Below are positions 1-64,000 of a stretch of DNA of 64,000 bases, one piece after another. The position numbers and the translations under genes were made by a program. The notes under the pieces are model-generated. The model was not told the DNA's origin. It saw only the letters and a program-made list of their open reading frames with translations, and made no database searches. Each line of letters begins with the position of its first letter. Position 1 is the stretch's first letter. Source of the DNA: Lentilactobacillus kosonis (GTDB taxonomy: Bacteria; Bacillota; Bacilli; Lactobacillales; Lactobacillaceae); NCBI RefSeq assembly GCF_003864335.1, contig NZ_BEXA01000002.1, positions 310,001 through 374,000 on the forward strand, read 5' to 3'.

Positions 1-39
1 TAATTGTTCATTATGATGAATATAATCATTTTTTTGCAT
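1..39 (-). CDS. Start of an unidentified gene (5' end only)
   Basis: On the minus strand an ATG at 39-37 opens a frame of 13 codons running out of the window (MQKNDYIHHNEQL). An AAGGAG Shine-Dalgarno sequence lies at 53-48, eight bases upstream, which is ideal spacing and is the main reason to call a gene. Too little protein is present to assign a family. Confidence 0.6.
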   Translation of the reverse strand, partial: MQKNDYIHHNEQL

Positions 40-971
40 TTTATAAACTCCTTAAAAATTGTGGTTTTTGGTGGGGCCATTTTATTTATAAATTATAACT
101 TGATAAAACTTATATTTTACTAAGTTTTATTGTAGCATGAAATGCGAGCAACGCCAATATTTATATAACATTAGATAGGTTGACAATTTATTCCTTTTAG
201 TTCAGCAAACCGCTTTAATTCAATTTATCTTCATCATTCTTCTAGAAATCATTAGCTTGACTTATTCTAAGTTAATATATATTTATTTAGATTCTCAATC
301 AATTATGTAGTTCAACAGATGTCTTTGATTGAATATATCATTATTTAATTGGTAGATCGTAATTTCTTAGTAATCGATTAAATTTACTAGTGGATATCTT
401 AGTACGATCGAGCAAATTACTAAGGATGACGCTTTAACAACACTTGCCAGGATTACGTAAATTAACTCGATCTGGACGTTATATAAACGGATTCTGACGA
501 ACAGTTTATCTTGTGGACCGTGACTTATCCATTTAATAAATTCCCAAATATGTGTAATGGATTAAACCGTTTATTAATGAATATAATTAATAAGAACTGG
601 TCTTTAAATGTTGCAATAAATGTTGGTAATGATCACTACGCATTAAAGATTGAAATATATTTTTCAGGCTAAGATACGCAAGATTCAAACATTGATATTC
701 AATCAAGTTCGCATTGATTATTTTAAACAACCACAAAATTATATTGTTATCGGAATTGGTTAAATTGGTTAATTGTTCAAACAACTAATACATGATGGAA
801 ATCCGCCTTGAACCACCGTTGTTTTTTAAATATCTATACTTCGTATAATATATATTATGTAAAGTTAAAAATGTAAAGTAGATTTTTCCAACAATCTTTA
901 ATATCCCCTCTATACAAAAAATCCTAAAGATCAAGGAAATTCGATCTTTAGATTTTAGTTTATTAAACTGC
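40..971. other. Gene-poor AT-rich region
   Basis: This is the longest stretch in the window without a convincing gene. It is very AT-rich and stop codons are dense in all frames. The only open frame of note, 587-784 on the minus strand (65 codons), has no recognisable motif and no good ribosome binding site. The right end must hold the 3' flank of the oxidoreductase at 972-1922, and the left end the promoter of the gene starting at 39. The rest may be a decayed gene, but no parent family could be recognised. Confidence 0.5.
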
Positions 972-1922
972 CTAAATCATTATCACTGGTCGTCCGGTTG
1001 CTTCCCATGCTTCAGAAATATCTGCTAATGCGAACTTATTCACGTTTAGTTGTAAATTACCTGCTGCAGCGTAATCATATAACTTAGGTAATTCTGACTG
1101 CAAGTATGTGATAAATTCTTGATTATCAAAACTACCAATTCCTGAACCGACTAACGTTAAATCACGGCTCCTAAATAATTGTGACGTCAAAGTAACTTCG
1201 GCTCCAGCCATCTGTCCAATTGTTACGTAAACTAACGGCTTTACCAATTTAATCCGACTAAGTGCATTAAAAATGATTTCTGCTGGATGTCCCCAAAGAT
1301 AATCGACGATTACACTAATTGGATTATCTTTATAGAGTTCTTTAATCTGCCTTTCGATATCTTTATCAGAGTCAGTTAATAAAACGACATCATCTGCGCC
1401 TAATGATTTTAATTCAGCTAGCTTAGATTCGCTTCTTCCAGTTGCAATTACCTTGCTAGCACCGCGATATTTTGCCATCTGAACGGCCATCATACCTGTT
1501 GAACCAGTTGCACCATTAACCAACACAACATCGCCTGCCTTAATTTTTCCACGAATTGTTAAAGCAATATCTGAACCCATTAAGACATTGGGCATTGCTG
1601 CAGCAAGCGCTGGATCCAACTGATTTGGCACAGGAACTAATTGGTTTTTATTTACCAATGCCTTTTCAGCCATCATGCCAGATAAGCCCATTGCAAATAC
1701 GAGCTTACCATCGTCAGTTTTGGCAACACCATCCATACCCATAACTGCAGGCAAAGGATCAAAATTAGTGTAATGCTTTCCGGCTGCTTTACCAATATCA
1801 AGCCGTTTAATTGATGACGCAACTGGTGTGACAATCATTTGATTTGAATCTTTTACTATCGGATCATCGATATCCTGATAAACTGGAACTTTACCATATT
1901 CATTTAAAACTGCTGCTTTCAA
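972..1922 (-). CDS. Zinc-independent MDR family oxidoreductase (quinone reductase-like)
   Basis: A 316-residue medium-chain dehydrogenase/reductase. The N-terminal GroES-like domain begins MKAAVLNEYGK. The NAD(P)-binding Rossmann segment near residues 133-165 reads VLVNGATGSTG, followed by a basic GRSESKL stretch that would suit NADP(H). The zinc-ligand pattern of alcohol dehydrogenases is not seen, so the quinone oxidoreductase/enoyl reductase-like branch is likely; the substrate is unknown. The start is a TTG at 1922, chosen because GAGGTG sits seven bases upstream (1935-1930) and the next residues are the conserved start of the family. It appears to be a single-gene unit. Confidence 0.85.
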   Translation of the reverse strand: MKAAVLNEYGKVPVYQDIDDPIVKDSNQMIVTPVASSIKRLDIGKAAGKHYTNFDPLPAVMGMDGVAKTDDGKLVFAMGLSGMMAEKALVNKNQLVPVPNQLDPALAAAMPNVLMGSDIALTIRGKIKAGDVVLVNGATGSTGMMAVQMAKYRGASKVIATGRSESKLAELKSLGADDVVLLTDSDKDIERQIKELYKDNPISVIVDYLWGHPAEIIFNALSRIKLVKPLVYVTIGQMAGAEVTLTSQLFRSRDLTLVGSGIGSFDNQEFITYLQSELPKLYDYAAAGNLQLNVNKFALADISEAWEATGRPVIMI

Positions 1923-2148
1923 TTAATTCACCTCATTATTCATAATTAATATCCATGATTAAGTATGAATGTTTTACTATTTAAAATATATTATGTTACT
2001 GAAACAACAAGTTTGCAAAACATTTGGCTAACGATCTTCAGCCCATTACAATAATGATTTTTTACCCAATAGTTGTATGCTACAAATATGTAAATTGCAT
2101 TATACAATATCTTGATTTAGTCACATCAAGCGCGAATCATTTATTTAA
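1923..2148. other. Intergenic region upstream of the MDR gene
   Basis: About 225 AT-rich bases lie between the oxidoreductase start and the folT terminator. The oxidoreductase promoter must be here, on the minus strand. No open frame, repeat or structured RNA was recognised. Confidence 0.5.
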
Positions 2149-2188
2149 AAAATCCCTATAAGATATTTACCATATCCTATAGGGATTT
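2149..2188 (-). terminator. Rho-independent terminator after folT
   Basis: A nearly perfect 17-bp stem (AAATCCCTATA arms, one mismatch) with a five-base loop lies 20 bases beyond the folT stop codon. On the minus strand it is followed by a run of T. Confidence 0.8.
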
Positions 2189-2208
2189 AATCCGTCATGA
2201 TGTCTTAT

Positions 2209-2748
2209 TTAATAATATTTTCTTTTAATTTTTATAAACTGTGATGATTTAAGGATGGTGTAAATTATAGCAATTTGGATTGGCGTCATGATTATTTGTT
2301 TAATTAGTCGGTCAAACAATAAGATTAAAATTTGTGTCGGCGCTTGATAAGTTGACCCCAACGAAATCCAAATCGTATTCAGAATCAAATTAACAAAGAT
2401 GGCAATTAGTATTTGCGCAATAACCACCCTCGCTAATCTAACTGGCTTATCATACAGTAACCAACCATATATTAAGGCTCCAAAAATTGCAGAAATAGTG
2501 AAACCAACGTTATATACTTGACCAGAAATTAATGTGCCAATCACATCAGTCAAACCAGCAATTGTGGCAGACCAAATCGGACCATACAAATAGCTAGCTA
2601 CCACCACTACAATAAACCCGGACCCAATCTGAATGGACCTGGTACCAAATGTTAATCGATCAGCAATTAATCCCAACGCCATGATAATTCCTAGCATTGT
2701 CATATCTAATGTACGAAGTTTTGGAAACCTAAATAGTACTGAAATCAT
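2209..2748 (-). CDS. folT: Folate ECF transporter S component FolT
   Basis: A 179-residue hydrophobic protein with about six membrane segments, the size of ECF S components. The N-terminal segment with the Leu/Ala-rich ALGLIADRLTFG motif and the late LNTIWIS motif match the FolT family, which binds folate at the membrane and passes it to a shared EcfA/EcfA'/EcfT energising module; that module is not encoded here. Assignment to folate rather than another vitamin is strongly supported by the tetrahydrofolate riboswitch directly upstream. The start at 2748 has an AGGAG sequence at 2763-2759. It is transcribed alone, between the riboswitch and its own terminator. Confidence 0.92.
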   Translation of the reverse strand: MISVLFRFPKLRTLDMTMLGIIMALGLIADRLTFGTRSIQIGSGFIVVVVASYLYGPIWSATIAGLTDVIGTLISGQVYNVGFTISAIFGALIYGWLLYDKPVRLARVVIAQILIAIFVNLILNTIWISLGSTYQAPTQILILLFDRLIKQIIMTPIQIAIIYTILKSSQFIKIKRKYY

Positions 2749-2758
2749 AATAATGCAT

Positions 2759-2774
2759 CTCCTAAACGGAGCTC
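2759..2774 (-). promoter_or_regulatory. Shine-Dalgarno-sequestering hairpin of the THF riboswitch
   Basis: CTCC (2771-2768) can pair with the GGAG ribosome binding site of folT (2762-2759) around a five-base loop. There is no T-run terminator between aptamer and start codon, so control of translation initiation is the likely mode. This is inferred from complementarity only. Confidence 0.65.
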
Positions 2775-2811
2775 ACCAAAATTTAGAATCCACGGTTCAC
2801 TAAATTCGAAT

Positions 2812-2899
2812 GGCGAATGCGGATATAGCATCGCAAGTAAAATTACTTTTCGTTCAGAGTTCACATTCCGTTCCTCCGACACTTAACGCACTATATCCT
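2812..2899 (-). promoter_or_regulatory. Tetrahydrofolate (THF) riboswitch controlling folT
   Basis: Read on the minus strand, the folT leader has the conserved core GCGTTAAGTGT, a CGGAATGTG segment, and a closing helix in which GGATATAG (2898-2891) pairs with CTATATCC (2828-2821). This is the folT/THF aptamer layout known in Firmicutes, where THF binding lowers expression of folate uptake genes. The match was made by eye on the conserved bases; a covariance-model search was not possible. Confidence 0.85.
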
Positions 2900-2943
2900 A
2901 CCCCAAAATTTTAATTCAACGATTAGTATAGCATAACAAACAA

Positions 2944-2972
2944 AAACAACCACAAATTGATTATGGTTGTTT
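2944..2972 (-). terminator. Rho-independent terminator after degV/marR
   Basis: AAACAACCA (2944-2952) pairs with TGGTTGTTT (2964-2972). The hairpin lies 14 bases past the stop codon of the minus-strand DegV gene and runs into T residues. Confidence 0.7.
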
Positions 2973-2985
2973 AAACGTTTAATAA

Positions 2986-3858
2986 TTAAAGCTCATCTTT
3001 TTCGAAATCTCTTAGCCAAGCTAGCGCTAGCGCCTTATCACCTAAATGAGTGCCAATTACGGGTCCAAAATAACTCCGCTCAATGGGGATATCCGGATAC
3101 TGTTCATGAATGGTTTTAGCCCATTCTTCACCCGACTTAGGATCATTAGCATCTAAAATTAACGCTCTCAATGGATAGTTAAGGCTTGCTTGTGCTTCAG
3201 CAAATTTTTCTTCAACCCGCTTAAGCGCTTTTTTTCTAGATCTTATTTTTTCAATAGCAATAATTTCGTGACTATTATTATCAAATGTTAACAACGGTTT
3301 AATTTTTAGTAAACCACCAATAAACGCAGAAGCATTGGATAATCGACCACCACGAACTAAGTTTTGCAAGTCATCAACAACAAATAATTCGTCATATGTT
3401 GACCTTAAATCATTCAAATACGCAATGATTTGTTCAGGAGTACGACCTAGTTTAGCCATCTTACTTGCCTGAATCGCAAGGTAGCCCATTAACTTAACTG
3501 TGATTTGAGAATCATAAGGAATGACTTTGATGCTTTCGATGGTTGGAGCGATGGTAACTAATGAACTATACATACCTGAAATCGTACTTGCTAAATGAAT
3601 ACTAATGACCGCGTCGTATCCCTGTTTTGCAAGTGAGTTATAAACATCAATCATTTCGCCAACAGGTGGTTGTGACGTACTTGGGAAAGATTTTGAGGTA
3701 GCAAGTTTTTCATAAAACTCTTCATTGGTAATATCTATTCCTTCTTTATACTCTCGACCATCAATAATTAGCGGGATTGGTACAACGGTTATATTATATT
3801 TTTCAACTTCCTCTTTAGAGAGGTAAGCTGTACTATCTGTTACAATTGCAGTTTTCAT
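2986..3858 (-). CDS. DegV family fatty-acid-binding protein (first of two)
   Basis: A 290-residue DegV/DAK2-like protein. The family binds a fatty acid and, as FakB in other Firmicutes, presents it to the FakA kinase. Visible landmarks are IVTDSTAYLS at the start, SQPPVGEM near residue 60, the SGMYSS lipid-contact region near 93-98, and RGGRLSNASAFIG near 169-181. It lies 22 bases downstream of the MarR gene and is probably cotranscribed with it. A paralogue is at 44529-45374. Which fatty acid each binds cannot be told from sequence. Confidence 0.9.
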   Translation of the reverse strand: MKTAIVTDSTAYLSKEEVEKYNITVVPIPLIIDGREYKEGIDITNEEFYEKLATSKSFPSTSQPPVGEMIDVYNSLAKQGYDAVISIHLASTISGMYSSLVTIAPTIESIKVIPYDSQITVKLMGYLAIQASKMAKLGRTPEQIIAYLNDLRSTYDELFVVDDLQNLVRGGRLSNASAFIGGLLKIKPLLTFDNNSHEIIAIEKIRSRKKALKRVEEKFAEAQASLNYPLRALILDANDPKSGEEWAKTIHEQYPDIPIERSYFGPVIGTHLGDKALALAWLRDFEKDEL

Positions 3859-3880
3859 TTTTCACCCATCCAATAATATT

Positions 3881-4324
3881 TTAGCTTCGGTTAATACTAT
3901 TATTCAACCGATTAATTAATATCTTTAACAATCTTGTCTCTTCATCAGTCCAACGCTCAAAGATTATTGTCTTTAATTCTTCAAGCTGCTTAGTTAGGTT
4001 ACGGCTAACGCGTACGCCCTCCTCATTAGCAGAATAAACCAACTGGCGTTTATCCACCCCGATAGCGACCTTATCAACCATTTGCTTATCAAGAAGTCGC
4101 TTTAACTGTCTAGATAGCGTGGAAATATCCAAAGTCGTAGCTACAGATAACTTCTCCTGAGTATTATTTCCGGCAATAATTTGTTGGAGTAAACGCCATT
4201 CAGCCATTGTCAATTTACCTTGTCTAATAATTCTAACAGATTTTTCAGTATATGCATTAGCAGAATCTATTAATCCTTCGAGAATTTCTTTCATAAGACG
4301 CCTCCTAACATCATCAATTATCAA
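3881..4324 (-). CDS. MarR family transcriptional regulator
   Basis: A 147-residue winged-helix protein with MarR architecture. The recognition helix region is near residues 60-80 (LSVATTLDISTLSRQLKRLL), followed by the basic wing KVAIGVDKRQLVY. It lies directly upstream of a DegV fatty-acid-binding gene and is divergent from rqcH, with 84 bases between the two start codons. Pairing of a MarR protein with FakB/DegV suggests control by lipid or fatty acid, but no operator was identified. Confidence 0.85.
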   Translation of the reverse strand: MIIDDVRRRLMKEILEGLIDSANAYTEKSVRIIRQGKLTMAEWRLLQQIIAGNNTQEKLSVATTLDISTLSRQLKRLLDKQMVDKVAIGVDKRQLVYSANEEGVRVSRNLTKQLEELKTIIFERWTDEETRLLKILINRLNNSINRS

Positions 4325-4408
4325 AAACCAGCATTATCGCTTCGCAGTCACTCAAATTTAGGCTATACTAGAGGTTGCAGTTTTTATGCATAGAAAGGAA
4401 GTGGAACT

Positions 4409-6117
4409 ATGTCATTTGATGGTTCATTCACACATTCAATGGAAAAAGAACTAACCTCGCTACTAGTAACTGGCCGAGTTAGTAAAATCAACCAACCATA
4501 TCCCAACGAACTATTATTAACAATCAGAGCTCATAGTAAGAACCACACTGTACTACTATCTGCTAATCCTAGTTATGCTCGGGTCCAAATAACTAAAATA
4601 CCAGCAGCTAATCCTGCAGTGCCCAATAACTTTACAATGGTCCTTCGCAAACACCTTAGTGGTTCCATCTTAACTAAAGTTAACCAATTAGATAATGACC
4701 GGGTGCTACAATTTCACTTTTCTGGTCGTAACGAAATCGGTGATCAAACATCATTAATGCTAGTCGTTGAAATCATGGCCAGACATAGTAACGTTATCTT
4801 AGTTGATGAAGCTACTAATAAGGTAATTGACGCTATTAAGCGAGTTGGTTCAGACGTAAATCGTTACCGAACCCTGCTTCCTGGATCAACTTACGTTAAC
4901 CCACCAAAGCAAGATTTATTGAATCCATTTACAATAACTAACTTTGAAATGATTCAAAAGTTAATTATCCAATACCCCAACGTCGATGTTTTAGCTGAAC
5001 AATTGCGTAACACCTTACAAGGTCTTGGCACTGATACCTCCCTTGCTTTAGCAACTTGGTTGCATCAAGACGGCGGGTTGGAAGATAATTTCAATAACTT
5101 CTTTAAGCAATTTGATGAACCTTCCCCTGTTCTTAGTGAACTTGATAATAACAAAATCAATTTTACCGCATTTCCATATCCCGATACAGTTGAAAATAAA
5201 ACTTTTCCAACTTTAAGCGAATTATTAGATGCATTTTATGCATCTAAGGCTCAACGCGATCGTGTTCGGGAACAAGGATCGGTATTAATTGCTGTTGTGC
5301 GCAAACAACTAAAAAAAGAACCGCAATAAGCTCAAGAATCTTGATAGAGATTTAAAGCAAACCGAACATGCTGATTCATTTAGAATTCAAGGTGAGATTC
5401 TCACAACGTACCTGAACAAGATTCAACGTGGTGATAATCAAATTGAATTACCTAATTTTTATGATGAAAACAAGCCCATCAAGATCAGTTTAGATAACAG
5501 CATTTCCCCTTCTGAAAATGCCCAAAAATATTTTAAAAAATATCAAAAACTGAAGAACGCCGTGAAATACCTTCATGAACAAATTGAGATTACTCAAGCT
5601 GAAGTTAATTACTTTGAAAACATTCAAAGCCAAATTGAGCTTGCTAATCCCGAAGACTTAGTTGATATTCGACTTGAGTTAGAGCAAGAAGGATATCTTA
5701 GAAATCATGATCAGCATAAAAAGGCTAAGAAGAATCGTCAAAAGATTAGTAAGCCTGAACATTATACGGCCACTGATGGGACTGAAATTTTGGTCGGTAA
5801 AAATAACCTCCAAAATGAAAAGTTAACGATGCATACTGCGGATAAACGTGAAACTTGGTTGCATACCAAGGATATTCCAGGATCTCATGTAATTATTCGG
5901 AGCTTTGACCCTAGTGAAGAAACCATTGTTGAAGCCGCTAACCTGGCAGCTTACTTCTCTAAAGCTCAAAATTCAACTAAAGTTCCAGTTGACTACACTA
6001 AGGTGAAAAATATTCGAAAGCCGAACGGAACAAAAACCCGGTTATGTAATTTACGATAACCAGACAACCCTCTTGATTGATCCTAATCCAGAATTAGTTG
6101 CTAAATTACGCAGATAA
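4409..6117 (+). CDS. rqcH: RqcH / NFACT ribosome quality control protein (two frameshifts)
   Basis: RqcH (older names FbpA, fibronectin-binding protein) adds C-terminal alanine tails to nascent chains on stalled 50S subunits. The NFACT-N domain begins MSFDGSFTHSMEKEL; a coiled-coil lies in the middle and the NFACT-R domain holds the family motif WLHTKDIPGSH near residues 450-470. Two extra A residues break the frame, in the A7 run at 5311-5317 and the A5 run at 6032-6036. Removing one A from each gives an unbroken protein of 568 residues ending VAKLRR, typical of the family. The ribosome binding site is AAGGAAG. The breaks look like sequencing error. Confidence 0.92.
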
Positions 6118-6122
6118 CAAAT

Positions 6123-6160
6123 AAAAATCGTGATTACGTAAGTAAGATCACGGATTTTTT
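6123..6160. terminator. Bidirectional terminator between rqcH and carB-like gene
   Basis: AAATCGTGAT pairs with ATCACGGATTT (one bulge), with A residues on the left and a T-run on the right, between two convergent genes. Confidence 0.7.
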
Positions 6161-6164
6161 ATTT

Positions 6165-8681
6165 TTAATCTAATTCATAATTTTCAAAATTTTGATAGCT
6201 AATTTTAGCACCCGATTCTTGAGCGATTGTGCCATCTGTCAGATTTGACTGTAATGCTTCAAATGGAAATACTGCATTCAAATAAGCAAATCGTTTATGT
6301 GTAAATGAGCGCAATTCCTCTTCGATCAATAATGTATTATCTAATCCAAGATATTTTCTTACCAAAACCGCAATCCAATTAATACCGGTAACCTTGCTTA
6401 AAAATGTAGTCTCGGTAATCGTCATTGGCCGGATACCAACAAATTCAAAGTTGTTATCCGTCTTATGATAAAGCACTTGAACTAGTCCTTGCCAATCACT
6501 AGGATTCAACTCATTGATAGCCATGTTAACCAACTTCGACGCATCCTGCTTCCAGTTAGTCATGGGAATTTGTAATTGCGTTAAAAAACGCAACTTATTT
6601 TTCCCTTGGGGATTGGAAAAACTTACTGTTGTAATCGGAATAACCTGATCACCATCAACAAAAAAATCAACCGCATTAGATACAGCAGTATCATTAAACA
6701 CTGATGTGTGTTGATCTGGCGGTAAAATAACCACATTCAAATTCTCGAATTTTTTCAATTGATTTGATAAGAAATGTCGATTTCCTGGTAGAAAAATTAC
6801 ATCTGGTCGTTCGAGTTTGACAATGCTTAAAATATTCCCCAGTTGAATTGGCTCAATATACTGTTTGTCGCTAATACTTGGCGCCAATGAAACAGCGTTA
6901 GGATTTGTATTCATAATTATTGTTTTGTATCCCGTTTTTCTGAGTTGAAGCAATATTTGCGCAGTGTAATAATCAGCCCCCGTATTGGGTCCGAGCTGAT
7001 TTCCGCCACGGCCTATCACTAAAGCAATCTTACCATCTTCAAACGGCTTACTCTCGTTTTCATTCTCATAACTTGAATAAAAAACGTTAGTGTTGTCGAC
7101 TAATTCGCCACCAGTAGGTTCAATCCCCTTAAAGGTGATCTTATGATTAACATTATCATTCATTCGAATAATGGTTGAAATACTTACCTGCCAAAGTTCA
7201 GCTAACATACCATCACCAAACCCATAGCGGTGCCCCACTTCGATTGAATGTTCTGACAATGGATGATTAATTACATAGTCTTGAGCTTTTAGTAATTGAT
7301 TTAGTTTATAAAAGTAAAATTTATCAATCTTAGTCAGTTCAGACAATTCATCGATTGAGAATCCTCGCCTTAAGGCCTCCATTAAAATTAGCATGCGGCT
7401 AGCCAATGGATGAATTAATTGATTAATCAATTCGTCATCGTTAACCTTAGAGACACTTGGTAAAATATCTCTAGGTGATAGCTGTGAACTGTGCAGTGCT
7501 TTAATAATGGCTTCCTCAACAGTTCGGCCAACTCCGATTGTTGACCCAACGGATTTCATAATTGTATTTAAATGCTGGTCGACATCCTCGATGTCTTCAA
7601 ATGGCCAAATTGGAACTCTAACCACGATATGGTCCGTTGTTGGTTCCATGATTCCCATAAACTTATTATATCGGCTAGGCAGCTTAATCTCCGTTAATGA
7701 ATAGCCCAATTCAAGAAATGTCGCAACATATGAAAGTGGGTAGCCAGTCACTTTAGCAGCTAGTGCCGTGTTACGAGTATAGTACGGACTAACCTTAGTA
7801 ACAAAATGACTATTTTCCATTCGATGTTGAGCGAATTGGACGTGACACGTCCCAGTGATTCCAAGTGCATCCATAATTCTAAAAGTGGCTGTTCTTAATC
7901 GTTGGTATTCTTCATTAAGTAACGTTTGAGTTGGAGCAAAAATAATTGAGTCACCTGAGTGAATTCCAATAGGATCCATGTCTTCTAAACCAGAAACTAA
8001 AATTTTGTTTCCCTGAGCGTCTCGAATCCCAACCATTTCTATTTCCTTGTAGCCAACAATACTTTGCTCAATGGAACAGCGTTTAATGTAAGTCCGTTTA
8101 AAACTAACATCTAAGGCCTCTTCAAGTTCTTCAGTATTATTGCAAATAAATCTACTAGTATCATGATTAGGTGAAATTGGTTTAACAATTACCGGAAAAT
8201 CAACTTTACGAACAAAATCAAGGGCCTCATCTTCATTAGCAACGATTACTGATTCAATTGTTCGCTCGTTAATGTCCGACAGCGTACGTTTCAATTCAAT
8301 GTTTTCAACAACCTTTGACAAGTTAGCATCTCTAACTCCTACCAATGAAACATTATTCTCTTCTAAAACTCCACTCTCAGATAACTGCCAAGCAATTTGC
8401 ATTGCCTTAAGGCCACCATTGGTTGGCATAATGGCATCCGGTTGTTCTCGCTCAATAATGTTAACCACATTAGTAAAGTTAACTTCCAATACAAAAACAT
8501 CAGCTGCTTGGATTTCTTCAGCCATGACTGAAAATGGATTGTTATCAATTAGTAAAATTTTAGCCCCAGTTTTTCGCAATGCCGTCAATCGTTCCAAACC
8601 AGATGCATCAAATTCATTTTCGATGCCAACATTTGTTGGTCCACTTCCGATAATCAAAACTTTTTTAATATCTAGAGGCAT
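6165..8681 (-). CDS. Degenerate carbamoyl-phosphate synthase large-subunit-like protein
   Basis: An uninterrupted 838-residue CarB homologue; working CarB is about 1060. The N-terminal half aligns throughout (GSGPTNVGIENEFDASG at 12-28, GYKEIEM near 210, VQFA near 281-284), but key ATP-grasp residues are gone. The glycine loop of the form TLGGTGGG is replaced by ISPNHDTS (169-176), and the metal-binding E-V-N-P-R is replaced by K-V-S-P-Y (296-300). The second half keeps a pre-ATP-grasp fold (LVIGRGGNQLG), but its ATP-grasp core is mostly missing and the C-terminal allosteric domain is absent. Catalysis as a CPSase is very unlikely. The start overlaps the carA-like gene by 17 bases, implying coupled translation. 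Clean frame and codon usage argue that it is expressed and selected. Confidence 0.85.
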   Translation of the reverse strand: MPLDIKKVLIIGSGPTNVGIENEFDASGLERLTALRKTGAKILLIDNNPFSVMAEEIQAADVFVLEVNFTNVVNIIEREQPDAIMPTNGGLKAMQIAWQLSESGVLEENNVSLVGVRDANLSKVVENIELKRTLSDINERTIESVIVANEDEALDFVRKVDFPVIVKPISPNHDTSRFICNNTEELEEALDVSFKRTYIKRCSIEQSIVGYKEIEMVGIRDAQGNKILVSGLEDMDPIGIHSGDSIIFAPTQTLLNEEYQRLRTATFRIMDALGITGTCHVQFAQHRMENSHFVTKVSPYYTRNTALAAKVTGYPLSYVATFLELGYSLTEIKLPSRYNKFMGIMEPTTDHIVVRVPIWPFEDIEDVDQHLNTIMKSVGSTIGVGRTVEEAIIKALHSSQLSPRDILPSVSKVNDDELINQLIHPLASRMLILMEALRRGFSIDELSELTKIDKFYFYKLNQLLKAQDYVINHPLSEHSIEVGHRYGFGDGMLAELWQVSISTIIRMNDNVNHKITFKGIEPTGGELVDNTNVFYSSYENENESKPFEDGKIALVIGRGGNQLGPNTGADYYTAQILLQLRKTGYKTIIMNTNPNAVSLAPSISDKQYIEPIQLGNILSIVKLERPDVIFLPGNRHFLSNQLKKFENLNVVILPPDQHTSVFNDTAVSNAVDFFVDGDQVIPITTVSFSNPQGKNKLRFLTQLQIPMTNWKQDASKLVNMAINELNPSDWQGLVQVLYHKTDNNFEFVGIRPMTITETTFLSKVTGINWIAVLVRKYLGLDNTLLIEEELRSFTHKRFAYLNAVFPFEALQSNLTDGTIAQESGAKISYQNFENYELD

Positions 8682-9756
8682 TGTTTTCCCTTCTTCTGGC
8701 CATAATTTCTATAAAGTCATCGAATAAGTCCACACTATCCTTGGGTCCTGGCGCTCCATCAGGTGAAAATTGAACTGAAAACGCCGGATAATCTCGATGT
8801 CTTAACCCTTGCACCGTGCCATTGATTAAGTCGATATGAGTAATATAAAGATTATCATGATCAATCGATTGTGAATCGACAACGTACCCTTGTTCTTGAC
8901 CTGAATAAAAAATCTCATTAGTTATAATTTCCCGAATTGGGTGATTACTCCCATGATGTTCGATTGGCAATTTTTCAACAGTAGCCCCATTGGCCATTGC
9001 AAACAATTCATGACCCAAACCGATTGCAAACATTGGCACCGTTTCTTGAACCTCTCTGATCATGTCCAAGACCCCATCAGCTAAACTAGCAGGATTTCCA
9101 GGGCCAGTTGATAGTACAACCCCATCAGGATCTAAGTCCAGTATTCGTTCACTTGAGAAATCAGCTGGGACTACTGTAATATTACAGTTTCGCTTTGATA
9201 ACTCGCGAAGAATTCCACTTTTTAAGCCAAAGTCCACAACGATTACATTATCTCCATCACCTGGGTTGGCATATGGTCTAGCAGTGGCAACTTGAGAAAC
9301 CTGTTGATTAGTCAACACTGTTGCATGCAGTTGATCAAACGCGTGTGCGTCATCAACATCAACAATGCTGGCTTTCATATTTCCAAATCGATGAAGATGA
9401 TGAACCAACTCTCTGGTATCAATATCGTAAAGGCCAGGAATTTTATGAAGTTTCAAATAACGATCTAGCGAAATGCGTTTAAATTGATCAGTGGTTAAAT
9501 TTTCATATTCTCGAACAATTACACCCTTAGCCGTTGGTAAAACTGACTCATAAGCATTTTGAGCGAGTCCAGTATTCCCAATTGATGGCTGGGTAAATAC
9601 AATGATTTGGTTATGATAAATTTGATTAGAAATTATTTCTTGGTAGCCATTCATCGTGGAATTAACGACAATTTCACCAGTTGTTGTTGAAGCTGCCCCA
9701 AAAGCTCTACCACGGTATGACGTGCCATCTTCAAGAATCAAATATCTATCTGCCAT
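8665..9756 (-). CDS. Degenerate carbamoyl-phosphate synthase small-subunit-like protein
   Basis: A 363-residue full-length CarA homologue: N-terminal CarA-specific domain (LILEDGTSYRGRAFG, GYQEI) followed by a class I glutamine amidotransferase domain. The catalytic triad is lost. The nucleophile motif G-I-C-L-G-H-Q reads A-I-G-L-G-H-E (244-250), so Cys is Gly246; the Y-H-P-E motif reads F-S-P-D (330-333), so His is Ser331 and Glu is Asp333. It cannot release ammonia from glutamine by the usual mechanism. It lies 23 bases downstream of pyrR and overlaps the carB-like gene. Surrounding conserved motifs (HHGSNHP, GLRH, PGPKDS) are preserved, so this is not a frame error. Confidence 0.9.
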   Translation of the reverse strand: MADRYLILEDGTSYRGRAFGAASTTTGEIVVNSTMNGYQEIISNQIYHNQIIVFTQPSIGNTGLAQNAYESVLPTAKGVIVREYENLTTDQFKRISLDRYLKLHKIPGLYDIDTRELVHHLHRFGNMKASIVDVDDAHAFDQLHATVLTNQQVSQVATARPYANPGDGDNVIVVDFGLKSGILRELSKRNCNITVVPADFSSERILDLDPDGVVLSTGPGNPASLADGVLDMIREVQETVPMFAIGLGHELFAMANGATVEKLPIEHHGSNHPIREIITNEIFYSGQEQGYVVDSQSIDHDNLYITHIDLINGTVQGLRHRDYPAFSVQFSPDGAPGPKDSVDLFDDFIEIMARRRENNASRY

Positions 9757-9779
9757 ACCACACCTCGTTTATAAATAAA

Positions 9780-10313
9780 TTATTTAGTAAGTTCAACCGC
9801 GTCGCGATCATCAATCTCTTCAACTGAAACCCGAATCTTTTCTTTTTGAGAACTAGGAATATTTTTGCCCACAAAATCGGCTCGAATTGGTAACTCACGA
9901 TGACCACGATCAACTAAAACTGCTAAATTGATTGATTTTGGTCGACCTAGGTCCATGACAGCACTAAGAGCTGCTCGGACGGTGCGGCCAGTGTATAATA
10001 CATCGTCAACAAGAATTACTCGTTTGTTTTCTACTGAAAAGTCAACTCCATTGTTCGCAATTCGTACATCAGTACTCATTGAATCATGTTCAATATCATC
10101 TCTATAATTAGTAATATCCAATTCACCAACTGGAATAGTAACATTTTCTAATTGTTGTAAGCGATTGGCAATTCTAGTCGCCAAAAAGATTCCTCTAGTT
10201 TTAATACCAATTAAAACTAGGTCATCAACACCCTTATTACGTTCGACAATTTCGTACGTAATTCTTGTTAATGCTCTTTGCATTGCCATTTTATCTAATA
10301 TAATTTTCCCCAT
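9780..10313 (-). CDS. pyrR: PyrR, pyrimidine operon attenuator / uracil phosphoribosyltransferase
   Basis: A 177-residue PyrR. The family binds pyr mRNA leaders in response to UMP/PRPP and has uracil phosphoribosyltransferase activity. The PRPP-binding motif [18 protein letters not shown] is intact near residues 98-115, and the TYEIVERN and IGIKTRGI segments are present. It heads the pyrR-carA-carB-like cluster; no pyrB, pyrC, pyrD, pyrE or pyrF lies nearby. Lactobacillus plantarum is reported to have a second PyrR (PyrR2) that responds to inorganic carbon; this copy could be that type, which is inference. No PyrR-binding leader hairpin was recognised upstream, where rluD abuts. Confidence 0.92.
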
Positions 10314-10339
10314 CGTGTTTGCTCCTTAAAAAGTAAATT

Positions 10340-11279
10340 CTAGTTCAGAATATTTATATTAAAAATTTCTATTGCAGCGGAATTTCTGTTGGTTTTTAAT
10401 TTCTTGAGCTTATCTTCAAAAAAATCTGGCAATGGTGCTGAGAAAATCATTAGTTTACCAGTTTGGGGATGCTCAAATCCTAATTCTTGGGCGTGTAAAA
10501 ATTGCCCATGATCACCATAAACTTTTTTAGGTCCATATAATGGATCCCCAAGTAGTGGATGACCGATATACTTCAAGTGTACCCTAATTTGGTGAGTTCG
10601 TCCCGTCTCTAATCGACACTCAATCAGAGTATATTTTTCGAATCTTTTAATTACTGTAAAGTGCGTAACTGCAGGGCGACCATCATCAACAATTGCCTGC
10701 TTCTTACGATCAGTTTTAGATCTACCAATTGGGGCATTAATTACACCATGATCTTCCTTGATCGTCCCATAAACTAATGCCACATATTTTCTTAGATTCT
10801 TCTGTTGCTTAAGTTGCTTAGATAGCTCCGCATGTGCATGGTCATTTTTAGCGACCATTAGTAATCCTGAAGTATCTTTATCAATCCTATGAACGATTCC
10901 CGGTCGAAATTCGCCATTAATCGTCGACAGCGGGCTGTGAGCTAACAATCCGTTCACTAAGGTATGGGTTGCATGACCAGCCGAAGGATGAACCACCATT
11001 CCAGAAGGCTTATTCACTACAATAACGTCATTATCCTCATATACAATATCTAAATTCATCTTTTCAGGCACTAAATCGATTTCTTGTGGCTCTTCATTAA
11101 CAATGGTAATCACGTCACCAGTGGCCACCTTATATTTTGGCTTAACCACTAAATCATTCACAGAAACGTTTCCTTCATCACTTAGCTTTTTTGGCTCTGG
11201 ACCTAGATATTTTTGGTTCTAATTCGGCAATCACTTTGTCAATTCGACCAGTCTGATCGGTTACATCTAATTTTATCAT
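10340..11279 (-). CDS. rluD: RluD-type 23S rRNA pseudouridine synthase (one frameshift)
   Basis: A large-subunit rRNA pseudouridine synthase of the RluA/RluD family. The S4 RNA-binding domain is at the N-terminus and the catalytic aspartate motif GIVHRIDKDTSGLL is present, followed by LETGRTHQIRVH. An extra A in the run at 11187-11192 breaks the S4 domain. Removing it joins the start codon at 11279 (MIKLDVTDQTGRIDKVIAEL) to the rest and gives 312 residues, normal for the family. The start is four bases past the lspA stop, so the two genes are cotranscribed. Confidence 0.9.
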
Positions 11280-11283
11280 TTAG

Positions 11284-11721
11284 TTAATCCCTTATAATTT
11301 TGAATGCTAAGATTATAATTCCAATCGTTAAAAACATATCCGCACAATTAAAGATTGGAAAATTAATAAAGTCTAATTGGAACATATCGACGACATATCC
11401 TTGGATAATACGATCAATCAAATTACCTAATGTACCAGCTAATAATAGCGTCAAACTAATTTGATACACCACGTGTCCGTTAAATTTAAACAAGTAGTAA
11501 ATGATGAAAGCAGCAGCAATTAGCGCTATTACGACAAATAACCATCGTTGTCCCGTCAGCATGCTCCAAGCTGCTCCATCATTATTCAATCGGGTAATTG
11601 AAATAACACCATTAATTACAGAATTAACTTGCCCTAGCTGCAAACTACTAACAACCCAAAATTTAACCAATTGATCAATTCCAATCAACCCCACACTAAT
11701 TATTATATAAATAAATGGCAT
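11284..11721 (-). CDS. lspA: Lipoprotein signal peptidase (signal peptidase II)
   Basis: A 145-residue membrane protein with four hydrophobic segments. It cleaves signal peptides from diacylglyceryl-modified prolipoproteins. The two catalytic aspartates are in the conserved motifs GNLIDRI (near residue 103) and FNCADMFLTIG (near residue 127), and the N-terminal DQLVK motif is present. An AAGGAA ribosome binding site overlaps the end of fhs, and rluD follows four bases later, as in many Firmicutes where lspA and rluD are paired. Confidence 0.93.
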   Translation of the reverse strand: MPFIYIIISVGLIGIDQLVKFWVVSSLQLGQVNSVINGVISITRLNNDGAAWSMLTGQRWLFVVIALIAAAFIIYYLFKFNGHVVYQISLTLLLAGTLGNLIDRIIQGYVVDMFQLDFINFPIFNCADMFLTIGIIILAFKIIRD

Positions 11722-11732
11722 AATATTCCTTT

Positions 11733-13390
11733 CTAAAATAGACCGGTAATTTTACCATCAGAATCGATATCCATATTTAAAGCTGCTGGATGAGATGGTA
11801 ATCCAGGCATTGTTAGAATTTTACCAGTTAATGCGACAATAAAACCTGCTCCTGAACGAATTGATAATTCAGAAACGTGAATTGTAAAGTCGGTTGGTGC
11901 GCCTAATTTTTAGGATCATCTGTAAATGAGTACTGAGTTTTAGCCATACATACAGGTAATTTATCATAACCAAGTTTTTTAATTCTCTTTAACTGAGTTT
12001 GAGCCTTTCCTGATAATTCGACCCTAGCACCACCATAAATTTTCTTAACAACCTTATTTATCTTAATTTCAAGTTCATCATCAGCATTATAGACTGAAGT
12101 GAAATCACTAGGTTGTTCAATTGCCTCAAGAACCCCATTAGCTAACTCAATGGCCCCTTTACCACCTTGAGTAAAGTTTTCTGAAACATATGTTTGAATT
12201 CCAAGATTATCACCAATTAACTTAGATAATAATTCAATTTCGGCATCAGTATCTGTTCCAAACTTATTAATTGTGACCACTACTGGCACCCCGAATTGAC
12301 GCATTGACTGAACATGCCGATATAAATTAACAGCACCCTTTTCTAGCGCTTGTAAGTCCTCATTAGCTAACTCAGATTTATTCATACCACCATTTAGTTT
12401 CAAAGCTCTAATTGTTGCCACAACGACCACACAATCTGGGGTCTTACCTAATTTAGGTGTAACAATATCCATAAATTTTTCGGCACCTAAATCCGAACCA
12501 AAACCGGCCTCAGTTAAGGCAATATCTCCATAATGCATTGCCGCTTTAGTTGCTAAAATACTATTACATCCATGCGCGATGTTAGCAAATGGCCCCCCAT
12601 GAATAAAGGCTGGGGTATGTTCAATTGTCTGCACTAGGTTTGGCTTAATCGCATCTTTTAACAACAATGTTAGTGCACCTTGGACCTTTAAATCACGAAC
12701 ATAAACTGGTTCACGATCATATGTATAACCAATTAAAATGTTGGCGATTCGTTCTTTTAAATCGTTTAGATCAGTAGCCAAACATAAAATGGCCATCAAC
12801 TCACTCGCAACCGTAATATCAAAACCATCTTGGCGAGGAACTCCAGAGGTACGACCACCCAAGCCAACAACAGTTTGCCTTAGTTCCCGGTCATTAACAT
12901 CTAATACCCGTTTCCATTCAATTTGACGAGGATCAATATTCAGTTCATTCCCATGGTGAATATGATTATCAATCAAAGCAGCTAATGTATTATGGGCTTC
13001 TGTTAAGGCGTGGAAATCACCAGTAAAATGGAGATTAATATCTTCCATTGGAATAACTTGCGAATAACCCCCGCCTGTAGCGCCGCCTTTCATGCCCATA
13101 ACTGGTCCGATGGAAGGCTCTCTCAAGGCTAATACAGCATTTTTACCTAACTCGGTCAATGCATCACCTAATCCAACAGTTAGTGTGGTCTTACCTTCCC
13201 CAGCAGCAGTCGGGTTAATTGACGTTACAAGCACTAGCTTACCCAAATTATCATCCACGTTATTTAAAGATACTTTTGCTTTATAGTGACCATACGGTTC
13301 TAAATCCTGGTCATCGATATCAATTTTGGCGGCAATTTCACTAATTGGTAATAATTCTGCATTTTGGGAAATCTCTACATCTGTTTTCAA
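11733..13390 (-). CDS. fhs: Formate-tetrahydrofolate ligase (one frameshift)
   Basis: ATP-dependent ligase making 10-formyl-THF from formate and THF for purine and fMet-tRNA synthesis. The phosphate-binding loop TAAGEGKTT is near residues 62-70, and [21 protein letters not shown] is recognisable near 105. The frame stops early at 11903, after TDDPKN, because one A is missing from the A5 run at 11907-11911. With six As the protein continues KKLGAPTDF to a stop at 11735-11733, giving 552 residues, typical of the family. The neighbours folT, folA and thyA also serve one-carbon metabolism but are not in the same operon. Confidence 0.93.
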
Positions 13391-13401
13391 ATTAATTCCT
13401 C

Positions 13402-13800
13402 CTATTTATCTTTGCGAGCATTGGCAATCAAACCACTAATTTCAATTACTGAGTTTGGTGGCAGGATAAAGCTATAAATTTTGCCATGGGCTACAAACCC
13501 CAACTGATACTTATTAGTCTGGACGTTGGTAATCTCACTTAAATCAGTTATTAACCACTGTGGATTAATAATTCTGCCAACTTTTAACGTTCCTGATTCA
13601 ATGGTAATTTTCCGAAAATGAATTTCCGACCAACAAATAAATGCGAATATGGCAAAACACAGCAACGTAATCCACTGAAAATGCGTAATTTCTAACCAGA
13701 TAATTACCCCAATAAAAAACACCACTAAAGTCCAACTCCAACAAATAATGCTACTTAATGGATTGGGTTGATATAAAAATCGTCTTTTTTGCGTTATCAT
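13402..13800 (-). CDS. ebsA: EbsA family membrane protein
   Basis: A small membrane protein of about 132 residues with two adjacent hydrophobic segments after [16 protein letters not shown], a recognisable EbsA signature, and a short soluble C-terminal region. EbsA was named from an enterococcal locus linked to surface aggregation; its biochemical role is unknown. I place the start at ATG 13800, not the in-frame ATG at 13827, because AAGGAG lies at 13816-13811, nine bases upstream. It ends 11 bases before the fhs start, so it is probably first in an ebsA-fhs-lspA-rluD transcript. Confidence 0.75.
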
Positions 13801-13834
13801 ATTTTTAAACTCCTTAGAAAGTGACACCTTAATA

Positions 13835-14227
13835 ATGATTAAACTATATACTGATGCTGCCGTAAACCAAAAATATCAAAAAAGTGCAGCTGGCATCCTA
13901 ATTCTCCAAAATTCTGATCAAATTCAACTAACAAAACCTTTAACAACAACTGATAATCATGAAGCAGAATTTCAAGCAGCACTAATTGGTCATCAACAAA
14001 TTAAACCAGTAAATTCTGAGGAATTAATTTTCTTTTACACTGATAGTAAAATTGTAGCCGAAGCCATTAACAAGCAATACGCCAAACACTATCAATTGTA
14101 TGTCGATCAGTTGCTTGAACTCGAAGCTAAATTAGGGACCGTGATTACTGAGTGGATTCCCGATAGAGAAAATAAAGGAGCCCATAATTTAGCATTACAG
14201 GCTCTCCATCATTTAGAACGAATATAG
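13835..14227 (+). CDS. RNase H-like (reverse-transcriptase-like domain) protein
   Basis: A 130-residue RNase HI-fold protein. Acidic positions suitable for metal binding appear in LYTDAA (Asp near residue 6), HEAEFQA (Glu near 45) and YTDSK (Asp near 69). The last is followed by a region close to the C-terminal helix but with no clear final Asp-His pair, so activity on RNA/DNA hybrids is plausible but unproven. It is divergent from ebsA, a pairing also seen in other lactobacilli. Its 3' end overlaps the restored end of the convergent FAD oxidoreductase by 19 bases. The ribosome binding site is weak. Confidence 0.8.
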   Translation: MIKLYTDAAVNQKYQKSAAGILILQNSDQIQLTKPLTTTDNHEAEFQAALIGHQQIKPVNSEELIFFYTDSKIVAEAINKQYAKHYQLYVDQLLELEAKLGTVITEWIPDRENKGAHNLALQALHHLERI

Positions 14228-15314
14228 TTATCAACTGGTTTAGTAAATGTGCTTAAGTTCTGTGGTTCCGACTGTGCAGAAATCCAATCAGCAATCATTT
14301 GCCAATGATTGGTCCCGTTGTGAGCCCCGAAGAACCCAAGCCACCCGCCACAAATACTTTCGAATCAGGTGTTAATTGACCGAAAAATGGTGCGAAATCA
14401 GATGTATAACCTCGCGTCCCAACGCGAATAGCAATCTGTGCTGCTGAATTAAGTTGGGGAATAAATTTACCACCACTTTGAGTTAACGCTAAAATTTCAG
14501 GGTCCGTAGGTTCCAAATCAAATCCCTGATCATTTTCATGAGTTGCCCCAATTGTGATAATTCCGCCCTTAAAGGGAATAATGTCATTCTCTGATTCTGG
14601 CATCATTACTGGTAGCCGATCTGTATCCCAATCAGCTAATTTAAAATCAACTAACTGCCCCTTTTGTGGGCGAATATCGACTTTGTAACCTAATGGCATT
14701 AACAATTCTTTTAAAAATGCACCTGGAGCCAGAACTAATGAATCAAACTTAATTCGATTATTATCAAATGTCACTTCGTTATCTGAAGATAACATAACCC
14801 GTTTTCGAATAGTGCTCATACCCTTGGACTCAGCTGCCGAAATTAAGTGGTCAACTAACTTCTGCCCATTAATTTTTGCCCCACCAGATACATAAATTCC
14901 TGATTCGGTACAATTAACAATGGGCATCATCGCCATAATATCTGCCGACGTTACTTTTTTGATAGTTCCAATTGCACTACTATTCATGGATCTGCTAACC
15001 GCTAATTCATACAACTCATTAACCGCATTGCTATCTTTTCTAGTTACAATTGTGCCCGTCTGCTCATAGATACTCTCATCTAAATTAGCGTCAGCAACTA
15101 ATTGTTGGTACAACTCTGCCCCATATGAAGCCAAGTTGTACCAGCGTTTGTTGCGTCGTTTAGATAACCAAGGTGAAATGATTCCCGAGGCCGCCTTGGT
15201 GGCTTGACCATGCGCATCATCGAATAACGTCACTTGTAAATTAGTTTGTTGGGCCAAATAGTATGCGGCAGTGGCACCAATAATGCCGCCACCAATAATT
15301 CCAACTGTCTTCAC
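14209..15314 (-). CDS. FAD-dependent oxidoreductase, DAO family (one frameshift)
   Basis: A D-amino-acid-oxidase/glycine-oxidase-like flavoprotein. The dinucleotide-binding motif GGGIIGATAAYYLAQ is at residues 8-22, and the C-terminal FAD contact GGLGSSGLTTGP is near 325-336. The frame ends early at 14295 because one A is missing in the run at 14298-14300; with it, the protein continues MIADWISAQ to a stop at 14211-14209 (368 residues). Substrate is unknown: glycine, sarcosine or another amine would fit the family. It lies 10 bases downstream of rlmL and is probably cotranscribed. Confidence 0.85.
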
Positions 15315-15323
15315 AAGACCCTC

Positions 15324-16457
15324 CTACTTACGATTGTGATTACTTTGAGCCCAGAACTGGAAGTAATCCGTTCTTAAAGCTCCATTATATAATTTACGTT
15401 TCTTAGTAGCTTTTTCACCGTAGTATTTTCAAAATCTAAATCTGAAGTGATGATGTATTTTGACCAATCGGTTAGTGGAGCAAATGCTTTACCCATCTGA
15501 CGATATAGCTGGTGAACCTGTTCCTGTTCACTCATCCGTTCCCCATAAGGTGGATTAGCGACCATAACGCCTCCAGTTAGATCAGTCTTAAAGTCTGCAA
15601 TAGCAACTTGCTTAAATTGAATATCCTGGGTCAAACCAACCTCTCGAGCATTAGTCTTAGCAATTTCAATCATTGAACCGTCGATATCTGATGCGTGGAT
15701 TTCCAATGGTGTATCGTAATCAGCTAAATCATCAGCTCTATCACGTTCATTTTCGATAATTTGACTATCCATGAAGCCAAATTGTTCAAACGCAAAGTCT
15801 CGATTAAATCCAGGAGCAAGATTTCTGCCAATCAGTGCAGCTTCAATTGGCAATGTTCCTGAACCACAGAACGGATCCCAAAATGGCATATCTTTGTGCC
15901 AGTTAGTCAAAAGAATTAATGCGGCTGCCAAGTTTTCTTTTAGTGGCGCCGTTCCTTTTTCAACTCTGTAACCACGTTTGAACAATGAAGATCCAGTAGT
16001 ATCCAAAGTTAAAATGACATGATCCTTATTGATGGCAACTTCCAAAGGATACTTTGCGCCCGTTTCAGGTAACCGGGTCGTCCGATGATAAACAGTTGAT
16101 AACGAATTAACAATCGCTTTTTTACGATTGCTTGAACATCTGGAACACTGTGCAAGGTCGATTTTGCGACTTTCCTTCAACTGGAAATTCAGCGTCCATA
16201 GGTAAATACTTTTCCCATGGAATTGAAGTCGTCTGATCAAATAATTCTGTAAATGACTTCGCTTCAAATTCATCGACGATGATTTTAACCCGATCAGCCA
16301 CTCTGAGCCATAAATTAGTTCTAACAATATCAGTCTCATCACCACTAAATCTAACTCGACCGTTTTCAGTTTGAACAGTATAACCCATATCTTTTAGTTC
16401 ATTAGCTACAAGCGATTCGACACCGGCAGCACAAGTTGCAATTAAATTAAATTTCAT
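15324..16457 (-). CDS. rlmL: RlmL-type 23S rRNA guanine-N2 methyltransferase (three frameshifts)
   Basis: THUMP-domain rRNA methyltransferase (B. subtilis YpsC/E. coli RlmL N-terminal type), expected to modify a guanine in 23S rRNA. The THUMP domain fills residues 1 to about 160; the SAM-binding motif DPFCGSGTLPIEAA and catalytic NPPYGERM follow. Three missing bases split it: runs at 16162-16165, 16118-16123 and 15426-15429. Restoring them gives 378 residues ending FWAQSNHNRK, with GKSQKSTLHSVPDVQAIVKKA through the middle, exactly as expected for the family. It follows rnpB as in Bacillus. Confidence 0.9.
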
Positions 16458-16498
16458 ATCTATCTATCCCAATTTCATTTTAAATATTTTTAGGTAAT

Positions 16499-16522
16499 AA
16501 AAAAGTGGGAGCAAGCTCCCAC
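16499..16522 (-). terminator. rnpB terminator
   Basis: A perfect 8-bp stem GTGGGAGC/GCTCCCAC with a two-base loop is followed on the minus strand by six T residues, just past the 3' end of RNase P RNA. Confidence 0.85.
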
Positions 16523-16529
16523 AAATTCC

Positions 16530-16922
16530 TGAATGGTGTAAATTCCTGTAAGCCATGTTTTGTGCTTATCAATTCCCCAGGACAGGAATGACAAGTAGTA
16601 ATCATCTATCTCGAAAGCACTAATGCTTTCCCCCCACACTTGGTTTGTTTTCCGTGTGTGAAGCTCCCCTACCAAAGTTTGGGTTTCCCGCTCGAGGGGT
16701 TTACCGCGTTCCAACAATTAAGTTTCCCTAATTACTCGTCTCTGTGGCACCTTAAGGATCGCCAGCATAGCCTTACGACCTTAGCCTTAAATCCGCCGTA
16801 ACTCGTTAAAGTTCCCCGGCTTATTTTTTCACCGAGCACGAACACTACAGGCATTGCAGCCTGTGCGAGCATGGACTTTCCTCAGTTACCATAAAGATAA
16901 CCGCGATTACTCAGAATCTACA
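16530..16922 (-). ncRNA. rnpB: RNase P RNA, Bacillus type (type B)
   Basis: The catalytic RNA of RNase P, which matures tRNA 5' ends. On the minus strand the hallmark GAGGAAAGTCCATGCTCGCA and the downstream CCTGTAGTG and AAACCCCTCGAG segments are present. The two ends pair as helix P1: GGTGTAGATTC (16924-16914) with GAATTTACACC (16545-16535), one mismatch. It lies between gpsB and rlmL, the same place as in Bacillus. A TATAAT box at 16932-16927 could serve as its -10 element. Exact ends are estimated from P1. Confidence 0.95.
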
Positions 16923-16932
16923 CCATATTATA

Positions 16933-17319
16933 TTAGAGTCTATGAGACTCGTTTGTATTGTTACCACTATCAAGTTGTGAACCAAAAACTCTTCTTTCAA
17001 GGTTTGAAAGTCGTTTTAAAATGTCCATGTTTGTTGCACTAGACATTGCTTGGGTTGCAGCTGGTCTAGTAACCTGACTAGATCCAGCAGAAACGCCACC
17101 CTGATTAGCAGAAAGTGAAACTTGCTTATTTAGTTCATCTACTTGAACCCGCAATTTTTCATTCTGATCAGTTAAATCAGATATCTGCTTACTATATGAT
17201 TCATAATCTTTGATGATGTCATCTAAAAATGCATCAACATCGTTAGGATCATATCCGCGCATCTTTTGGCGAAATTCTTTTTGTAGAATATCCTTTGGAG
17301 TATAGTTAATATTATCCAT
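16933..17319 (-). CDS. gpsB: Cell division protein GpsB
   Basis: A 128-residue DivIVA-like adaptor that shuttles penicillin-binding proteins between septum and side wall. The N-terminal membrane-targeting domain has the family motif MRGYDPNDVDAFLDDII, followed by a coiled coil (residues 36-70), a Ser/Gln/Ala-rich linker and the C-terminal trimerisation helix NMDILKRLSNLERRVFG. The start is set at 17319, 18 codons inside the longest frame, because GAGGTG lies at 17335-17330 and the family begins there. A PBP1A gene, a likely client class, is 1.4 kb away. Confidence 0.93.
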   Translation of the reverse strand: MDNINYTPKDILQKEFRQKMRGYDPNDVDAFLDDIIKDYESYSKQISDLTDQNEKLRVQVDELNKQVSLSANQGGVSAGSSQVTRPAATQAMSSATNMDILKRLSNLERRVFGSQLDSGNNTNESHRL

Positions 17320-17376
17320 CTTTTCGGAACACCTCATCAATACTTTGCAACAAACTAAAATTAATGATACCACACA

Positions 17377-17949
17377 TTACTCATCTTGAAAACCATTATT
17401 TAAACTTTCAAAATACTCATCAGCAGAATTTTGAAGGTCATCAAAACTGATCATTCTAAATGGGTAAGGACGCTTGTCGGCAAATTCTTTTATCCTGTTA
17501 TAATCGTACTGCGTTTTTCCAGGATTGTCTAAATCATAAACTAACAATGCACTATCTGTATGGCTAATCATAAATTCTTGATAATTTTTTAATTGTTTCG
17601 GTGATTGATATGGCTGATTACTTACTTCAGCCGTAAAATCTGCCATTAACTTAGTTTGATTATAGGTTGCCTGGTTAGCTTCATTCCAGTTACTACCAAA
17701 TTCAGCAAATGGTAATATCATGGCCGTTTGAAACTCATCTGGAAATTCCTGCTTTAATTCGTTAGCCACTTGAATTGTCCATTGTTCAATTCCCATCTGA
17801 CCACCAGTGATAATCCAGTCAACTCCTGATTCAATTTCACTAATTAATTCATTTTTTAATACATAATCAATTATCGTTTTTTTCTGATCTTTATTATCGA
17901 AGACCCCTAATTCATAACCTCGATAACCAGTTACCCACAATCTACTCAA
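17377..17949 (-). CDS. ypsA: YpsA / DUF1273 SLOG family protein
   Basis: A 190-residue protein of the SLOG (Rossmann-like nucleotide-ligand binding) superfamily. The N-terminal VTGYRGYELGVF and the glycine motif GGQMGIEQWTIQVA near residues 59-72 are the expected nucleotide-binding elements. In Bacillus and Staphylococcus YpsA influences cell division with GpsB; the ypsA-gpsB adjacency is conserved here, with 57 bases between them. The biochemical ligand is unknown. Confidence 0.88.
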   Translation of the reverse strand: MSRLWVTGYRGYELGVFDNKDQKKTIIDYVLKNELISEIESGVDWIITGGQMGIEQWTIQVANELKQEFPDEFQTAMILPFAEFGSNWNEANQATYNQTKLMADFTAEVSNQPYQSPKQLKNYQEFMISHTDSALLVYDLDNPGKTQYDYNRIKEFADKRPYPFRMISFDDLQNSADEYFESLNNGFQDE

Positions 17950-17994
17950 GTTACCACCTATATCTATAATTATTTCAAAAACTTTTTTTTCTAT

Positions 17995-18003
17995 TGTTAT
18001 AAT
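17995..18003 (+). promoter_or_regulatory. Extended -10 promoter for recU-PBP1A
   Basis: TGTTATAAT fits an extended -10 element (TGnTATAAT). It lies 68 bases upstream of the recU start in the divergent recU/ypsA gap. No convincing -35 was found, which is acceptable for an extended -10. Confidence 0.5.
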
Positions 18004-18071
18004 ATCATTATTAGTGTGATATTTTTAGGGATATCATATAATGATGTATTATTGGAAAGGATGCTTTATTA

Positions 18072-18675
18072 ATGACGGTTAATTATCCAAGCGGAAAACC
18101 ATTTAATGATAGTAAATTCAAAAAAGCCGCTTTGGTGCAACGACCAGCGACCTTTTCGAATCGAGGTATGACTTTAGAAGATGAAATCAACAAAAGCAAT
18201 CAATATTATTTACGTAATAATATCGCTGTCATCCATAAAAAGCCTACCCCGATTCAAATTGTTTCAGTAGATTATCCCCAGCGAAGTGCTGCCAAAATCA
18301 AAGAAGCATATTTTCGCAAGGCATCTACAACCGACTACAATGGAGTTTATCGGGGAAAATATATTGACTTTGATGCAAAGGAGACTCAAAATAAAACATC
18401 ATTCCCACTGAAAAACTTCCATGAACATCAAATTGAACATCTACGGATGTGCCTTCAGCAAAACGGAATTTGTTTCGCCATTATAAAATTCGTGTATAAT
18501 CAATCCGTCTTTGTTTTGAAGGCCTCTGATTTAATCCATTTTTGGGATTTACAGTCATCTGGAGGCAGAAAATCCATTCCCAAGGCCACCATTGATAAAA
18601 ATTGGCTATCAAGTAAAATATGGTATTAATCCATTAATTCCATATTTAGATGCTGTTAATCAATTAATGGAGTAA
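18072..18675 (+). CDS. recU: Holliday junction resolvase RecU (one frameshift)
   Basis: Resolves four-way junctions in recombination and chromosome segregation. The catalytic core GVYRGKYIDFDAKETQN is near residues 90-106. The frame closes early at 18629 because of an extra A in the run at 18597-18601; without it the C-terminus reads KIGYQVKYGINPLIPYLDAV, the typical RecU ending, to a stop at 18673-18675 (200 residues). It forms an operon with the downstream PBP1A gene, 22 bases away, as in Bacillus (recU-ponA). Confidence 0.93.
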
Positions 18676-18697
18676 TTTTTTTAGTAAGGAGAGACTT

Positions 18698-21139
18698 ATG
18701 TCACAGAACAATCCGAAACAAACAGGACCCAATAGAAGATCTCAATTACCGAAGCCAAAGAAAAAAAGAACTTGGCTTAGAAGAACGATTAAGATCATTA
18801 TTTGGGCCGTTGTTATCTTATTTGTCTTAGGAGCCGGCCTATTCACCTACTACGCGGCCACAGCCCCCAAACTCACAGGAGCTGCATTATCAAGTGATAA
18901 CTCAACTAAGATCTACGACGCGAATAATCAAGTAATTTCCCGATTAGGAAGTCAAAATCGAGATTACGTAACTTCCGATAAAATCCCTGATACTTTAAAA
19001 CACGCGGTAGTTTCAATTGAAGACCGTCGCTTTTACAAGCATCATGGAGTTGATCCAATAAGAATCATGGGAGCTGCCATGGCCAACGTTACGGGGTCCT
19101 CATTAGGACTTCAAGGTGGAAGTACCCTAACTCAGCAATTGGTTAAATTATCAGTGTTTTCAACCGCTGCTTCTGATCGAACCATGAAACGAAAAGCTCA
19201 AGAAGCTTGGTTAGCAATTCAAGTTGAAAATAAATATTCTAAGAATAAAATCTTAGAATTTTATATCAACAAGGTTTACATGGGCAATGGAGTTTACGGA
19301 ATGCAAACTGCCTCAGAGTATTACTTTAACAAATCACTTGCTAAATTAACGCTTCCCCAATTGGCATTACTAGCTGGAATGCCACAATCGCCTACTTTGT
19401 ATAATCCATATAAGTATCCAAAATATGCTACCGAACGACGCAATGAAGTTTTAAACGCAATGGTTAAGAACAAAGCCATCACTAGCGAACAGGGTCAGCA
19501 AGCTCAAGCAACTAGCGTCAAGTCTGGCCTTGCGAAAACCCATAAAAAAACTTCAACTAGCGAGCGTTTAAGTAAATACACTGATGCTTATTTAAAGCAA
19601 ACATTACTGGAACTTAATAAGCGTGGGTACAAGGCAAACAGTGGTTTGAAAGTTTACACTAACCTTGATTTAAGTGCTCAAAAAAAGCTTTATCAAGTCT
19701 CAAACAGTGATCCATCGATTATTTACCCAAGTAAAAGATTTCAAGTTGGAGCTACTCTAGTTGATTCTAAGACCGGTAAAGTTGTTGCGATGCAAGGAGC
19801 TCGAAAAACTAAAGTTTCATTTGGGCTTAATCGAGCTGTTCAAACTGATCGCTCATCAGGTTCAACTGCTAAGCCAATTATGGATTATGGTCCAGCAATT
19901 GAATATTTAAAATACCCTACTTATCAACCCGTTAAGGATACCCCATACGTTTATCCGGGTACCGATAAATCAGTAATGGATTTTGATAATAAATATCAAG
20001 GAACTATCACCATGCGAAAGGCTTTGGTTGAATCGCGAAATATTCCTGCTCTAAGAACACTAGAAAATGTTGGTGTTCCTAAGGCCCAAGGATTCCTAAA
20101 GAATCTTGGCATGTCCTTTGATAAAGAACTAGAATTGCAAAACGGAATTGGTTTATATGTCTCGTCGGAACAGTTAGCTGCTGCTTATGCTGCATTTGCA
20201 AATGGTGGAGTTTACCATAAACCTTACTTGATTAATAAAATTGTTCAAGCGGATGGTAAAACCAAAACATATACAGCCAAGGGTAAACGAGCAATGTCCC
20301 CCGCTACCGCATTTATGATTACTGATATGCTTAAAGGCGTCATGGATTCAGAAGGCGGTTCAGGAACAGCTGCGAAAGTCGATGGTTTGTATGAAGCTGG
20401 TAAAACTGGTACCACTCAATATCCTAGTGATTTTATTAACCAAGTTCCCTCTGATTCCTCAATGGATTCTTGGTTCTCTGGTTACACAAAGAATTATTCC
20501 CTAGCTATTTGGACCGGTTATGATCGACAATTTAAAGCCAACTCCTATATCACTCAATCTCAAACAACTATTGCCCAACAAATTTACAAAAACGTAATGG
20601 GTTATATTTCCCAGGACAAGCCCAATACTGATTGGACTCAACCGTCTGACGTTGGATCTAATGGTAGCGATAACTATTACGTCGCTGGTTATCCAGGAAC
20701 TCAAACTGATAATAGTTCGAACCAAACTACCAGCGGCTTTACTGTCGATAATAGTTCCAGTTCAGTTAGTGATTCAGTTGACGGTACCGTAACTTCACCA
20801 AGAAACGATGGTGAAACTACCACTTCAGGAACCACTTCTGGATCAACTAGTGGTGCATCGCAATCTGGAACAACTACTCAGCAACCTGCTGGTGGAGCTG
20901 GTTCAGGTGATGATGGAGATGATAATTCAGATAGTTCATCTTCAACCGATCAAAACACTACAGATAGTGGTAGTGATTCTTCAACTGGGGATACTAGTGA
21001 TAGTTCCAATAGTAATACCTCAGATAGCAGTACAACTAATAACAATAACAACACAAACAGCAATGATCCTAATACCGGCGGTCAGGCTAACAGTAATGCT
21101 CAAGCCAACAATACAGCCGTTGATAATAGTGATCAATAA
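18698..21139 (+). CDS. pbp1A: Class A penicillin-binding protein PBP1A
   Basis: An 813-residue bifunctional peptidoglycan synthase. A basic cytoplasmic tail and one transmembrane segment (about 29-51) are followed by the glycosyltransferase domain (EDRRFYKHHGVD, GGSTLTQQLVK) and the transpeptidase domain with SxxK as STAK, SRN near 455 and KTGTT. From about residue 655 the protein is a low-complexity tail rich in Ser, Thr, Asn, Gly, Asp and Gln, probably lying in the wall. The ribosome binding site is AAGGAGAG. The frame is intact over 2.4 kb. Confidence 0.93.
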   Translation: MSQNNPKQTGPNRRSQLPKPKKKRTWLRRTIKIIIWAVVILFVLGAGLFTYYAATAPKLTGAALSSDNSTKIYDANNQVISRLGSQNRDYVTSDKIPDTLKHAVVSIEDRRFYKHHGVDPIRIMGAAMANVTGSSLGLQGGSTLTQQLVKLSVFSTAASDRTMKRKAQEAWLAIQVENKYSKNKILEFYINKVYMGNGVYGMQTASEYYFNKSLAKLTLPQLALLAGMPQSPTLYNPYKYPKYATERRNEVLNAMVKNKAITSEQGQQAQATSVKSGLAKTHKKTSTSERLSKYTDAYLKQTLLELNKRGYKANSGLKVYTNLDLSAQKKLYQVSNSDPSIIYPSKRFQVGATLVDSKTGKVVAMQGARKTKVSFGLNRAVQTDRSSGSTAKPIMDYGPAIEYLKYPTYQPVKDTPYVYPGTDKSVMDFDNKYQGTITMRKALVESRNIPALRTLENVGVPKAQGFLKNLGMSFDKELELQNGIGLYVSSEQLAAAYAAFANGGVYHKPYLINKIVQADGKTKTYTAKGKRAMSPATAFMITDMLKGVMDSEGGSGTAAKVDGLYEAGKTGTTQYPSDFINQVPSDSSMDSWFSGYTKNYSLAIWTGYDRQFKANSYITQSQTTIAQQIYKNVMGYISQDKPNTDWTQPSDVGSNGSDNYYVAGYPGTQTDNSSNQTTSGFTVDNSSSSVSDSVDGTVTSPRNDGETTTSGTTSGSTSGASQSGTTTQQPAGGAGSGDDGDDNSDSSSSTDQNTTDSGSDSSTGDTSDSSNSNTSDSSTTNNNNNTNSNDPNTGGQANSNAQANNTAVDNSDQ

Positions 21140-21167
21140 TCACCAAATTTAATATTAATAACAAGAC

Positions 21168-21202
21168 AAAAAAGCTAGAGTGAAATTCACCCTAGCTTTT
21201 TT
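21168..21202. terminator. Bidirectional terminator between PBP1A and dnaD
   Basis: AAAAAGCTAG and CTAGCTTTTT form the arms of a hairpin between two convergent genes, with A and T runs on the two sides. Confidence 0.8.
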
Positions 21203-21209
21203 GTTGTCC

Positions 21210-21948
21210 TTATTTATTTAAATCGATAAACGGAATTTCCGGACCAGCATAATTTTGATCATTATGACCAGTTTGGCTACTACCGGATTCACGATTATTA
21301 AGATAATTTTGAATTTGCGTCACTGACTTAAGATTTAATTTATCCCAATTAAGCATAATCCGATCCATATACTTAAGATTGTATACTTGGTTTAAAACTG
21401 CCTCTTTTAGCGCTAGCATAATAACTTCAACTGAATAATGGTCAATATCAAGCCATCCACTAATTGTCTCCATTTCAATTGGTGACAATGTCCGACCAAA
21501 CTCTCGTTCCACATCCGTAAACAGGTTGGAACGGTCATAATTAACTGTAGCCACTTGTTTAACTGTGGTGTCAGTCTGATCATCTGGTAAAGTATCTTGA
21601 TGACTAACTAAATTCATGATTTTTTGATACATCGGTGAAAAATCATAAGCATCAAGTTGATCTTTTCCTCGCTTAACAGTAGTAATAACCGCATTTTTAT
21701 GTTCAATTAAACTATGAAACAGCTGATAAATTTTATCCTTGGAAAAGCCCGTTTGCGATACCAATCGTTCAACGTTCGGCATTGGAACTACTAATTCATT
21801 ATCTCGTTTAATTAAAATATAAATTAATAATTCTTCATTCGATAAGCCTAGTTCTGAATAGTTCAGAAGTAAGAGATTGTTAATATTTGTTGAACCCTGA
21901 AAAAAAGTTTTTAAGGCTACTATCAGTCAAAAAATCACCTTGATTCAT
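21210..21948 (-). CDS. dnaD: DNA replication protein DnaD (one frameshift)
   Basis: Primosomal protein that helps load the DnaC helicase. The N-terminal winged-helix DDBH1 domain (restored sequence QGSTNINNLLLLNYSELGLS) and the C-terminal DDBH2 domain (SPIEMETISGWLD near residue 150) are present. An extra base in the run at 21900-21906 separates the first 16 codons; removing it gives 245 residues from ATG 21948. It follows asnS, as in Bacillus and lactobacilli. The nth gene that usually follows dnaD is absent here. Confidence 0.88.
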
Positions 21949-21973
21949 CTAAGGATAATGTCCTTTACAAAGT

Positions 21974-23267
21974 CTATGGGTAAATTCTGTTTAACAATCT
22001 TGGGAATGGAATTGCTTCACGGACATGATCTTCACCAGTAATCCATGTAATAGCTCGTTCCAACCCTAATCCAAAGCCAGAATGTGGAACACTACCGTAT
22101 TTTCTCAGATCAAGATACCATGAATATTCTTCAGGGTCTAAGCCGGCTTGTTTAACTTGATCTAATAAATAATCATAGTCAACTGCCCGTTCTGAACCCC
22201 CGATAATTTCACCATAGCCCTCAGGAGCAAGTAAATCGGCACAGATAACCACGTCATCTCTAGTTGGATGTGGTTTCATGTAAAATGGCTTGATGGCCTT
22301 AGGATAGTTCATTACAAAAACTGGCTGTTCAAACTGATCAGCTAAGAAAGTTTCTTCTGGTGAACCGAAGTCAGCTCCCCACTTAACATCAAAATCATTT
22401 TTTTGTAAGATTTCAATCGCTTCATCATAACTGATTCGTGGGTAGGGTAATTTAGTGTACTTCTTAAGTTGTTCAACATCGCGGCCAAGAGTCTCAAGAT
22501 CAGTGGCACAGTTATCAATCACATTTGAACTAAGAACGCAATATATTGTTCTTGAATTTCCAAACTTTCATCCTGGTGCATGAATGCCATTTCTGGTTCA
22601 ATCATCCAGAATTCGATTAAATGACGTCTAGTCTTTGATTTTTCGGCTCTAAAAGTCGGTCCAAAGGTAAATACTTTGCCGAATGCCATTGCACCTGCTT
22701 CAGCATATAATTGACCACTCTGTGATAGGTAAGCATCACGATCAAAATATTCAGTATGGAATAAATCGGTAGTTCCTTCAGGGGCGCTACCAGTCAAGAT
22801 TGGTGAATCAACTTTAGTGAAACCTTCCCGATTAAAGAATTCATAAGTTGCGCGAATAATTTCATTTCTAACTCTCATAATTGCATGAGGACGACTTGAA
22901 CGTAACCATAGGTGACGATGATCCATCAAGAAATCAATGCCGTGTTCCTTTGGAGTGATTGGGTAGTCATTTGATTCAGAAACAACCTCAATATCTTCAG
23001 CTTCTAATTCATAACCAAATTTAGAACGAGCGTCTTCATGAACAACACCCGTAACCCATAAACTGGATTCTTGCCGAATTTCCTTGGCTAATTCAAAAAT
23101 TTCTGGAGCTACCTTACTTTTTACAACAACTCCTTGAAAAATGCTGTTCCATCACGTAATTGTAAAAACGCAATTTTCCCGCTTGATCGTTTATTAGTCA
23201 ACCACACACCAATTTTGACTCTTTCGTCAACGTACTTGGGTGCGTCAATCATATTGATTTCTTTCAC
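21974..23267 (-). CDS. asnS: Asparaginyl-tRNA synthetase (two frameshifts)
   Basis: Class IIb synthetase charging tRNA-Asn. The N-terminal OB-fold anticodon-binding domain is followed by the catalytic domain; motif 2 region [21 protein letters not shown] and motif 3 [15 protein letters not shown] are clear, and the C-terminus RNRIYP-like LLNRIYP is typical. Two missing A residues, at the runs 23137-23141 and 22524-22526, break it into three pieces; restored length is 431. The start is a GTG at 23267 with GGAGGA eight bases upstream. An essential gene with two breaks points to sequencing error. No T-box leader was seen. Confidence 0.93.
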
Positions 23268-23284
23268 GATTTTTCCTCCAACAA

Positions 23285-24468
23285 TTATTTAATAAAACTT
23301 TGCATGTACTCGTTAATTCGAGATACCGCCTCAATAAGATTATCAAGACTTGCGGCATAACTCAACCTTAGATATCCAGGTAACCCGAAAGCAGCGCCAT
23401 CAACTGTGGCTACGTGAGCCTCTTCAAGGAGCTTTTCGACCAACTCTCCTGATGATCCAAGGCCAGCTAATCTAACGGCCTCTTCAACATTTGGAAAGAG
23501 ATAGAATGCGCCCTGGGGTTAACTGGTAAATCAAATCCCGGAATGTTTTGTAATAGCGGATAAATTTTATTCAACCGATCCTCAAAAGCCTGCCTCATAT
23601 GTTCAACCATACTCTGATTACCAGTTAAAGCTTCAATTGCAGCATATTGACTAACTGCAGCTGGATTGCCAGTAGCATGGGATAACATAGCATTTACTTT
23701 ACTAATAAGCTCTGGGGCGCCAGCGATATAGCCGATTCGCCAACCAGTCATTGAATACGCCTTTGATAGCCCACTAACTAAAATAGTTTGAGCAGCAATA
23801 TTGTCATCTAACTGAATTAACGAAGTGTATTTTGCTCCGTTATAAATTAAACTGCTGTATATATCATCCGCGATAATAACAATATTATGCATGATGGCCC
23901 AATTACCGATAGCCGTTAATTCTTCTTTTGAATAAATTGTTCCCGTTGGATTTTGCGGTGAGTTAATAATCAACAGCCTAGTATTCTTATTAACTGCGTG
24001 ATTCAAACTTTCCTCTGTAACTTTAAATTCATCATTAGTTGTCACCATGACCGGAGTTGCTCCAGCTAGAATTATTTGTTGTTCATAGCTAACCCACCCC
24101 GGCTGAGGAATCAATACTTCATCCCCCTCATCCACCAATACCTGCATCAATGTGTACAACGCCATCTTAGCGCCGTTCGTAACACTGATATTATCCGGTG
24201 TATAAAAAACATCAAAATCTTCCTTGATCCGTTGAGAAATCGCCTCTTTCAACGCTGGTAACCCGCTTGCTGGAGTATAAAAACTAGCATTGCCAGAATT
24301 TATTGCCGCAATTGCGGCCTGATCAATTGACTCAGGCGTTGGAAAATCTGGTTCACCAATACCTAAATTAATGACATCAATTCCGTCAGCTTGCATTTGC
24401 TTAGCTTGATTAGAGACCTTAACGGTTGCGGATGGCTTAACTGCTAGTGACCGTTTAGAGAATTTCAT
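23285..24468 (-). CDS. aspB: Aspartate/aromatic aminotransferase, class I (one frameshift)
   Basis: PLP-dependent aminotransferase of the AspB type, probably interconverting aspartate and oxaloacetate. Substrate-binding NLGIGEPDF near residues 34-42, NSPQNPTG near 168, and the PLP lysine in [16 protein letters not shown] are intact. One C is missing in the run at 23515-23518; with it the protein continues [16 protein letters not shown] to a stop at 23287-23285 (394 residues). It sits between ypmB and asnS, the conserved order, and could supply aspartate for asparagine synthesis. Confidence 0.92.
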
Positions 24469-24483
24469 TAGATGGTGCCTCCT

Positions 24484-24996
24484 TTAGATATTTTCGATTA
24501 ATTTCTTAATGGTCCCCGTCTTGTAAGACATGGTTGCAAAGCATAGTTTGTTATCCTTGTTAGTATAACTAACAATCCAATAAGGGTTAGATTTAATTAG
24601 GGTAATGGCAATACTATTAATCTTTTTGGGCTGTTGTCGTTGTTCAATCAAATTTCTAATTTGACTAACGGTCATCCCTGCCTTTTGATTAACAATCGTT
24701 ACCTTACCACCTTTTTTAGCAATAATTGCATAAATGGATTTTCCCTTACTATCATTTCCTGCAACCGTATAATACGTATGTTTACCGAGGTTCTCACTAT
24801 AGAACCCGGTCACTTTTTCCATTTTGGCAGAATTTTGTGCGATTTCGATTGCTTCACTCTTAGCGTTAGCAATTGGTCGTTCTGCTTGATGAAAAATGAT
24901 AAACCCGCTGAATAGAATCACTAACACTACGATGCCTGAAATAATCCAGATTCTGCGGTTAGGCTTTTTCATTCTTCTTTGGCGTTGCATAATCAT
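24484..24996 (-). CDS. ypmB: YpmB-like DUF5590 membrane-anchored protein
   Basis: A 170-residue protein, starting MQRQRRMKKPNRR if the second ATG is used. It has one N-terminal transmembrane helix (about 15-36) and an extracellular domain with two PepSY-like repeats (EAIEIAQNSAKMEKVTGFYSENLG and the SIAITLIKSNPYWIVSYTNKDN segment). The function is unknown; it is always found between dinG and aspB in lactobacilli and bacilli. It ends 15 bases before aspB. Confidence 0.78.
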   Translation of the reverse strand: MIMQRQRRMKKPNRRIWIISGIVVLVILFSGFIIFHQAERPIANAKSEAIEIAQNSAKMEKVTGFYSENLGKHTYYTVAGNDSKGKSIYAIIAKKGGKVTIVNQKAGMTVSQIRNLIEQRQQPKKINSIAITLIKSNPYWIVSYTNKDNKLCFATMSYKTGTIKKLIENI

Positions 24997-25059
24997 ACTC
25001 CCATCAATTTTAGCTATTTTAATAGTATAGCAAATATTTTTTGACTAATTTTTTATTGA

Positions 25060-27883
25060 CTAATGTTTTTCATAAAAACTTAGCATTCTCAAAATCGATT
25101 CATCTAGACTCCCGCTTTCAATAGGAATAGTGCTATCCATATTAGCCATCATAATTGAGCCGTAATGTTTAGACACCACTCGAGAATCCAATACAAATAC
25201 CGTGCCAATATCGTCCTTGGTCCGTAGTAATCGTCCGATTCCTTGTCGCATCTTCAAAGTCGCATTGGGCAAACTAATAGAATAAAACGGATTTTGCTTG
25301 TTAGCTCGTGCTCGTTGGTAAAGAGCACTATTATATGGATCACTCGGTACGTCGAATGGTAATTGAGCAATAATCAACGTCTCTAACAAATCACCTGGAA
25401 AGTTAACACCTGACCAGAAGGTACCCGCTCCTAGCAAAATAGCCGGCTCTTGTTGGCCAAAGGTTCGACTTATCTTATTGGCGGTACCATTAACCCCTTG
25501 GGCTAAAACGTTATGAGTTTCTGTAAAGCCATCTTCAGCCATAAATTGGTAAGTCTTGCGAATTGCATCGAGTGAATTAAATAAAACCATTGTTTGGCGA
25601 GGCGAATTCTTATAGATTCGTTGGATTGACGAGCTTAAGTACTTAAAGTACTGATCACTGCTTACTTCTTGATCATCAGGATAGCTATCAACTAAAAACA
25701 TCATTGCATTGTCGTTTGCCTTAAAATCGCTCTTTAAGCGTTTTGAAACTGTTTCACTCCGGTCTAGTCCTAGCGTATCAAAAATATATTTAGCCTTTCG
25801 GGATGAAAAGATCGTTGCCCCTGTAAACGTAGGCTGCATAAAATTATCGTAGATTGTCTTTTTCAGGTACCGATTAGTTTCAAATAATGCACAATTAAAT
25901 GCTAAACTCTCATAATTTGAAATATCTTTTACCGTAATCCAAAATACCTGTTCCTCAAAATGATTGATATATAGGTTAATCATCATTGCTAAGTCACCTA
26001 GGTCAGTAATCAACCGGGTTAGTTGACCTAACCAACTACTAATCATTTGTTTATCCGATTCAGCGATGGTTTGATTATCAACGGTTAACTCTCGACGCAA
26101 TTTTTTACTTAACTTACCAAGTTTCTTGATTTGAGGTTCAATCTCATTTTTTAGATTAGTTAACAAATCTAAATAACGAGACCGATTATTGGAACCAATA
26201 TTAACGTGTAATTCAGTATTAGCTCGCTTATAGTTAGCGTTCGCAATTACCTGACTAAAAATTGTCGAAAACGTTTCGTTAACGCTGGCCCTAGTGGAAC
26301 TAAGTAACCAAACAATTTTCTGTTTCAGATTATTTAATGCCTGGTTATTTGTAAACAGTTCATCAGTTAACGAATATCTTAGTCCCATTGATGAACGATC
26401 AAAATCAGCTAACAAATTACCAAGCACAAGTTGCTGCTTATTCTCTGAACGAACCACACCAAGGAATTGGTGGGTTTCATCAACACAGAGATAAGGTTTA
26501 TTAGTCATCTGAGCAAAAGACTGCCAATTGGATAATAAATAATTATGGTTCACGATTAAGAAATTAGCCCGCTTAGAATTTTGAATATTAAACCGAAGAA
26601 AGTCATCCCCATAGAACGGATTATCCTTATTCAGCTCTTGTGCATTCAGATGATTAATTGACTCTAACAATGAATTTTGATCACCATTTAAATGTAATTC
26701 ATCCAGATCTCCAGTTTTTGTCATCGTCAACCAAATTAAGATTTGCGCCTTAAGAAAGATATTATGTGGATGAGCTTCAGCATTATAAAGCAACTGCTTA
26801 AATCGACTGAGATCAATGTAGTGCCTACTGCCCTTCATAATGACAGTTGATGTATTAAATGGCAGACTTTCATTGATCATTGGAATTGTCTGATCCTTAA
26901 GCTGCTGTTGCAGGTAGTTGGTTGCAGTACTGATGACTACTTGCCGTTCCCCAGTCAAATAAGCGAATGGCAGGCAGTATCCTAGGCTTTTCCCAATTCC
27001 AGTTGGCGCTTCAATAATCAAATTTTTAGGTTCTCGTTGACTACTATCAGCATAATTATTATAAATCATGTTCATCATTGTGTTTTGCTGTGGACGGGAT
27101 TCCATATTATCCGGCAATAATTTTTTCTTTTGACGTTTTATTTTTAGGAAACTCAAATTCTGGATTCCTAACGTTTTTTTCAATTAATTCCTTTTTTCTT
27201 AATACCAGTCCATTGGAGATATACAAATAATCTGGTAAATCGGGAGTCGTAGCTTGCGTTCGGTTACTAGCATCCATCTGTTGTAATACCGTAAATGTAT
27301 CTAACGGTAACTTGGGATGTATCCGAACCACTTGCGACAAAGTCATCGCTGGTAATGCTTGCAATTGTTTAAATAGAACAATTAACAATCTGGCCGTTGC
27401 ATAAGCATCCCCGTTAGCCGAATGTGGATGATCATGAAAAATATTGAAATACTTACTCATGTCCGATAATCGATAGCTGGTCAAAGTTGGCAGTAACAGT
27501 TGACTCAAGGTAACGGTATCGATGGCTTCCAATTCTAATTCGGGGTAGCCTACTCGTTGGAACTCACTGTTTAAAAATGGAAAATCAAAATTGACATTAT
27601 GGGCTACAAAAATCGTGCCGCTAAGCAACTGATAAATCTTACCTGCGAGAGAATCAAAGGACTGTGCTGCATTGACTCGAGCCTGGTCAATTCCGGTCAA
27701 CTGACTAATCCTAGAGGAAATAGTTTGCTGAGGATTAATATCCGTTGTAAATTCGTTAATTATTTGATTGTCTTGAACCTGATAACAACTAAATTGAATA
27801 ATTCTGTCTGCGTTATTCGGGTCCGTCCCGGTCGTCTCAATATCTACGACTGAATATATCGAATTATTGTTCATTAAATTCAC
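25060..27883 (-). CDS. dinG: DinG family exonuclease-helicase (one frameshift)
   Basis: A 940-residue fusion of an N-terminal DnaQ-like 3'-5' exonuclease (SVVDIETTGTDP at 11-22, HNVNFDFPFL, HSANGDAYATARLL) and a C-terminal DinG/XPD-like helicase. Helicase motifs are Walker A EAPTGIGKS, DETH box VDETHQFL, and motif VI QGIGRLLRT. The four-cysteine iron-sulfur cluster of E. coli DinG is not evident, as is usual in the Firmicutes form. An extra A in the run at 27121-27126 splits the two domains; removing it rejoins SKEKLLPDNMESRPQQ. It heads the operon to dnaD. Confidence 0.92.
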
Positions 27884-28045
27884 CGTTACTTTTATTTTCG
27901 CTTATTTACTATTGTCTATAATACTACATTACAGACCCCTATAGCTAGTCAGCATAGTTATTACGAAACGTTAAAGTCTCCGGTTATTCACAAAATATTA
28001 ATTGATTTATGATAAAATTATACTGTTTGAAAGTGAGCGATTATA

Positions 28046-29020
28046 TTGAAAAAGACAGTTTCAGCAAATAGTTTTGCTAAAATAATTTTATTCGGTGAGC
28101 ATAGTGTCGTCTATGGTCACCCAGCCATTGCTTTGCCACTCTATTCTGTTGACGTGAATGCTACCGTAATACCTGCTAATTCTGGTCAATGGCTTCGCAG
28201 CCGATATTTTGATGGGGAAATTCAGCAACTTAGTGAAAACCTGCTTGGCATCAAACGGTTAATTAACTGGATCTTAACGACCCTTAACCAAACCAATGCT
28301 TCGTTCACCATACAAATTGATAGTAAGATTCCCGCAGAACGAGGAATGGGCTCATCAGCCGCCACTGCGGTGGCTATTACCAAGGCCTTATTTAAATATT
28401 TTGACAAACCCATTTCACGCGATAATCTATTACAAATCGCCAACGTTGAGGAGCAAATTACCCATGGTAATCCGAGTGGTATTGACACCGCAACGGTTAG
28501 TTCTGAACATCCCATCTGGTTTGTTAAACATCAAGAAAATGAACAGATTGAATTCAATTTAACCACTGATTATCTGGTAATTGCTGACAGTGGTATTAAA
28601 GGCAAAACCGCTGAAGCAGTTAACTTAATTGCTGATAACTTAATTGACGAAGCGGACGAGATACAACCTTTAATCACCGACCTAGGTCATATCGCTCACC
28701 AAGCTAAAACTGCTCTTCAACGAGCCGATTCAAAATTAGTTGGCGAGCTAATGACTACCAGCCATCATCATCTAAACAGGTTAGGTGTTAGTACCCCTGT
28801 GCTAGATAAGTTTGTCGATCTTTCAATCGCAAATGGGGCTTATGGGGCCAAGTTAACTGGCAGCGGCATGGGGGGATGTATGATTGCCTTAGTTGCTTCT
28901 AGTCAGCAAGCCCAACATGTAGCTAATATTTTGCGAGATGCTGGCGCGACTTCAACCTGGATTCAATCATTTAAAAATTATGGTTATACCGTGGAGGATG
29001 CAGATGACAACATCGGCTAA
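28046..29020 (+). CDS. mvk: Mevalonate kinase
   Basis: GHMP kinase phosphorylating mevalonate, the first gene of a four-gene mevalonate operon for isoprenoid (undecaprenyl, quinone) precursors. The 324-residue protein has the N-terminal KIILFGEHSVVYGHPAIALP, the ATP loop PAERGMGSSAATAVA near residues 98-112, and C-terminal AKLTGSGMGGC. The start is a TTG at 28046, with a weak GTGAG upstream and the family start ASANSFAK-like VSANSFAKIIL following. The mvaD start lies inside its 3' end. Confidence 0.93.
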   Translation: MKKTVSANSFAKIILFGEHSVVYGHPAIALPLYSVDVNATVIPANSGQWLRSRYFDGEIQQLSENLLGIKRLINWILTTLNQTNASFTIQIDSKIPAERGMGSSAATAVAITKALFKYFDKPISRDNLLQIANVEEQITHGNPSGIDTATVSSEHPIWFVKHQENEQIEFNLTTDYLVIADSGIKGKTAEAVNLIADNLIDEADEIQPLITDLGHIAHQAKTALQRADSKLVGELMTTSHHHLNRLGVSTPVLDKFVDLSIANGAYGAKLTGSGMGGCMIALVASSQQAQHVANILRDAGATSTWIQSFKNYGYTVEDADDNIG

Positions 29021-29999
29021 TAATACCGCAACCGCAATTGCTCATACTAATATTGCGTTGATCAAATACTGGGGAAAAGTTAATGAACAGATTACCATCC
29101 CCTATACTGGAAGTATTTCATTAACCCTTGACCAATTTTATACCAAGACTAAGGTTACTTTTGATCCGCAGTTAACGGCAGATCAATTACTAGTCAATGG
29201 TAAAATTCAGACTAACTTAACTAAGGTTAGCCGAGTTTTAAACCGAGTCCGTCAGTTAGCTGGCTCTGAAAAATTTGCAATTATAGATTCGAAAAATTTC
29301 GTCCCAACCTCGGCTGGATTTGCTTCATCCGCCTCTGCTTTTGCCGCTTTAGCCGGCGCCAGCGCGACCGCCGCTGGGCTAAGCCTAACTCATCAGGAAC
29401 TATCTAAATTAGCCCGTTTAGGATCTGGTTCAGCTAGTCGGTCAATCTTTGGTAACTTCGTTGAATGGCTCCCGGGAGATAATGATGATAATTCTTATGC
29501 AGTCCCCATGACTGATGTGACCTTAACCGACATCGCCGTCATCGCCGTCAATATTAATTCACAAAGTAAAACTATATCTAGCAGTCAAGGGATGCAATTA
29601 TCAGCCAACACCTCACCGTATTATTCAGAGTGGCAGAACGTCGTAGCGCGAGACCTGGTTAACTTAAAACACGCCCTAATGACCAATGATTTTGCATTAT
29701 TTGGTCAGATTAGTGAAGCAAATGCCATGCGTATGCACGCGCTAACGCTAAGTTCACTCCCTCCATTTACATACTTTGAACCAGGGACGCTAGAAGTAAT
29801 TGAAACGATACAAGCTCTTCGCGCCGATGGTATTGAATGCTATTACACAATTGATGCTGGTCCAAACGTCAAAGTATTAACCCAAACGGCTAATTTATCA
29901 TTAATTAAGGACCATTTAGTCGATCAATTTGGACCTAGTAGAATCTCAGTGGCACATCCCGGACCGGGAATCGAAATCTTAGAACATGAAAGGAATTGA
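29004..29999 (+). CDS. mvaD: Diphosphomevalonate decarboxylase
   Basis: Converts mevalonate diphosphate to isopentenyl diphosphate. The 331-residue GHMP protein has the family motif NIALIKYWGK near residue 15, PTSAGFASSASAFAAL, and the catalytic-site segment DAGPNVKVL. The start is ATG 29004 because GGAGG at 28993-28997 lies six bases upstream; longer frames run into mvk. It overlaps mvk by 17 bases, so translation is likely coupled. Confidence 0.94.
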   Translation: MTTSANNTATAIAHTNIALIKYWGKVNEQITIPYTGSISLTLDQFYTKTKVTFDPQLTADQLLVNGKIQTNLTKVSRVLNRVRQLAGSEKFAIIDSKNFVPTSAGFASSASAFAALAGASATAAGLSLTHQELSKLARLGSGSASRSIFGNFVEWLPGDNDDNSYAVPMTDVTLTDIAVIAVNINSQSKTISSSQGMQLSANTSPYYSEWQNVVARDLVNLKHALMTNDFALFGQISEANAMRMHALTLSSLPPFTYFEPGTLEVIETIQALRADGIECYYTIDAGPNVKVLTQTANLSLIKDHLVDQFGPSRISVAHPGPGIEILEHERN

Positions 30000-30003
30000 T
30001 GGC

Positions 30004-31086
30004 TTGATTACAGCAAAAGCCCCAGGAAAACTATATATCGCCGGTGAGTATGCAGTTGTTGAACCTGGCTATCCATCAATCATTGTGGCCCTTGACCAAT
30101 TTGTAACTATTCAAATTGAACGTAGTGAAGGCTTTGGTAAAATTGTTTCTCACCAGTATCAAGACGGTGCCATCCGTTGGCGCAGAAATGGTTCCCAAAT
30201 GGTGGTTGATAACCGTGACAATACATTTAGCTATATCCTTTCGGCAATTTCATTAACTGAAGAATATGCTCAACTATTAGGTAAGCACATGGCAGTTTAT
30301 GACCTATTCGTTAATAGTCAGCTTGATAGCCCTAGTGGCCGAAAATATGGTTTGGGCTCTTCTGCAGCCGTCACAGTTGCTACGATTAAGGCGTTGTGCC
30401 AATTCTATGATTTACCATTAACTAAGACTAAGCTATTCAAACTAGCCGCTATTGCTCACCTTGAAGTGCAAGGTAATGGATCACTTGGTGACATCGCCGC
30501 TAGTGTTTATGGGGGTTGGATTGAATATCGCTCATTTGATCGAGATTGGCTCTTAGCGATGCGTAACACCACTGATTTAGCAGCCATTATCAACCAACCT
30601 TGGCCAGAATTAAAAATTACCGAATTAACTCCACCGACTGATTTAAAATTGATTATCGGTTGGACCGGTACGCCCGCCTCTACTTCTCACCTAGTCGACA
30701 AAGTCACTATCAAAAAAACTAGTAATCAGAAAGCCTATCTAAAATTTTTAGCTGCCAGTAAACAATGTATTGAAGACTTGCTAGTTGGCTTTGCTAATGG
30801 AAAAATTAGTCAAATCGAAACCGGTATCAAAGAAAATCGGCGAATTCTTAATTCTTTAGCTGAATTCACCCAAGTTCAAATTGAAACTCCAATGTTAAAA
30901 CAAATGTGTGATATTGCCGTTAACAATGGGGCGGCTGCCAAGTCTTCCGGGGCCGGTGGTGGTGATTGTGGCATCGTCATTATTAATCGCAATTTAACCA
31001 CCGATAATTTAATCAACGAATGGCGCGAAAATGACATCACCCCGCTACCATTAACCGTTCACGAAATTAATGATCTTAGTTTTTAG
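30004..31086 (+). CDS. mvaK2: Phosphomevalonate kinase
   Basis: GHMP kinase making diphosphomevalonate, third in the mevalonate operon. The 360-residue protein carries AKAPGKLYIAGEYAVVEPGYP at its start, the ATP loop KYGLGSSAAVTVATI, and SSGAGGGDCGI near the C-terminus. I prefer the TTG at 30004 over the in-frame ATG at 29986: an AAAGGA lies about nine bases upstream of the TTG, the ATG has no ribosome binding site, and family members start right at ITAKAPGK. Confidence 0.92.
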   Translation: MITAKAPGKLYIAGEYAVVEPGYPSIIVALDQFVTIQIERSEGFGKIVSHQYQDGAIRWRRNGSQMVVDNRDNTFSYILSAISLTEEYAQLLGKHMAVYDLFVNSQLDSPSGRKYGLGSSAAVTVATIKALCQFYDLPLTKTKLFKLAAIAHLEVQGNGSLGDIAASVYGGWIEYRSFDRDWLLAMRNTTDLAAIINQPWPELKITELTPPTDLKLIIGWTGTPASTSHLVDKVTIKKTSNQKAYLKFLAASKQCIEDLLVGFANGKISQIETGIKENRRILNSLAEFTQVQIETPMLKQMCDIAVNNGAAAKSSGAGGGDCGIVIINRNLTTDNLINEWRENDITPLPLTVHEINDLSF

Positions 31087-31097
31087 GAGGAGATATA

Positions 31098-32138
31098 ATG
31101 GTTTCACAACAATCACATCGTAAAGATGAACATTTATCACTCGCAGAACACTTTCACACTGATGATTCATCTAAATTTTCAGGGGTTAGACTAATTCCAA
31201 CTTCACTTCCCAAGTATGGTGTTGACGACATTGATATCAGTACTCAGCTTGAGAACCTTAATTTTCACGTACCGTTTTACATCAATGCAATTACGGGGGG
31301 GAGTCAGCAATCTCAAAAAATTAATCATCGGTTAGCTAACATTGCTAAACAAACGGGACTAGCAATGGCCGTTGGTTCACAAAGCATTGCCATCAATGAT
31401 CCTAAACAACGCGCATCATTTACCACCGTTAGAGAAGTTAACCCCGATGGTTTAGTAATTGCCAATATTGGTGCTAATCACGATGCTACCGATGCCCAAC
31501 AGGCTGTTGAAATGCTGCAAGCTGATATGCTGCAGGTCCACATTAATTCCGCTCAAGAATTGATTATGCCGGAAGGTGATCGAACCTTTAATTTCATTGC
31601 TAATTTAAAAGCCATTCTTGCCCAAGCTACCGTACCGGTTATTGTTAAAGAAGTCGGTTTTGGGATGAGCCAACAAACCATCACTGAGTTAGCCAACCTG
31701 GGCGTTAAAATCATTGATGTTAGCGGCTCCGGCGGTACTAATTTTGCCAGCATCGAAAACTTCCGTCGCGCAAACAAAGAAATGGCCTACATGCAATCAT
31801 GGGGGCTTTCAACGGTGGAATCATTGCTCGAAGCCGATCCCATCAATCTCGATGTTAACGTCATTGCTTCTGGCGGTGTTAAAACGCCATTAGACATTGC
31901 TAAGTGCTTTGCCCTTGGCGCCGATTTGGTTGGTATGTCTGGAGAAGTGCTTCACCTACTATTAAGTAATGAAGATGATGAAGCGATAATTAATCAAATT
32001 AACGATTGGATTTATGGTCTAAAGACCATCATGGTTTTAACAAATTCTAAAAACATTGCAAATCTTAAACAGACCGATAAAATTTTCAGTTCTGAATTAT
32101 TGAATTTCAAACAGCAACGCAACAGTGGTCTTTATTAA
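31098..32138 (+). CDS. fni: Type 2 isopentenyl-diphosphate isomerase
   Basis: FMN-dependent isomerase converting IPP to DMAPP, last gene of the mevalonate operon. The 346-residue TIM-barrel protein has ITGGSQQSQKINHRLA near residues 64-79, the VGSQ motif, the FMN phosphate site VSGSGGTNF, and ASGGVKTPLDIAKC near 253. A strong AGGAGG site is upstream, and a perfect terminator hairpin follows 13 bases after the stop. Confidence 0.95.
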   Translation: MVSQQSHRKDEHLSLAEHFHTDDSSKFSGVRLIPTSLPKYGVDDIDISTQLENLNFHVPFYINAITGGSQQSQKINHRLANIAKQTGLAMAVGSQSIAINDPKQRASFTTVREVNPDGLVIANIGANHDATDAQQAVEMLQADMLQVHINSAQELIMPEGDRTFNFIANLKAILAQATVPVIVKEVGFGMSQQTITELANLGVKIIDVSGSGGTNFASIENFRRANKEMAYMQSWGLSTVESLLEADPINLDVNVIASGGVKTPLDIAKCFALGADLVGMSGEVLHLLLSNEDDEAIINQINDWIYGLKTIMVLTNSKNIANLKQTDKIFSSELLNFKQQRNSGLY

Positions 32139-32150
32139 TTTAATTCAACC

Positions 32151-32184
32151 AAAAAGCGTAACGACGAATTGTCGTTACGCTTTT
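32151..32184. terminator. Bidirectional terminator between fni and the RNA methyltransferase
   Basis: A perfect 14-bp stem (AAAAGCGTAACGAC/GTCGTTACGCTTTT) with a small loop lies between convergent genes, bounded by A and T runs. Confidence 0.9.
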
Positions 32185-32193
32185 AATTTACTA

Positions 32194-33557
32194 TTACACT
32201 TGAAATCTCAATCCTTTAGGAAAAAAGTTCTTCACTGTCGAGCCAACGAGTTTTCCAAATCCAACTGGCAAGTCGTCACAAACCAACTGATACCAACCCT
32301 TTTCATGTTGTTCATCAGTTGTAAAACATCTCCGTGAACATATGCTGCCCATTGATCATGACTAATCGTTAATTGATGGTGATTTTCGGCGGCCGTCAAG
32401 GCTAACCCAAGCGCAAAACTAGGCTCAAACCGTCCCTTTTTGAACTCACCGAGAGGCATACCAACTCTCACAACTTTCACTTTACTTAGGTCAGGTAACT
32501 TATCGTTGCTAGCAAACAATAAGTTTTTATAAACAACTAAGTCATCAAACTTAACGTCAATTTCATTATCATTTAAAAATTGCTTGTAAAGCATCAGTTC
32601 ATCCTTATTAGGACGAGTTAAATGCTTATTCTTCCAAAATGGTTTTAGTTTATTATTAATTTCACTTTTACCCTTAACGAGTTTGGCAATAAAATGTCCT
32701 TCTCCGTTAAAATGATATGGAAATAACCGTACACAGTCCTTAAGACCATCATCGCCATTTCCCCATTCTGGTCGGCCATCGTCCATTCCAGGATATTTTT
32801 TTATCGGCTCGATTGAAAAATCGAAATTTTCTATTAACCAAGAAATAATCTCTTCGTCTTCTTCCGGGGCAAAAGTACACGTCGAGTAAATCAACTGCCC
32901 ACCAGGTTTGATTACCTTAACTGCTTCAGTTAAAATCTCACGTTGTCGATCAGCACATTGCTTCGGATAATCAAGACTCCAATAATCCATAGCAGCCGGA
33001 TCCTTTCTGAACATGCCCTCACCTGAACATGGAGCATCAACCAAGACCTTATCAAAATATTCCGGAAAGGTTTGAGCAATTTTTTCTGGGGTAGTATTCG
33101 TAATTACTGCATTTCTCAAAGAGAATCTTTCAACGTTTTCGGCTAAAATACTAGCTCGCTTACCGTTTATCTCATTGGCAACTAATACCCCTTGATTTTG
33201 CATAAAGCTGCCTAAATGGGTCGTTTTGCCCCCTGGAGCGGCACATAAATCAAGGACTCGCTCTCCAGGATTAGGATGGGCCACCTCACCAACATACATC
33301 GCACTTGGTTCTTGACTGTATACTAGACCTCCCTGATGAGCCACCGACTTGCCATCGACCTTGCCAAAGTAACCAAATTCGCAGTGTTCAGCGACGGAAC
33401 GCATGTCGACAATGGCTGAGTAATCATGATTATCTTTTAATGGATTAACTCGAAAACCGTGGCGGGGTTCTAAGTCAAATCCATCAAAGAATTGCTGGGC
33501 CTCGACGGGTCCTAATAATTCTGTGTATTTTTGTTTAAAATCTACTGGTAATTCCAA
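32194..33557 (-). CDS. RsmB/NOP family rRNA cytosine-C5 methyltransferase (one frameshift)
   Basis: A SAM-dependent m5C RNA methyltransferase, RsmF/YebU-like. The SAM loop DLCAAPGGKTTHL is near residues 103-115, the motif IV cysteine is in VDAPCSGEGMFRKDP, and the motif VI cysteine is in YSTCTFAPEEDE. A C-terminal PUA-like/RsmF domain follows. One A is missing in the run at 32300-32303; with it, the C-terminus reads MKKGWYQLVCDDLPVGFG to a stop at 32196-32194 (454 residues). It is a single gene, convergent to fni. Confidence 0.88.
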
Positions 33558-33658
33558 TGTCTTTGACTCCTTAAAAAATTTAAATATTATTCAGACTAAT
33601 TGACCCTATCCATGATTTACGTTAGTATTAACGCCATATGGACTAAGGAGTGATACTT

Positions 33659-34476
33659 ATCGCAAAAAACTAATCGCACTTGACTTAGACGGGACGACAT
33701 TAAACGACAAGCCGGAAATCTCACAAATGACCAAACAAGCTATCAAGGCCGCTCAAGATGAAGGCTATATTGTTAGCATTGTCACTGGTCGGCCAAATCG
33801 GATTTCTGAAAATTTTTATGATGACTTATCATTAAAAACCCCAATGATTAACTTTAACGGTAACTTGGGTATTTTACCACATAATCGTTGGGAACTGGAG
33901 TATCAGTATACCATCGAAAAAGATATTGTCATGGACCTATTAGAACACAGCCAACAATTAGGAATTAATCTCCTAGCTGTTGAGGGCCGCAACATGTTCC
34001 TTGCTAACCATGGAGCTAAAAGTAATCTCGGATTCTTTCCTAGTGTAATTAAGTCTGACGAAATTCTTAATCAGCATACACTAACTGATAATCCCATTAG
34101 CATCACGGTTGAATTGCAGTCTGATGCTAAACAAACTTTTATTGATTATACTGAAGCCAAATTTGGAGACTCAGTAGACGTGGCTCCATGGGGGGGACCA
34201 CATCCAATCGTTGAGGTAACCACTAAAGGAATCCAAAAAGCAACTGGGTTAAAGATATTGGCTGATTATTATGGAGTTAGCCAAAAAGACATCTTTGCTT
34301 TTGGGGACGAAGCTAATGACCAATCAATGATTAGTTATGCTGGTCATGGAATTGCAATGAAAAACGCCATTCCAAGCATTAAAGAATTAGCCACTGACAT
34401 TACCGACTTCACCAATGATCAAGACGGGGTCGCGAAATATCTTCGTGATCACATGGGTATTGCCGTTGGACTTTAA
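33659..34476 (+). CDS. Cof-type HAD hydrolase (start unresolved, probable frameshift)
   Basis: A sugar-phosphate or FMN phosphatase-like HAD protein. Motif I LDLDGTTLND, motif II VTGRP, and motif IV GDEANDQSM are all present. The uninterrupted frame includes motif I but has no ATG, GTG or TTG upstream of it; the first ATG (33727) falls after motif I. Adding one A to the run at 33664-33669 brings the region after AAGGAG (33645-33650) into frame, giving about 272 residues, but the codon at the right spacing is ATC (33659). Either a non-standard start or a further base error is needed. Confidence 0.8.
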
Positions 34477-34490
34477 TTAAATAATGATAT

Positions 34491-34527
34491 AAAAGCCAGG
34501 ATAAATTTTACTTTATCCTGCTTTTAT
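34491..34527. terminator. Bidirectional terminator between HAD gene and glpK
   Basis: AAAGC-AGGATAAA pairs with TTTATCCT-GCTTT with a single bulged base, between convergent genes. Confidence 0.8.
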
Positions 34528-34531
34528 TTGC

Positions 34532-36039
<1,508 letters not shown>

Positions 36040-36125
36040 TTATCTCCGTTTCAGTCTTTTATTTACTCGAGTTATATCACAATTAATTATACAATATCGG
36101 GAACGGTTACACCATTTAATCAAAT

Positions 36126-36148
36126 AAAAAAAGACCCGTCACCGGATC
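36126..36148 (-). terminator. Terminator after tautomerase gene
   Basis: GATCCG and CGGGTC form a six-pair stem (one G-U) with a four-base loop, followed by seven Ts on the minus strand, seven bases past the stop codon. Confidence 0.75.
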
Positions 36149-36154
36149 TAATTC

Positions 36155-36343
36155 TTACTTTTCATCACTTTTAAGTACACCACCAACGCTATAACGGTTA
36201 GGTTGCATCTCATTTAAAATAATATGCACGTGTTCTGCGGGGGCTCCGGTATTTTTAACTACCGCACTAGTAACATCTTCAATAAGTCCCTTAAGTTGAT
36301 CTTGGCTCCGACCAGCAATTAAATCAATATTTACGATTGGCAT
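36155..36343 (-). CDS. 4-oxalocrotonate tautomerase family protein
   Basis: A 62-residue tautomerase. The catalytic N-terminal proline follows Met1 (MPIVNIDLIAGRS), and the Arg-rich loop AGRSQDQ and the GGVL tail match the XylH/DmpI type. In Firmicutes the natural substrate is unknown, so no pathway is assigned. It has its own terminator and is divergent from the dipeptidase gene. Confidence 0.88.
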   Translation of the reverse strand: MPIVNIDLIAGRSQDQLKGLIEDVTSAVVKNTGAPAEHVHIILNEMQPNRYSVGGVLKSDEK

Positions 36344-36479
36344 AATTTTGGTTCCTCCATTTGTGAATTTAAAAAAATTATACTGTAATTATAGTGACTT
36401 AACAACCATGTGTGCTAAAAGTAGTCCTTTCCGAATGAATTGATGTTACAATACTCTTATTAAAAAATTGGAGGTTAAC

Positions 36480-37909
36480 ATGAAACCAATTAGAAACTAC
36501 TCAGCATGTACCAGTATGATTGTTGGTAAGAACGCTAGCATGGACGGTTCGATTATGATTGCTAGAAATGAAGATAGTAAAACCTCATGGCCCAAGAACT
36601 ATGTGGTTCATCCAGAACAAACCTTTACTACTGCACCACTTTTTAAATCAACTGATAATGGCTTTGAGTTGCCGCTTGAAAGCCATCAGGCTAAATATAC
36701 GGCTACTCCAGAATGGACAACTAAGTATGGATTATTTGAAGAAAATGGTTTTAATCAGTATGGTGTAGCAATGAGTGCTACTGAGAGTACTTACACAAAC
36801 GACCGAGTCCTTTCCGTTGATCCACTAGTCAAAGATGGAATCGGCGAAGAAGCAATGATTACAGTAACCCTTCCTTACGTTAAAACCGCCCGTGAAGGAA
36901 TTCAACGCCTTGGCGGCATCATCGAACGCTTTGGAACTGACGAATCAAATGGCATTTTGTTTGCTGATAATGATGAAGCTTGGTATATGGAAACTGGTGG
37001 TGGCCATAACTGGGTCGCTATGAGAATTCCTGATGACTCCTATGTGGTTGTTGCTAACCAAATGGCCATTCAGGATATCGATTTTAATGATCCGGAAAAC
37101 TTTATGTGGTCCGACAACCTGCAAACATTCGTTGCGGATAACCACCTTAATCCAGATCCATTAAATAACACATTCAATTTCAGAAATATCTTTGGAACTG
37201 CTGATTTATCTGATACTTACTACAACACACCACGAGTTTGGTATGGTGTTAAAATGTTCTCTTCAGACGAACAACATAAACCAACCGATTTGATATTCCA
37301 TTCTTGCATAAGGCCGACCGAAGATTAAGTGTTTATGACGTGCAAGACTTCTTAAGCTCTCATTACCAAGGAACTGAATTCGACCCAATTGGTGAAGGTA
37401 ATGAGGAAAGTAAACATCGCTTCCGACCAGTGAGTGTAGCCAAGACTCAAGAAGCTCATATCTTACAAATTAGACCCGAAATGCCACGCGAGGCTAACAT
37501 TCAATGGCTCTCAATGGGGGTTGGCGCCCAAAGCGTTTTCGTACCATTCTATGCCGGTGCCGATGATACGCCCGCTGCTTACCAGAATACCCCAGGAGAA
37601 TTTAATCCAAGTAAAGCCTACTGGGTTTACAAACAAGCTGGGGTCTTAGTTGATCCGCATTATCTTGAATTAGGCGGCTTTTTAAGTGCAACCCAACAAA
37701 ATCTCCGCATTAAATTTAGTCAAAATATTATAGCTGCAGACAAAACCATCAAGACCCTAGTTGGTAAAGAATTAACGGCTTTTATCACTAAGGTCAATGC
37801 CGATAATGCTCAAGCTGGAATCGACGAATATAATAAATTGATTAGTAAGCTAATTACCAATTCAACTAACTTTTCACCAATTAACTACAAACAAGATTTG
37901 AATTTATAA
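36480..37909 (+). CDS. pepD: C69 family dipeptidase, PepD-like (one frameshift)
   Basis: Cytoplasmic N-terminal-nucleophile dipeptidase of the kind used by lactobacilli for peptide breakdown. The nucleophile cysteine is at residue 9 (NYSACTSMIVGKNASMDGS). The start is ATG 36480, with GGAGG at 36470-36474; an upstream ATG overlaps that site. One T is missing near 37304-37305; with it, FHSLHKADRRLSVYDVQDF is continuous and the protein is 476 residues, typical of the family. Confidence 0.9.
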
Positions 37910-37917
37910 CAATACAC

Positions 37918-37954
37918 AAAAAGCGCGGAAGATTTGAAATCTTCCGCGCTTTTT
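37918..37954. terminator. Bidirectional terminator between pepD and topA
   Basis: A perfect 16-bp stem AAAAAGCGCGGAAGAT/ATCTTCCGCGCTTTTT with a loop of TTGA, between convergent genes. Confidence 0.9.
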
Positions 37955-37967
37955 ATAGTTACTTAAA

Positions 37968-40075
37968 TTATTTCTGAGCTGCTTCCTCATAATCGCCGTT
38001 AGGACAAATTACTTGAACGCCACCCTTAACCTTCTTTTCAACTAAGAAATGTCCATCTTTTGGACAATCTCGGCCGATTGGTTTATCCCACGATACAAAA
38101 TCACAATCGGGGAAGCGTGAACAACCGTAAAAAATTCGGTTCTTCTTTGATTTACGTTCAATAACCTGACCTTGATGACACTTAGGACAAATTACTCCGA
38201 TTTCCTTCACAATTGGCTTGGTGTTACGACAATCGGGGAAGCGTGAACAAGCATAGAACTTACCATAACGCCCCATTTAATCACCATTGGCGCACCACAG
38301 ATATCACAGTCAAAGCCTGCAGGTTCATCCTTAATTTGAATCTTTTCCATTTTCTCAGTCGCCGAATCTACTTCTTCAGAAAATGGCTTATAAAAGGAAT
38401 CAACGACCTTAACCCAATCTTCAATACCATCTTCGACTTTATCTAAATCGCCTTCAAGATTAGCCGTAAAGTCCACGTTAACAACATCGGGGAAATACTT
38501 TACGATAATGTCGTTAACAATTTCACCCAGTTCAGTTGGCTCAAATCGTCGACCAACTAACTTAACGTAGTAACGCTTTTGAATAGTTTCAAGAGTTGGT
38601 GAATAAGTAGATGGTCGACCAACACCGTTTTCTTCAAGCGTTTTAATCAACGTCGCTTCACTGTATCTTGCAGGTGGCTGAGTGAAGTGCTGATCAGGAT
38701 TAGTATTAGCTAGCTTAACCTCGTCACCCTCATCAAGATCTGGCAAAATATTATCTTTTTCCTTACCGTCACCATACACCTTTAGAAAACCATCAAACTT
38801 CATTTTTGAACCATTAGCTTTAAAAATAACATCATTCTGCTCAATTGTTACAGCCATTGTATCCATAACTGCAGGCGTCATTTGGCTAGCCATAAACCGT
38901 GACCAGATTAACTGATATAACTTAAATTGATCATTGTTTAGATACTCTTTTAAACTTTGAGGGGTTCTAAACACTGAAGTTGGTCTAATAGCTTCATGGG
39001 CATCCTGGGCCCCTTCAGGCATCTTTCCCTTAATAGGCTTAGTAGCCGCATATTCTTCACCATATTTTTCATGAATGAAAGTTGATGCTTCATGTTTAGC
39101 AATAACTGAAATTCTCGTAGAATCCGTCCGCATATAAGTAATTAAACCTTGGCTACCTTCCTTACCAATGTTAATTCCTTCATATAGCTGTTGGGCCGCC
39201 ATCATTGTGCGCCGAGTTCTAAAATTCAATTTTCGGTTAGCTTCTTGTTGAAGCGTACTAGTAGTGAAAGGTGCTTGAGGTTGACGCTTTCGTTCTTTAC
39301 GAGTAACTTTGGTAATTTCAAACGGAGCATCCTTATCAATTTGGCCAAGAATTTTCTCAACAGCCTTATTATTAGGTAGCTCTTTCTTTTTACCCTTAAC
39401 GCCATAAAAACTAGCCGCAAATTGAGACCGACCCTTTTTAAACTTTGAATCAATTGTCCAATACTCTTGTGGTTCGAAATTTTCAATTTCACGTTCTCGT
39501 TGGATAATCAGCCAGAGTGCAATTGATTGAACTCGACCAGCACTAAGCCCTTTTTTTACTTTTTGCCATAGCAGCGGTGAAATTGAATATCCCACCAATC
39601 GGTCAAGAATTCGACGAGCTTGTTGAGCATCTACTAAGTTCATATCAATTCCCCGAGGGTTCTTGAATGATTCTTTAACCGCATCTTTGGTAATTTCGTT
39701 AAATACTACTCGATTCTTATCATCAGGGTCTAAATCCAGAACATGTGATAAATGCCAAGCAATTGATTCCCCTTCACGGTCTGGATCGGCCGCGAGGTAA
39801 ACCTTCTTAGCTTTTTTAGCGGCAGATTTTAATTCCTTAATAGTATCGCCTTTGCCACGAATAGAGATGTAGTGAGGATCGTAGTCATTCTCGATATCGA
39901 CCCCCATCTTACTTTTAGGTAAATCTCGAACGTGGCCTTTACTAGCGATAACTTTGTATGAACGACCTAGATACTTTTCAATTGTTTTCGCCTTTGCGGG
40001 TGACTCAACAATTACCAAGTTTTTCTGAGGAGCTTTTCGTTTGGTCTTAGACTTAGATTTTGTCTTTGTTGCCAT
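37968..40075 (-). CDS. topA: DNA topoisomerase I (one frameshift)
   Basis: Type IA topoisomerase relaxing negative supercoils. The Toprim domain is [17 protein letters not shown] and [16 protein letters not shown]; the active-site tyrosine is in [13 protein letters not shown] near residue 310. Three C-terminal zinc ribbons (C-x2-C pairs from [10 protein letters not shown]) follow. One A is missing at 38276-38278; with it, [19 protein letters not shown] is continuous and the protein is 702 residues. The start is ATG 40075, with AAGGGAG upstream, and a Lys/Thr-rich tail follows. It is downstream of dprA, as usual. Confidence 0.94.
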
Positions 40076-40172
40076 AGTTTCTCCCTTCAAATATTTGTTA
40101 TTGATTTTTAGTTTATTAACTTTTTTTATTATTCACAAATCTTCAATATCATATTGCACTTGGATATTCGTG

Positions 40173-41036
40173 TCAATATAATAACTCTTCTATAATATGA
40201 TTCGATTGCAGAACGGGCTTTGCTCCAGCCAATATTAATTCGTTTGTACCAACGGATAACGGCGAATTGATTGGTCCTGGAATCGCAAAAACCTCGCGAT
40301 TATTTTGTAAGGCCAAATTAGCCGTAATCAAGCTGCCGGAATGGTTCTTTGCTTCACTAACCAGAACTCCTTGACAAAGCCCTGCAATTATTCGATTTCG
40401 TTCTGGAAAGTGATGCCTTCGAGGGCCAACATTGCTCAAATATTCACTTAACAATAAATGATTTGACCCAATATAATCTTGCATGGATCGATTTTCACTT
40501 GGATAATATTGAGCCAACCCTGTGCCAATCACCGCGATGGTATTACCACCATTAGCCACGGTTAGTCGATGGGTAATCGTATCGACGCCTTTAGCTAAGC
40601 CTGATACTAAAGTTAGTTTCTGGCAAACCAACTCCGGAATTATCTGTTTTAACACTGTTCGTGAATAATCAGTCGGCACACGACTTCCCACTACACCTAG
40701 CATCTTTGTCTGCAATAATTGTAAATTTCCTCGATAAAATAAGCCAATCGGCGGCAAGTAAGCCTCTCTAAGTGGTTCTGGATAACAAGGATCATTAATA
40801 GCCAACCAATGGTCGGTTAATTCTGGTATGAATTGGTTTTGCAGTTTTGTAAAGGATGGAATAAATTGTGCTGTCATTTTGGGCGTTAGCTTAAGCAAGT
40901 TTGCAATTTCTTGTCCATCCAAACCATCAAGTTCCGATTCGCTGAACCGTTCAACCAACTGGTAAAGAAGTACTTCATTTTTTAAGCTAATCCCCGTACT
41001 TCCCTTAATCAAAAATAAAAAATCATTTAATCGCAT
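40173..41036 (-). CDS. dprA: DNA processing protein DprA
   Basis: Loads RecA on single-stranded DNA taken up in transformation. The 287-residue protein has an N-terminal helical domain and the Rossmann-like core GVVGSRVPTDYSR, VSGLAKGVDTITHR, and GSLITANLALQNNREVFAIPGP. It lies between rnhB and topA, the conserved order rnhB-dprA-topA. Presence of dprA alone does not prove competence. Confidence 0.93.
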   Translation of the reverse strand: MRLNDFLFLIKGSTGISLKNEVLLYQLVERFSESELDGLDGQEIANLLKLTPKMTAQFIPSFTKLQNQFIPELTDHWLAINDPCYPEPLREAYLPPIGLFYRGNLQLLQTKMLGVVGSRVPTDYSRTVLKQIIPELVCQKLTLVSGLAKGVDTITHRLTVANGGNTIAVIGTGLAQYYPSENRSMQDYIGSNHLLLSEYLSNVGPRRHHFPERNRIIAGLCQGVLVSEAKNHSGSLITANLALQNNREVFAIPGPINSPLSVGTNELILAGAKPVLQSNHIIEELLY

Positions 41037-41072
41037 GTTATCACCTTTTTAGATAATAAATACGCAAATGAT

Positions 41073-41837
41073 TTAAATCATCTCTGAAACCGGCGAAAAG
41101 CTATGGCGATGAATGGGGCTTGGTCCATATTTCTTAAGTGCCGCAAGATGCGGCTTGGTCCCATAACCAGCATTATGTTCAAAATCATATTCTGGGTAAT
41201 CACGCGCATAAGCCGACATCAATTCATCTCGATAAACTTTAGCAATAATACTTGCTGCAGACACACTGATACTCTGAGCATCCGCTTTAACCATATCTAA
41301 TTGTGGAATCTCAACCGGGACATTCATGGCATCAACAATTAATTGATCAGGCTTAAGAGTTAAATTTAACACTGCTGCCCTCATAGCTAATCTAGCCGCC
41401 TCATAAATGTTAATCTCATCAATCTTATGACTATCAATCACACCGAAGCCAAATGCAACGGCTTGTTCTCTGATTAGTGGTGCTAAAATTTCTCGTTTTT
41501 TGGAGCTCAATTGTTTTGAATCATTAACTTCAATTAAGCTAAAATCCTTAGGTAAAATAACTGCCGCGGCAACTACCGGTCCGGCCAATGGTCCTCGGCC
41601 AACCTCATCAACACCAGCAACAAGCTCGCTACCTTGTTGCCACAATTGTTGCTCAAACTTAAACCGATGTTGAAATTCTGCCACCTGTTGCTCATACTTT
41701 CTAATTCGTCGTTGTGCCCGGCTTACTAACTGAATGACCCCTTTACGGTTGTCATCTGCTAATTTCTTAAATAATGGATCATTAACTTTAGTCACATTAG
41801 CCAGTTGGTCGGCGATTTCTTTAATCGTTTGCGTCAT
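41073..41837 (-). CDS. rnhB: Ribonuclease HII
   Basis: Removes ribonucleotides from DNA. The 254-residue protein has the catalytic metal site [17 protein letters not shown], the [18 protein letters not shown] segment with the DSK motif, and [13 protein letters not shown] near residue 208. The N-terminal 70 residues form the helical extension found in Firmicutes. Its start overlaps the restored end of rbgA by 17 bases. Confidence 0.94.
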
Positions 41838-42691
41838 CTTTAGCCTCTAAATCAGCCAGCGTATCTAACGTAAACCCACCTAGCTTCCCAGCACGAGCAT
41901 CTAGAATAATACGATCACTAGCTCTTAAATAATCATCACGCATTCCAACATTCTGGGTAATTTTTAATAATAAGTCAACATCTGATAACTCAAATCAGCC
42001 TCCGTCAACCGATATCTGGTCATCAAACCTGCTGGCATTGTTTCCCTAAATTTTCCAAGAGCATATAGCGCAATATCATCAGATGAATAAGCGTTCTCTT
42101 TGATTGCTCCCGTCAAAGCCAACTTATTAGCGATTTCTTGGCTTTGAAATTTAGGCCACAAAATCCCTGGAGTATCCAGTAACTCTAATTTATCACTGGA
42201 TTTAAGCCATTGTTGTCCCTTAGTAACTCCGGGACGGTTACCGACTTGTGCAGCTCTTCGATTAACCAAACGATTAAGAACCGTTGATTTACCCACGTTA
42301 GGAACCCCTACACTGATTGCGCGAATTGGTCGACTCTTCATTCCTTTAGCCTCTTCACGAGCCAATTTATCCTTTAAAATCGGATTAATTTTATCAAGCA
42401 CGGCATTAGGACCAAATTTCGTCTTAGCATCAACAGCCATTGCTGGTTGATTAATCGATGCAAATAGTTTAGCCATTCCTTAACAGTTACTTCATCAGCT
42501 AAATCGCGTTTAGTCATGATATATAAATGTGGCTTATCACCACTAATCCGTTTGACTTCTGGATTCATTGAAGTTAGCGGAATTCTCGCATCTAAAATTT
42601 CAAATACCACATCAACCAAGGAAATATTCTCTTCAAACTGTCTGATGGCTTTGGCCATGTGGCCTGGAAACCATTGTATGTTAACACCCAT
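41821..42691 (-). CDS. rbgA: Ribosome biogenesis GTPase RbgA (two frameshifts)
   Basis: Circularly permuted GTPase (YlqF) needed for late 50S assembly. The permuted order is visible: G4 MTKRDLAD near residue 58, then G1 GVPNVGKST near 127 and G3 DTPGILWP near 172, after the N-terminal [10 protein letters not shown]. Missing bases at 42473-42474 (G) and 41992-41994 (T) split it into three frames. Repaired, WAKLFASIN and [21 protein letters not shown] are continuous and the protein has 290 residues. It is normally essential, so true inactivation is unlikely. Confidence 0.92.
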
Positions 42692-42703
42692 TGTTAACCT
42701 CCA

Positions 42704-42919
42704 TTATTGTTCGTTATATTCACTAAATGCTTTGTCGAAGATATCCATACTTGGTAAATAGCCCGCATTTTCTTCCAAATACTTAGAAATCTCGTCAAAA
42801 TCTTTTGACTGCTTAGGAAACGATTGATCATAAAAAGCATTATTCGCAAATTCTGCGACTTCATCGTTATTTCCTGGATGACGTTTAGTCATCAGAAATT
42901 CATAAAACGTTCTTCTCAT
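42704..42919 (-). CDS. yozE: YozE family SAM-like protein
   Basis: A 71-residue acidic protein matching the YozE/UPF0346 family (FYEFLMTKRHPGNNDEVAEFAN, then YLEENAGYLPSMDIFDKAF), which folds like a sterile-alpha-motif domain. Its function is unknown. It lies between ypmS and rbgA, 12 bases before the latter. Confidence 0.85.
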   Translation of the reverse strand: MRRTFYEFLMTKRHPGNNDEVAEFANNAFYDQSFPKQSKDFDEISKYLEENAGYLPSMDIFDKAFSEYNEQ

Positions 42920-42939
42920 GCGTTAACAGCCCCATTCCA

Positions 42940-43536
42940 TTACCTTGCTGGTAACAATATTTTAAATTTAAATTTTCCGGCACCGTTCATGTCAATTTTA
43001 GTTGCCTTAAAATTAAGTCCATCCTTCCCATTCAAGTTAGTAGTATTTAAATAAACCTGCTTACTTGCGGGGTTAATTGTAACCCAGTCTGGGAAATGGT
43101 AACTTTCCTTTACATATAGCAACACTAAGCTTAAAGGCAATGATTGTCTACCAATAGATAACTTGTTAGCATGCAATTCAATATCACCATTCTCAGTAAC
43201 CGCTGGCGAAAATTCTAATGCATAGGGAACATCAGCACCTAACAACTTAATTTTACCGTACACGATTCCGTTTTTACCTTGTAACTGGAATCGGTACTGA
43301 ACCTTATCAGATTGAGTTTTTTGCGCTTTGGTTAAGTAAACATCTGCAAGTTCATTAATCTGATTTTTATTTAGGGTTAAATCAATTCCCTGCTTACTTG
43401 AATAATGATTTGCAGGGGCCGGTTGTCCGTCCGCAAATATTAAACCAATTATCAAAATAATTCCTGCTAAAATTACACCAATCAACGTAAAAAAAGCAAT
43501 TTTATACGGTTTTCGTTGTGTCTTCGATCGTTTCAT
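42940..43536 (-). CDS. ypmS: YpmS family DUF2140 membrane-anchored protein
   Basis: A 198-residue protein with a basic N-terminus, one transmembrane helix (about 13-35) and an extracellular beta-rich domain (VQYRFQLQGKNGIVYGKIKLLG, SIGRQSLPLSLVLLYVK, FPDWVTINP). It matches YpmS/DUF2140; function unknown. It starts one base after the stop of the GDSL gene, so the ypmR-ypmS pair is transcribed together. Confidence 0.85.
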   Translation of the reverse strand: MKRSKTQRKPYKIAFFTLIGVILAGIILIIGLIFADGQPAPANHYSSKQGIDLTLNKNQINELADVYLTKAQKTQSDKVQYRFQLQGKNGIVYGKIKLLGADVPYALEFSPAVTENGDIELHANKLSIGRQSLPLSLVLLYVKESYHFPDWVTINPASKQVYLNTTNLNGKDGLNFKATKIDMNGAGKFKFKILLPAR

Positions 43537-43537
43537 C

Positions 43538-44431
43538 CTAGCTCCTTAATTCAGGCATCTGTTGTTTCATGGCCTGATATAATCTATTCGTCATAATTCG
43601 ATACCCTTGTTTATTAGGGTGGAAATGATCAATATTAGATATCAAATCATTCTTTGCTGATCCAGCGCCCCCAAATAATCCTAAGATATCAGTATTAGTT
43701 AAATTATTTGATAAACTAGGTTGCTTTGCGGCTTGTTTTTCCAATTGTTTATGCTGAGCCTTCGTCTGATATTGTCCATCCGATAACTCATTGCTAATGG
43801 GAATAAAAAATGTATTGGCTTGGCTGGCAACCATCTGCTTAGTTGTCCTGTTGGTATCACTCACAGCCTGGTTAATAAACTTAACTTGTGGCAAGTAAAC
43901 ATAAACCGGATTATAAATTCCATACACAAAAATATTAGCTTTAGGATTATACTGCCGGACATCTTTAATCAGTTGGCGAGCCCGCATTGAGTATGTGCGT
44001 TCAAATGAACTTAGTTGAGAATTCATCATACCATTATTATTAGCCGTCATATTTGCGCAAAATTGCATTAAATCATTCCCACCAAAAGTCATTACAATCG
44101 TGTTGGCTTGCTTAAGTTGTTTCTGCAATCGTTGACTTCCATTAACGCGACTATCGATCTGTTGGGTTGTCTCCCCTGCAATACCAAAATTAGCAACTGT
44201 GACCCTTGTTCTTGGGTAGTTAGACTTGATTTTTTGGCGAATCATGTACACATAACCGCCTCGATTGTCAGGGTCGCCGACACCTTGTGTAAGCGAATCT
44301 CCAACAGCTGTAATATTAATTGGAGTTGGCTTGGGCGTAGCCTTCTTAAAGTGATTATACCCTGACCAACCGCCTAAGCCGATAATAATAATCGTCAATA
44401 AGACAATAATTAAATTAAATTTCTTTTTCAT
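43538..44431 (-). CDS. ypmR: SGNH/GDSL lipase-esterase, YpmR-like
   Basis: A 297-residue secreted or membrane-anchored hydrolase. An N-terminal hydrophobic segment (7-24) is followed by the SGNH blocks: catalytic serine in TAVGDSLTQGVGD (about residue 45), oxyanion residues FGIAGETT and TFGGNDL, and the Asp-His pair in IDHFHPNKQGY. No lipobox is seen. The substrate is unknown. It leads the ypmR-ypmS pair. Confidence 0.9.
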   Translation of the reverse strand: MKKKFNLIIVLLTIIIIGLGGWSGYNHFKKATPKPTPINITAVGDSLTQGVGDPDNRGGYVYMIRQKIKSNYPRTRVTVANFGIAGETTQQIDSRVNGSQRLQKQLKQANTIVMTFGGNDLMQFCANMTANNNGMMNSQLSSFERTYSMRARQLIKDVRQYNPKANIFVYGIYNPVYVYLPQVKFINQAVSDTNRTTKQMVASQANTFFIPISNELSDGQYQTKAQHKQLEKQAAKQPSLSNNLTNTDILGLFGGAGSAKNDLISNIDHFHPNKQGYRIMTNRLYQAMKQQMPELRS

Positions 44432-44481
44432 GAATCTTCCTTAATTTTATAAAAAACTTTAACGTTGCCAATAACAAAACA

Positions 44482-44517
44482 AAGACTGGTACAAAACCTC
44501 CGTTTTGTATCAGTCTT
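44482..44517 (-). terminator. Terminator after the second DegV gene
   Basis: A 16-bp stem (AAGACTGGTACAAAAC with GTTTTGTATCAGTCTT, one mismatch) and a four-base loop, 12 bases past the DegV stop codon. The following T-run is imperfect. Confidence 0.65.
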
Positions 44518-44528
44518 CCAACCAATTT

Positions 44529-45374
44529 TTAGTAGTCTTCTAAATAAAACAAAGCAAAGGCCCCTTCACCAGCATGAGTTGTAATAACCGGTGATGTTAC
44601 TCGATAAAGAAATGGTACATCCGTAAAGGTTTGCTTTACCTTATCAGCGACTTCTGAAATAAATTCTGTTGAATTAACGTAAGAGATGTTGATGGCTTGA
44701 ATGGCGCCATTTTTCTTAATGTCATCAATTGCATTATTAAAGTATTTCTTCATTGATTTCATTCCTCGAACTTTAGAAACCACTTTTAAATCGCCATCAT
44801 AAACTGATAGAACAATTTTGATATTCAACAAGTTTGTAATAGCTCCCACGAATGGATGAAGACGACCACCCTTAACGATATTGTCGAGGTTCATTACGCC
44901 CATGTACATCTTAGTATGAATTCGAACTTTTTCTAATTCAACTAAGATTTCATCAACTGTGTTACCAGCCTTAGCCATCTCGCCAGCCCTAACGACTTGA
45001 AAGCCAAGGCCTCTATCAGTATTGCCACTATCCAATACGGTTACTTCAGAAGTTGACAATGTCGCAGCTTGTCTGGCAGCGTTAACAGTTCCGCTTAAGC
45101 CTTCCATCATGTTGATACATAACACTTGGCTACCATCCTTGCCTAAATCGTTAAAAGCATCGACAAATCTTCCAACAGGTGGCTGACTAGTTTTAGGTAA
45201 ATTATCAGCCGTAATCATTTGTTTAACGAACTCTTCTCTAGTGATTGTTTCACCATCAACGTAGACGGTTTCATCAATCATAACTGTTAGCGGAATCACC
45301 GTGATCCCAAAATCTTTAATTTCTTCTTCGCTCAATTGTGCAGATGAATCTGTAACAATTTTAACGTTTGCCAT
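44529..45374 (-). CDS. DegV family fatty-acid-binding protein (second)
   Basis: A 281-residue DegV protein, paralogous to the one at 2986-3858 but clearly diverged. It begins VKIVTDSSAQLSEEEI, with SQPPVGRFVDAF near 60, a SGTVNAARQAA lipid-site segment and KGGRLHPFVGAITNLL near 165. The start is set at ATG 45374, since longer frames run into folA and the family begins at ANVKIVTDS. It lies downstream of folA and is probably the last gene of the cca-ABCF-thyA-folA-degV run. Confidence 0.9.
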   Translation of the reverse strand: MANVKIVTDSSAQLSEEEIKDFGITVIPLTVMIDETVYVDGETITREEFVKQMITADNLPKTSQPPVGRFVDAFNDLGKDGSQVLCINMMEGLSGTVNAARQAATLSTSEVTVLDSGNTDRGLGFQVVRAGEMAKAGNTVDEILVELEKVRIHTKMYMGVMNLDNIVKGGRLHPFVGAITNLLNIKIVLSVYDGDLKVVSKVRGMKSMKKYFNNAIDDIKKNGAIQAINISYVNSTEFISEVADKVKQTFTDVPFLYRVTSPVITTHAGEGAFALFYLEDY

Positions 45375-45460
45375 ATTAGCCACTCGTTTCTTTTTAAAAA
45401 TATAAATCCTAATTGTTATTATAGCAAAAAACCACCGATGACGCATGGCGATTACTTAAC

Positions 45461-45948
45461 TTACTTGACTCTTGAATAAATTTGAAAGGTATGGGGATAC
45501 TTATTTTTTCATCAACAATACCTGTGGTTTCAGAAACTAATTCAAATTGAGAATAGTCAACATCAGCCATCACCGTATCGCCTGAAAATTCAGCCTCAAT
45601 TTTAGTTCGATAAAGCATGTCTACTTGATTTATCAGTTGAGCAAATATATTTGCACCACCAAGCACAAAATAATTTTTTTCAGGATTAGCCGTCACGAGT
45701 GATAAAAAGCTCTCAATGTCTGGCAGAACAGTCACGCCATCTGGAAAATCATTATGTGATGAAATGACGTAATTATCCCTTCCAGGTAAAGGTCGATTAA
45801 AACTCTTAAAAGTTTTTGTACCCGATACCACCGGATGATTCATGGTAGTTTGCTTAAAAAATTTCATATCATCAGGTAAGTGCCAAGGCAACTTACCCTG
45901 ATTACCAATAATACCATGACTGTCTTCCGCCCAAATGAATGATATCAT
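45461..45948 (-). CDS. folA: Dihydrofolate reductase (one frameshift)
   Basis: NADPH-dependent reductase regenerating THF after thymidylate synthesis. ISFIWAEDSHGIIGNQGKLPWHLPDDM and the VSGTKTFKSF and YFVLGGANIF motifs are standard. The uncorrected frame carries a spurious tail. Adding one A to the run at 45504-45509 gives the ending VDEKNKYPHTFQIYSRVK, which is characteristic of DHFR, and a length of 162. It follows thyA by 14 bases, the usual coupling of the two enzymes. Confidence 0.95.
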
Positions 45949-45962
45949 TTTAATCTTCCCTT

Positions 45963-46913
45963 CTAGACAGCAACAGGGGCCTTAATTGCTGGATATGGAT
46001 CATAATTTTCAACTTTAATATCTTTCATTTCAAAATCATCAATATTAATTTTATCTGGATTTAACCATAACTGAGGTGCTTGTCTTGGCGTCCGAGTTAG
46101 TAATTCTTTAGCCTGTTTAATGTGGTTAGAGTAAATATGTGCATCCCCTAATGTATGGACAAATTCACCTGGTTCCAAACCAGTTTCTTTAGCAATCAAC
46201 ATTGTTAATAAAGCATAACTGGCAATATTAAATGGTACGCCAAGAAAAATGTCGCCTGAGCGTTGGTATAACTGGCAACTTAATTTTCCATCAGCTACAT
46301 AGAATTGAAACATTGTATGGCATGGTGGCAACGCCATTGATGGAACATCCTCAGGATTCCAGGCGGACACAATTAATCTTCTAGAATCTGGATGAGTTTT
46401 AATCATATCAATTACATTTTGTATTTGATCAATAGTATCGCCGGTAGATGTCTGCCATGCTCGCCACTGACTTCCATATATTAGACCCAAATCACCATAT
46501 TTTTTTGCAAATTCATCATCATTAACAATCTGATCACAGAACTTATTCTTTTCAACTTGGTACGCTTCATTAAATTCAGTATCTTTTAACGCCCGATGAG
46601 CAAAATCAGTCATATCGGGACCATTATAGTCTTCAGAGGCAACATACTTTTCAAAAGCCCATTCGTCCCAAATGTGATTCTTATGGTTTAACAAATACTG
46701 GATGTTAGTATCACCCTTTAAAAACCACAATAGCTCACTTTTAATTAATCCAAATGGAACCTTCTTAGTAGTTAACAGTGGAAAGCCCTTCGCGAGATCA
46801 AACCGCATTTGATAACCAAAAGTACTGAGAGTTCCGGTATTGGTTCGATCGGTTTTCTTATTACCGTTTTCTAACACATAGCGAACTAAGTCTAAATAAG
46901 CATCTTCAAGCAT
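45963..46913 (-). CDS. thyA: Thymidylate synthase ThyA
   Basis: Makes dTMP from dUMP using methylene-THF. The 316-residue protein has the dUMP-site [11 protein letters not shown] with the long insert typical of lactobacillar enzymes, the nucleophile cysteine in [32 protein letters not shown], and the C-terminal [10 protein letters not shown]. The start is ATG 46913, ten codons inside the longest frame, with GGAGGC just upstream. Confidence 0.95.
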
Positions 46914-46932
46914 AAAACAGCCTCCAATAATA

Positions 46933-48832
46933 TTAGTTATCAAATTGAGAAAGATATTCCCAACGTTCCATCTTGTCGTTTATTTTAACATCAAGTTCAT
47001 CATTTTGTTTCTGAAGATCTGATAATTTTCCATAATCACTACCATCAACTGTATTCATCGCTTCTTGGATGTTTGCTTTTTTGGTTTTCCAGCTTATCAA
47101 TATCGCCTTCGATGGTGGCATACTCTTTTTTCTCCATGTAAGTCAACTTAGTTTTTAGCCTTAGGTTTGGCAGATTCTTGTGGAGCATTATCATTTCGTT
47201 TTGTCTTAATACGTTTCTTGTCAGCAACCCGGGTCTGAGCTAATGACGCCAAGTATTCACTAAATTGGCCCCGGTGTTCGGACACCTTACCGTCACCTTC
47301 AAATATCAATAAGCGATCAGCAACCTTATCCAAAAAGTAGCGATCATGAGAAACCGTAATCACGGTTCCTTGAAAATGGTTAACGTAATTTTCCAAGACC
47401 GTTAACGTTGAAATATCCAGATCATTTGATGGTTCATCTAATAATAAGACATTTGGTTGTTCCATTAGTAGTTTAAGTAAATATAACCGGCGCTTTTCCC
47501 CACCTGAAAGTTTCCGAATTAATGTACCATGCATAAATTTAGGAAATAAAAATTCTTCAAGTAGTTCGGCAACACTAATTTTTTCACCATTGTTATTCGT
47601 TACTTGTTGCCCAATATCACTAAGATATGAAATGACTCGTTTATCTTCATCAATTGGTTCAGTAATCTGACGATAGTATGCCAACTTAACCGTTTCACCA
47701 ATTTTAATAATCCCTGAATCTAACGGAATATCACCAGCGATGGCATTGAGGAGCGAAGTCTTTCCTGCACCGTTTTCTCCAGAAATACCAATCCGTTCAT
47801 TTCCTTGGATTAAAATACTAAAATCTTTTAAAATCGGCTTGTTATCAATTGTTAAATTAGCATCTTTAATGTTGATAACTTCTTTTCCAAGACGTGATTG
47901 ACCTAAGGAGACGGTCACATCCTCATCAACTTGAAGATTACCCACATTTTCCTTAAGCTCATTAAAACGGTTAATCCGGGCTTGTTGCTTAGTTGAACGA
48001 GCTTTTGCGCCAGCCTTCATCCATGCTAATTCTGATTTATATAACTGTTGCGCTTTATGCTCAGCATCCATTTCAGTTTGAACCCGAGTTGCTTTTTGCT
48101 CAACATAGTCTTGATAGTTACCAGTATATTCATAAAGCTTTCCAAATGATAATTCAAAAATCTTAGTTGCCACTTGATCAAGAAAATACCGATCATGAGT
48201 TACTAACATGATGGCGCCCTTATAACCAGATAAATATTTTTCAAGCCAATCAATTGAATCAAAATCCAAGTGATTAGTGGGCTCATCTAACAGTAGCAAA
48301 TCAGGTGATTCTACTAGTACCTGAGCAAGTGCTACTCGCCGTTTTTGGCCTCCAGATAATTCACCAACTTTTTTATCATAATCATTAATTTTTAATTGCG
48401 TTAAGATCGTCTTAACATCGCTTTGCACATTCCAAGCATCGTCCTCATTCATTCTAGCTTCGGCTTTTTCATAACGGTTAATTGCAGATTCATCGTCAGG
48501 ATGAGCTGAGTACTCATTAACTGCCTGTTCATAGTTCTTAATTGTTTGGTAAATTTTTTGAGATCCACTGAAGACGGCATCCATAATTGATAATTGGTCA
48601 TCTAAATCTGGATTTTGGGTTAGATAAGCAATTGAATATGATTTGAAGTGATAATATCGCCAACAGAATCATTGTCACGCCCTGAGATTGCGTTTAAAAG
48701 TGACGTTTTACCAGTACCGTTGGTCCCAATTAATCCAATTCGATCGTGTTCATTAATAATAAAACCCAAATTATCAAATAGGGTTTTCTCTCCATACGTT
48801 TTAGTTAAATTTTCGACCCGCATTGTTTCCAT
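46933..48832 (-). CDS. ABC-F family ATPase, Uup/YfmR type (three frameshifts)
   Basis: A ribosome-associated ABC-F protein with two ATPase domains and no membrane domain. Walker A motifs are [11 protein letters not shown] (about residue 37) and [11 protein letters not shown]; signatures are [13 protein letters not shown] and [13 protein letters not shown]; Walker B motifs end in [11 protein letters not shown] and [11 protein letters not shown]. The C-terminal coiled coil ([22 protein letters not shown]) marks the Uup/YfmR branch. One missing base (48642-48644) and two extra bases (47152-47156, 47077-47082) break it. Repaired length is 632. The frame order fits exactly. Antibiotic resistance is not implied. 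Confidence 0.92.
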
Positions 48833-50059
48833 TTAGTTGCTTCCTTCATTCTTAATTGATTTAGCAGCCATTAATAATTCGTCATAGTTATTAGTTAGTT
48901 CATTATTAATGACTAAAGTTTCTAAACGGTTCAAGACCTGTCCAAGTTGCGGACCTGGCGTCAAAATCTCATCAGCAATCAGCTCTTTAGCAGAAATTGC
49001 TAAGTCCCGCTTAGTTTTAATTTGTAAATGATCATATTCAATAGTTAATTCACCTGGCTGAATTGCCAAATCAAATATTTGAGATAAATGATCTGCAGCA
49101 ACCACAGCAATCTTGCCAGCTGCATATAGTTCAATATTACCAACCTGATTATTTTGAACCTGGTTTAATAAAAATGTGGTTTTAACCACTTCATCTGTTA
49201 ACTGGTTTGAGCTTTTCCAATTTCGCATAAACTTAGTAGTTGATGGTTTATTGTATTTAAAGCCAAAAGCAAACAAGGACCAAATTTTAATTTCATCCAT
49301 TTTTTGAAGATTTAGCTCACTTAGATGCTTCAGAATGACTTGTTGTCCTTTAAAGCCTGGTACATGCTCAGATAGTTGAGTTTCAATCATCTTTGTAAGT
49401 CCCAAATTCGGCCGTGTTCCCTTCATCATTTTAACGAATTCTTCATGAATCCGTTCAATTGCGATTTTTTCTAATAAGTGTGAGTGTCGATAAATTGCGC
49501 CCTCAGTTTCACTTTCAATATCAAAATCTAGTTGACTTGAGAATCTAATTGCCCTCATCATGCGCAAAGCGTCTTCATTAAATCGTTCGTCAGCGATTCC
49601 TACCGCCCGGATAAGGTGATTTTTCATGTCATCCAAACCAGAAAACAGGTCGGTAATTGTTCCATCTTCGCTCAAAGCTAGCGCGTTAATAGTAAAATCG
49701 CGGCGTTTCAAGTCTTCCTCTAACGACCTGACAAAAGTAACCTCATCAGGTCGACGGTAATCTTGATAGGTAGATTCCGTTCTAAAGGTAGTTACTTCAT
49801 AACCATTACCATGATCGAGAACCATTACTGTTCCATGCTGAATTCCTGTATCTACCGTCCGATTAAAAATCTGTTTGACTTCTTCAGGATAGGCACTCGT
49901 TGCAATGTCAACATCGTGGATTTCTCGGCCTAGGATGGTATCTCTGACTGACCCACCAACAAAATAAGCCTCAAATCCGGCCTTTTCAATTTTTCTAAGA
50001 ATTGGTAATGCTTCTTCAAATTCAATTGGAAATTTATTTATCTTCAAAATAATCGCCAT
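48833..50059 (-). CDS. cca: CCA-adding tRNA nucleotidyltransferase
   Basis: Class II nucleotidyltransferase adding or repairing the 3'-CCA of tRNAs. The 408-residue protein has the catalytic AYFVGGSVRDTILGREIHDVDIATSA, the second motif KRRDFTINALALS, and the nucleotide-specificity segment ERIHEEFVKM. The stop codon abuts the ABC-F start, so the two are cotranscribed. It is divergent from yitT. Confidence 0.94.
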   Translation of the reverse strand: MAIILKINKFPIEFEEALPILRKIEKAGFEAYFVGGSVRDTILGREIHDVDIATSAYPEEVKQIFNRTVDTGIQHGTVMVLDHGNGYEVTTFRTESTYQDYRRPDEVTFVRSLEEDLKRRDFTINALALSEDGTITDLFSGLDDMKNHLIRAVGIADERFNEDALRMMRAIRFSSQLDFDIESETEGAIYRHSHLLEKIAIERIHEEFVKMMKGTRPNLGLTKMIETQLSEHVPGFKGQQVILKHLSELNLQKMDEIKIWSLFAFGFKYNKPSTTKFMRNWKSSNQLTDEVVKTTFLLNQVQNNQVGNIELYAAGKIAVVAADHLSQIFDLAIQPGELTIEYDHLQIKTKRDLAISAKELIADEILTPGPQLGQVLNRLETLVINNELTNNYDELLMAAKSIKNEGSN

Positions 50060-50180
50060 CCGTACATTAATTTACTCACTAAACAATACTAACAGAATGC
50101 GCTATGATAAAAAAGATAGACAACCACATCTTTCTGCTGTTAATATAAAACGGTTAATCGAAAATTCAAGGGGGTTTATA

Positions 50181-51077
50181 ATGAGCAAAGTTAAAAACAT
50201 CTTCCAATCCCGCGTTTCAATAGTTGACTTATTAGTTATTGCATTAGGAACTGCGTTATATTCTTTTGGGATCATCTACTTTAACATCGCTAACAGATTA
50301 GCTGATGGTGGTGTGACTGGTATTACACTGATTTTAAAGGCATTATTTAATTTCAATCCAGCCTACTCAACAATTATTGTCAATATTCCGCTATTTTTAA
50401 TCGGCATGAAGTTTCTGGGAAAGCGTGATATGTTCTACACCCTATATGGCATATTAGCTTTGTCATTCTTCTTATGGATTTGGCAAAGAATTCCTATTCA
50501 CATTAATTTACAACATGATTTATTACTAGCTTCACTGGGTGCTGGATTATTCGGCGGTTTTGGTTCTGGACTAGTTTATCGGTTTGGTGGGACGACCGGT
50601 GGAATTGATATTATCGCGAGATTATTTGAGCGATTCCGTGGCATTCAAATGGGGCAATCATTATTAGTAATTGATGTGTTAGTCCTGTTATCATCATTAA
50701 TTTACTTAGATATCCGCCAAATGGCCTACACCTTAATTTATATTTACATCTTCTCACAAATCGTTAACTTCACTCAACAAGGTGCTTACACTGCTCGAGG
50801 AATCATCATTATCAGTAATCACTCTGAAGATATTGCTGCCGCCTTGATGGATGAGCTTTCACGTGGAGTGACATATTTAAATGCTGAAGGTGGCTATTCT
50901 CGGGTTGAAAAACAAGTTATTTATACCGTTGTTTCTCCAAGCGAATTACACAGTCTGAAACAAATTATTGAAACGATTGATAAGCAAGCATTTATTTCGA
51001 TCATCAATGTGCATGAGGCAATTGGTGAAGGGTTCACTTATAAACGACCTAAGAAATTTAACTTGTTTAGTAAATAA
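50181..51077 (+). CDS. YitT family membrane protein
   Basis: A 298-residue protein with five hydrophobic segments (DUF161) and a soluble C-terminal DUF2179 domain (VIYTVVSPSELHSLKQIIETID). The first transmembrane repeat with NRLADGGVTGITLIL and FRFGGTTGGIDIIARL are typical. Function is unknown, perhaps transport. The start is ATG 50181, preceded by AAGGGGG; the in-frame ATG at 50097 lies before any ribosome binding site. Confidence 0.88.
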   Translation: MSKVKNIFQSRVSIVDLLVIALGTALYSFGIIYFNIANRLADGGVTGITLILKALFNFNPAYSTIIVNIPLFLIGMKFLGKRDMFYTLYGILALSFFLWIWQRIPIHINLQHDLLLASLGAGLFGGFGSGLVYRFGGTTGGIDIIARLFERFRGIQMGQSLLVIDVLVLLSSLIYLDIRQMAYTLIYIYIFSQIVNFTQQGAYTARGIIIISNHSEDIAAALMDELSRGVTYLNAEGGYSRVEKQVIYTVVSPSELHSLKQIIETIDKQAFISIINVHEAIGEGFTYKRPKKFNLFSK

Positions 51078-51090
51078 ATTAATATAAGTA

Positions 51091-51139
51091 AAAAAGTGGT
51101 AATTAAACTTTAAATGTAAAAGTTTAATTACCACTTTTT
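51091..51139. terminator. Bidirectional terminator between yitT and the TPR gene
   Basis: A perfect 20-bp stem with arms starting AAAAAGTGGTAATTAAACTT and a nine-base loop, between convergent genes. Confidence 0.9.
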
Positions 51140-51152
51140 GTATCTAATAAAT

Positions 51153-52414
51153 TTAGTAATCAAGCTCTTCATCAAGCATTGATTGCATTTCAAAGTCCTC
51201 TGGATCAACTTTCAAATACTGCTTTAGCAACTCGATTTCTTTTTCCCGATTGCCACTTTCACGATAGAAGAAAATGGCATCTTTCAAAATTTGGTATCCG
51301 TATCCAACTCCCTTTCTGCAATTTGAAAGTTAGTAGTGGCTCCTTTGATATCATCCTTATGATTGAGGGATATTGCCAAATTATACGACAGATGTGCATC
51401 AAACATTTCTTGATCAGCCACTGGTTTCAATAATTCAATATTTTCGTCGTCCTTATCATTATCAACATACCAATCTGATAAACGACTTAAAATTGAAAGA
51501 TCATCTGGAGCAGTTTCGTGAGCCTTAGTCAAATACTCCCCAACTAACTCCATCTGACCAGCCTGTTTAGCAATTTCACTGGCTTTGACCCATAGCTGCT
51601 CATTGTATTGATCATTAGCTAACCCCTCTTGAACCGTTATTAGGGCCTTGTCGACCTGGTTTTGTTCAATGTATGCATCGGCCAAGTACGGATACAGTGA
51701 GCTGTATTGTGGTTCATCCTCTCGAATCTCTTCAAACACGTCAATGGCCTTTTGATATTCATTTAAACTAAAGTAAGTGAAACCTAATTCAAATTTAACA
51801 TCTGAGTTCATATTAATAGTTTTAATCTGTTCTAGATACCCAATAGCTTGTTCGAATTTACCAGTTTGAGCATAAGCGACTCCCAACCGTTCAACTAAGT
51901 TAATTGCTGACATTTCTGTAACTCCTGATTTGATTAAATCAAGGTAATACCTGATGGCTTTCTGAAATTGCCGGGTTGCGAAGTAAAATTCGGCCAAGGC
52001 CAACCAAATTGCCGGCTCTTCAGGAGCCAACATTTGCGCTTCTAGGAGCTTTTGTTCACTAGTCTCAATAAGTCCCTGGGTCTGGTATAAATCGGCTGAT
52101 ACCATCAAAGAACTAACATATTCGTCGGATTCTGGACTAACAAATGATAGATATTCCAGTGCTTTATCGTCGTCATCTGAATCAATGGCAAGTTCAGCTA
52201 GGTTTACCTTAAGCGTATCATCATCAGGATATTTTTTTAGTAGTTGCTCGTAAATTTCTTTTGAATGGTCTGAAAATCCGTATGAGTACAGTTCTTCAGC
52301 TAATGAAAATAAATATTCATCAGTATCGTTTTTTAAGGCTAATTTATAATTCTTTTCAAAATCATCTAATTGACCCTTCTCTAAAAAATCAAGGGCAGTT
52401 TGTGAATAGTTCAT
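51153..52414 (-). CDS. Tetratricopeptide repeat protein (one frameshift)
   Basis: An acidic helical protein built of about ten TPR units (for example residues 136-170, 204-238, 239-272), with the TPR pattern A-F-Y repeated. It may be a scaffold; function is unknown. A base is missing in the run at 51286-51289; restoring it extends the protein with LKDAIFFYRESGNREKEIELLK to a stop at 51155-51153 (420 residues). It lies 64 bases downstream of hup, after hup's terminator. Confidence 0.85.
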
Positions 52415-52429
52415 AATGGCCTCCTTAAA

Positions 52430-52465
52430 ATAAAAAAAGCCAGTTCGACAATTGTCGATCTGACT
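52430..52465 (-). terminator. hup terminator
   Basis: A near-palindromic stem CAG-TCGACAATTGTCGA-CTG (one internal mismatch) is followed by seven Ts on the minus strand, 14 bases after the hup stop. Confidence 0.8.
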
Positions 52466-52478
52466 TACCAGATGAACA

Positions 52479-52754
52479 CTATTTTACAGCATCCTTAAGC
52501 GCTTTACCAGGTTTGAATGCTGGTACTTTGCTTGCTGGAATTTGGATCTCTTGACCTGTTTGAGGGTTACGTCCTTTACGGGCAGCACGTTCACGTACTT
52601 CAAAGTTACCGAAACCGATCAATTGAACCTTATCACCTTTTGCTAAGCTAGCTTGAATAGAATCAAAAACTGCATCTACAGCTGCTGTAGCATCTTTCTT
52701 AGTTAAACCAGTTGCAGTTGCAACTGAGCTTACTAGTTCTGCTTTGTTTGCCAT
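52479..52754 (-). CDS. hup: DNA-binding protein HU
   Basis: A 91-residue HU protein that bends and compacts [25 protein letters not shown], the dimer core [25 protein letters not shown] with the DNA-arm and the ending [12 protein letters not shown] are canonical. The start is ATG 52754; an upstream in-frame GTG overlaps the GGGAGGTG ribosome binding site and is rejected. It has its own promoter and terminator and strong codon bias, as expected of an abundant protein. Confidence 0.96.
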
Positions 52755-52863
52755 AAGTGTATTCACCTCCCTCGAAGATAGGTATGTAAAACATCACAAA
52801 CTGGATTCATTAAAGAATCAGGATTGCTAAAACGACGCTGTTTCCAACATCATTTCTTTTTCA

Positions 52864-52892
52864 AAGATAGCATAAGAATACCGTCATTGCAA
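52864..52892 (-). promoter_or_regulatory. Promoter of hup
   Basis: On the minus strand TTGCAA (52892-52887) and TATCTT (52869-52864) are separated by 17 bases, a good SigA spacing. The start codon is about 110 bases downstream. Confidence 0.55.
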
Positions 52893-52957
52893 TGTTTTAC
52901 GCTAAAATTATCTTAAAATAATCATTTTAAGTCAAATCCACCTTCGAAAGCCGAAAA

Positions 52958-54261
52958 TTACTTACGGCTACGCTTTATAAGATGAATTGGCGTTCCAGTA
53001 AAATCAAAATGATCTCTAATCTGATTCTCTAAGAATCGAGAGTATGAGAAATGCATCAATTCAGGGTCATTAACAAAGATAACAAAGGTTGGCGGACCAA
53101 CTGCCACTTGGGTTGCGTAGTAGATTCGTAACCGCTTAGTATTAACCGTTGGTGTTGGATGAATTGCAATTGCATCCATGATAACATCGTTCAATGCAGA
53201 CGATTGAATGCGGCGCTCATGATTATCATAAACCCGTTTAATCAGCGTAGGCAATTGTTCAATCCGCTGCTTAGTCTTAGCGGACACAAAAATAATTGGT
53301 GCATATGCCATGTATTGAAATTCATCACGAATTATTTTTCAAATCAGTCTGTGTGTGATTATTCTTCTTCAAAGTATCCCATTTGTTAACAACGATGACG
53401 ATAGCTTTACCAGCATCATGGGCATACCCAGCAACTCGTTTATCTTGTTCCCGAATACCTTCCTCAGCGTTAATTACGAAAAGGGCGACATCACTTTGAT
53501 CAATTGCACTCATTGCCCGCATAACTGAGTATCTTTCAGTGTTTTCATACACCTTACCCCGTTTACGAATCCCGGCAGTATCAACCATAGTAAAGTCAAT
53601 GCCATCAGCCTCAAATCGGGTGTCAATGGCATCACGAGTTGTTCCAGCGATATCTGATACAATCACTCGATCTTCACCAAGCAATGCATTAACGATTGAG
53701 GATTTACCAACATTAGGTCTCCCAATTAAACTAAAACGAATATCACCATTTTCAGCTTCACCAGATAAATCTGGAAAGTTTTGAACGATCTTATCTAATA
53801 AGTCACCAATTCCCAATCCATGAACACCAGAAATAGGCAGAGGATCACCACCCCAAAGCGTAAAAATCATAGATATCTTCCCGAGTTTCAGGATTGTCGG
53901 CCTTATTTACCGCTAAAACAATTGGTTTATCACTTTGATAAAGAATCCGTGCAACTTGCTCATCATCATCAGTTAAACCAGATTTGGCATCCACAATAAA
54001 TACAATGACATCGGCTTCTTCAATAGCAATTTCAGCTTGACTTCTAATCTGAGCAGAGAATGGTTGATCATCAATCTGAATACCACCAGTATCGATCATT
54101 GCAAATTTAGTAGTTAACCACTCACCGTGAGCATAGATTCGATCACGAGTAACTCCAGGAGTATCTTCAACGATTGAGATTCGTTCTCCAGCAATTCGGT
54201 TAAAAATTGTTGATTTTCCAACGTTTGGACGACCAACGAATGCAACAGTAGGCATTTTCAT
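52958..54261 (-). CDS. der: Ribosome biogenesis GTPase Der (two frameshifts)
   Basis: Double GTPase (EngA) needed for 50S assembly. The first G domain has [13 protein letters not shown] and DTGGI; the second has [35 protein letters not shown] and VVNKWDTL; a KH-like domain ends the protein. Extra bases in the runs at 53851-53854 (G) and 53335-53339 (A) break it in three. Removing them gives [14 protein letters not shown] and [16 protein letters not shown] and 433 residues, typical for Der. It is essential in bacteria, so the breaks are not real. Confidence 0.94.
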
Positions 54262-54287
54262 AATATATTCCTCCTTTCCTTACGAAA

Positions 54288-54322
54288 GAAAAAGATTATC
54301 CCGCAAAACGAGGATAATCCTT
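54288..54322 (-). terminator. rpsA terminator
   Basis: GGATTATCC pairs with GGATAATC across a nine-base loop and is followed by T-rich sequence on the minus strand, 16 bases past the rpsA stop and ahead of der. Confidence 0.75.
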
Positions 54323-54337
54323 TTAACTCGTACTTGT

Positions 54338-55563
54338 TTATTTGTTTTCTGAATCGTTAAGTTCGTTACCGATAATATCACCTAAAGTAAAACCAGATTC
54401 TTCATCTGGAGCATCTGCAGTTGAGTTGTCGCTAACAGCATTGTTCTTTTTGTTAGAACGTTTGTCGTTATCTTCGCTCTTAGGTGCTTCAGTTAAAGCT
54501 TTAATTGATAAAGCCAACCGTTTTTCTTTCAGGATCAACATCAAGAACTTTAACCTTAACGTTTCACCTTCGCTCAAAACATCACCTGGTGTAGCAATGT
54601 GTTCATGAGCAATTTGTGAAATATGAACTAAACCTTCAACGCCTGGGAAAACTTCAACGAAGGCACCAAAGTCTGTTAAACGCTTAACAGTTCCGTCAAG
54701 AACTTCACCAGCAGCGGCTTTTTCTTCAATGTTATCCCATGGTTCTGGCAATGTTTGCTTAATTGAAAGAGAAATTCTGTTCTTGTCAAAATCAACTGAA
54801 AGAACCTTAACCTTAACTTCTTGGCCAACTTTTAGTACGTCAGAAGGCTTGTTTACTCGTTCGTAAGCAATTTGTGAAACGTGAACTAATCCATCAATTC
54901 CACCAAGGTCAACAAAGGCACCAAAATCAGTTAAACGGGCAACCTTACCTTCAACAACATCACCTTCGTGAAGAGTTGACATTAACTTTTCACGGTTAGC
55001 AGCGTTCTTAGCTTCAAGAACTGAACGATGTGAAAGGATTAGACGGTTAGTGGCAGGATCAATTTCGATAATTTCTAATTCTAATTCTTGATCTTTGTAA
55101 TCATTCAAATTATCAACAAAGTGATCAGAAATCATTGATGCAGGAATAAATCCACGAACACCGGTATCAACAACCAACCCACCCTTAACAACTTGGGTAA
55201 CTTTGGCAGTGATAGTTTCTTTGTTGTTAGCTTTTTCTACTAATTCGTCCCAAACCTTACGAGCTTGTAACGACGTGATGAAAGAAGGTAGCTTCCACCC
55301 TCTTTGTCACTACCGATTCTTGAAGTAACAACTAATTGTAGCTTGTCACCGATTTTAATATCTTTAACATCTTGATCAGAAGCAAGTTCACGTTGTGGAA
55401 CTACTCCTTCAACCCCGGCACCTTCGATACCGACGATAAGTTGTTGGTTATCATCAATGGCTAAAACCTCAGCACTGACAACATCTCCAACGTTAACCTC
55501 ACTTACACTATTTAATGCATCTAATAAATCGTTATTTTCGTTATTGGCGTTTTCACTCATCAA
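54338..55563 (-). CDS. rpsA: 30S ribosomal protein S1 homologue (three indels, two compensating)
   Basis: Four S1-type RNA-binding repeats (about residues 22-90, 107-170, 192-260, 277-345) followed by a charged tail. This is the short Firmicutes S1 (YpfD type), cotranscribed after cmk. One A is missing at 55265-55266, splitting repeat 1 from repeat 2. In repeat 4 a missing C after 54560 and an extra T in the run at 54521-54525 shift 12 codons out of frame and back: TLRLKFLMLILKEKR should read TVKVKVLDVDPERKR. Restored length is 408. Confidence 0.92.
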
Positions 55564-55636
55564 ACATTTCCTCCTTGAAACAACTCTATCCCTAAGTTTA
55601 TCTTATATTGGTTATAAATGCTAGTTTAATCACCAA

Positions 55637-56320
55637 TTAGTTAGAATTGAGTTGATCTTTTATTACAGAAGCAATTTTTTCGACCACTTCTTCAATGGAA
55701 AGTGATGTGGTATCAATTTCCACTGCATCTTCCGCCTTAGTTAATGGCGAAATTTTTCTATGGGAATCTTTATAATCCCGTGCTTCAATTTCTAATTGTA
55801 ACTCATCGAGCGGAGTATTGATTCCTTTTTCGATGTTTTCTTTGTAACGACGCTGAGCTCGTTCTTCAACACTGGCGATTAAAAAAATCTTCACTTCAGC
55901 GTTAGGCAGAACGGTTGAACCAATATCGCGTCCATCCATAACAACTGCGCCATTGGCCGCAATTCGTTGTTGATCCGCACTTAGTTCTTCTCTAACTGTA
56001 CTAATTGCGGCAACTGCCGAAACTGAGTTAGTGACGTCTTCCTGACGAATGGCTTCGGTAATATCTTCACCATCAATAAAAACCAATTGGCCGTTTTCAC
56101 TTGGAGAAAAACTGATTTCAGTTGATTTGACGATTTCGGAAATGGCGGCTTCGTTGTCTAAAGATATTCCACTCTTAATTGTTTTATAGGTGATTGCTCG
56201 ATACATTGCTCCAGTGTCAACATAAATGTAATCAAATTGTTTAGCAACTAATTTGGCAACGGTGCTCTTACCAGCTGATGCCGGTCCATCAATTGCTACT
56301 TGTAACCCATTTTTGTGCAT
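55637..56320 (-). CDS. cmk: Cytidylate kinase
   Basis: Phosphorylates CMP and dCMP. The 227-residue protein has the phosphate loop [16 protein letters not shown] near residues 8-23, [12 protein letters not shown], the CMP-site [15 protein letters not shown] and [19 protein letters not shown]. It lies upstream of rpsA, the conserved cmk-rpsA order. Confidence 0.95.
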
Positions 56321-56341
56321 TTTTAATTTTCCAATCCTTAA

Positions 56342-57100
56342 TTATTTTACCCGTAGTTTTTGACCCGGGTGTAATTGGGAACTTGAACTCAAGCCATTCA
56401 TCTTCATTAGCTGATCTACAGTCAAGCCATGATTAACAGCTACTCGATAAACTCCTTGGCCAGCTTGAACCGTGGCATAATCGCTATTTGAACTACTAGA
56501 ATTACTACCTGAGTTAGTCTGTGAATTACTAGCAGTGTTTCCATAGTTAGTCGAATCAGTTGTAGATGAACTATTTGACCCCGACTGACTATTTTGCTGC
56601 GTTTGGCCGCTATTGTCAACATTATAATTTCTTTGCGAACTAGCATTACTTTGACTTGTTTGATCATTATTTGGATAAGTTGAACGACTAGTTTGAGAAC
56701 TAGAAGCATTGGCAGTCGTTGTTGTATTAGCGTTGGAACTCGACTTTGACTTGTTACCAGTTGTCGTTTCTTTGTTGGTTACCCGAGGTTTTGATTCACT
56801 TTTGCTAGCTGAAGTTGATTTTTTTTTGATTCAGCCTTGGAAATCATTGCTACAGAAGATGAATTAGTATTTCCATTATCATTCCTACCCATAGCATTTT
56901 GTCTAAACATTCCATAGGTTAGTGCAATTAATGAAATTATGACAATCAATGCAACTACAATAATAGTAATTAAATTATGGTTACTGTTTTCCTTACGGAG
57001 TTTGACTCTTGAAAGATTACCATCTTCATCACGATCTTCAGAAAAAGTTTGATTCCACGGTTCTTTTTCTTCGGATGGCTTTTCGTTTTTTAAGCCCCAT
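56342..57100 (-). CDS. LysM membrane protein, YpbE-like (two frameshifts)
   Basis: A cytoplasmic charged head (MGLKNEKPSEEKEPW), one transmembrane helix (restored residues about 42-64), a long Ser/Thr/Asn/Gln-rich linker and a C-terminal LysM domain (YRVAVNHGLTVDQLMKMNG) for peptidoglycan binding. An extra A in the run at 57086-57091 separates the start codon, and one base is missing in the nine-base run at 56819-56827. Repaired length is 252. ATG 57100 is supported by AAGGAGGAG upstream. It lies between recQ and cmk, as in Bacillus. Confidence 0.85.
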
Positions 57101-57160
57101 ATTTTCTCCTCCTTTAGATGTCTATAACAAATTTTATCATTAATTAAATCAAAGCTGTAA

Positions 57161-58617
57161 TTAATTTTTTGATAAAAATAGTTGTTCAATAACCTGATGC
57201 CAATTTTCAACTGATGAATCCAAGGTAGGTTTAGTGACATTAATTAAATGGTCGTTAACAAATCGTTGCTTGTTCACCCAGAATTCACTATCTAAGTCAC
57301 AACAAAAATCCGATTCCGCAGTGAAGCCGGTTTGAAATGACGCTAATAATTTTTCCCGTCGACACGTAACTGACGTAATATAATCAATCATTTGACTCAA
57401 TTCGACCAGCCGCTGATTTTTTCGACGTTCGTAAATCTCCTTAACTTTATTTAAGGGGACCTGATGCTGAATATAATATTGAAGAACCCGATAGGAATCA
57501 TCATTAAATTCTATATCTGGGTGTGCATACGCATATTCAATTTCATTATTTGTTGGAATAGTCTTATCAAGTAAACCCAAGTGAATAAAACGATCATCAT
57601 CACTAAATAACGCCAATGCAATCCCCTTCTTGCCATCTCGACCACATCGACCAATTTCTTGCATATAGCTCTGTAAGTTAGCAGGAATATGAAAATGCAC
57701 TACAAACCGAATGTCTGGTTTATCAATTCCCATTCCAAAAGCACTAGTGGCACAAATAACATCAATTTGATCATTCATAAATTGTTGTTGGACTGAGTAA
57801 CGGTCTTCATTACTCATTCCTCCATGATACGCTAACACTTTTAGCCGAGTAGCTGCTGTCAACTGTGCTGCAACCGCTTCAGCCTTGGACCGACTTGAAA
57901 AGTAAATAATTCCCTTGCCCTTGACTGTGGCTAAGAAGTCTTTTAAAGTCGTAATTTTGGCCTGCTCATTGGACACAATCTTTGCAGCTAAGAAAATATT
58001 GGATCGATTGACGGGTTGGGCCTCCACGTCAACCTCTCCCATATTAAATCCTAGCTTGTCAATGACATCCTGTTGCACCTCAGCTGTTGCTGTGGCTGTG
58101 ATCATTAACGTTAGCGGGGTTTTTAAATGCTGCCTAATGCTGCCAAGATCTTGATACTCTGGTCGAAAGTCAGGTCCCCATTCGGAAACACAGTGCGCCT
58201 CATCAATCACAAATAATCCAATCGATATTTTTTGAAAAATTCAAGTACATTCGGATTTGACAACATTTCTGGTGAAATATAAATGTACTTATATTGAGAA
58301 AGGTGGTGTAAGACCGTCTGCTTTTCAAAAAAAGAAAGTGTTGAAGTCAACGCAACTACTCGCTTTTCGCCTAAGAACTGCATGCGCTGAACTTGGTCTT
58401 GCATTAAGGAAATTAATGGTGAAACTACCACCACCGTGCCAGAATTAATTTTGCCAAACAATTGATAAATCAGCGTTTTACCGCCACCAGTGGGCAAGAT
58501 TGCGAACACATCATCTCCATGTTGCAATTTAGTAAGAACTTCTAACTGTCCTGGACGAAAATCCGTGAACCCAAATTCTTGATGCAATGTTTTTAATAAA
58601 TCAACTGCCATTTTCAC
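57161..58617 (-). CDS. recQ: RecQ-family DNA helicase, short form (one frameshift)
   Basis: A 3'-5' DNA helicase of the Firmicutes short RecQ type. Motif 0/I FGFTDFRPGQLEVL and ILPTGGGKTLIYQL, motif II VIDEAHCVSEWGPDFRPEY, motif V ATSAFGMGIDKPDIR and motif VI QEIGRCGRDG are all present, then a zinc region with a single CDL-type cysteine pair. No HRDC domain. One G is missing at 58218-58219; with it KKYRLGLFVIDEAHC is continuous and length is 485. It overlaps the end of ypbB, suggesting a joint role. Confidence 0.92.
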
Positions 58618-59646
58618 GGCTCCTCATTATCTGATACATTCGAAATTCAAAAAAATCAATGTTTAATTGCTTTTCTAATGTTTGATCAAACTTCCATTCA
58701 GTCACTAATTGTGGGGCTCGTTTATCCAATTCGACAATTGTTTGTCGCGATAATACAAGTTTAAACAATGGTCTAGGATCAGTTAGTAATATAGCGCATT
58801 CCAATAAATGTTCTTTGACGGTCGTAATTTTCACCTGTCGCTTACTAGCAATTTCGGCTAATGATTGATTACGCGATCTTAAAAACATGTCGCGCGTTAA
58901 TAACGCACTATGAGAAAGTTGATCTTTTTCAATTCCTTGAAACAATAGTTCTAAGGCCGGATTATGTAAGTTAGCGAATTCTCGGACCATCAAACAATCA
59001 CCAATATACAACCAAAGCCAAACCTCATCAGGCTCAAATCCTGTTTGATCAGCAATTTGCTTAGTTGTTTGCCCGAAACGAGCATGACCAATTAAAGTTT
59101 GCGCATAGTGATTGGCCAATTGCGGAGGCATTATTTCAAGTCCGCTGCCACCCATGTTTAATCAATTCAATCAAATCAGTAGATTTGTTATTAATAAACC
59201 ATCGTTTAATCAAACTATCATTCAATAAATCAACCGATTGCGGATAGTAATGGGTATTTTGATAACTATACTCAGAAACAACTTGAGTAGCTAAAATAAT
59301 TCGTTTTTAAATAACGAAACATCATAGTGACCGGCGATCATTAATAAATTAGTGTCGCCAATTCGTTCAAGCAAAGCTTCACGTTTCAGTTCGCCATCAG
59401 AAGTTAACTGAATAAAGTTTTGTGCTGGCTCAAAAATCAGCCCCGCCTGCTTCATTCGTTTAATCTCAGCATCAAGATTATCAATTTTGAAACCATGAAA
59501 CCCATCCAAATAGTCTAACAAACCATAATTGAAACCCCAGTACAAATTAGAGACCGTTTTTTACCAATTAAGACATTAAAAATGGCCTTAATTCTGCGCG
59601 GCTCCGTGACTGAACAGAATATTAAAATTAGCATTTCAACTTTCAT
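58601..59646 (-). CDS. YpbB-like helix-turn-helix protein (three frameshifts)
   Basis: A 348-residue (restored) protein whose C-terminal part holds a helix-turn-helix of the kind found at the end of RecQ proteins (SLAEIASKRQVKITTVKEHLLE near residue 278) and a second HTH-like FGQTTKQIADQTGFEPDEVW. In Bacillus the YpbB gene sits directly before recQ, as here with a 17-base overlap. Breaks are a missing base in the runs at 59557-59562 and 59304-59308 and an extra G at 59151-59153. Start ATG 59646 has AGGAG upstream. Function unknown. Confidence 0.8.
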
Positions 59647-59655
59647 AATTCTCCT

Positions 59656-59688
59656 AAAAAAACAATTACCTATTTGGGTAATTGTTTT
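59656..59688 (-). terminator. ribU terminator
   Basis: AAAACAATTACC pairs with GGTAATTGTTTT, followed by Ts on the minus strand. It lies just after the ribU stop and just before the ypbB ribosome binding site. Confidence 0.85.
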
Positions 59689-59694
59689 GCGTAA

Positions 59695-60279
59695 TTAGTG
59701 ATTTCGTTTAAACGCTGGTAATAAGTGATCTTTTAGTAATAAAAATATAATTGTCACAATAATTCCCTTGATGATATTAAACGGTGCTACCCCATACAGA
59801 AGAACGACATTAAGTGGCACAGATAACTTCATATTCATCAATTGCATATATAGGGGCAAAACAAACAGCCAATTTAAGACGGTCATTACAATCGTGATTG
59901 ATAGCGTCATTGAGATTATCATAGTTAAGTTTTGGGCCCATTTTTTAAATTTACGAGTTAATCTGGCAACCAGCTCATATCCCAAAATCAAAGTGAGTGA
60001 TGAAATAAATGCCGCAGCTACACCAATAAAATTAATTATTGAAGCGCCCGTAGTAATCCAATATAAGACAGCCTTGATTCCGGCAACAATAATTCCTGAC
60101 ACGGGGCCAAAGACCACCGTAGCCATTAGAATTGGGATATCACTCAAATCAATTTTCATCCATGGTACAAACGGAATAATCGGCATCGAAATGAACATCA
60201 GAATATACGAAAAGGCCGATAAGACCGATAACTGAACCGTTCGTGAAATTACCATTTGGTGCTTTGTACTTCTTTCCAT
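59695..60279 (-). CDS. ribU: Riboflavin ECF transporter S component RibU
   Basis: A 194-residue membrane protein with about six helices that binds riboflavin for ECF-driven import. PFVPWMKIDLSDIPILMATVVFGP (residues 31-55) is the RibU signature. Identity is supported by the FMN riboswitch in its leader. Start ATG 60279, with a GGGAG site upstream. The energising EcfAA'T module is elsewhere. Confidence 0.93.
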   Translation of the reverse strand: MERSTKHQMVISRTVQLSVLSAFSYILMFISMPIIPFVPWMKIDLSDIPILMATVVFGPVSGIIVAGIKAVLYWITTGASIINFIGVAAAFISSLTLILGYELVARLTRKFKKWAQNLTMIISMTLSITIVMTVLNWLFVLPLYMQLMNMKLSVPLNVVLLYGVAPFNIIKGIIVTIIFLLLKDHLLPAFKRNH

Positions 60280-60312
60280 TGTAAAAACTCCCTTTTAACA
60301 ATGGCAATCTTC

Positions 60313-60339
60313 AAAAAAATCCCGACACGAATGTCAGGA
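60313..60339 (-). terminator. Terminator of the FMN riboswitch expression platform
   Basis: TCCTGACA (60339-60332) and TGTCGGGA (60327-60320) pair around TTCG and are followed by seven Ts, between the FMN aptamer and the ribU start. Premature termination when FMN is bound is the likely control. Confidence 0.8.
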
Positions 60340-60356
60340 CCAAATTGTATTAATAC

Positions 60357-60471
60357 AATCTTCTGCATACCAGACTATACTGTCGGTACTGGAATTACAC
60401 CAGCTCAACCGCATTGCTGCGGGTCGCGGACTATCACCGCCGGTCGGGAATTTAACCCTGCCCTGAAGACT
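60357..60471 (-). promoter_or_regulatory. FMN riboswitch (RFN element) controlling ribU
   Basis: On the minus strand the conserved RFN blocks follow in order: CAGGGCAGGGT, AAATTCCCGACCGGCGGTGAT, AGTCCGCGA, GGTGTAATTCCAGTACCGACAGTATAGTCTGG as the last pair of arms, and a closing helix of GTCTTC with AGAAGAT. The match is unmistakable by eye, apart from small loop differences. Confidence 0.94.
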
Positions 60472-60529
60472 AACCAAATTATTTTATTAATTAAAATATA
60501 TCAAATCTATCGTTAAAGTCAATCAAATG

Positions 60530-61252
60530 TTACTTATCATTTGTAAGTTTCTTTAATTGTTCCACTTCATGGGGCTTCAACCGACGATATTCACCAGGCG
60601 TGAGCCCATTTAAGTTTAAAAATCCATAGTCTGTCCGACTAAGCTTTTGGACTGGATGCCCAACAACGTCAAACATTTTTTTAACTTGATGATTACGACC
60701 TTCATGAATTGTTAATGACACAATTGATGATTTGCCATCGTCCCCAGGTTTAACCAAACTTGCTGATGCCTTGGCAGTCTTTTTTCCATCAATCATGACA
60801 CCATCGCGTAATTGTTTAAGATCAGGAATCGTTATGGTCCCCTTAACCTTAGCAACATACGTCTTATCAACTTCATACTTAGGATGGGTTAACTTATTGT
60901 CTAAATCACCGTCGTTAGTTAACAACAATATTCCCGATGTATCATAATCTAGCCGACCAACTGGGTAAATTCGGTATTCAACATCTTCAAAAAAATCGAG
61001 AACCGTTTTACGTCCCTTGTCATCTGAAACCGTAGTAATTACGCCACGAGGCTTATAAAACAAATAATAAACTGGTTCTTCTTTTTGAATTTCAATTCCC
61101 TTGACCACAACGGTATCACTCGCAGAGACCTTGGTTCCGAGTTCTTTAACAACAACTCCGTTCACCTTAACCTCACCATTAGTGATATACATTTCAGCCC
61201 TTCTTCTTGAGGCAATTCCGGCTTGAGCAATTGCTTTTTGTAATCTTTCCAT
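60530..61252 (-). CDS. rluB: RluB-type 23S rRNA pseudouridine synthase
   Basis: A 240-residue enzyme with an N-terminal S4 domain (RLQKAIAQAGIASRRRAEMYI) and the catalytic aspartate in VGRLDYDTSGILLLTNDG near residues 100-117, then EGRNHQVKKMF. It converts a uridine in helix 89-93 of 23S rRNA. It follows scpB by 17 bases, the conserved order. Confidence 0.94.
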   Translation of the reverse strand: MERLQKAIAQAGIASRRRAEMYITNGEVKVNGVVVKELGTKVSASDTVVVKGIEIQKEEPVYYLFYKPRGVITTVSDDKGRKTVLDFFEDVEYRIYPVGRLDYDTSGILLLTNDGDLDNKLTHPKYEVDKTYVAKVKGTITIPDLKQLRDGVMIDGKKTAKASASLVKPGDDGKSSIVSLTIHEGRNHQVKKMFDVVGHPVQKLSRTDYGFLNLNGLTPGEYRRLKPHEVEQLKKLTNDK

Positions 61253-61269
61253 CTATTAATTTCCTACCT

Positions 61270-61857
61270 TTACTTGCTGTCAATTTCCCGATTAAAACGT
61301 GTCATTAAAGAATCACTTGTATCTTCGGTTAATATCTCATCCTTAGGTAATTCAGGTAAGTCCGTCTTAGACTTTAACCCAAAATAATCCAAACAATAAT
61401 TAGTTGTCTGGTACGTTTTGGGATTACCGATTTCTTTTTTGATTCCCGCAACTTCAACTAATCCTTGGTTTACTAATCGATGTATAATTGCAGAGCTATT
61501 CACACCCCGAATCTCATCAACTTCAATTCTGGTAATTGGTTCATTATACATAATAATTGCAACTGTTTCTAATGCGGCCTGTGACAAAACTCTGGGCTTA
61601 TTGTCAATGATAAAGTCAGCCACAAACTCTTCAAATTCAGGTTTGGTCTGAAACCGGTAAACTTCGTCACTTACAATTAACATTAACCCTGAATTATCAT
61701 CATTTGCTAGTGACTCGCCCATTTCAGTCAATCGTTGACGACAAGCAGGTTTAGACGAGGAAACACTGTGGGCAATTTGAGATAATGAAATACCATCGTC
61801 ACCAGCGGAATAGATCAGGGCTTGCATTTTCGCATACGTGGTTGGCAAGCTAAACAT
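61270..61857 (-). CDS. scpB: Segregation and condensation protein B
   Basis: Winged-helix partner of ScpA in the SMC condensin complex. The 195-residue protein has tandem winged-helix domains; IIMYNEPITRIEVDEIRGVNSSAIIHRLVNQGLVEVAG near residues 90-125 is the most conserved part. It overlaps scpA by eight bases. Confidence 0.93.
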   Translation of the reverse strand: MFSLPTTYAKMQALIYSAGDDGISLSQIAHSVSSSKPACRQRLTEMGESLANDDNSGLMLIVSDEVYRFQTKPEFEEFVADFIIDNKPRVLSQAALETVAIIMYNEPITRIEVDEIRGVNSSAIIHRLVNQGLVEVAGIKKEIGNPKTYQTTNYCLDYFGLKSKTDLPELPKDEILTEDTSDSLMTRFNREIDSK

Positions 61858-62580
61858 CTCCCTTGGTTATTTTTATTGGATCAGATCGATTAGTTTGCGA
61901 TAATTTAATTTCTTGATACTTGGCCATCTCTAAAATTGCTAAAAAGTCAGTAATTACTTCTTCCGAAGTGGCTGCCAGTTCGGTCAGTTCATTGAAAGTA
62001 ATGCTACTCGAATGTCCCATAATTTGTCTGATGGCCTCAGTTTGACTTTCGATAGTATATTTCCATTCATGAACAACCGTGGACATTGGTTGGTTATATC
62101 GAAGACGTTTCAGTGCATCCACAAATGCTGCCATTAGATCTAATCTATTGAATGGTGATGGTTCAAGCAAAGAAGCAGGTTGCTCGTCAACGGTTACCAA
62201 TGACCTAGTATAACTTTGCCGTCGCTTGGATTCACTCTGCCTAAAAAAGTTGCTACTTTTTTATACCGTTGATAATTAAGCAACTGTTGAACTAAGTCTT
62301 CTCGTGGATCGTCTTCATCATCATCAAAATCAACTTGTGGCGTTGGTAGTAGCATCTTTGATTTAATCAGCATTAACTTAGCAGCCATTATCAGGTAATC
62401 ACCAACGATATTTAAATCCAAGCGATTTGCATCATAAATGTACTCCATATACTGATCTGTAATTTCAGCAATTTGAATATCATAAATATCCATTTTAGAT
62501 TGCTGAATTAGGTGCAATAACACCTCTAATGGGCCATCGAAATCCGTTAAGTGTAGTTCAGGTAAGCCTAGGTCACTCAT
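61850..62580 (-). CDS. scpA: Segregation and condensation protein A (one frameshift)
   Basis: Kleisin subunit bridging the SMC heads with ScpB. The N-terminal motif FDGPLEVLLHLIQQSKMDIYDIQIAEITDQYMEYI is near 14-48; the C-terminal winged helix follows SPFNRLDLMAAF. One base is missing in the run at 62243-62248; with it, ATFFRQSESKRRQSYTRSLV is continuous and length is 243. It overlaps ribT and scpB at its ends by a few bases. Confidence 0.92.
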
Positions 62581-62933
62581 ACTTTAGTCTTCTCCCAACT
62601 TTTTAAAATGTTGTGAGTACTAAAACTACCAACGATTTGCTTATCATTAAAATAAGCGGCCAATTCATCTAACATCCGATTACAACTAGCCTGGCTTTGA
62701 CTTTGCGGGGTCAACAATAGCTGATGAATCACGACTTGATTAGATAACTCCTCAATTCCTAGTAACCCTGCCCAATTGCGAGCATCATTTTGCCAAAGAA
62801 AAATTTGCCGTTGATCCGCCTGGTCATACCAGTCCATTTCCTGATTGACTAAATCCATATTAGGAAATTCCGTTATCAGAGAAAGTAAGCCCATCGTAAT
62901 TTTTTCATAGTCCTTACGATATTGATAAAGCAT
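62577..62933 (-). CDS. ribT: RibT-like GNAT family protein
   Basis: A 118-residue protein resembling RibT of Bacillus, a GNAT-fold protein of unknown substrate. It begins MLYQYRKDYEKITMGLLSLI and has a short acetyl-CoA-site-like segment. Start ATG 62933 is chosen because GGAGG lies nine bases upstream; the longer frame reads through the 3' end of xerD. The ribT-scpA-scpB order is the Bacillus order, even though no rib biosynthesis genes are here. Confidence 0.75.
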   Translation of the reverse strand: MLYQYRKDYEKITMGLLSLITEFPNMDLVNQEMDWYDQADQRQIFLWQNDARNWAGLLGIEELSNQVVIHQLLLTPQSQSQASCNRMLDELAAYFNDKQIVGSFSTHNILKSWEKTKV

Positions 62934-62944
62934 TTTTGATCCTC

Positions 62945-63830
62945 CTAGCTTCGTGGATGATATTGTCGATAAACGTTCGCCAAATGTTTTTTGAAACATG
63001 CGTGTAGATTTGGGTGGTTGAAATATCCGAATGTCCAAGTAATTCTTGCACAATTCGCAAGTCAGCCCCATTTTCTAATAAATGTGTTGCAAATGAATGG
63101 CGAAGTGTATGAACAGTCACATGGTGTTCAATCCCCGCAATAGCAGCATATTTCTTAATCATTTGCCAAATTGCTTGTCTAGTTAACTGATGACCTCGAG
63201 CGTTTAAAAAGATAGCTGCCGTATTAGTTCTACCCTGGAGCAGTCCTGGCCTCACTTCATCAAGATACCGTTCAAGCCACTCCTTAGCAATATCAGAGAT
63301 TGGAATGATTCGTTCCTTATTCCCTTTACCAATTGTTTGAATTAAACTCATTGGTAAATGAAGATCCACTAATTTTAAATTAATTAATTCAGATACCCGC
63401 AGTCCGGTTGCATACAATACTTCTAAAATCGCTCTGTCCCGAAGGCCTAGTTTTTTAGTCACATCTGGAGCCTCTAAAAGATTATTTACCTCGTCAACCG
63501 AAAGCACATCCGGAAGGGTTTTAGCCTGCTTAGGTGCGTCGATCTTGGTCATTGGGTCACTATCGATTTGATTAAATTGATATAGATAGGCAAAAAACTT
63601 CCGCAAACTAGACACCATGTGGATAATCGTATTCCGTGATTTATGCTGCTTTTGCAAATCCTCAAGTAAATTCAAGATATCATATTGATCGATTACCCCA
63701 ATCTGCGATTTGGTTAGCGCAAAAAGGTCACGGCTTCAGTTAAGTCTTGACGATAACTGTTGATTGTATTATCTGACAATCCTCTCTCAACCCGCAAATA
63801 ATGCAAATAATCTTGAACTAACTCATTCAT
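62945..63830 (-). CDS. xerD: Tyrosine recombinase XerD (two frameshifts)
   Basis: Site-specific recombinase resolving chromosome dimers at dif with XerC. Core-binding N-domain, then the catalytic residues Arg (ATGLRVSELINL), His-x-x-Arg (HTLRHSFATHLL), His (LLGHSDISTTQIY) and the Tyr nucleophile (IYTHV). Missing bases in the runs at 63721-63725 and 62987-62992 cut off both ends; repaired, the start is MNELVQDYLHYLRVERGLS and the end VSKKHLANVYRQYHPRS, 295 residues in total, the normal XerD length. Confidence 0.93.
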
Positions 63831-63831
63831 C

Positions 63832-64000
63832 TTAATCCCTATCTTTTAAAATGATTTTTCCATCTTCTTGGGTGATCAACCGTTCCTTTAACAAATGCCC
63901 TAGTGCCCGTTTGAAGGCACCCTTACTGATGCCAAAGAAAGTTTTAATTGATTCAGGCTCACTCTTATCAGAATATGGTAATTCTCCATTGGTGCTGTGT
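63832..64000 (-). CDS. cvfB: CvfB-like S1 RNA-binding protein (C-terminal end only)
   Basis: The last 55 codons of a minus-strand gene that enters from the right edge. It encodes GELPYSDKSEPESIKTFFG, SKGAFKRALGHLLKE and ends ILKDRD, matching the winged-helix C-terminus of the CvfB/YitL S1-domain family, which affects virulence-factor expression in staphylococci. It ends just before the xerD start. Identity rests on a short segment. Confidence 0.7.
   Translation of the reverse strand, partial: HSTNGELPYSDKSEPESIKTFFGISKGAFKRALGHLLKERLITQEDGKIILKDRD

Follow-up and report, generated by a model that had tools for sequence, protein, structure and literature searches.

Why should a pyrR gene lead directly into genes for the two subunits of a carbamoyl phosphate synthetase (CPSase) whose sequences suggest that catalysis has been lost? 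The question is raised by a 64,000-nucleotide stretch of the Lentilactobacillus kosonis genome (the window), in which a first-pass annotation had proposed that PyrR and two CPSase pseudoenzymes form a module sensing bicarbonate or a nucleotide.

The pyrR-carA'-carB' locus

All three genes lie on the minus strand: pyrR (9780..10313; 177 aa), carA' (8665..9756; 363 aa, with a full-length CPSase small-subunit fold) and carB' (6165..8681), which encodes a truncated large-subunit-like protein of 838 aa versus 1073 in E. coli CarB. The reading frames are exactly as first annotated. A gap of 23 bases separates pyrR from carA', and the end of carA' overlaps the start of carB' by 17 bases (8665..8681, minus strand), through which the two are likely to be translationally coupled. 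Outside the module, on the same strand, are a gene for an RluD-type pseudouridine synthase (10340..11161), which stood upstream in the ancestral pyr locus, and lspA (11284..11721), a conserved upstream neighbor. The arrangement is not due to chance or an assembly error, since a close relative (genome G013) carries the same three genes at 98, 98 and 93% identity and with identical lengths. The numbers of sites from promoter and terminator scans were close to those in shuffled sequences.

The statement that pyrBCDFE genes are missing is true of the carA'-carB' neighborhood only. No match to the genome's own PyrB or PyrC was found inside the window by tblastn, but the rest of the genome holds pyrB, pyrC, carA and carB, as well as pyrF, pyrE and pyrD pieces. 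L. kosonis thus has a working-type CPSase and pyr genes elsewhere.

CarA' and CarB' as predicted pseudoenzymes

CarA' has the small-chain and class-I GATase fold of CPSase (PF00988, 136 bits; PF00117, 123 bits; NF009475, 417 against a cut-off of 221), and its AlphaFold2 model has a pLDDT of 84.9 and a pTM of 0.85. In place of the Cys-His-Glu/Asp triad of the glutaminase it has Gly-Ser-Asp, the nucleophile C269 of E. coli being replaced by G246 and H353 by S331; residues at E. coli positions S47, Q273 and N311 are replaced as well. The Asp at position 355 is no sign of inactivity because 28 of 55 active CarA rows share it. Of 178 aligned CarA rows, 123 have Gly and 55 have Cys at position 269, and His353 is kept in every Cys269 row versus none of the Gly269 rows; these rows are redundant (71 dead and 42 active after thinning), and 12 of the 60 loci L094-L153, not extracted by the ORF picker, fall outside the counts. 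Five CarA' residues (H138, A139, D141, Q142 and V147) are invariant in all 71 thinned dead rows.

CarB' falls below the NCBIfam equivalog cut-offs (TIGR01369, 554.8 versus 1027; NF003671, 528.9 versus 599). It is substituted at R129, G175, G176, E299, N301 and R303 (E. coli numbering), so that the metal and glycine-loop residues of ATP-grasp 1 are gone while the N-half fold is retained; most of ATP-grasp 2 and the C-terminal allosteric domain are missing. Of the two sites of CarB (E299/N301 and E841/N843), the N-site reads K299/S301/Y303 and the C-site is mostly deleted. The AlphaFold2 model (pLDDT 90.0, pTM 0.91) has E. coli CarB (1jdb) as its best Foldseek match, with a TM score of 0.86 on the query. 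Across 95 thinned dead CarB rows, E299 has become Lys in 69, and 80 have a residue other than Arg at R303, which we take to match the bicarbonate Arg in biotin carboxylase. E215 survives in 92 of these rows, G241 in 91 and H243 in 85; the retention of E215 and H243 may have fold reasons. Only L134 and S377 are dead-specific in at least 85% of cases. One lineage, L196, still has every metal, loop and catalytic residue examined in ATP-grasp 1.

With catalytic residues lost, the fold kept in the predicted models and purifying selection acting on both genes (see below), CarA' and CarB' are on sequence grounds a pseudoenzyme pair, in agreement with the first-pass annotation. The pair shares the fold and domain order of E. 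coli CarA plus the CarB N-half (1a9x, 1jdb), but lacks the glutaminase nucleophile and His, the glutamine site, the metal ligands, most of ATP-grasp 2 and the allosteric domain. Human CPS1 is an ammonia-dependent enzyme that has lost the glutaminase Cys but retains the two ATP-grasp sites and produces carbamoyl phosphate. Like CPS1, CarA' has no glutaminase Cys; unlike CPS1, CarB' appears to be without both ATP-grasp sites. We found no description of carA' and carB' as inactive CPSase subunits in the literature listings and paper passages covered, two key J. Bacteriol. papers lying outside this set. Another inactive pyrimidine-pathway protein, a dihydroorotase required for assembly of the Pseudomonas ATCase, is among the references of PMC6022934. 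Like that protein, CarA' and CarB' seem to be catalytically dead and have been retained; unlike it, they belong to a different enzyme and are retained even in genomes without PyrB or a second CarA. The dihydroorotase is said to be kept for a structural role, its partner being known.

Distribution and origin of the pair

How widespread is the pair? A scan with peptide patterns of the window CarA' found Gly at the nucleophile position in 65 of 65 Lactobacillaceae loci; the scan favors the dead form because the patterns came from that protein. A same-strand CarB homolog follows CarA' in 127 of 127 dead loci (116 distinct CarA sequences; five of the loci could not be read with the short motif and were assigned by means of the CarA alignment); 126 of the matches have E below 1e-20, and that of L193 is 7.6e-16. 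The pair is therefore spread more widely than was first supposed. PyrR lies directly upstream in 94 of the 127 dead loci and is absent from the fetched stretch in 27, so the co-occurrence that the first-pass annotation proposed to examine is common but incomplete. Genome G233 keeps the pair although no PyrR, PyrR leader, PyrB or second CarA was found in a whole-genome search, so that a connection with pyrimidine control does not hold in every genome.

Gene order points to the source of the pair. Intact operons (groups g12, g24 and g32) grade into a pyrR-uraA-carA'-carB' arrangement (g11, g14, g20 and g21) and then into pyrR-carA'-carB'. As judged from these sequences, the pair is a remnant of an ancestral operon rluD-pyrR-uraA-pyrB-pyrC-carA-carB. 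Linkage of PyrR to the pair is consequently no sign of partnership by itself, having been inherited from the old pyr operon, and the proposal that a sensor function explains the linkage is unsupported on this point. In group g10 both PyrR and the pair are degenerate.

Seven genomes of the same genus hold both a dead and a working CarA. In every one of them the dead copy shares 79-92% identity with the window CarA', while the working copy shares 64-75% with L. kosonis's own working CarA. On the CarA tree, loss of the active site needs three changes with 92 rows and two with 88 rows, the smaller set omitting four rows, three of them dead (one long branch and three near-copies or second copies). 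A single origin is not rejected (p-AU 0.218).

PyrR and PyrR leaders

The window PyrR is a canonical PyrR, that is, an RNA-binding attenuator and uracil phosphoribosyltransferase. It scores above the NCBIfam equivalog cut-off (NF003548, 262 versus 218 bits), its 13-residue PRPP loop is intact in the translation, as first noted, and RNA targets are present in the genome, where RF00515 (PyrR leader) has three matches, one above the gathering score. Is it a second PyrR, as the first-pass annotation implied? We searched the L. kosonis genome for another copy and found none, so that the window gene is no second regulator of the L. plantarum PyrR2 type; for this genome the call compares eight of its ten PRTase matches in an assembly that is 83% complete. 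One PyrR per genome was found in 12 of 12 genomes of the genus, the window's included (matches at E 1e-25).

No PyrR leader was found ahead of the window operon, either with the Rfam model (positions 5000-14500, up to E 1) or with a lineage model (window, up to E 0.5), and autoregulation of pyrR-carA'-carB' by attenuation is therefore unsupported here. In the lineage-model search, which covered 84 sources, PyrR leaders precede intact and intermediate loci, with weak matches in L206 and L196; the match in L195 comes from a sequence on which the model was trained. In genome G026 a PyrR leader (56.7 bits) stands before uraA-carA'-carB'. Of the 34 PyrB-less genomes searched, 27 have PyrR-type leaders at E 1e-3, 12 of them above the Rfam cut-off; this count is without G158, one of the 35 PyrB-less genomes (nine of which had no residue check), and leaves out G045, which has PyrB.

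L. plantarum, unlike the genus of the window, carries one pyrR next to pyrB and a second just ahead of the dead pair, which bears out the statement in the first-pass annotation that its second PyrR is linked to CPSase-like genes. This locus (L031) matches the window, with the order rluD-pyrR-carA'-carB'. In Lactiplantibacillus plantarum lp_1782 is named pyrR2 (PMC7911632), and PyrR2 is reported to make pyr gene control responsive to inorganic carbon (PMC3582564). We infer that lp_1782 is the PyrR copy at the dead-pair locus. The published pyrR2 deletion may have touched both pyrR2 and the pair, and the names pyrAa1/Ab1 said to be used in L. plantarum work hint that the authors knew of a second set.

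Selection and rate covariation

Selection still maintains the pair in genomes that have neither PyrB nor a second CarA, absence of a working CPSase across the family being judged from CarA searches only. In group g15, ten genomes of one genus without either gene, CarA' has the lowest pN/pS of five genes (0.040, against 0.073 for PyrR, 0.099 for RluD, 0.116 for CarB' and 0.133 for LspA). Values for CarA' and CarB' are below 0.5 in every group measured, although all are rough because pS is near saturation, and those of the senioris-like group come from three loci. CarA' is below both RluD and LspA in three of five groups, between them in one and above both in one. Selection is looser on Limosilactobacillus CarB' (0.492 versus 0.176 for RluD and 0.368 for LspA) and on Lactobacillus-type CarA' (0.284 versus 0.205 and 0.254). 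Since the pair is kept by selection even in species that lack the pathway, it seems to have a second job.

CarA'-CarB' distances covary after controls (0.47). This is no proof of a complex, because CarB' also covaries strongly with RqcH (0.76 given two controls). Rate covariation was likewise rejected as proof of a PyrR partnership: partial correlations of 0.44-0.56 with one control gene fell to 0.20 for CarA' and 0.10 for CarB' with three neighbor genes as controls.

Possible functions of the pair

What might the second job be? We consider it very probable that carA'-carB' is an ancient pseudoenzyme pair, present in most Lactobacillaceae genera sampled, that arose from the ancestral pyr operon and lost catalysis while keeping its paired folds. 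Beyond this, we tentatively favor a reading in which the pair has become a non-catalytic sensor or scaffold. CarA' and CarB' would still form a heterodimer, and CarB', whose ribose-side residues are kept and metal ligands lost, may hold an adenine nucleotide without hydrolyzing it; the complex would act on the side of uracil uptake and pyrimidine salvage, PyrR being a frequent but not a necessary companion. In L. kosonis the pair would be made together with PyrR from an lspA-rluD-pyrR-carA'-carB' string, without PyrR attenuation. The salvage-side role draws on the history of the genes and, in a few genera, on the genes that share their operon.

The mechanism of the first-pass annotation, in which CarA'B' binds bicarbonate or a nucleotide and so alters how PyrR attenuates the pyr genes and uracil transport, is partly supported and, in our judgment, rather unlikely. 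It would fit the many loci with PyrR directly upstream, the survival of PyrR and pair beyond PyrB with leaders still present in most PyrB-less genomes searched, their joint degeneration in g10, and the L. plantarum PyrR2 locus with its reported inorganic-carbon response (PMC3582564). Against it are the loci without a nearby PyrR, G233, the low partial correlation between PyrR and CarA', the loss of the putative bicarbonate Arg in most dead CarB rows, and the ancestral nature of the linkage. A version in which CarA'B' is a non-hydrolyzing nucleotide receptor that adjusts uracil uptake and the expression of pyrimidine genes, the PyrR2 CO2 phenotype of L. plantarum being wholly or partly its own, strikes us as unlikely.

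That the pair is instead a re-purposed ATP-grasp/amidotransferase-fold enzyme is improbable: the predicted folds, purifying selection, partly kept nucleotide pocket and L196 lineage would agree with a new activity, but the ATP-grasp 1 metal ligands are gone in the window's clade, ATP-grasp 2 is mostly gone, and L134 and S377 are not joined by any new conserved residue of catalytic appearance. It is very improbable that the pair regulates the genome's working CPSase, or is dominant-negative to it, through mixed CarA/CarB complexes; the subunit folds are kept and L. kosonis does have a working-type CPSase, but the pair is retained and selected where no second CarA was found. A functionless, decaying relic, suggested by the origin as an operon remnant, the decay in g10 and the looser selection in Limosilactobacillus and Lactobacillus-type loci, is hardly credible in the face of the low pN/pS values, CarA' being below RluD and LspA in most groups, the paired frames at every dead locus and the confident predicted folds.

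The pair is a concrete candidate for a part in the long-noted CO2 dependence of lactobacilli, the L. plantarum PyrR2 gene being directly upstream of it. Kept across much of the family, and after the loss of PyrB and working CarA, it is also a clean system in which to test how pseudoenzymes acquire functions. For annotation there is a practical consequence. By automatic cut-offs CarA' is accepted as a working CPSase small subunit, so genomes without another CarA can look competent for carbamoyl phosphate synthesis and thereby mislead metabolic models of lactobacilli.

A dead CPSase pair behind pyrR

The CarA-like and CarB-like genes behind pyrR in the window (carA', 8665-9756, and carB', 6165-8681) encode a real and widespread pseudoenzyme pair that has a clear origin, is under purifying selection and has a role not tied to CPSase chemistry. 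Both are on the minus strand, as is pyrR (9780-10313, canonical by score), and their frames share 17 bases. The first-pass annotation had described pyrR followed by two overlapping CPSase pseudoenzyme genes, and the window ORFs and residue alignment bear out these key facts. Upstream of pyrR lie rluD (10340-11161) and lspA (11284-11721); below carB' is a convergent rqcH/fbpA-like gene (4409-6117), split into two reading frames here as against a single ORF of ~570 aa in many relatives. Because of this split, and because serC-like, carB and pyrD genes elsewhere in the genome (G000) also look broken, an indel-prone assembly is suggested.

CarA' retains the full CPSase small-subunit fold (predicted model pLDDT 84.9, pTM 0.85), and aligns to E. 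coli CarA with Gly at Cys269 and Ser at His353; Ser47, Gln273 and Asn311 are likewise replaced. Studies of the E. coli CPSase identify Cys269, His353 and position 355 as the triad and the others as glutamine-site residues. Position 355 is Asp, not Glu, which alone is uninformative because 28 of 55 active CarA rows (Cys269 plus His353) have Asp too. CarA' residues H138, A139, D141, Q142 and V147 are invariant in 71/71 thinned dead sequences (Gly269, no His353), unlike in active CarA, where segment 138-147 is variable; the segment is a candidate partner-binding helix.

CarB' has 838 aa versus 1073 in E. coli; it retains the N-half and lacks most of the second ATP-grasp and the C-terminal allosteric domain. 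The structure closest to its predicted model (pLDDT 90.0, pTM 0.91) is E. coli CarB 1jdb (TM 0.86 on the query). In place of E. coli R129, G175, G176, E299, N301 and R303 it carries N, H, D, K, S and Y, respectively. Most of the 95 thinned dead CarB rows keep E215 (92 rows), G241 (91), H243 (85) and Q285 (70), while E299 is replaced by K in 69 and R303 by Y or F in 70. Given the known roles of these residues, dead CarB retains the ribose side of its first nucleotide site and has lost the metal, glycine-loop and bicarbonate sides. In one locus (L196, genus g20) CarA' and the second CarB ATP-grasp are dead and the first ATP-grasp has the tested metal, loop and catalytic residues; such a half-dead CPSase can help establish which losses came first.

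Distribution in Lactobacillaceae

Scanning one genome per species with patterns from the window CarA' gave 72 loci. All 65 from Lactobacillaceae (family by record title) have Gly at the Cys269 position; the other seven (Syntrophomonas-like, Melainabacteria and similar) have Cys-His-Glu. Adding representatives of other genera gave 178 partly redundant CarA rows, which split cleanly into 123 with Gly269 and no His353 and 55 with Cys269 and His353 (71 dead and 42 active after thinning). The 141 loci examined comprise 14 active and 127 dead ones; the dead loci hold 116 distinct CarA, and five of them were classed from the CarA alignment. A CarB-homologous gene comes next on the same strand in 127/127 dead loci, the weakest being L193 (E 7.6e-16). 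PyrR is directly upstream (<=300 bases) in 94 and farther upstream in six, and the sequence fetched for the other 27 contains none; the named genera among these 27 are Limosilactobacillus, Paucilactobacillus, Lactobacillus and Candidatus Paralactobacillus. Five of the six have uraA between PyrR and CarA'; in the sixth (L062) the PyrR-CarA' spacing equals that of L189.

Some genera have no dead pair: residue-checked genomes of g12, g24, g28 and g32 have active CarA only, and in g13, g29 and g30 the one CarA locus checked is active in each case. PyrR was matched at E 1e-25 in none of five g28 genomes (G028, G062, G091, G116, G140), two of which gave no match at 1e-8 either; G028, the sole one residue-checked, carries two CarA, both of them active.

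Origin from the pyr operon

Gene order reveals three stages. In g12, g24 and g32 it is lspA-rluD-pyrR-uraA-pyrB-pyrC-carA-carB, with active CarA. A second arrangement is pyrR-uraA-carA'-carB' with dead CarA'; its CarB' is full length in g11, g14 and g20 and measures 643 aa in g21. In the majority of genera sampled the order is pyrR-carA'-carB', and CarB' there is about 790-860 aa long. Lactobacillus-type loci read rluD-carA'-carB', CarB' being full-length yet very divergent (26-28% to E. coli). The HAFDQL segment of CarA' is present also in active CarA of intact operons and is, on sequence grounds, a mark of descent from them. When 84 sources were searched with a lineage model of the PyrR leader, the element came out directly before pyrR in intact (L181, L182, L188) and intermediate loci (L062, L189, L192, L203), with weaker matches in L206 and L196. 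The leader before uraA-carA'-carB' in L195 was a training sequence of the model, yet scores 56.7 bits, above the Rfam cut-off; in L159 the element is marginal (E 0.3 with the lineage model, 40.9 bits with Rfam). The lineage model found no leader before the window operon.

The CarA tree (92 rows) requires three switches between active and dead forms. One death or several are possible, since a constraint grouping all dead rows was not rejected (p-AU 0.218, 88 rows). CarB' may have been truncated more than once, because several distinct short lengths occur when L191, L194, L198, L203 and L193 are compared with the window: CarB' runs to about 815-857 aa in the clade of the window and to 791-800 aa in g4, g9 and g34, but only to 659 aa in G009 and 643 aa in G021.

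Retention without the pathway

The pair is not decaying, and the pathway is not needed for its retention. A PyrB match at E 1e-40 is absent from 35 of 251 family genomes (15 of these inferred from absence in the match list), and dead CarA' with CarB' is present in 26/26 of those residue-checked; in another, G158, the CarA search gave no match at all. Four genomes of the window's genus (G013, G049, G152, G208) lack PyrB and a second CarA and retain PyrR-carA'-carB'. In g15, 10 of 11 sampled genomes have no PyrB, and their single CarA match is the dead one.

Nei-Gojobori pN/pS values in g15 (median of 45 pairs; pS is close to saturation) are 0.040 for CarA', 0.073 for PyrR, 0.099 for RluD, 0.116 for CarB' and 0.133 for LspA. 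Across 16 Lentilactobacillus-type loci they are 0.039 for PyrR, 0.105 for CarA', 0.181 for RluD, 0.184 for CarB' and 0.254 for LspA, and in three L. senioris-like species 0.207 for CarA', 0.244 for PyrR, 0.264 for RluD and 0.326 for CarB'. Constraint is looser than on RluD and LspA for Limosilactobacillus CarB' (0.492 against 0.176 and 0.368) and Lactobacillus-type CarA' (0.284 against 0.205 and 0.254). In seven same-genus genomes with both CarA, the dead copy is 79-92% identical to the window's and the working copy 64-75% identical to that of G000. In L193 (G009, g10) the module appears to be decaying as a unit: PyrR is cut to 158 aa and matched mainly in its C-terminal half, CarB' has 659 aa and CarA' is degenerate too. 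A search of this genome found no PyrR leader.

The link to PyrR

The window gene had been likened to the second PyrR of L. plantarum, which the first-pass annotation linked to extra CPSase-like genes. For L. plantarum the linkage is correct: of two PyrR genes in G254, one is ~0.4 kb from a PyrB match (contig C23) and the second (C1:462363-462875, locus L031) directly precedes the dead pair by contig coordinates. A table in PMC7911632 lists lp_1782 as pyrR2 and lp_2704 as pyrR1. According to PMC3582564, PyrR2 is reported to control pyr genes in response to inorganic carbon. The window PyrR is not a PyrR2, because one PyrR was found in G000 (E 1e-25; 8 of 10 phosphoribosyltransferase hits compared; assembly 83% complete) and each of 12/12 sampled genus genomes, G000 included, has exactly one match at that threshold.

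It had also been proposed that the dead subunits work with PyrR as a bicarbonate or nucleotide sensor. A bicarbonate sensor on the old CarB site is unlikely, because the bicarbonate, metal and glycine-loop sides are gone; CarB' could possibly be a nucleotide receptor without turnover. Nor is PyrR obligatory, since G233 keeps the dead pair and searches there for PyrR (E 1e-8), its leader, PyrB and a second CarA found none. Controlling for RluD, LspA and RqcH, rate covariation with PyrR is 0.20 for CarA' and 0.10 for CarB', which leaves little sign of a specific PyrR link; that between CarA' and CarB' is 0.47, in keeping with a complex. With two controls, however, the neighbour RqcH also covaries strongly with CarA' (0.68) and CarB' (0.76). 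The bicarbonate-PyrR mechanism is thus possible but weakened. PyrR probably still has targets where PyrB is lost, CarA'B' being kept alongside, because a search of 34 PyrB-less genomes gave PyrR-type leaders (E 1e-3) in 27, with 12 exceeding the Rfam cut-off.

A working-type CPSase and pyr genes lie elsewhere in G000: carA and carB (frameshifted in the assembly) are divergent from pyrB-pyrC on contig C1, where pyrF, pyrE and the broken pyrD stand together at another site (named by reading translations). Three PyrR-type leaders precede pyrB, a uraA-like permease and another permease (both permeases named by reading the sequence). At 55.9 bits the pyrB leader alone exceeds the Rfam gathering score; the two permease leaders reach 50.3 and 46.6 bits. 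The 46.6-bit leader (G000:C1:355397-355514, L093) precedes a permease that reads like a cytosine/allantoin-type transporter and is possibly a further PyrR target.
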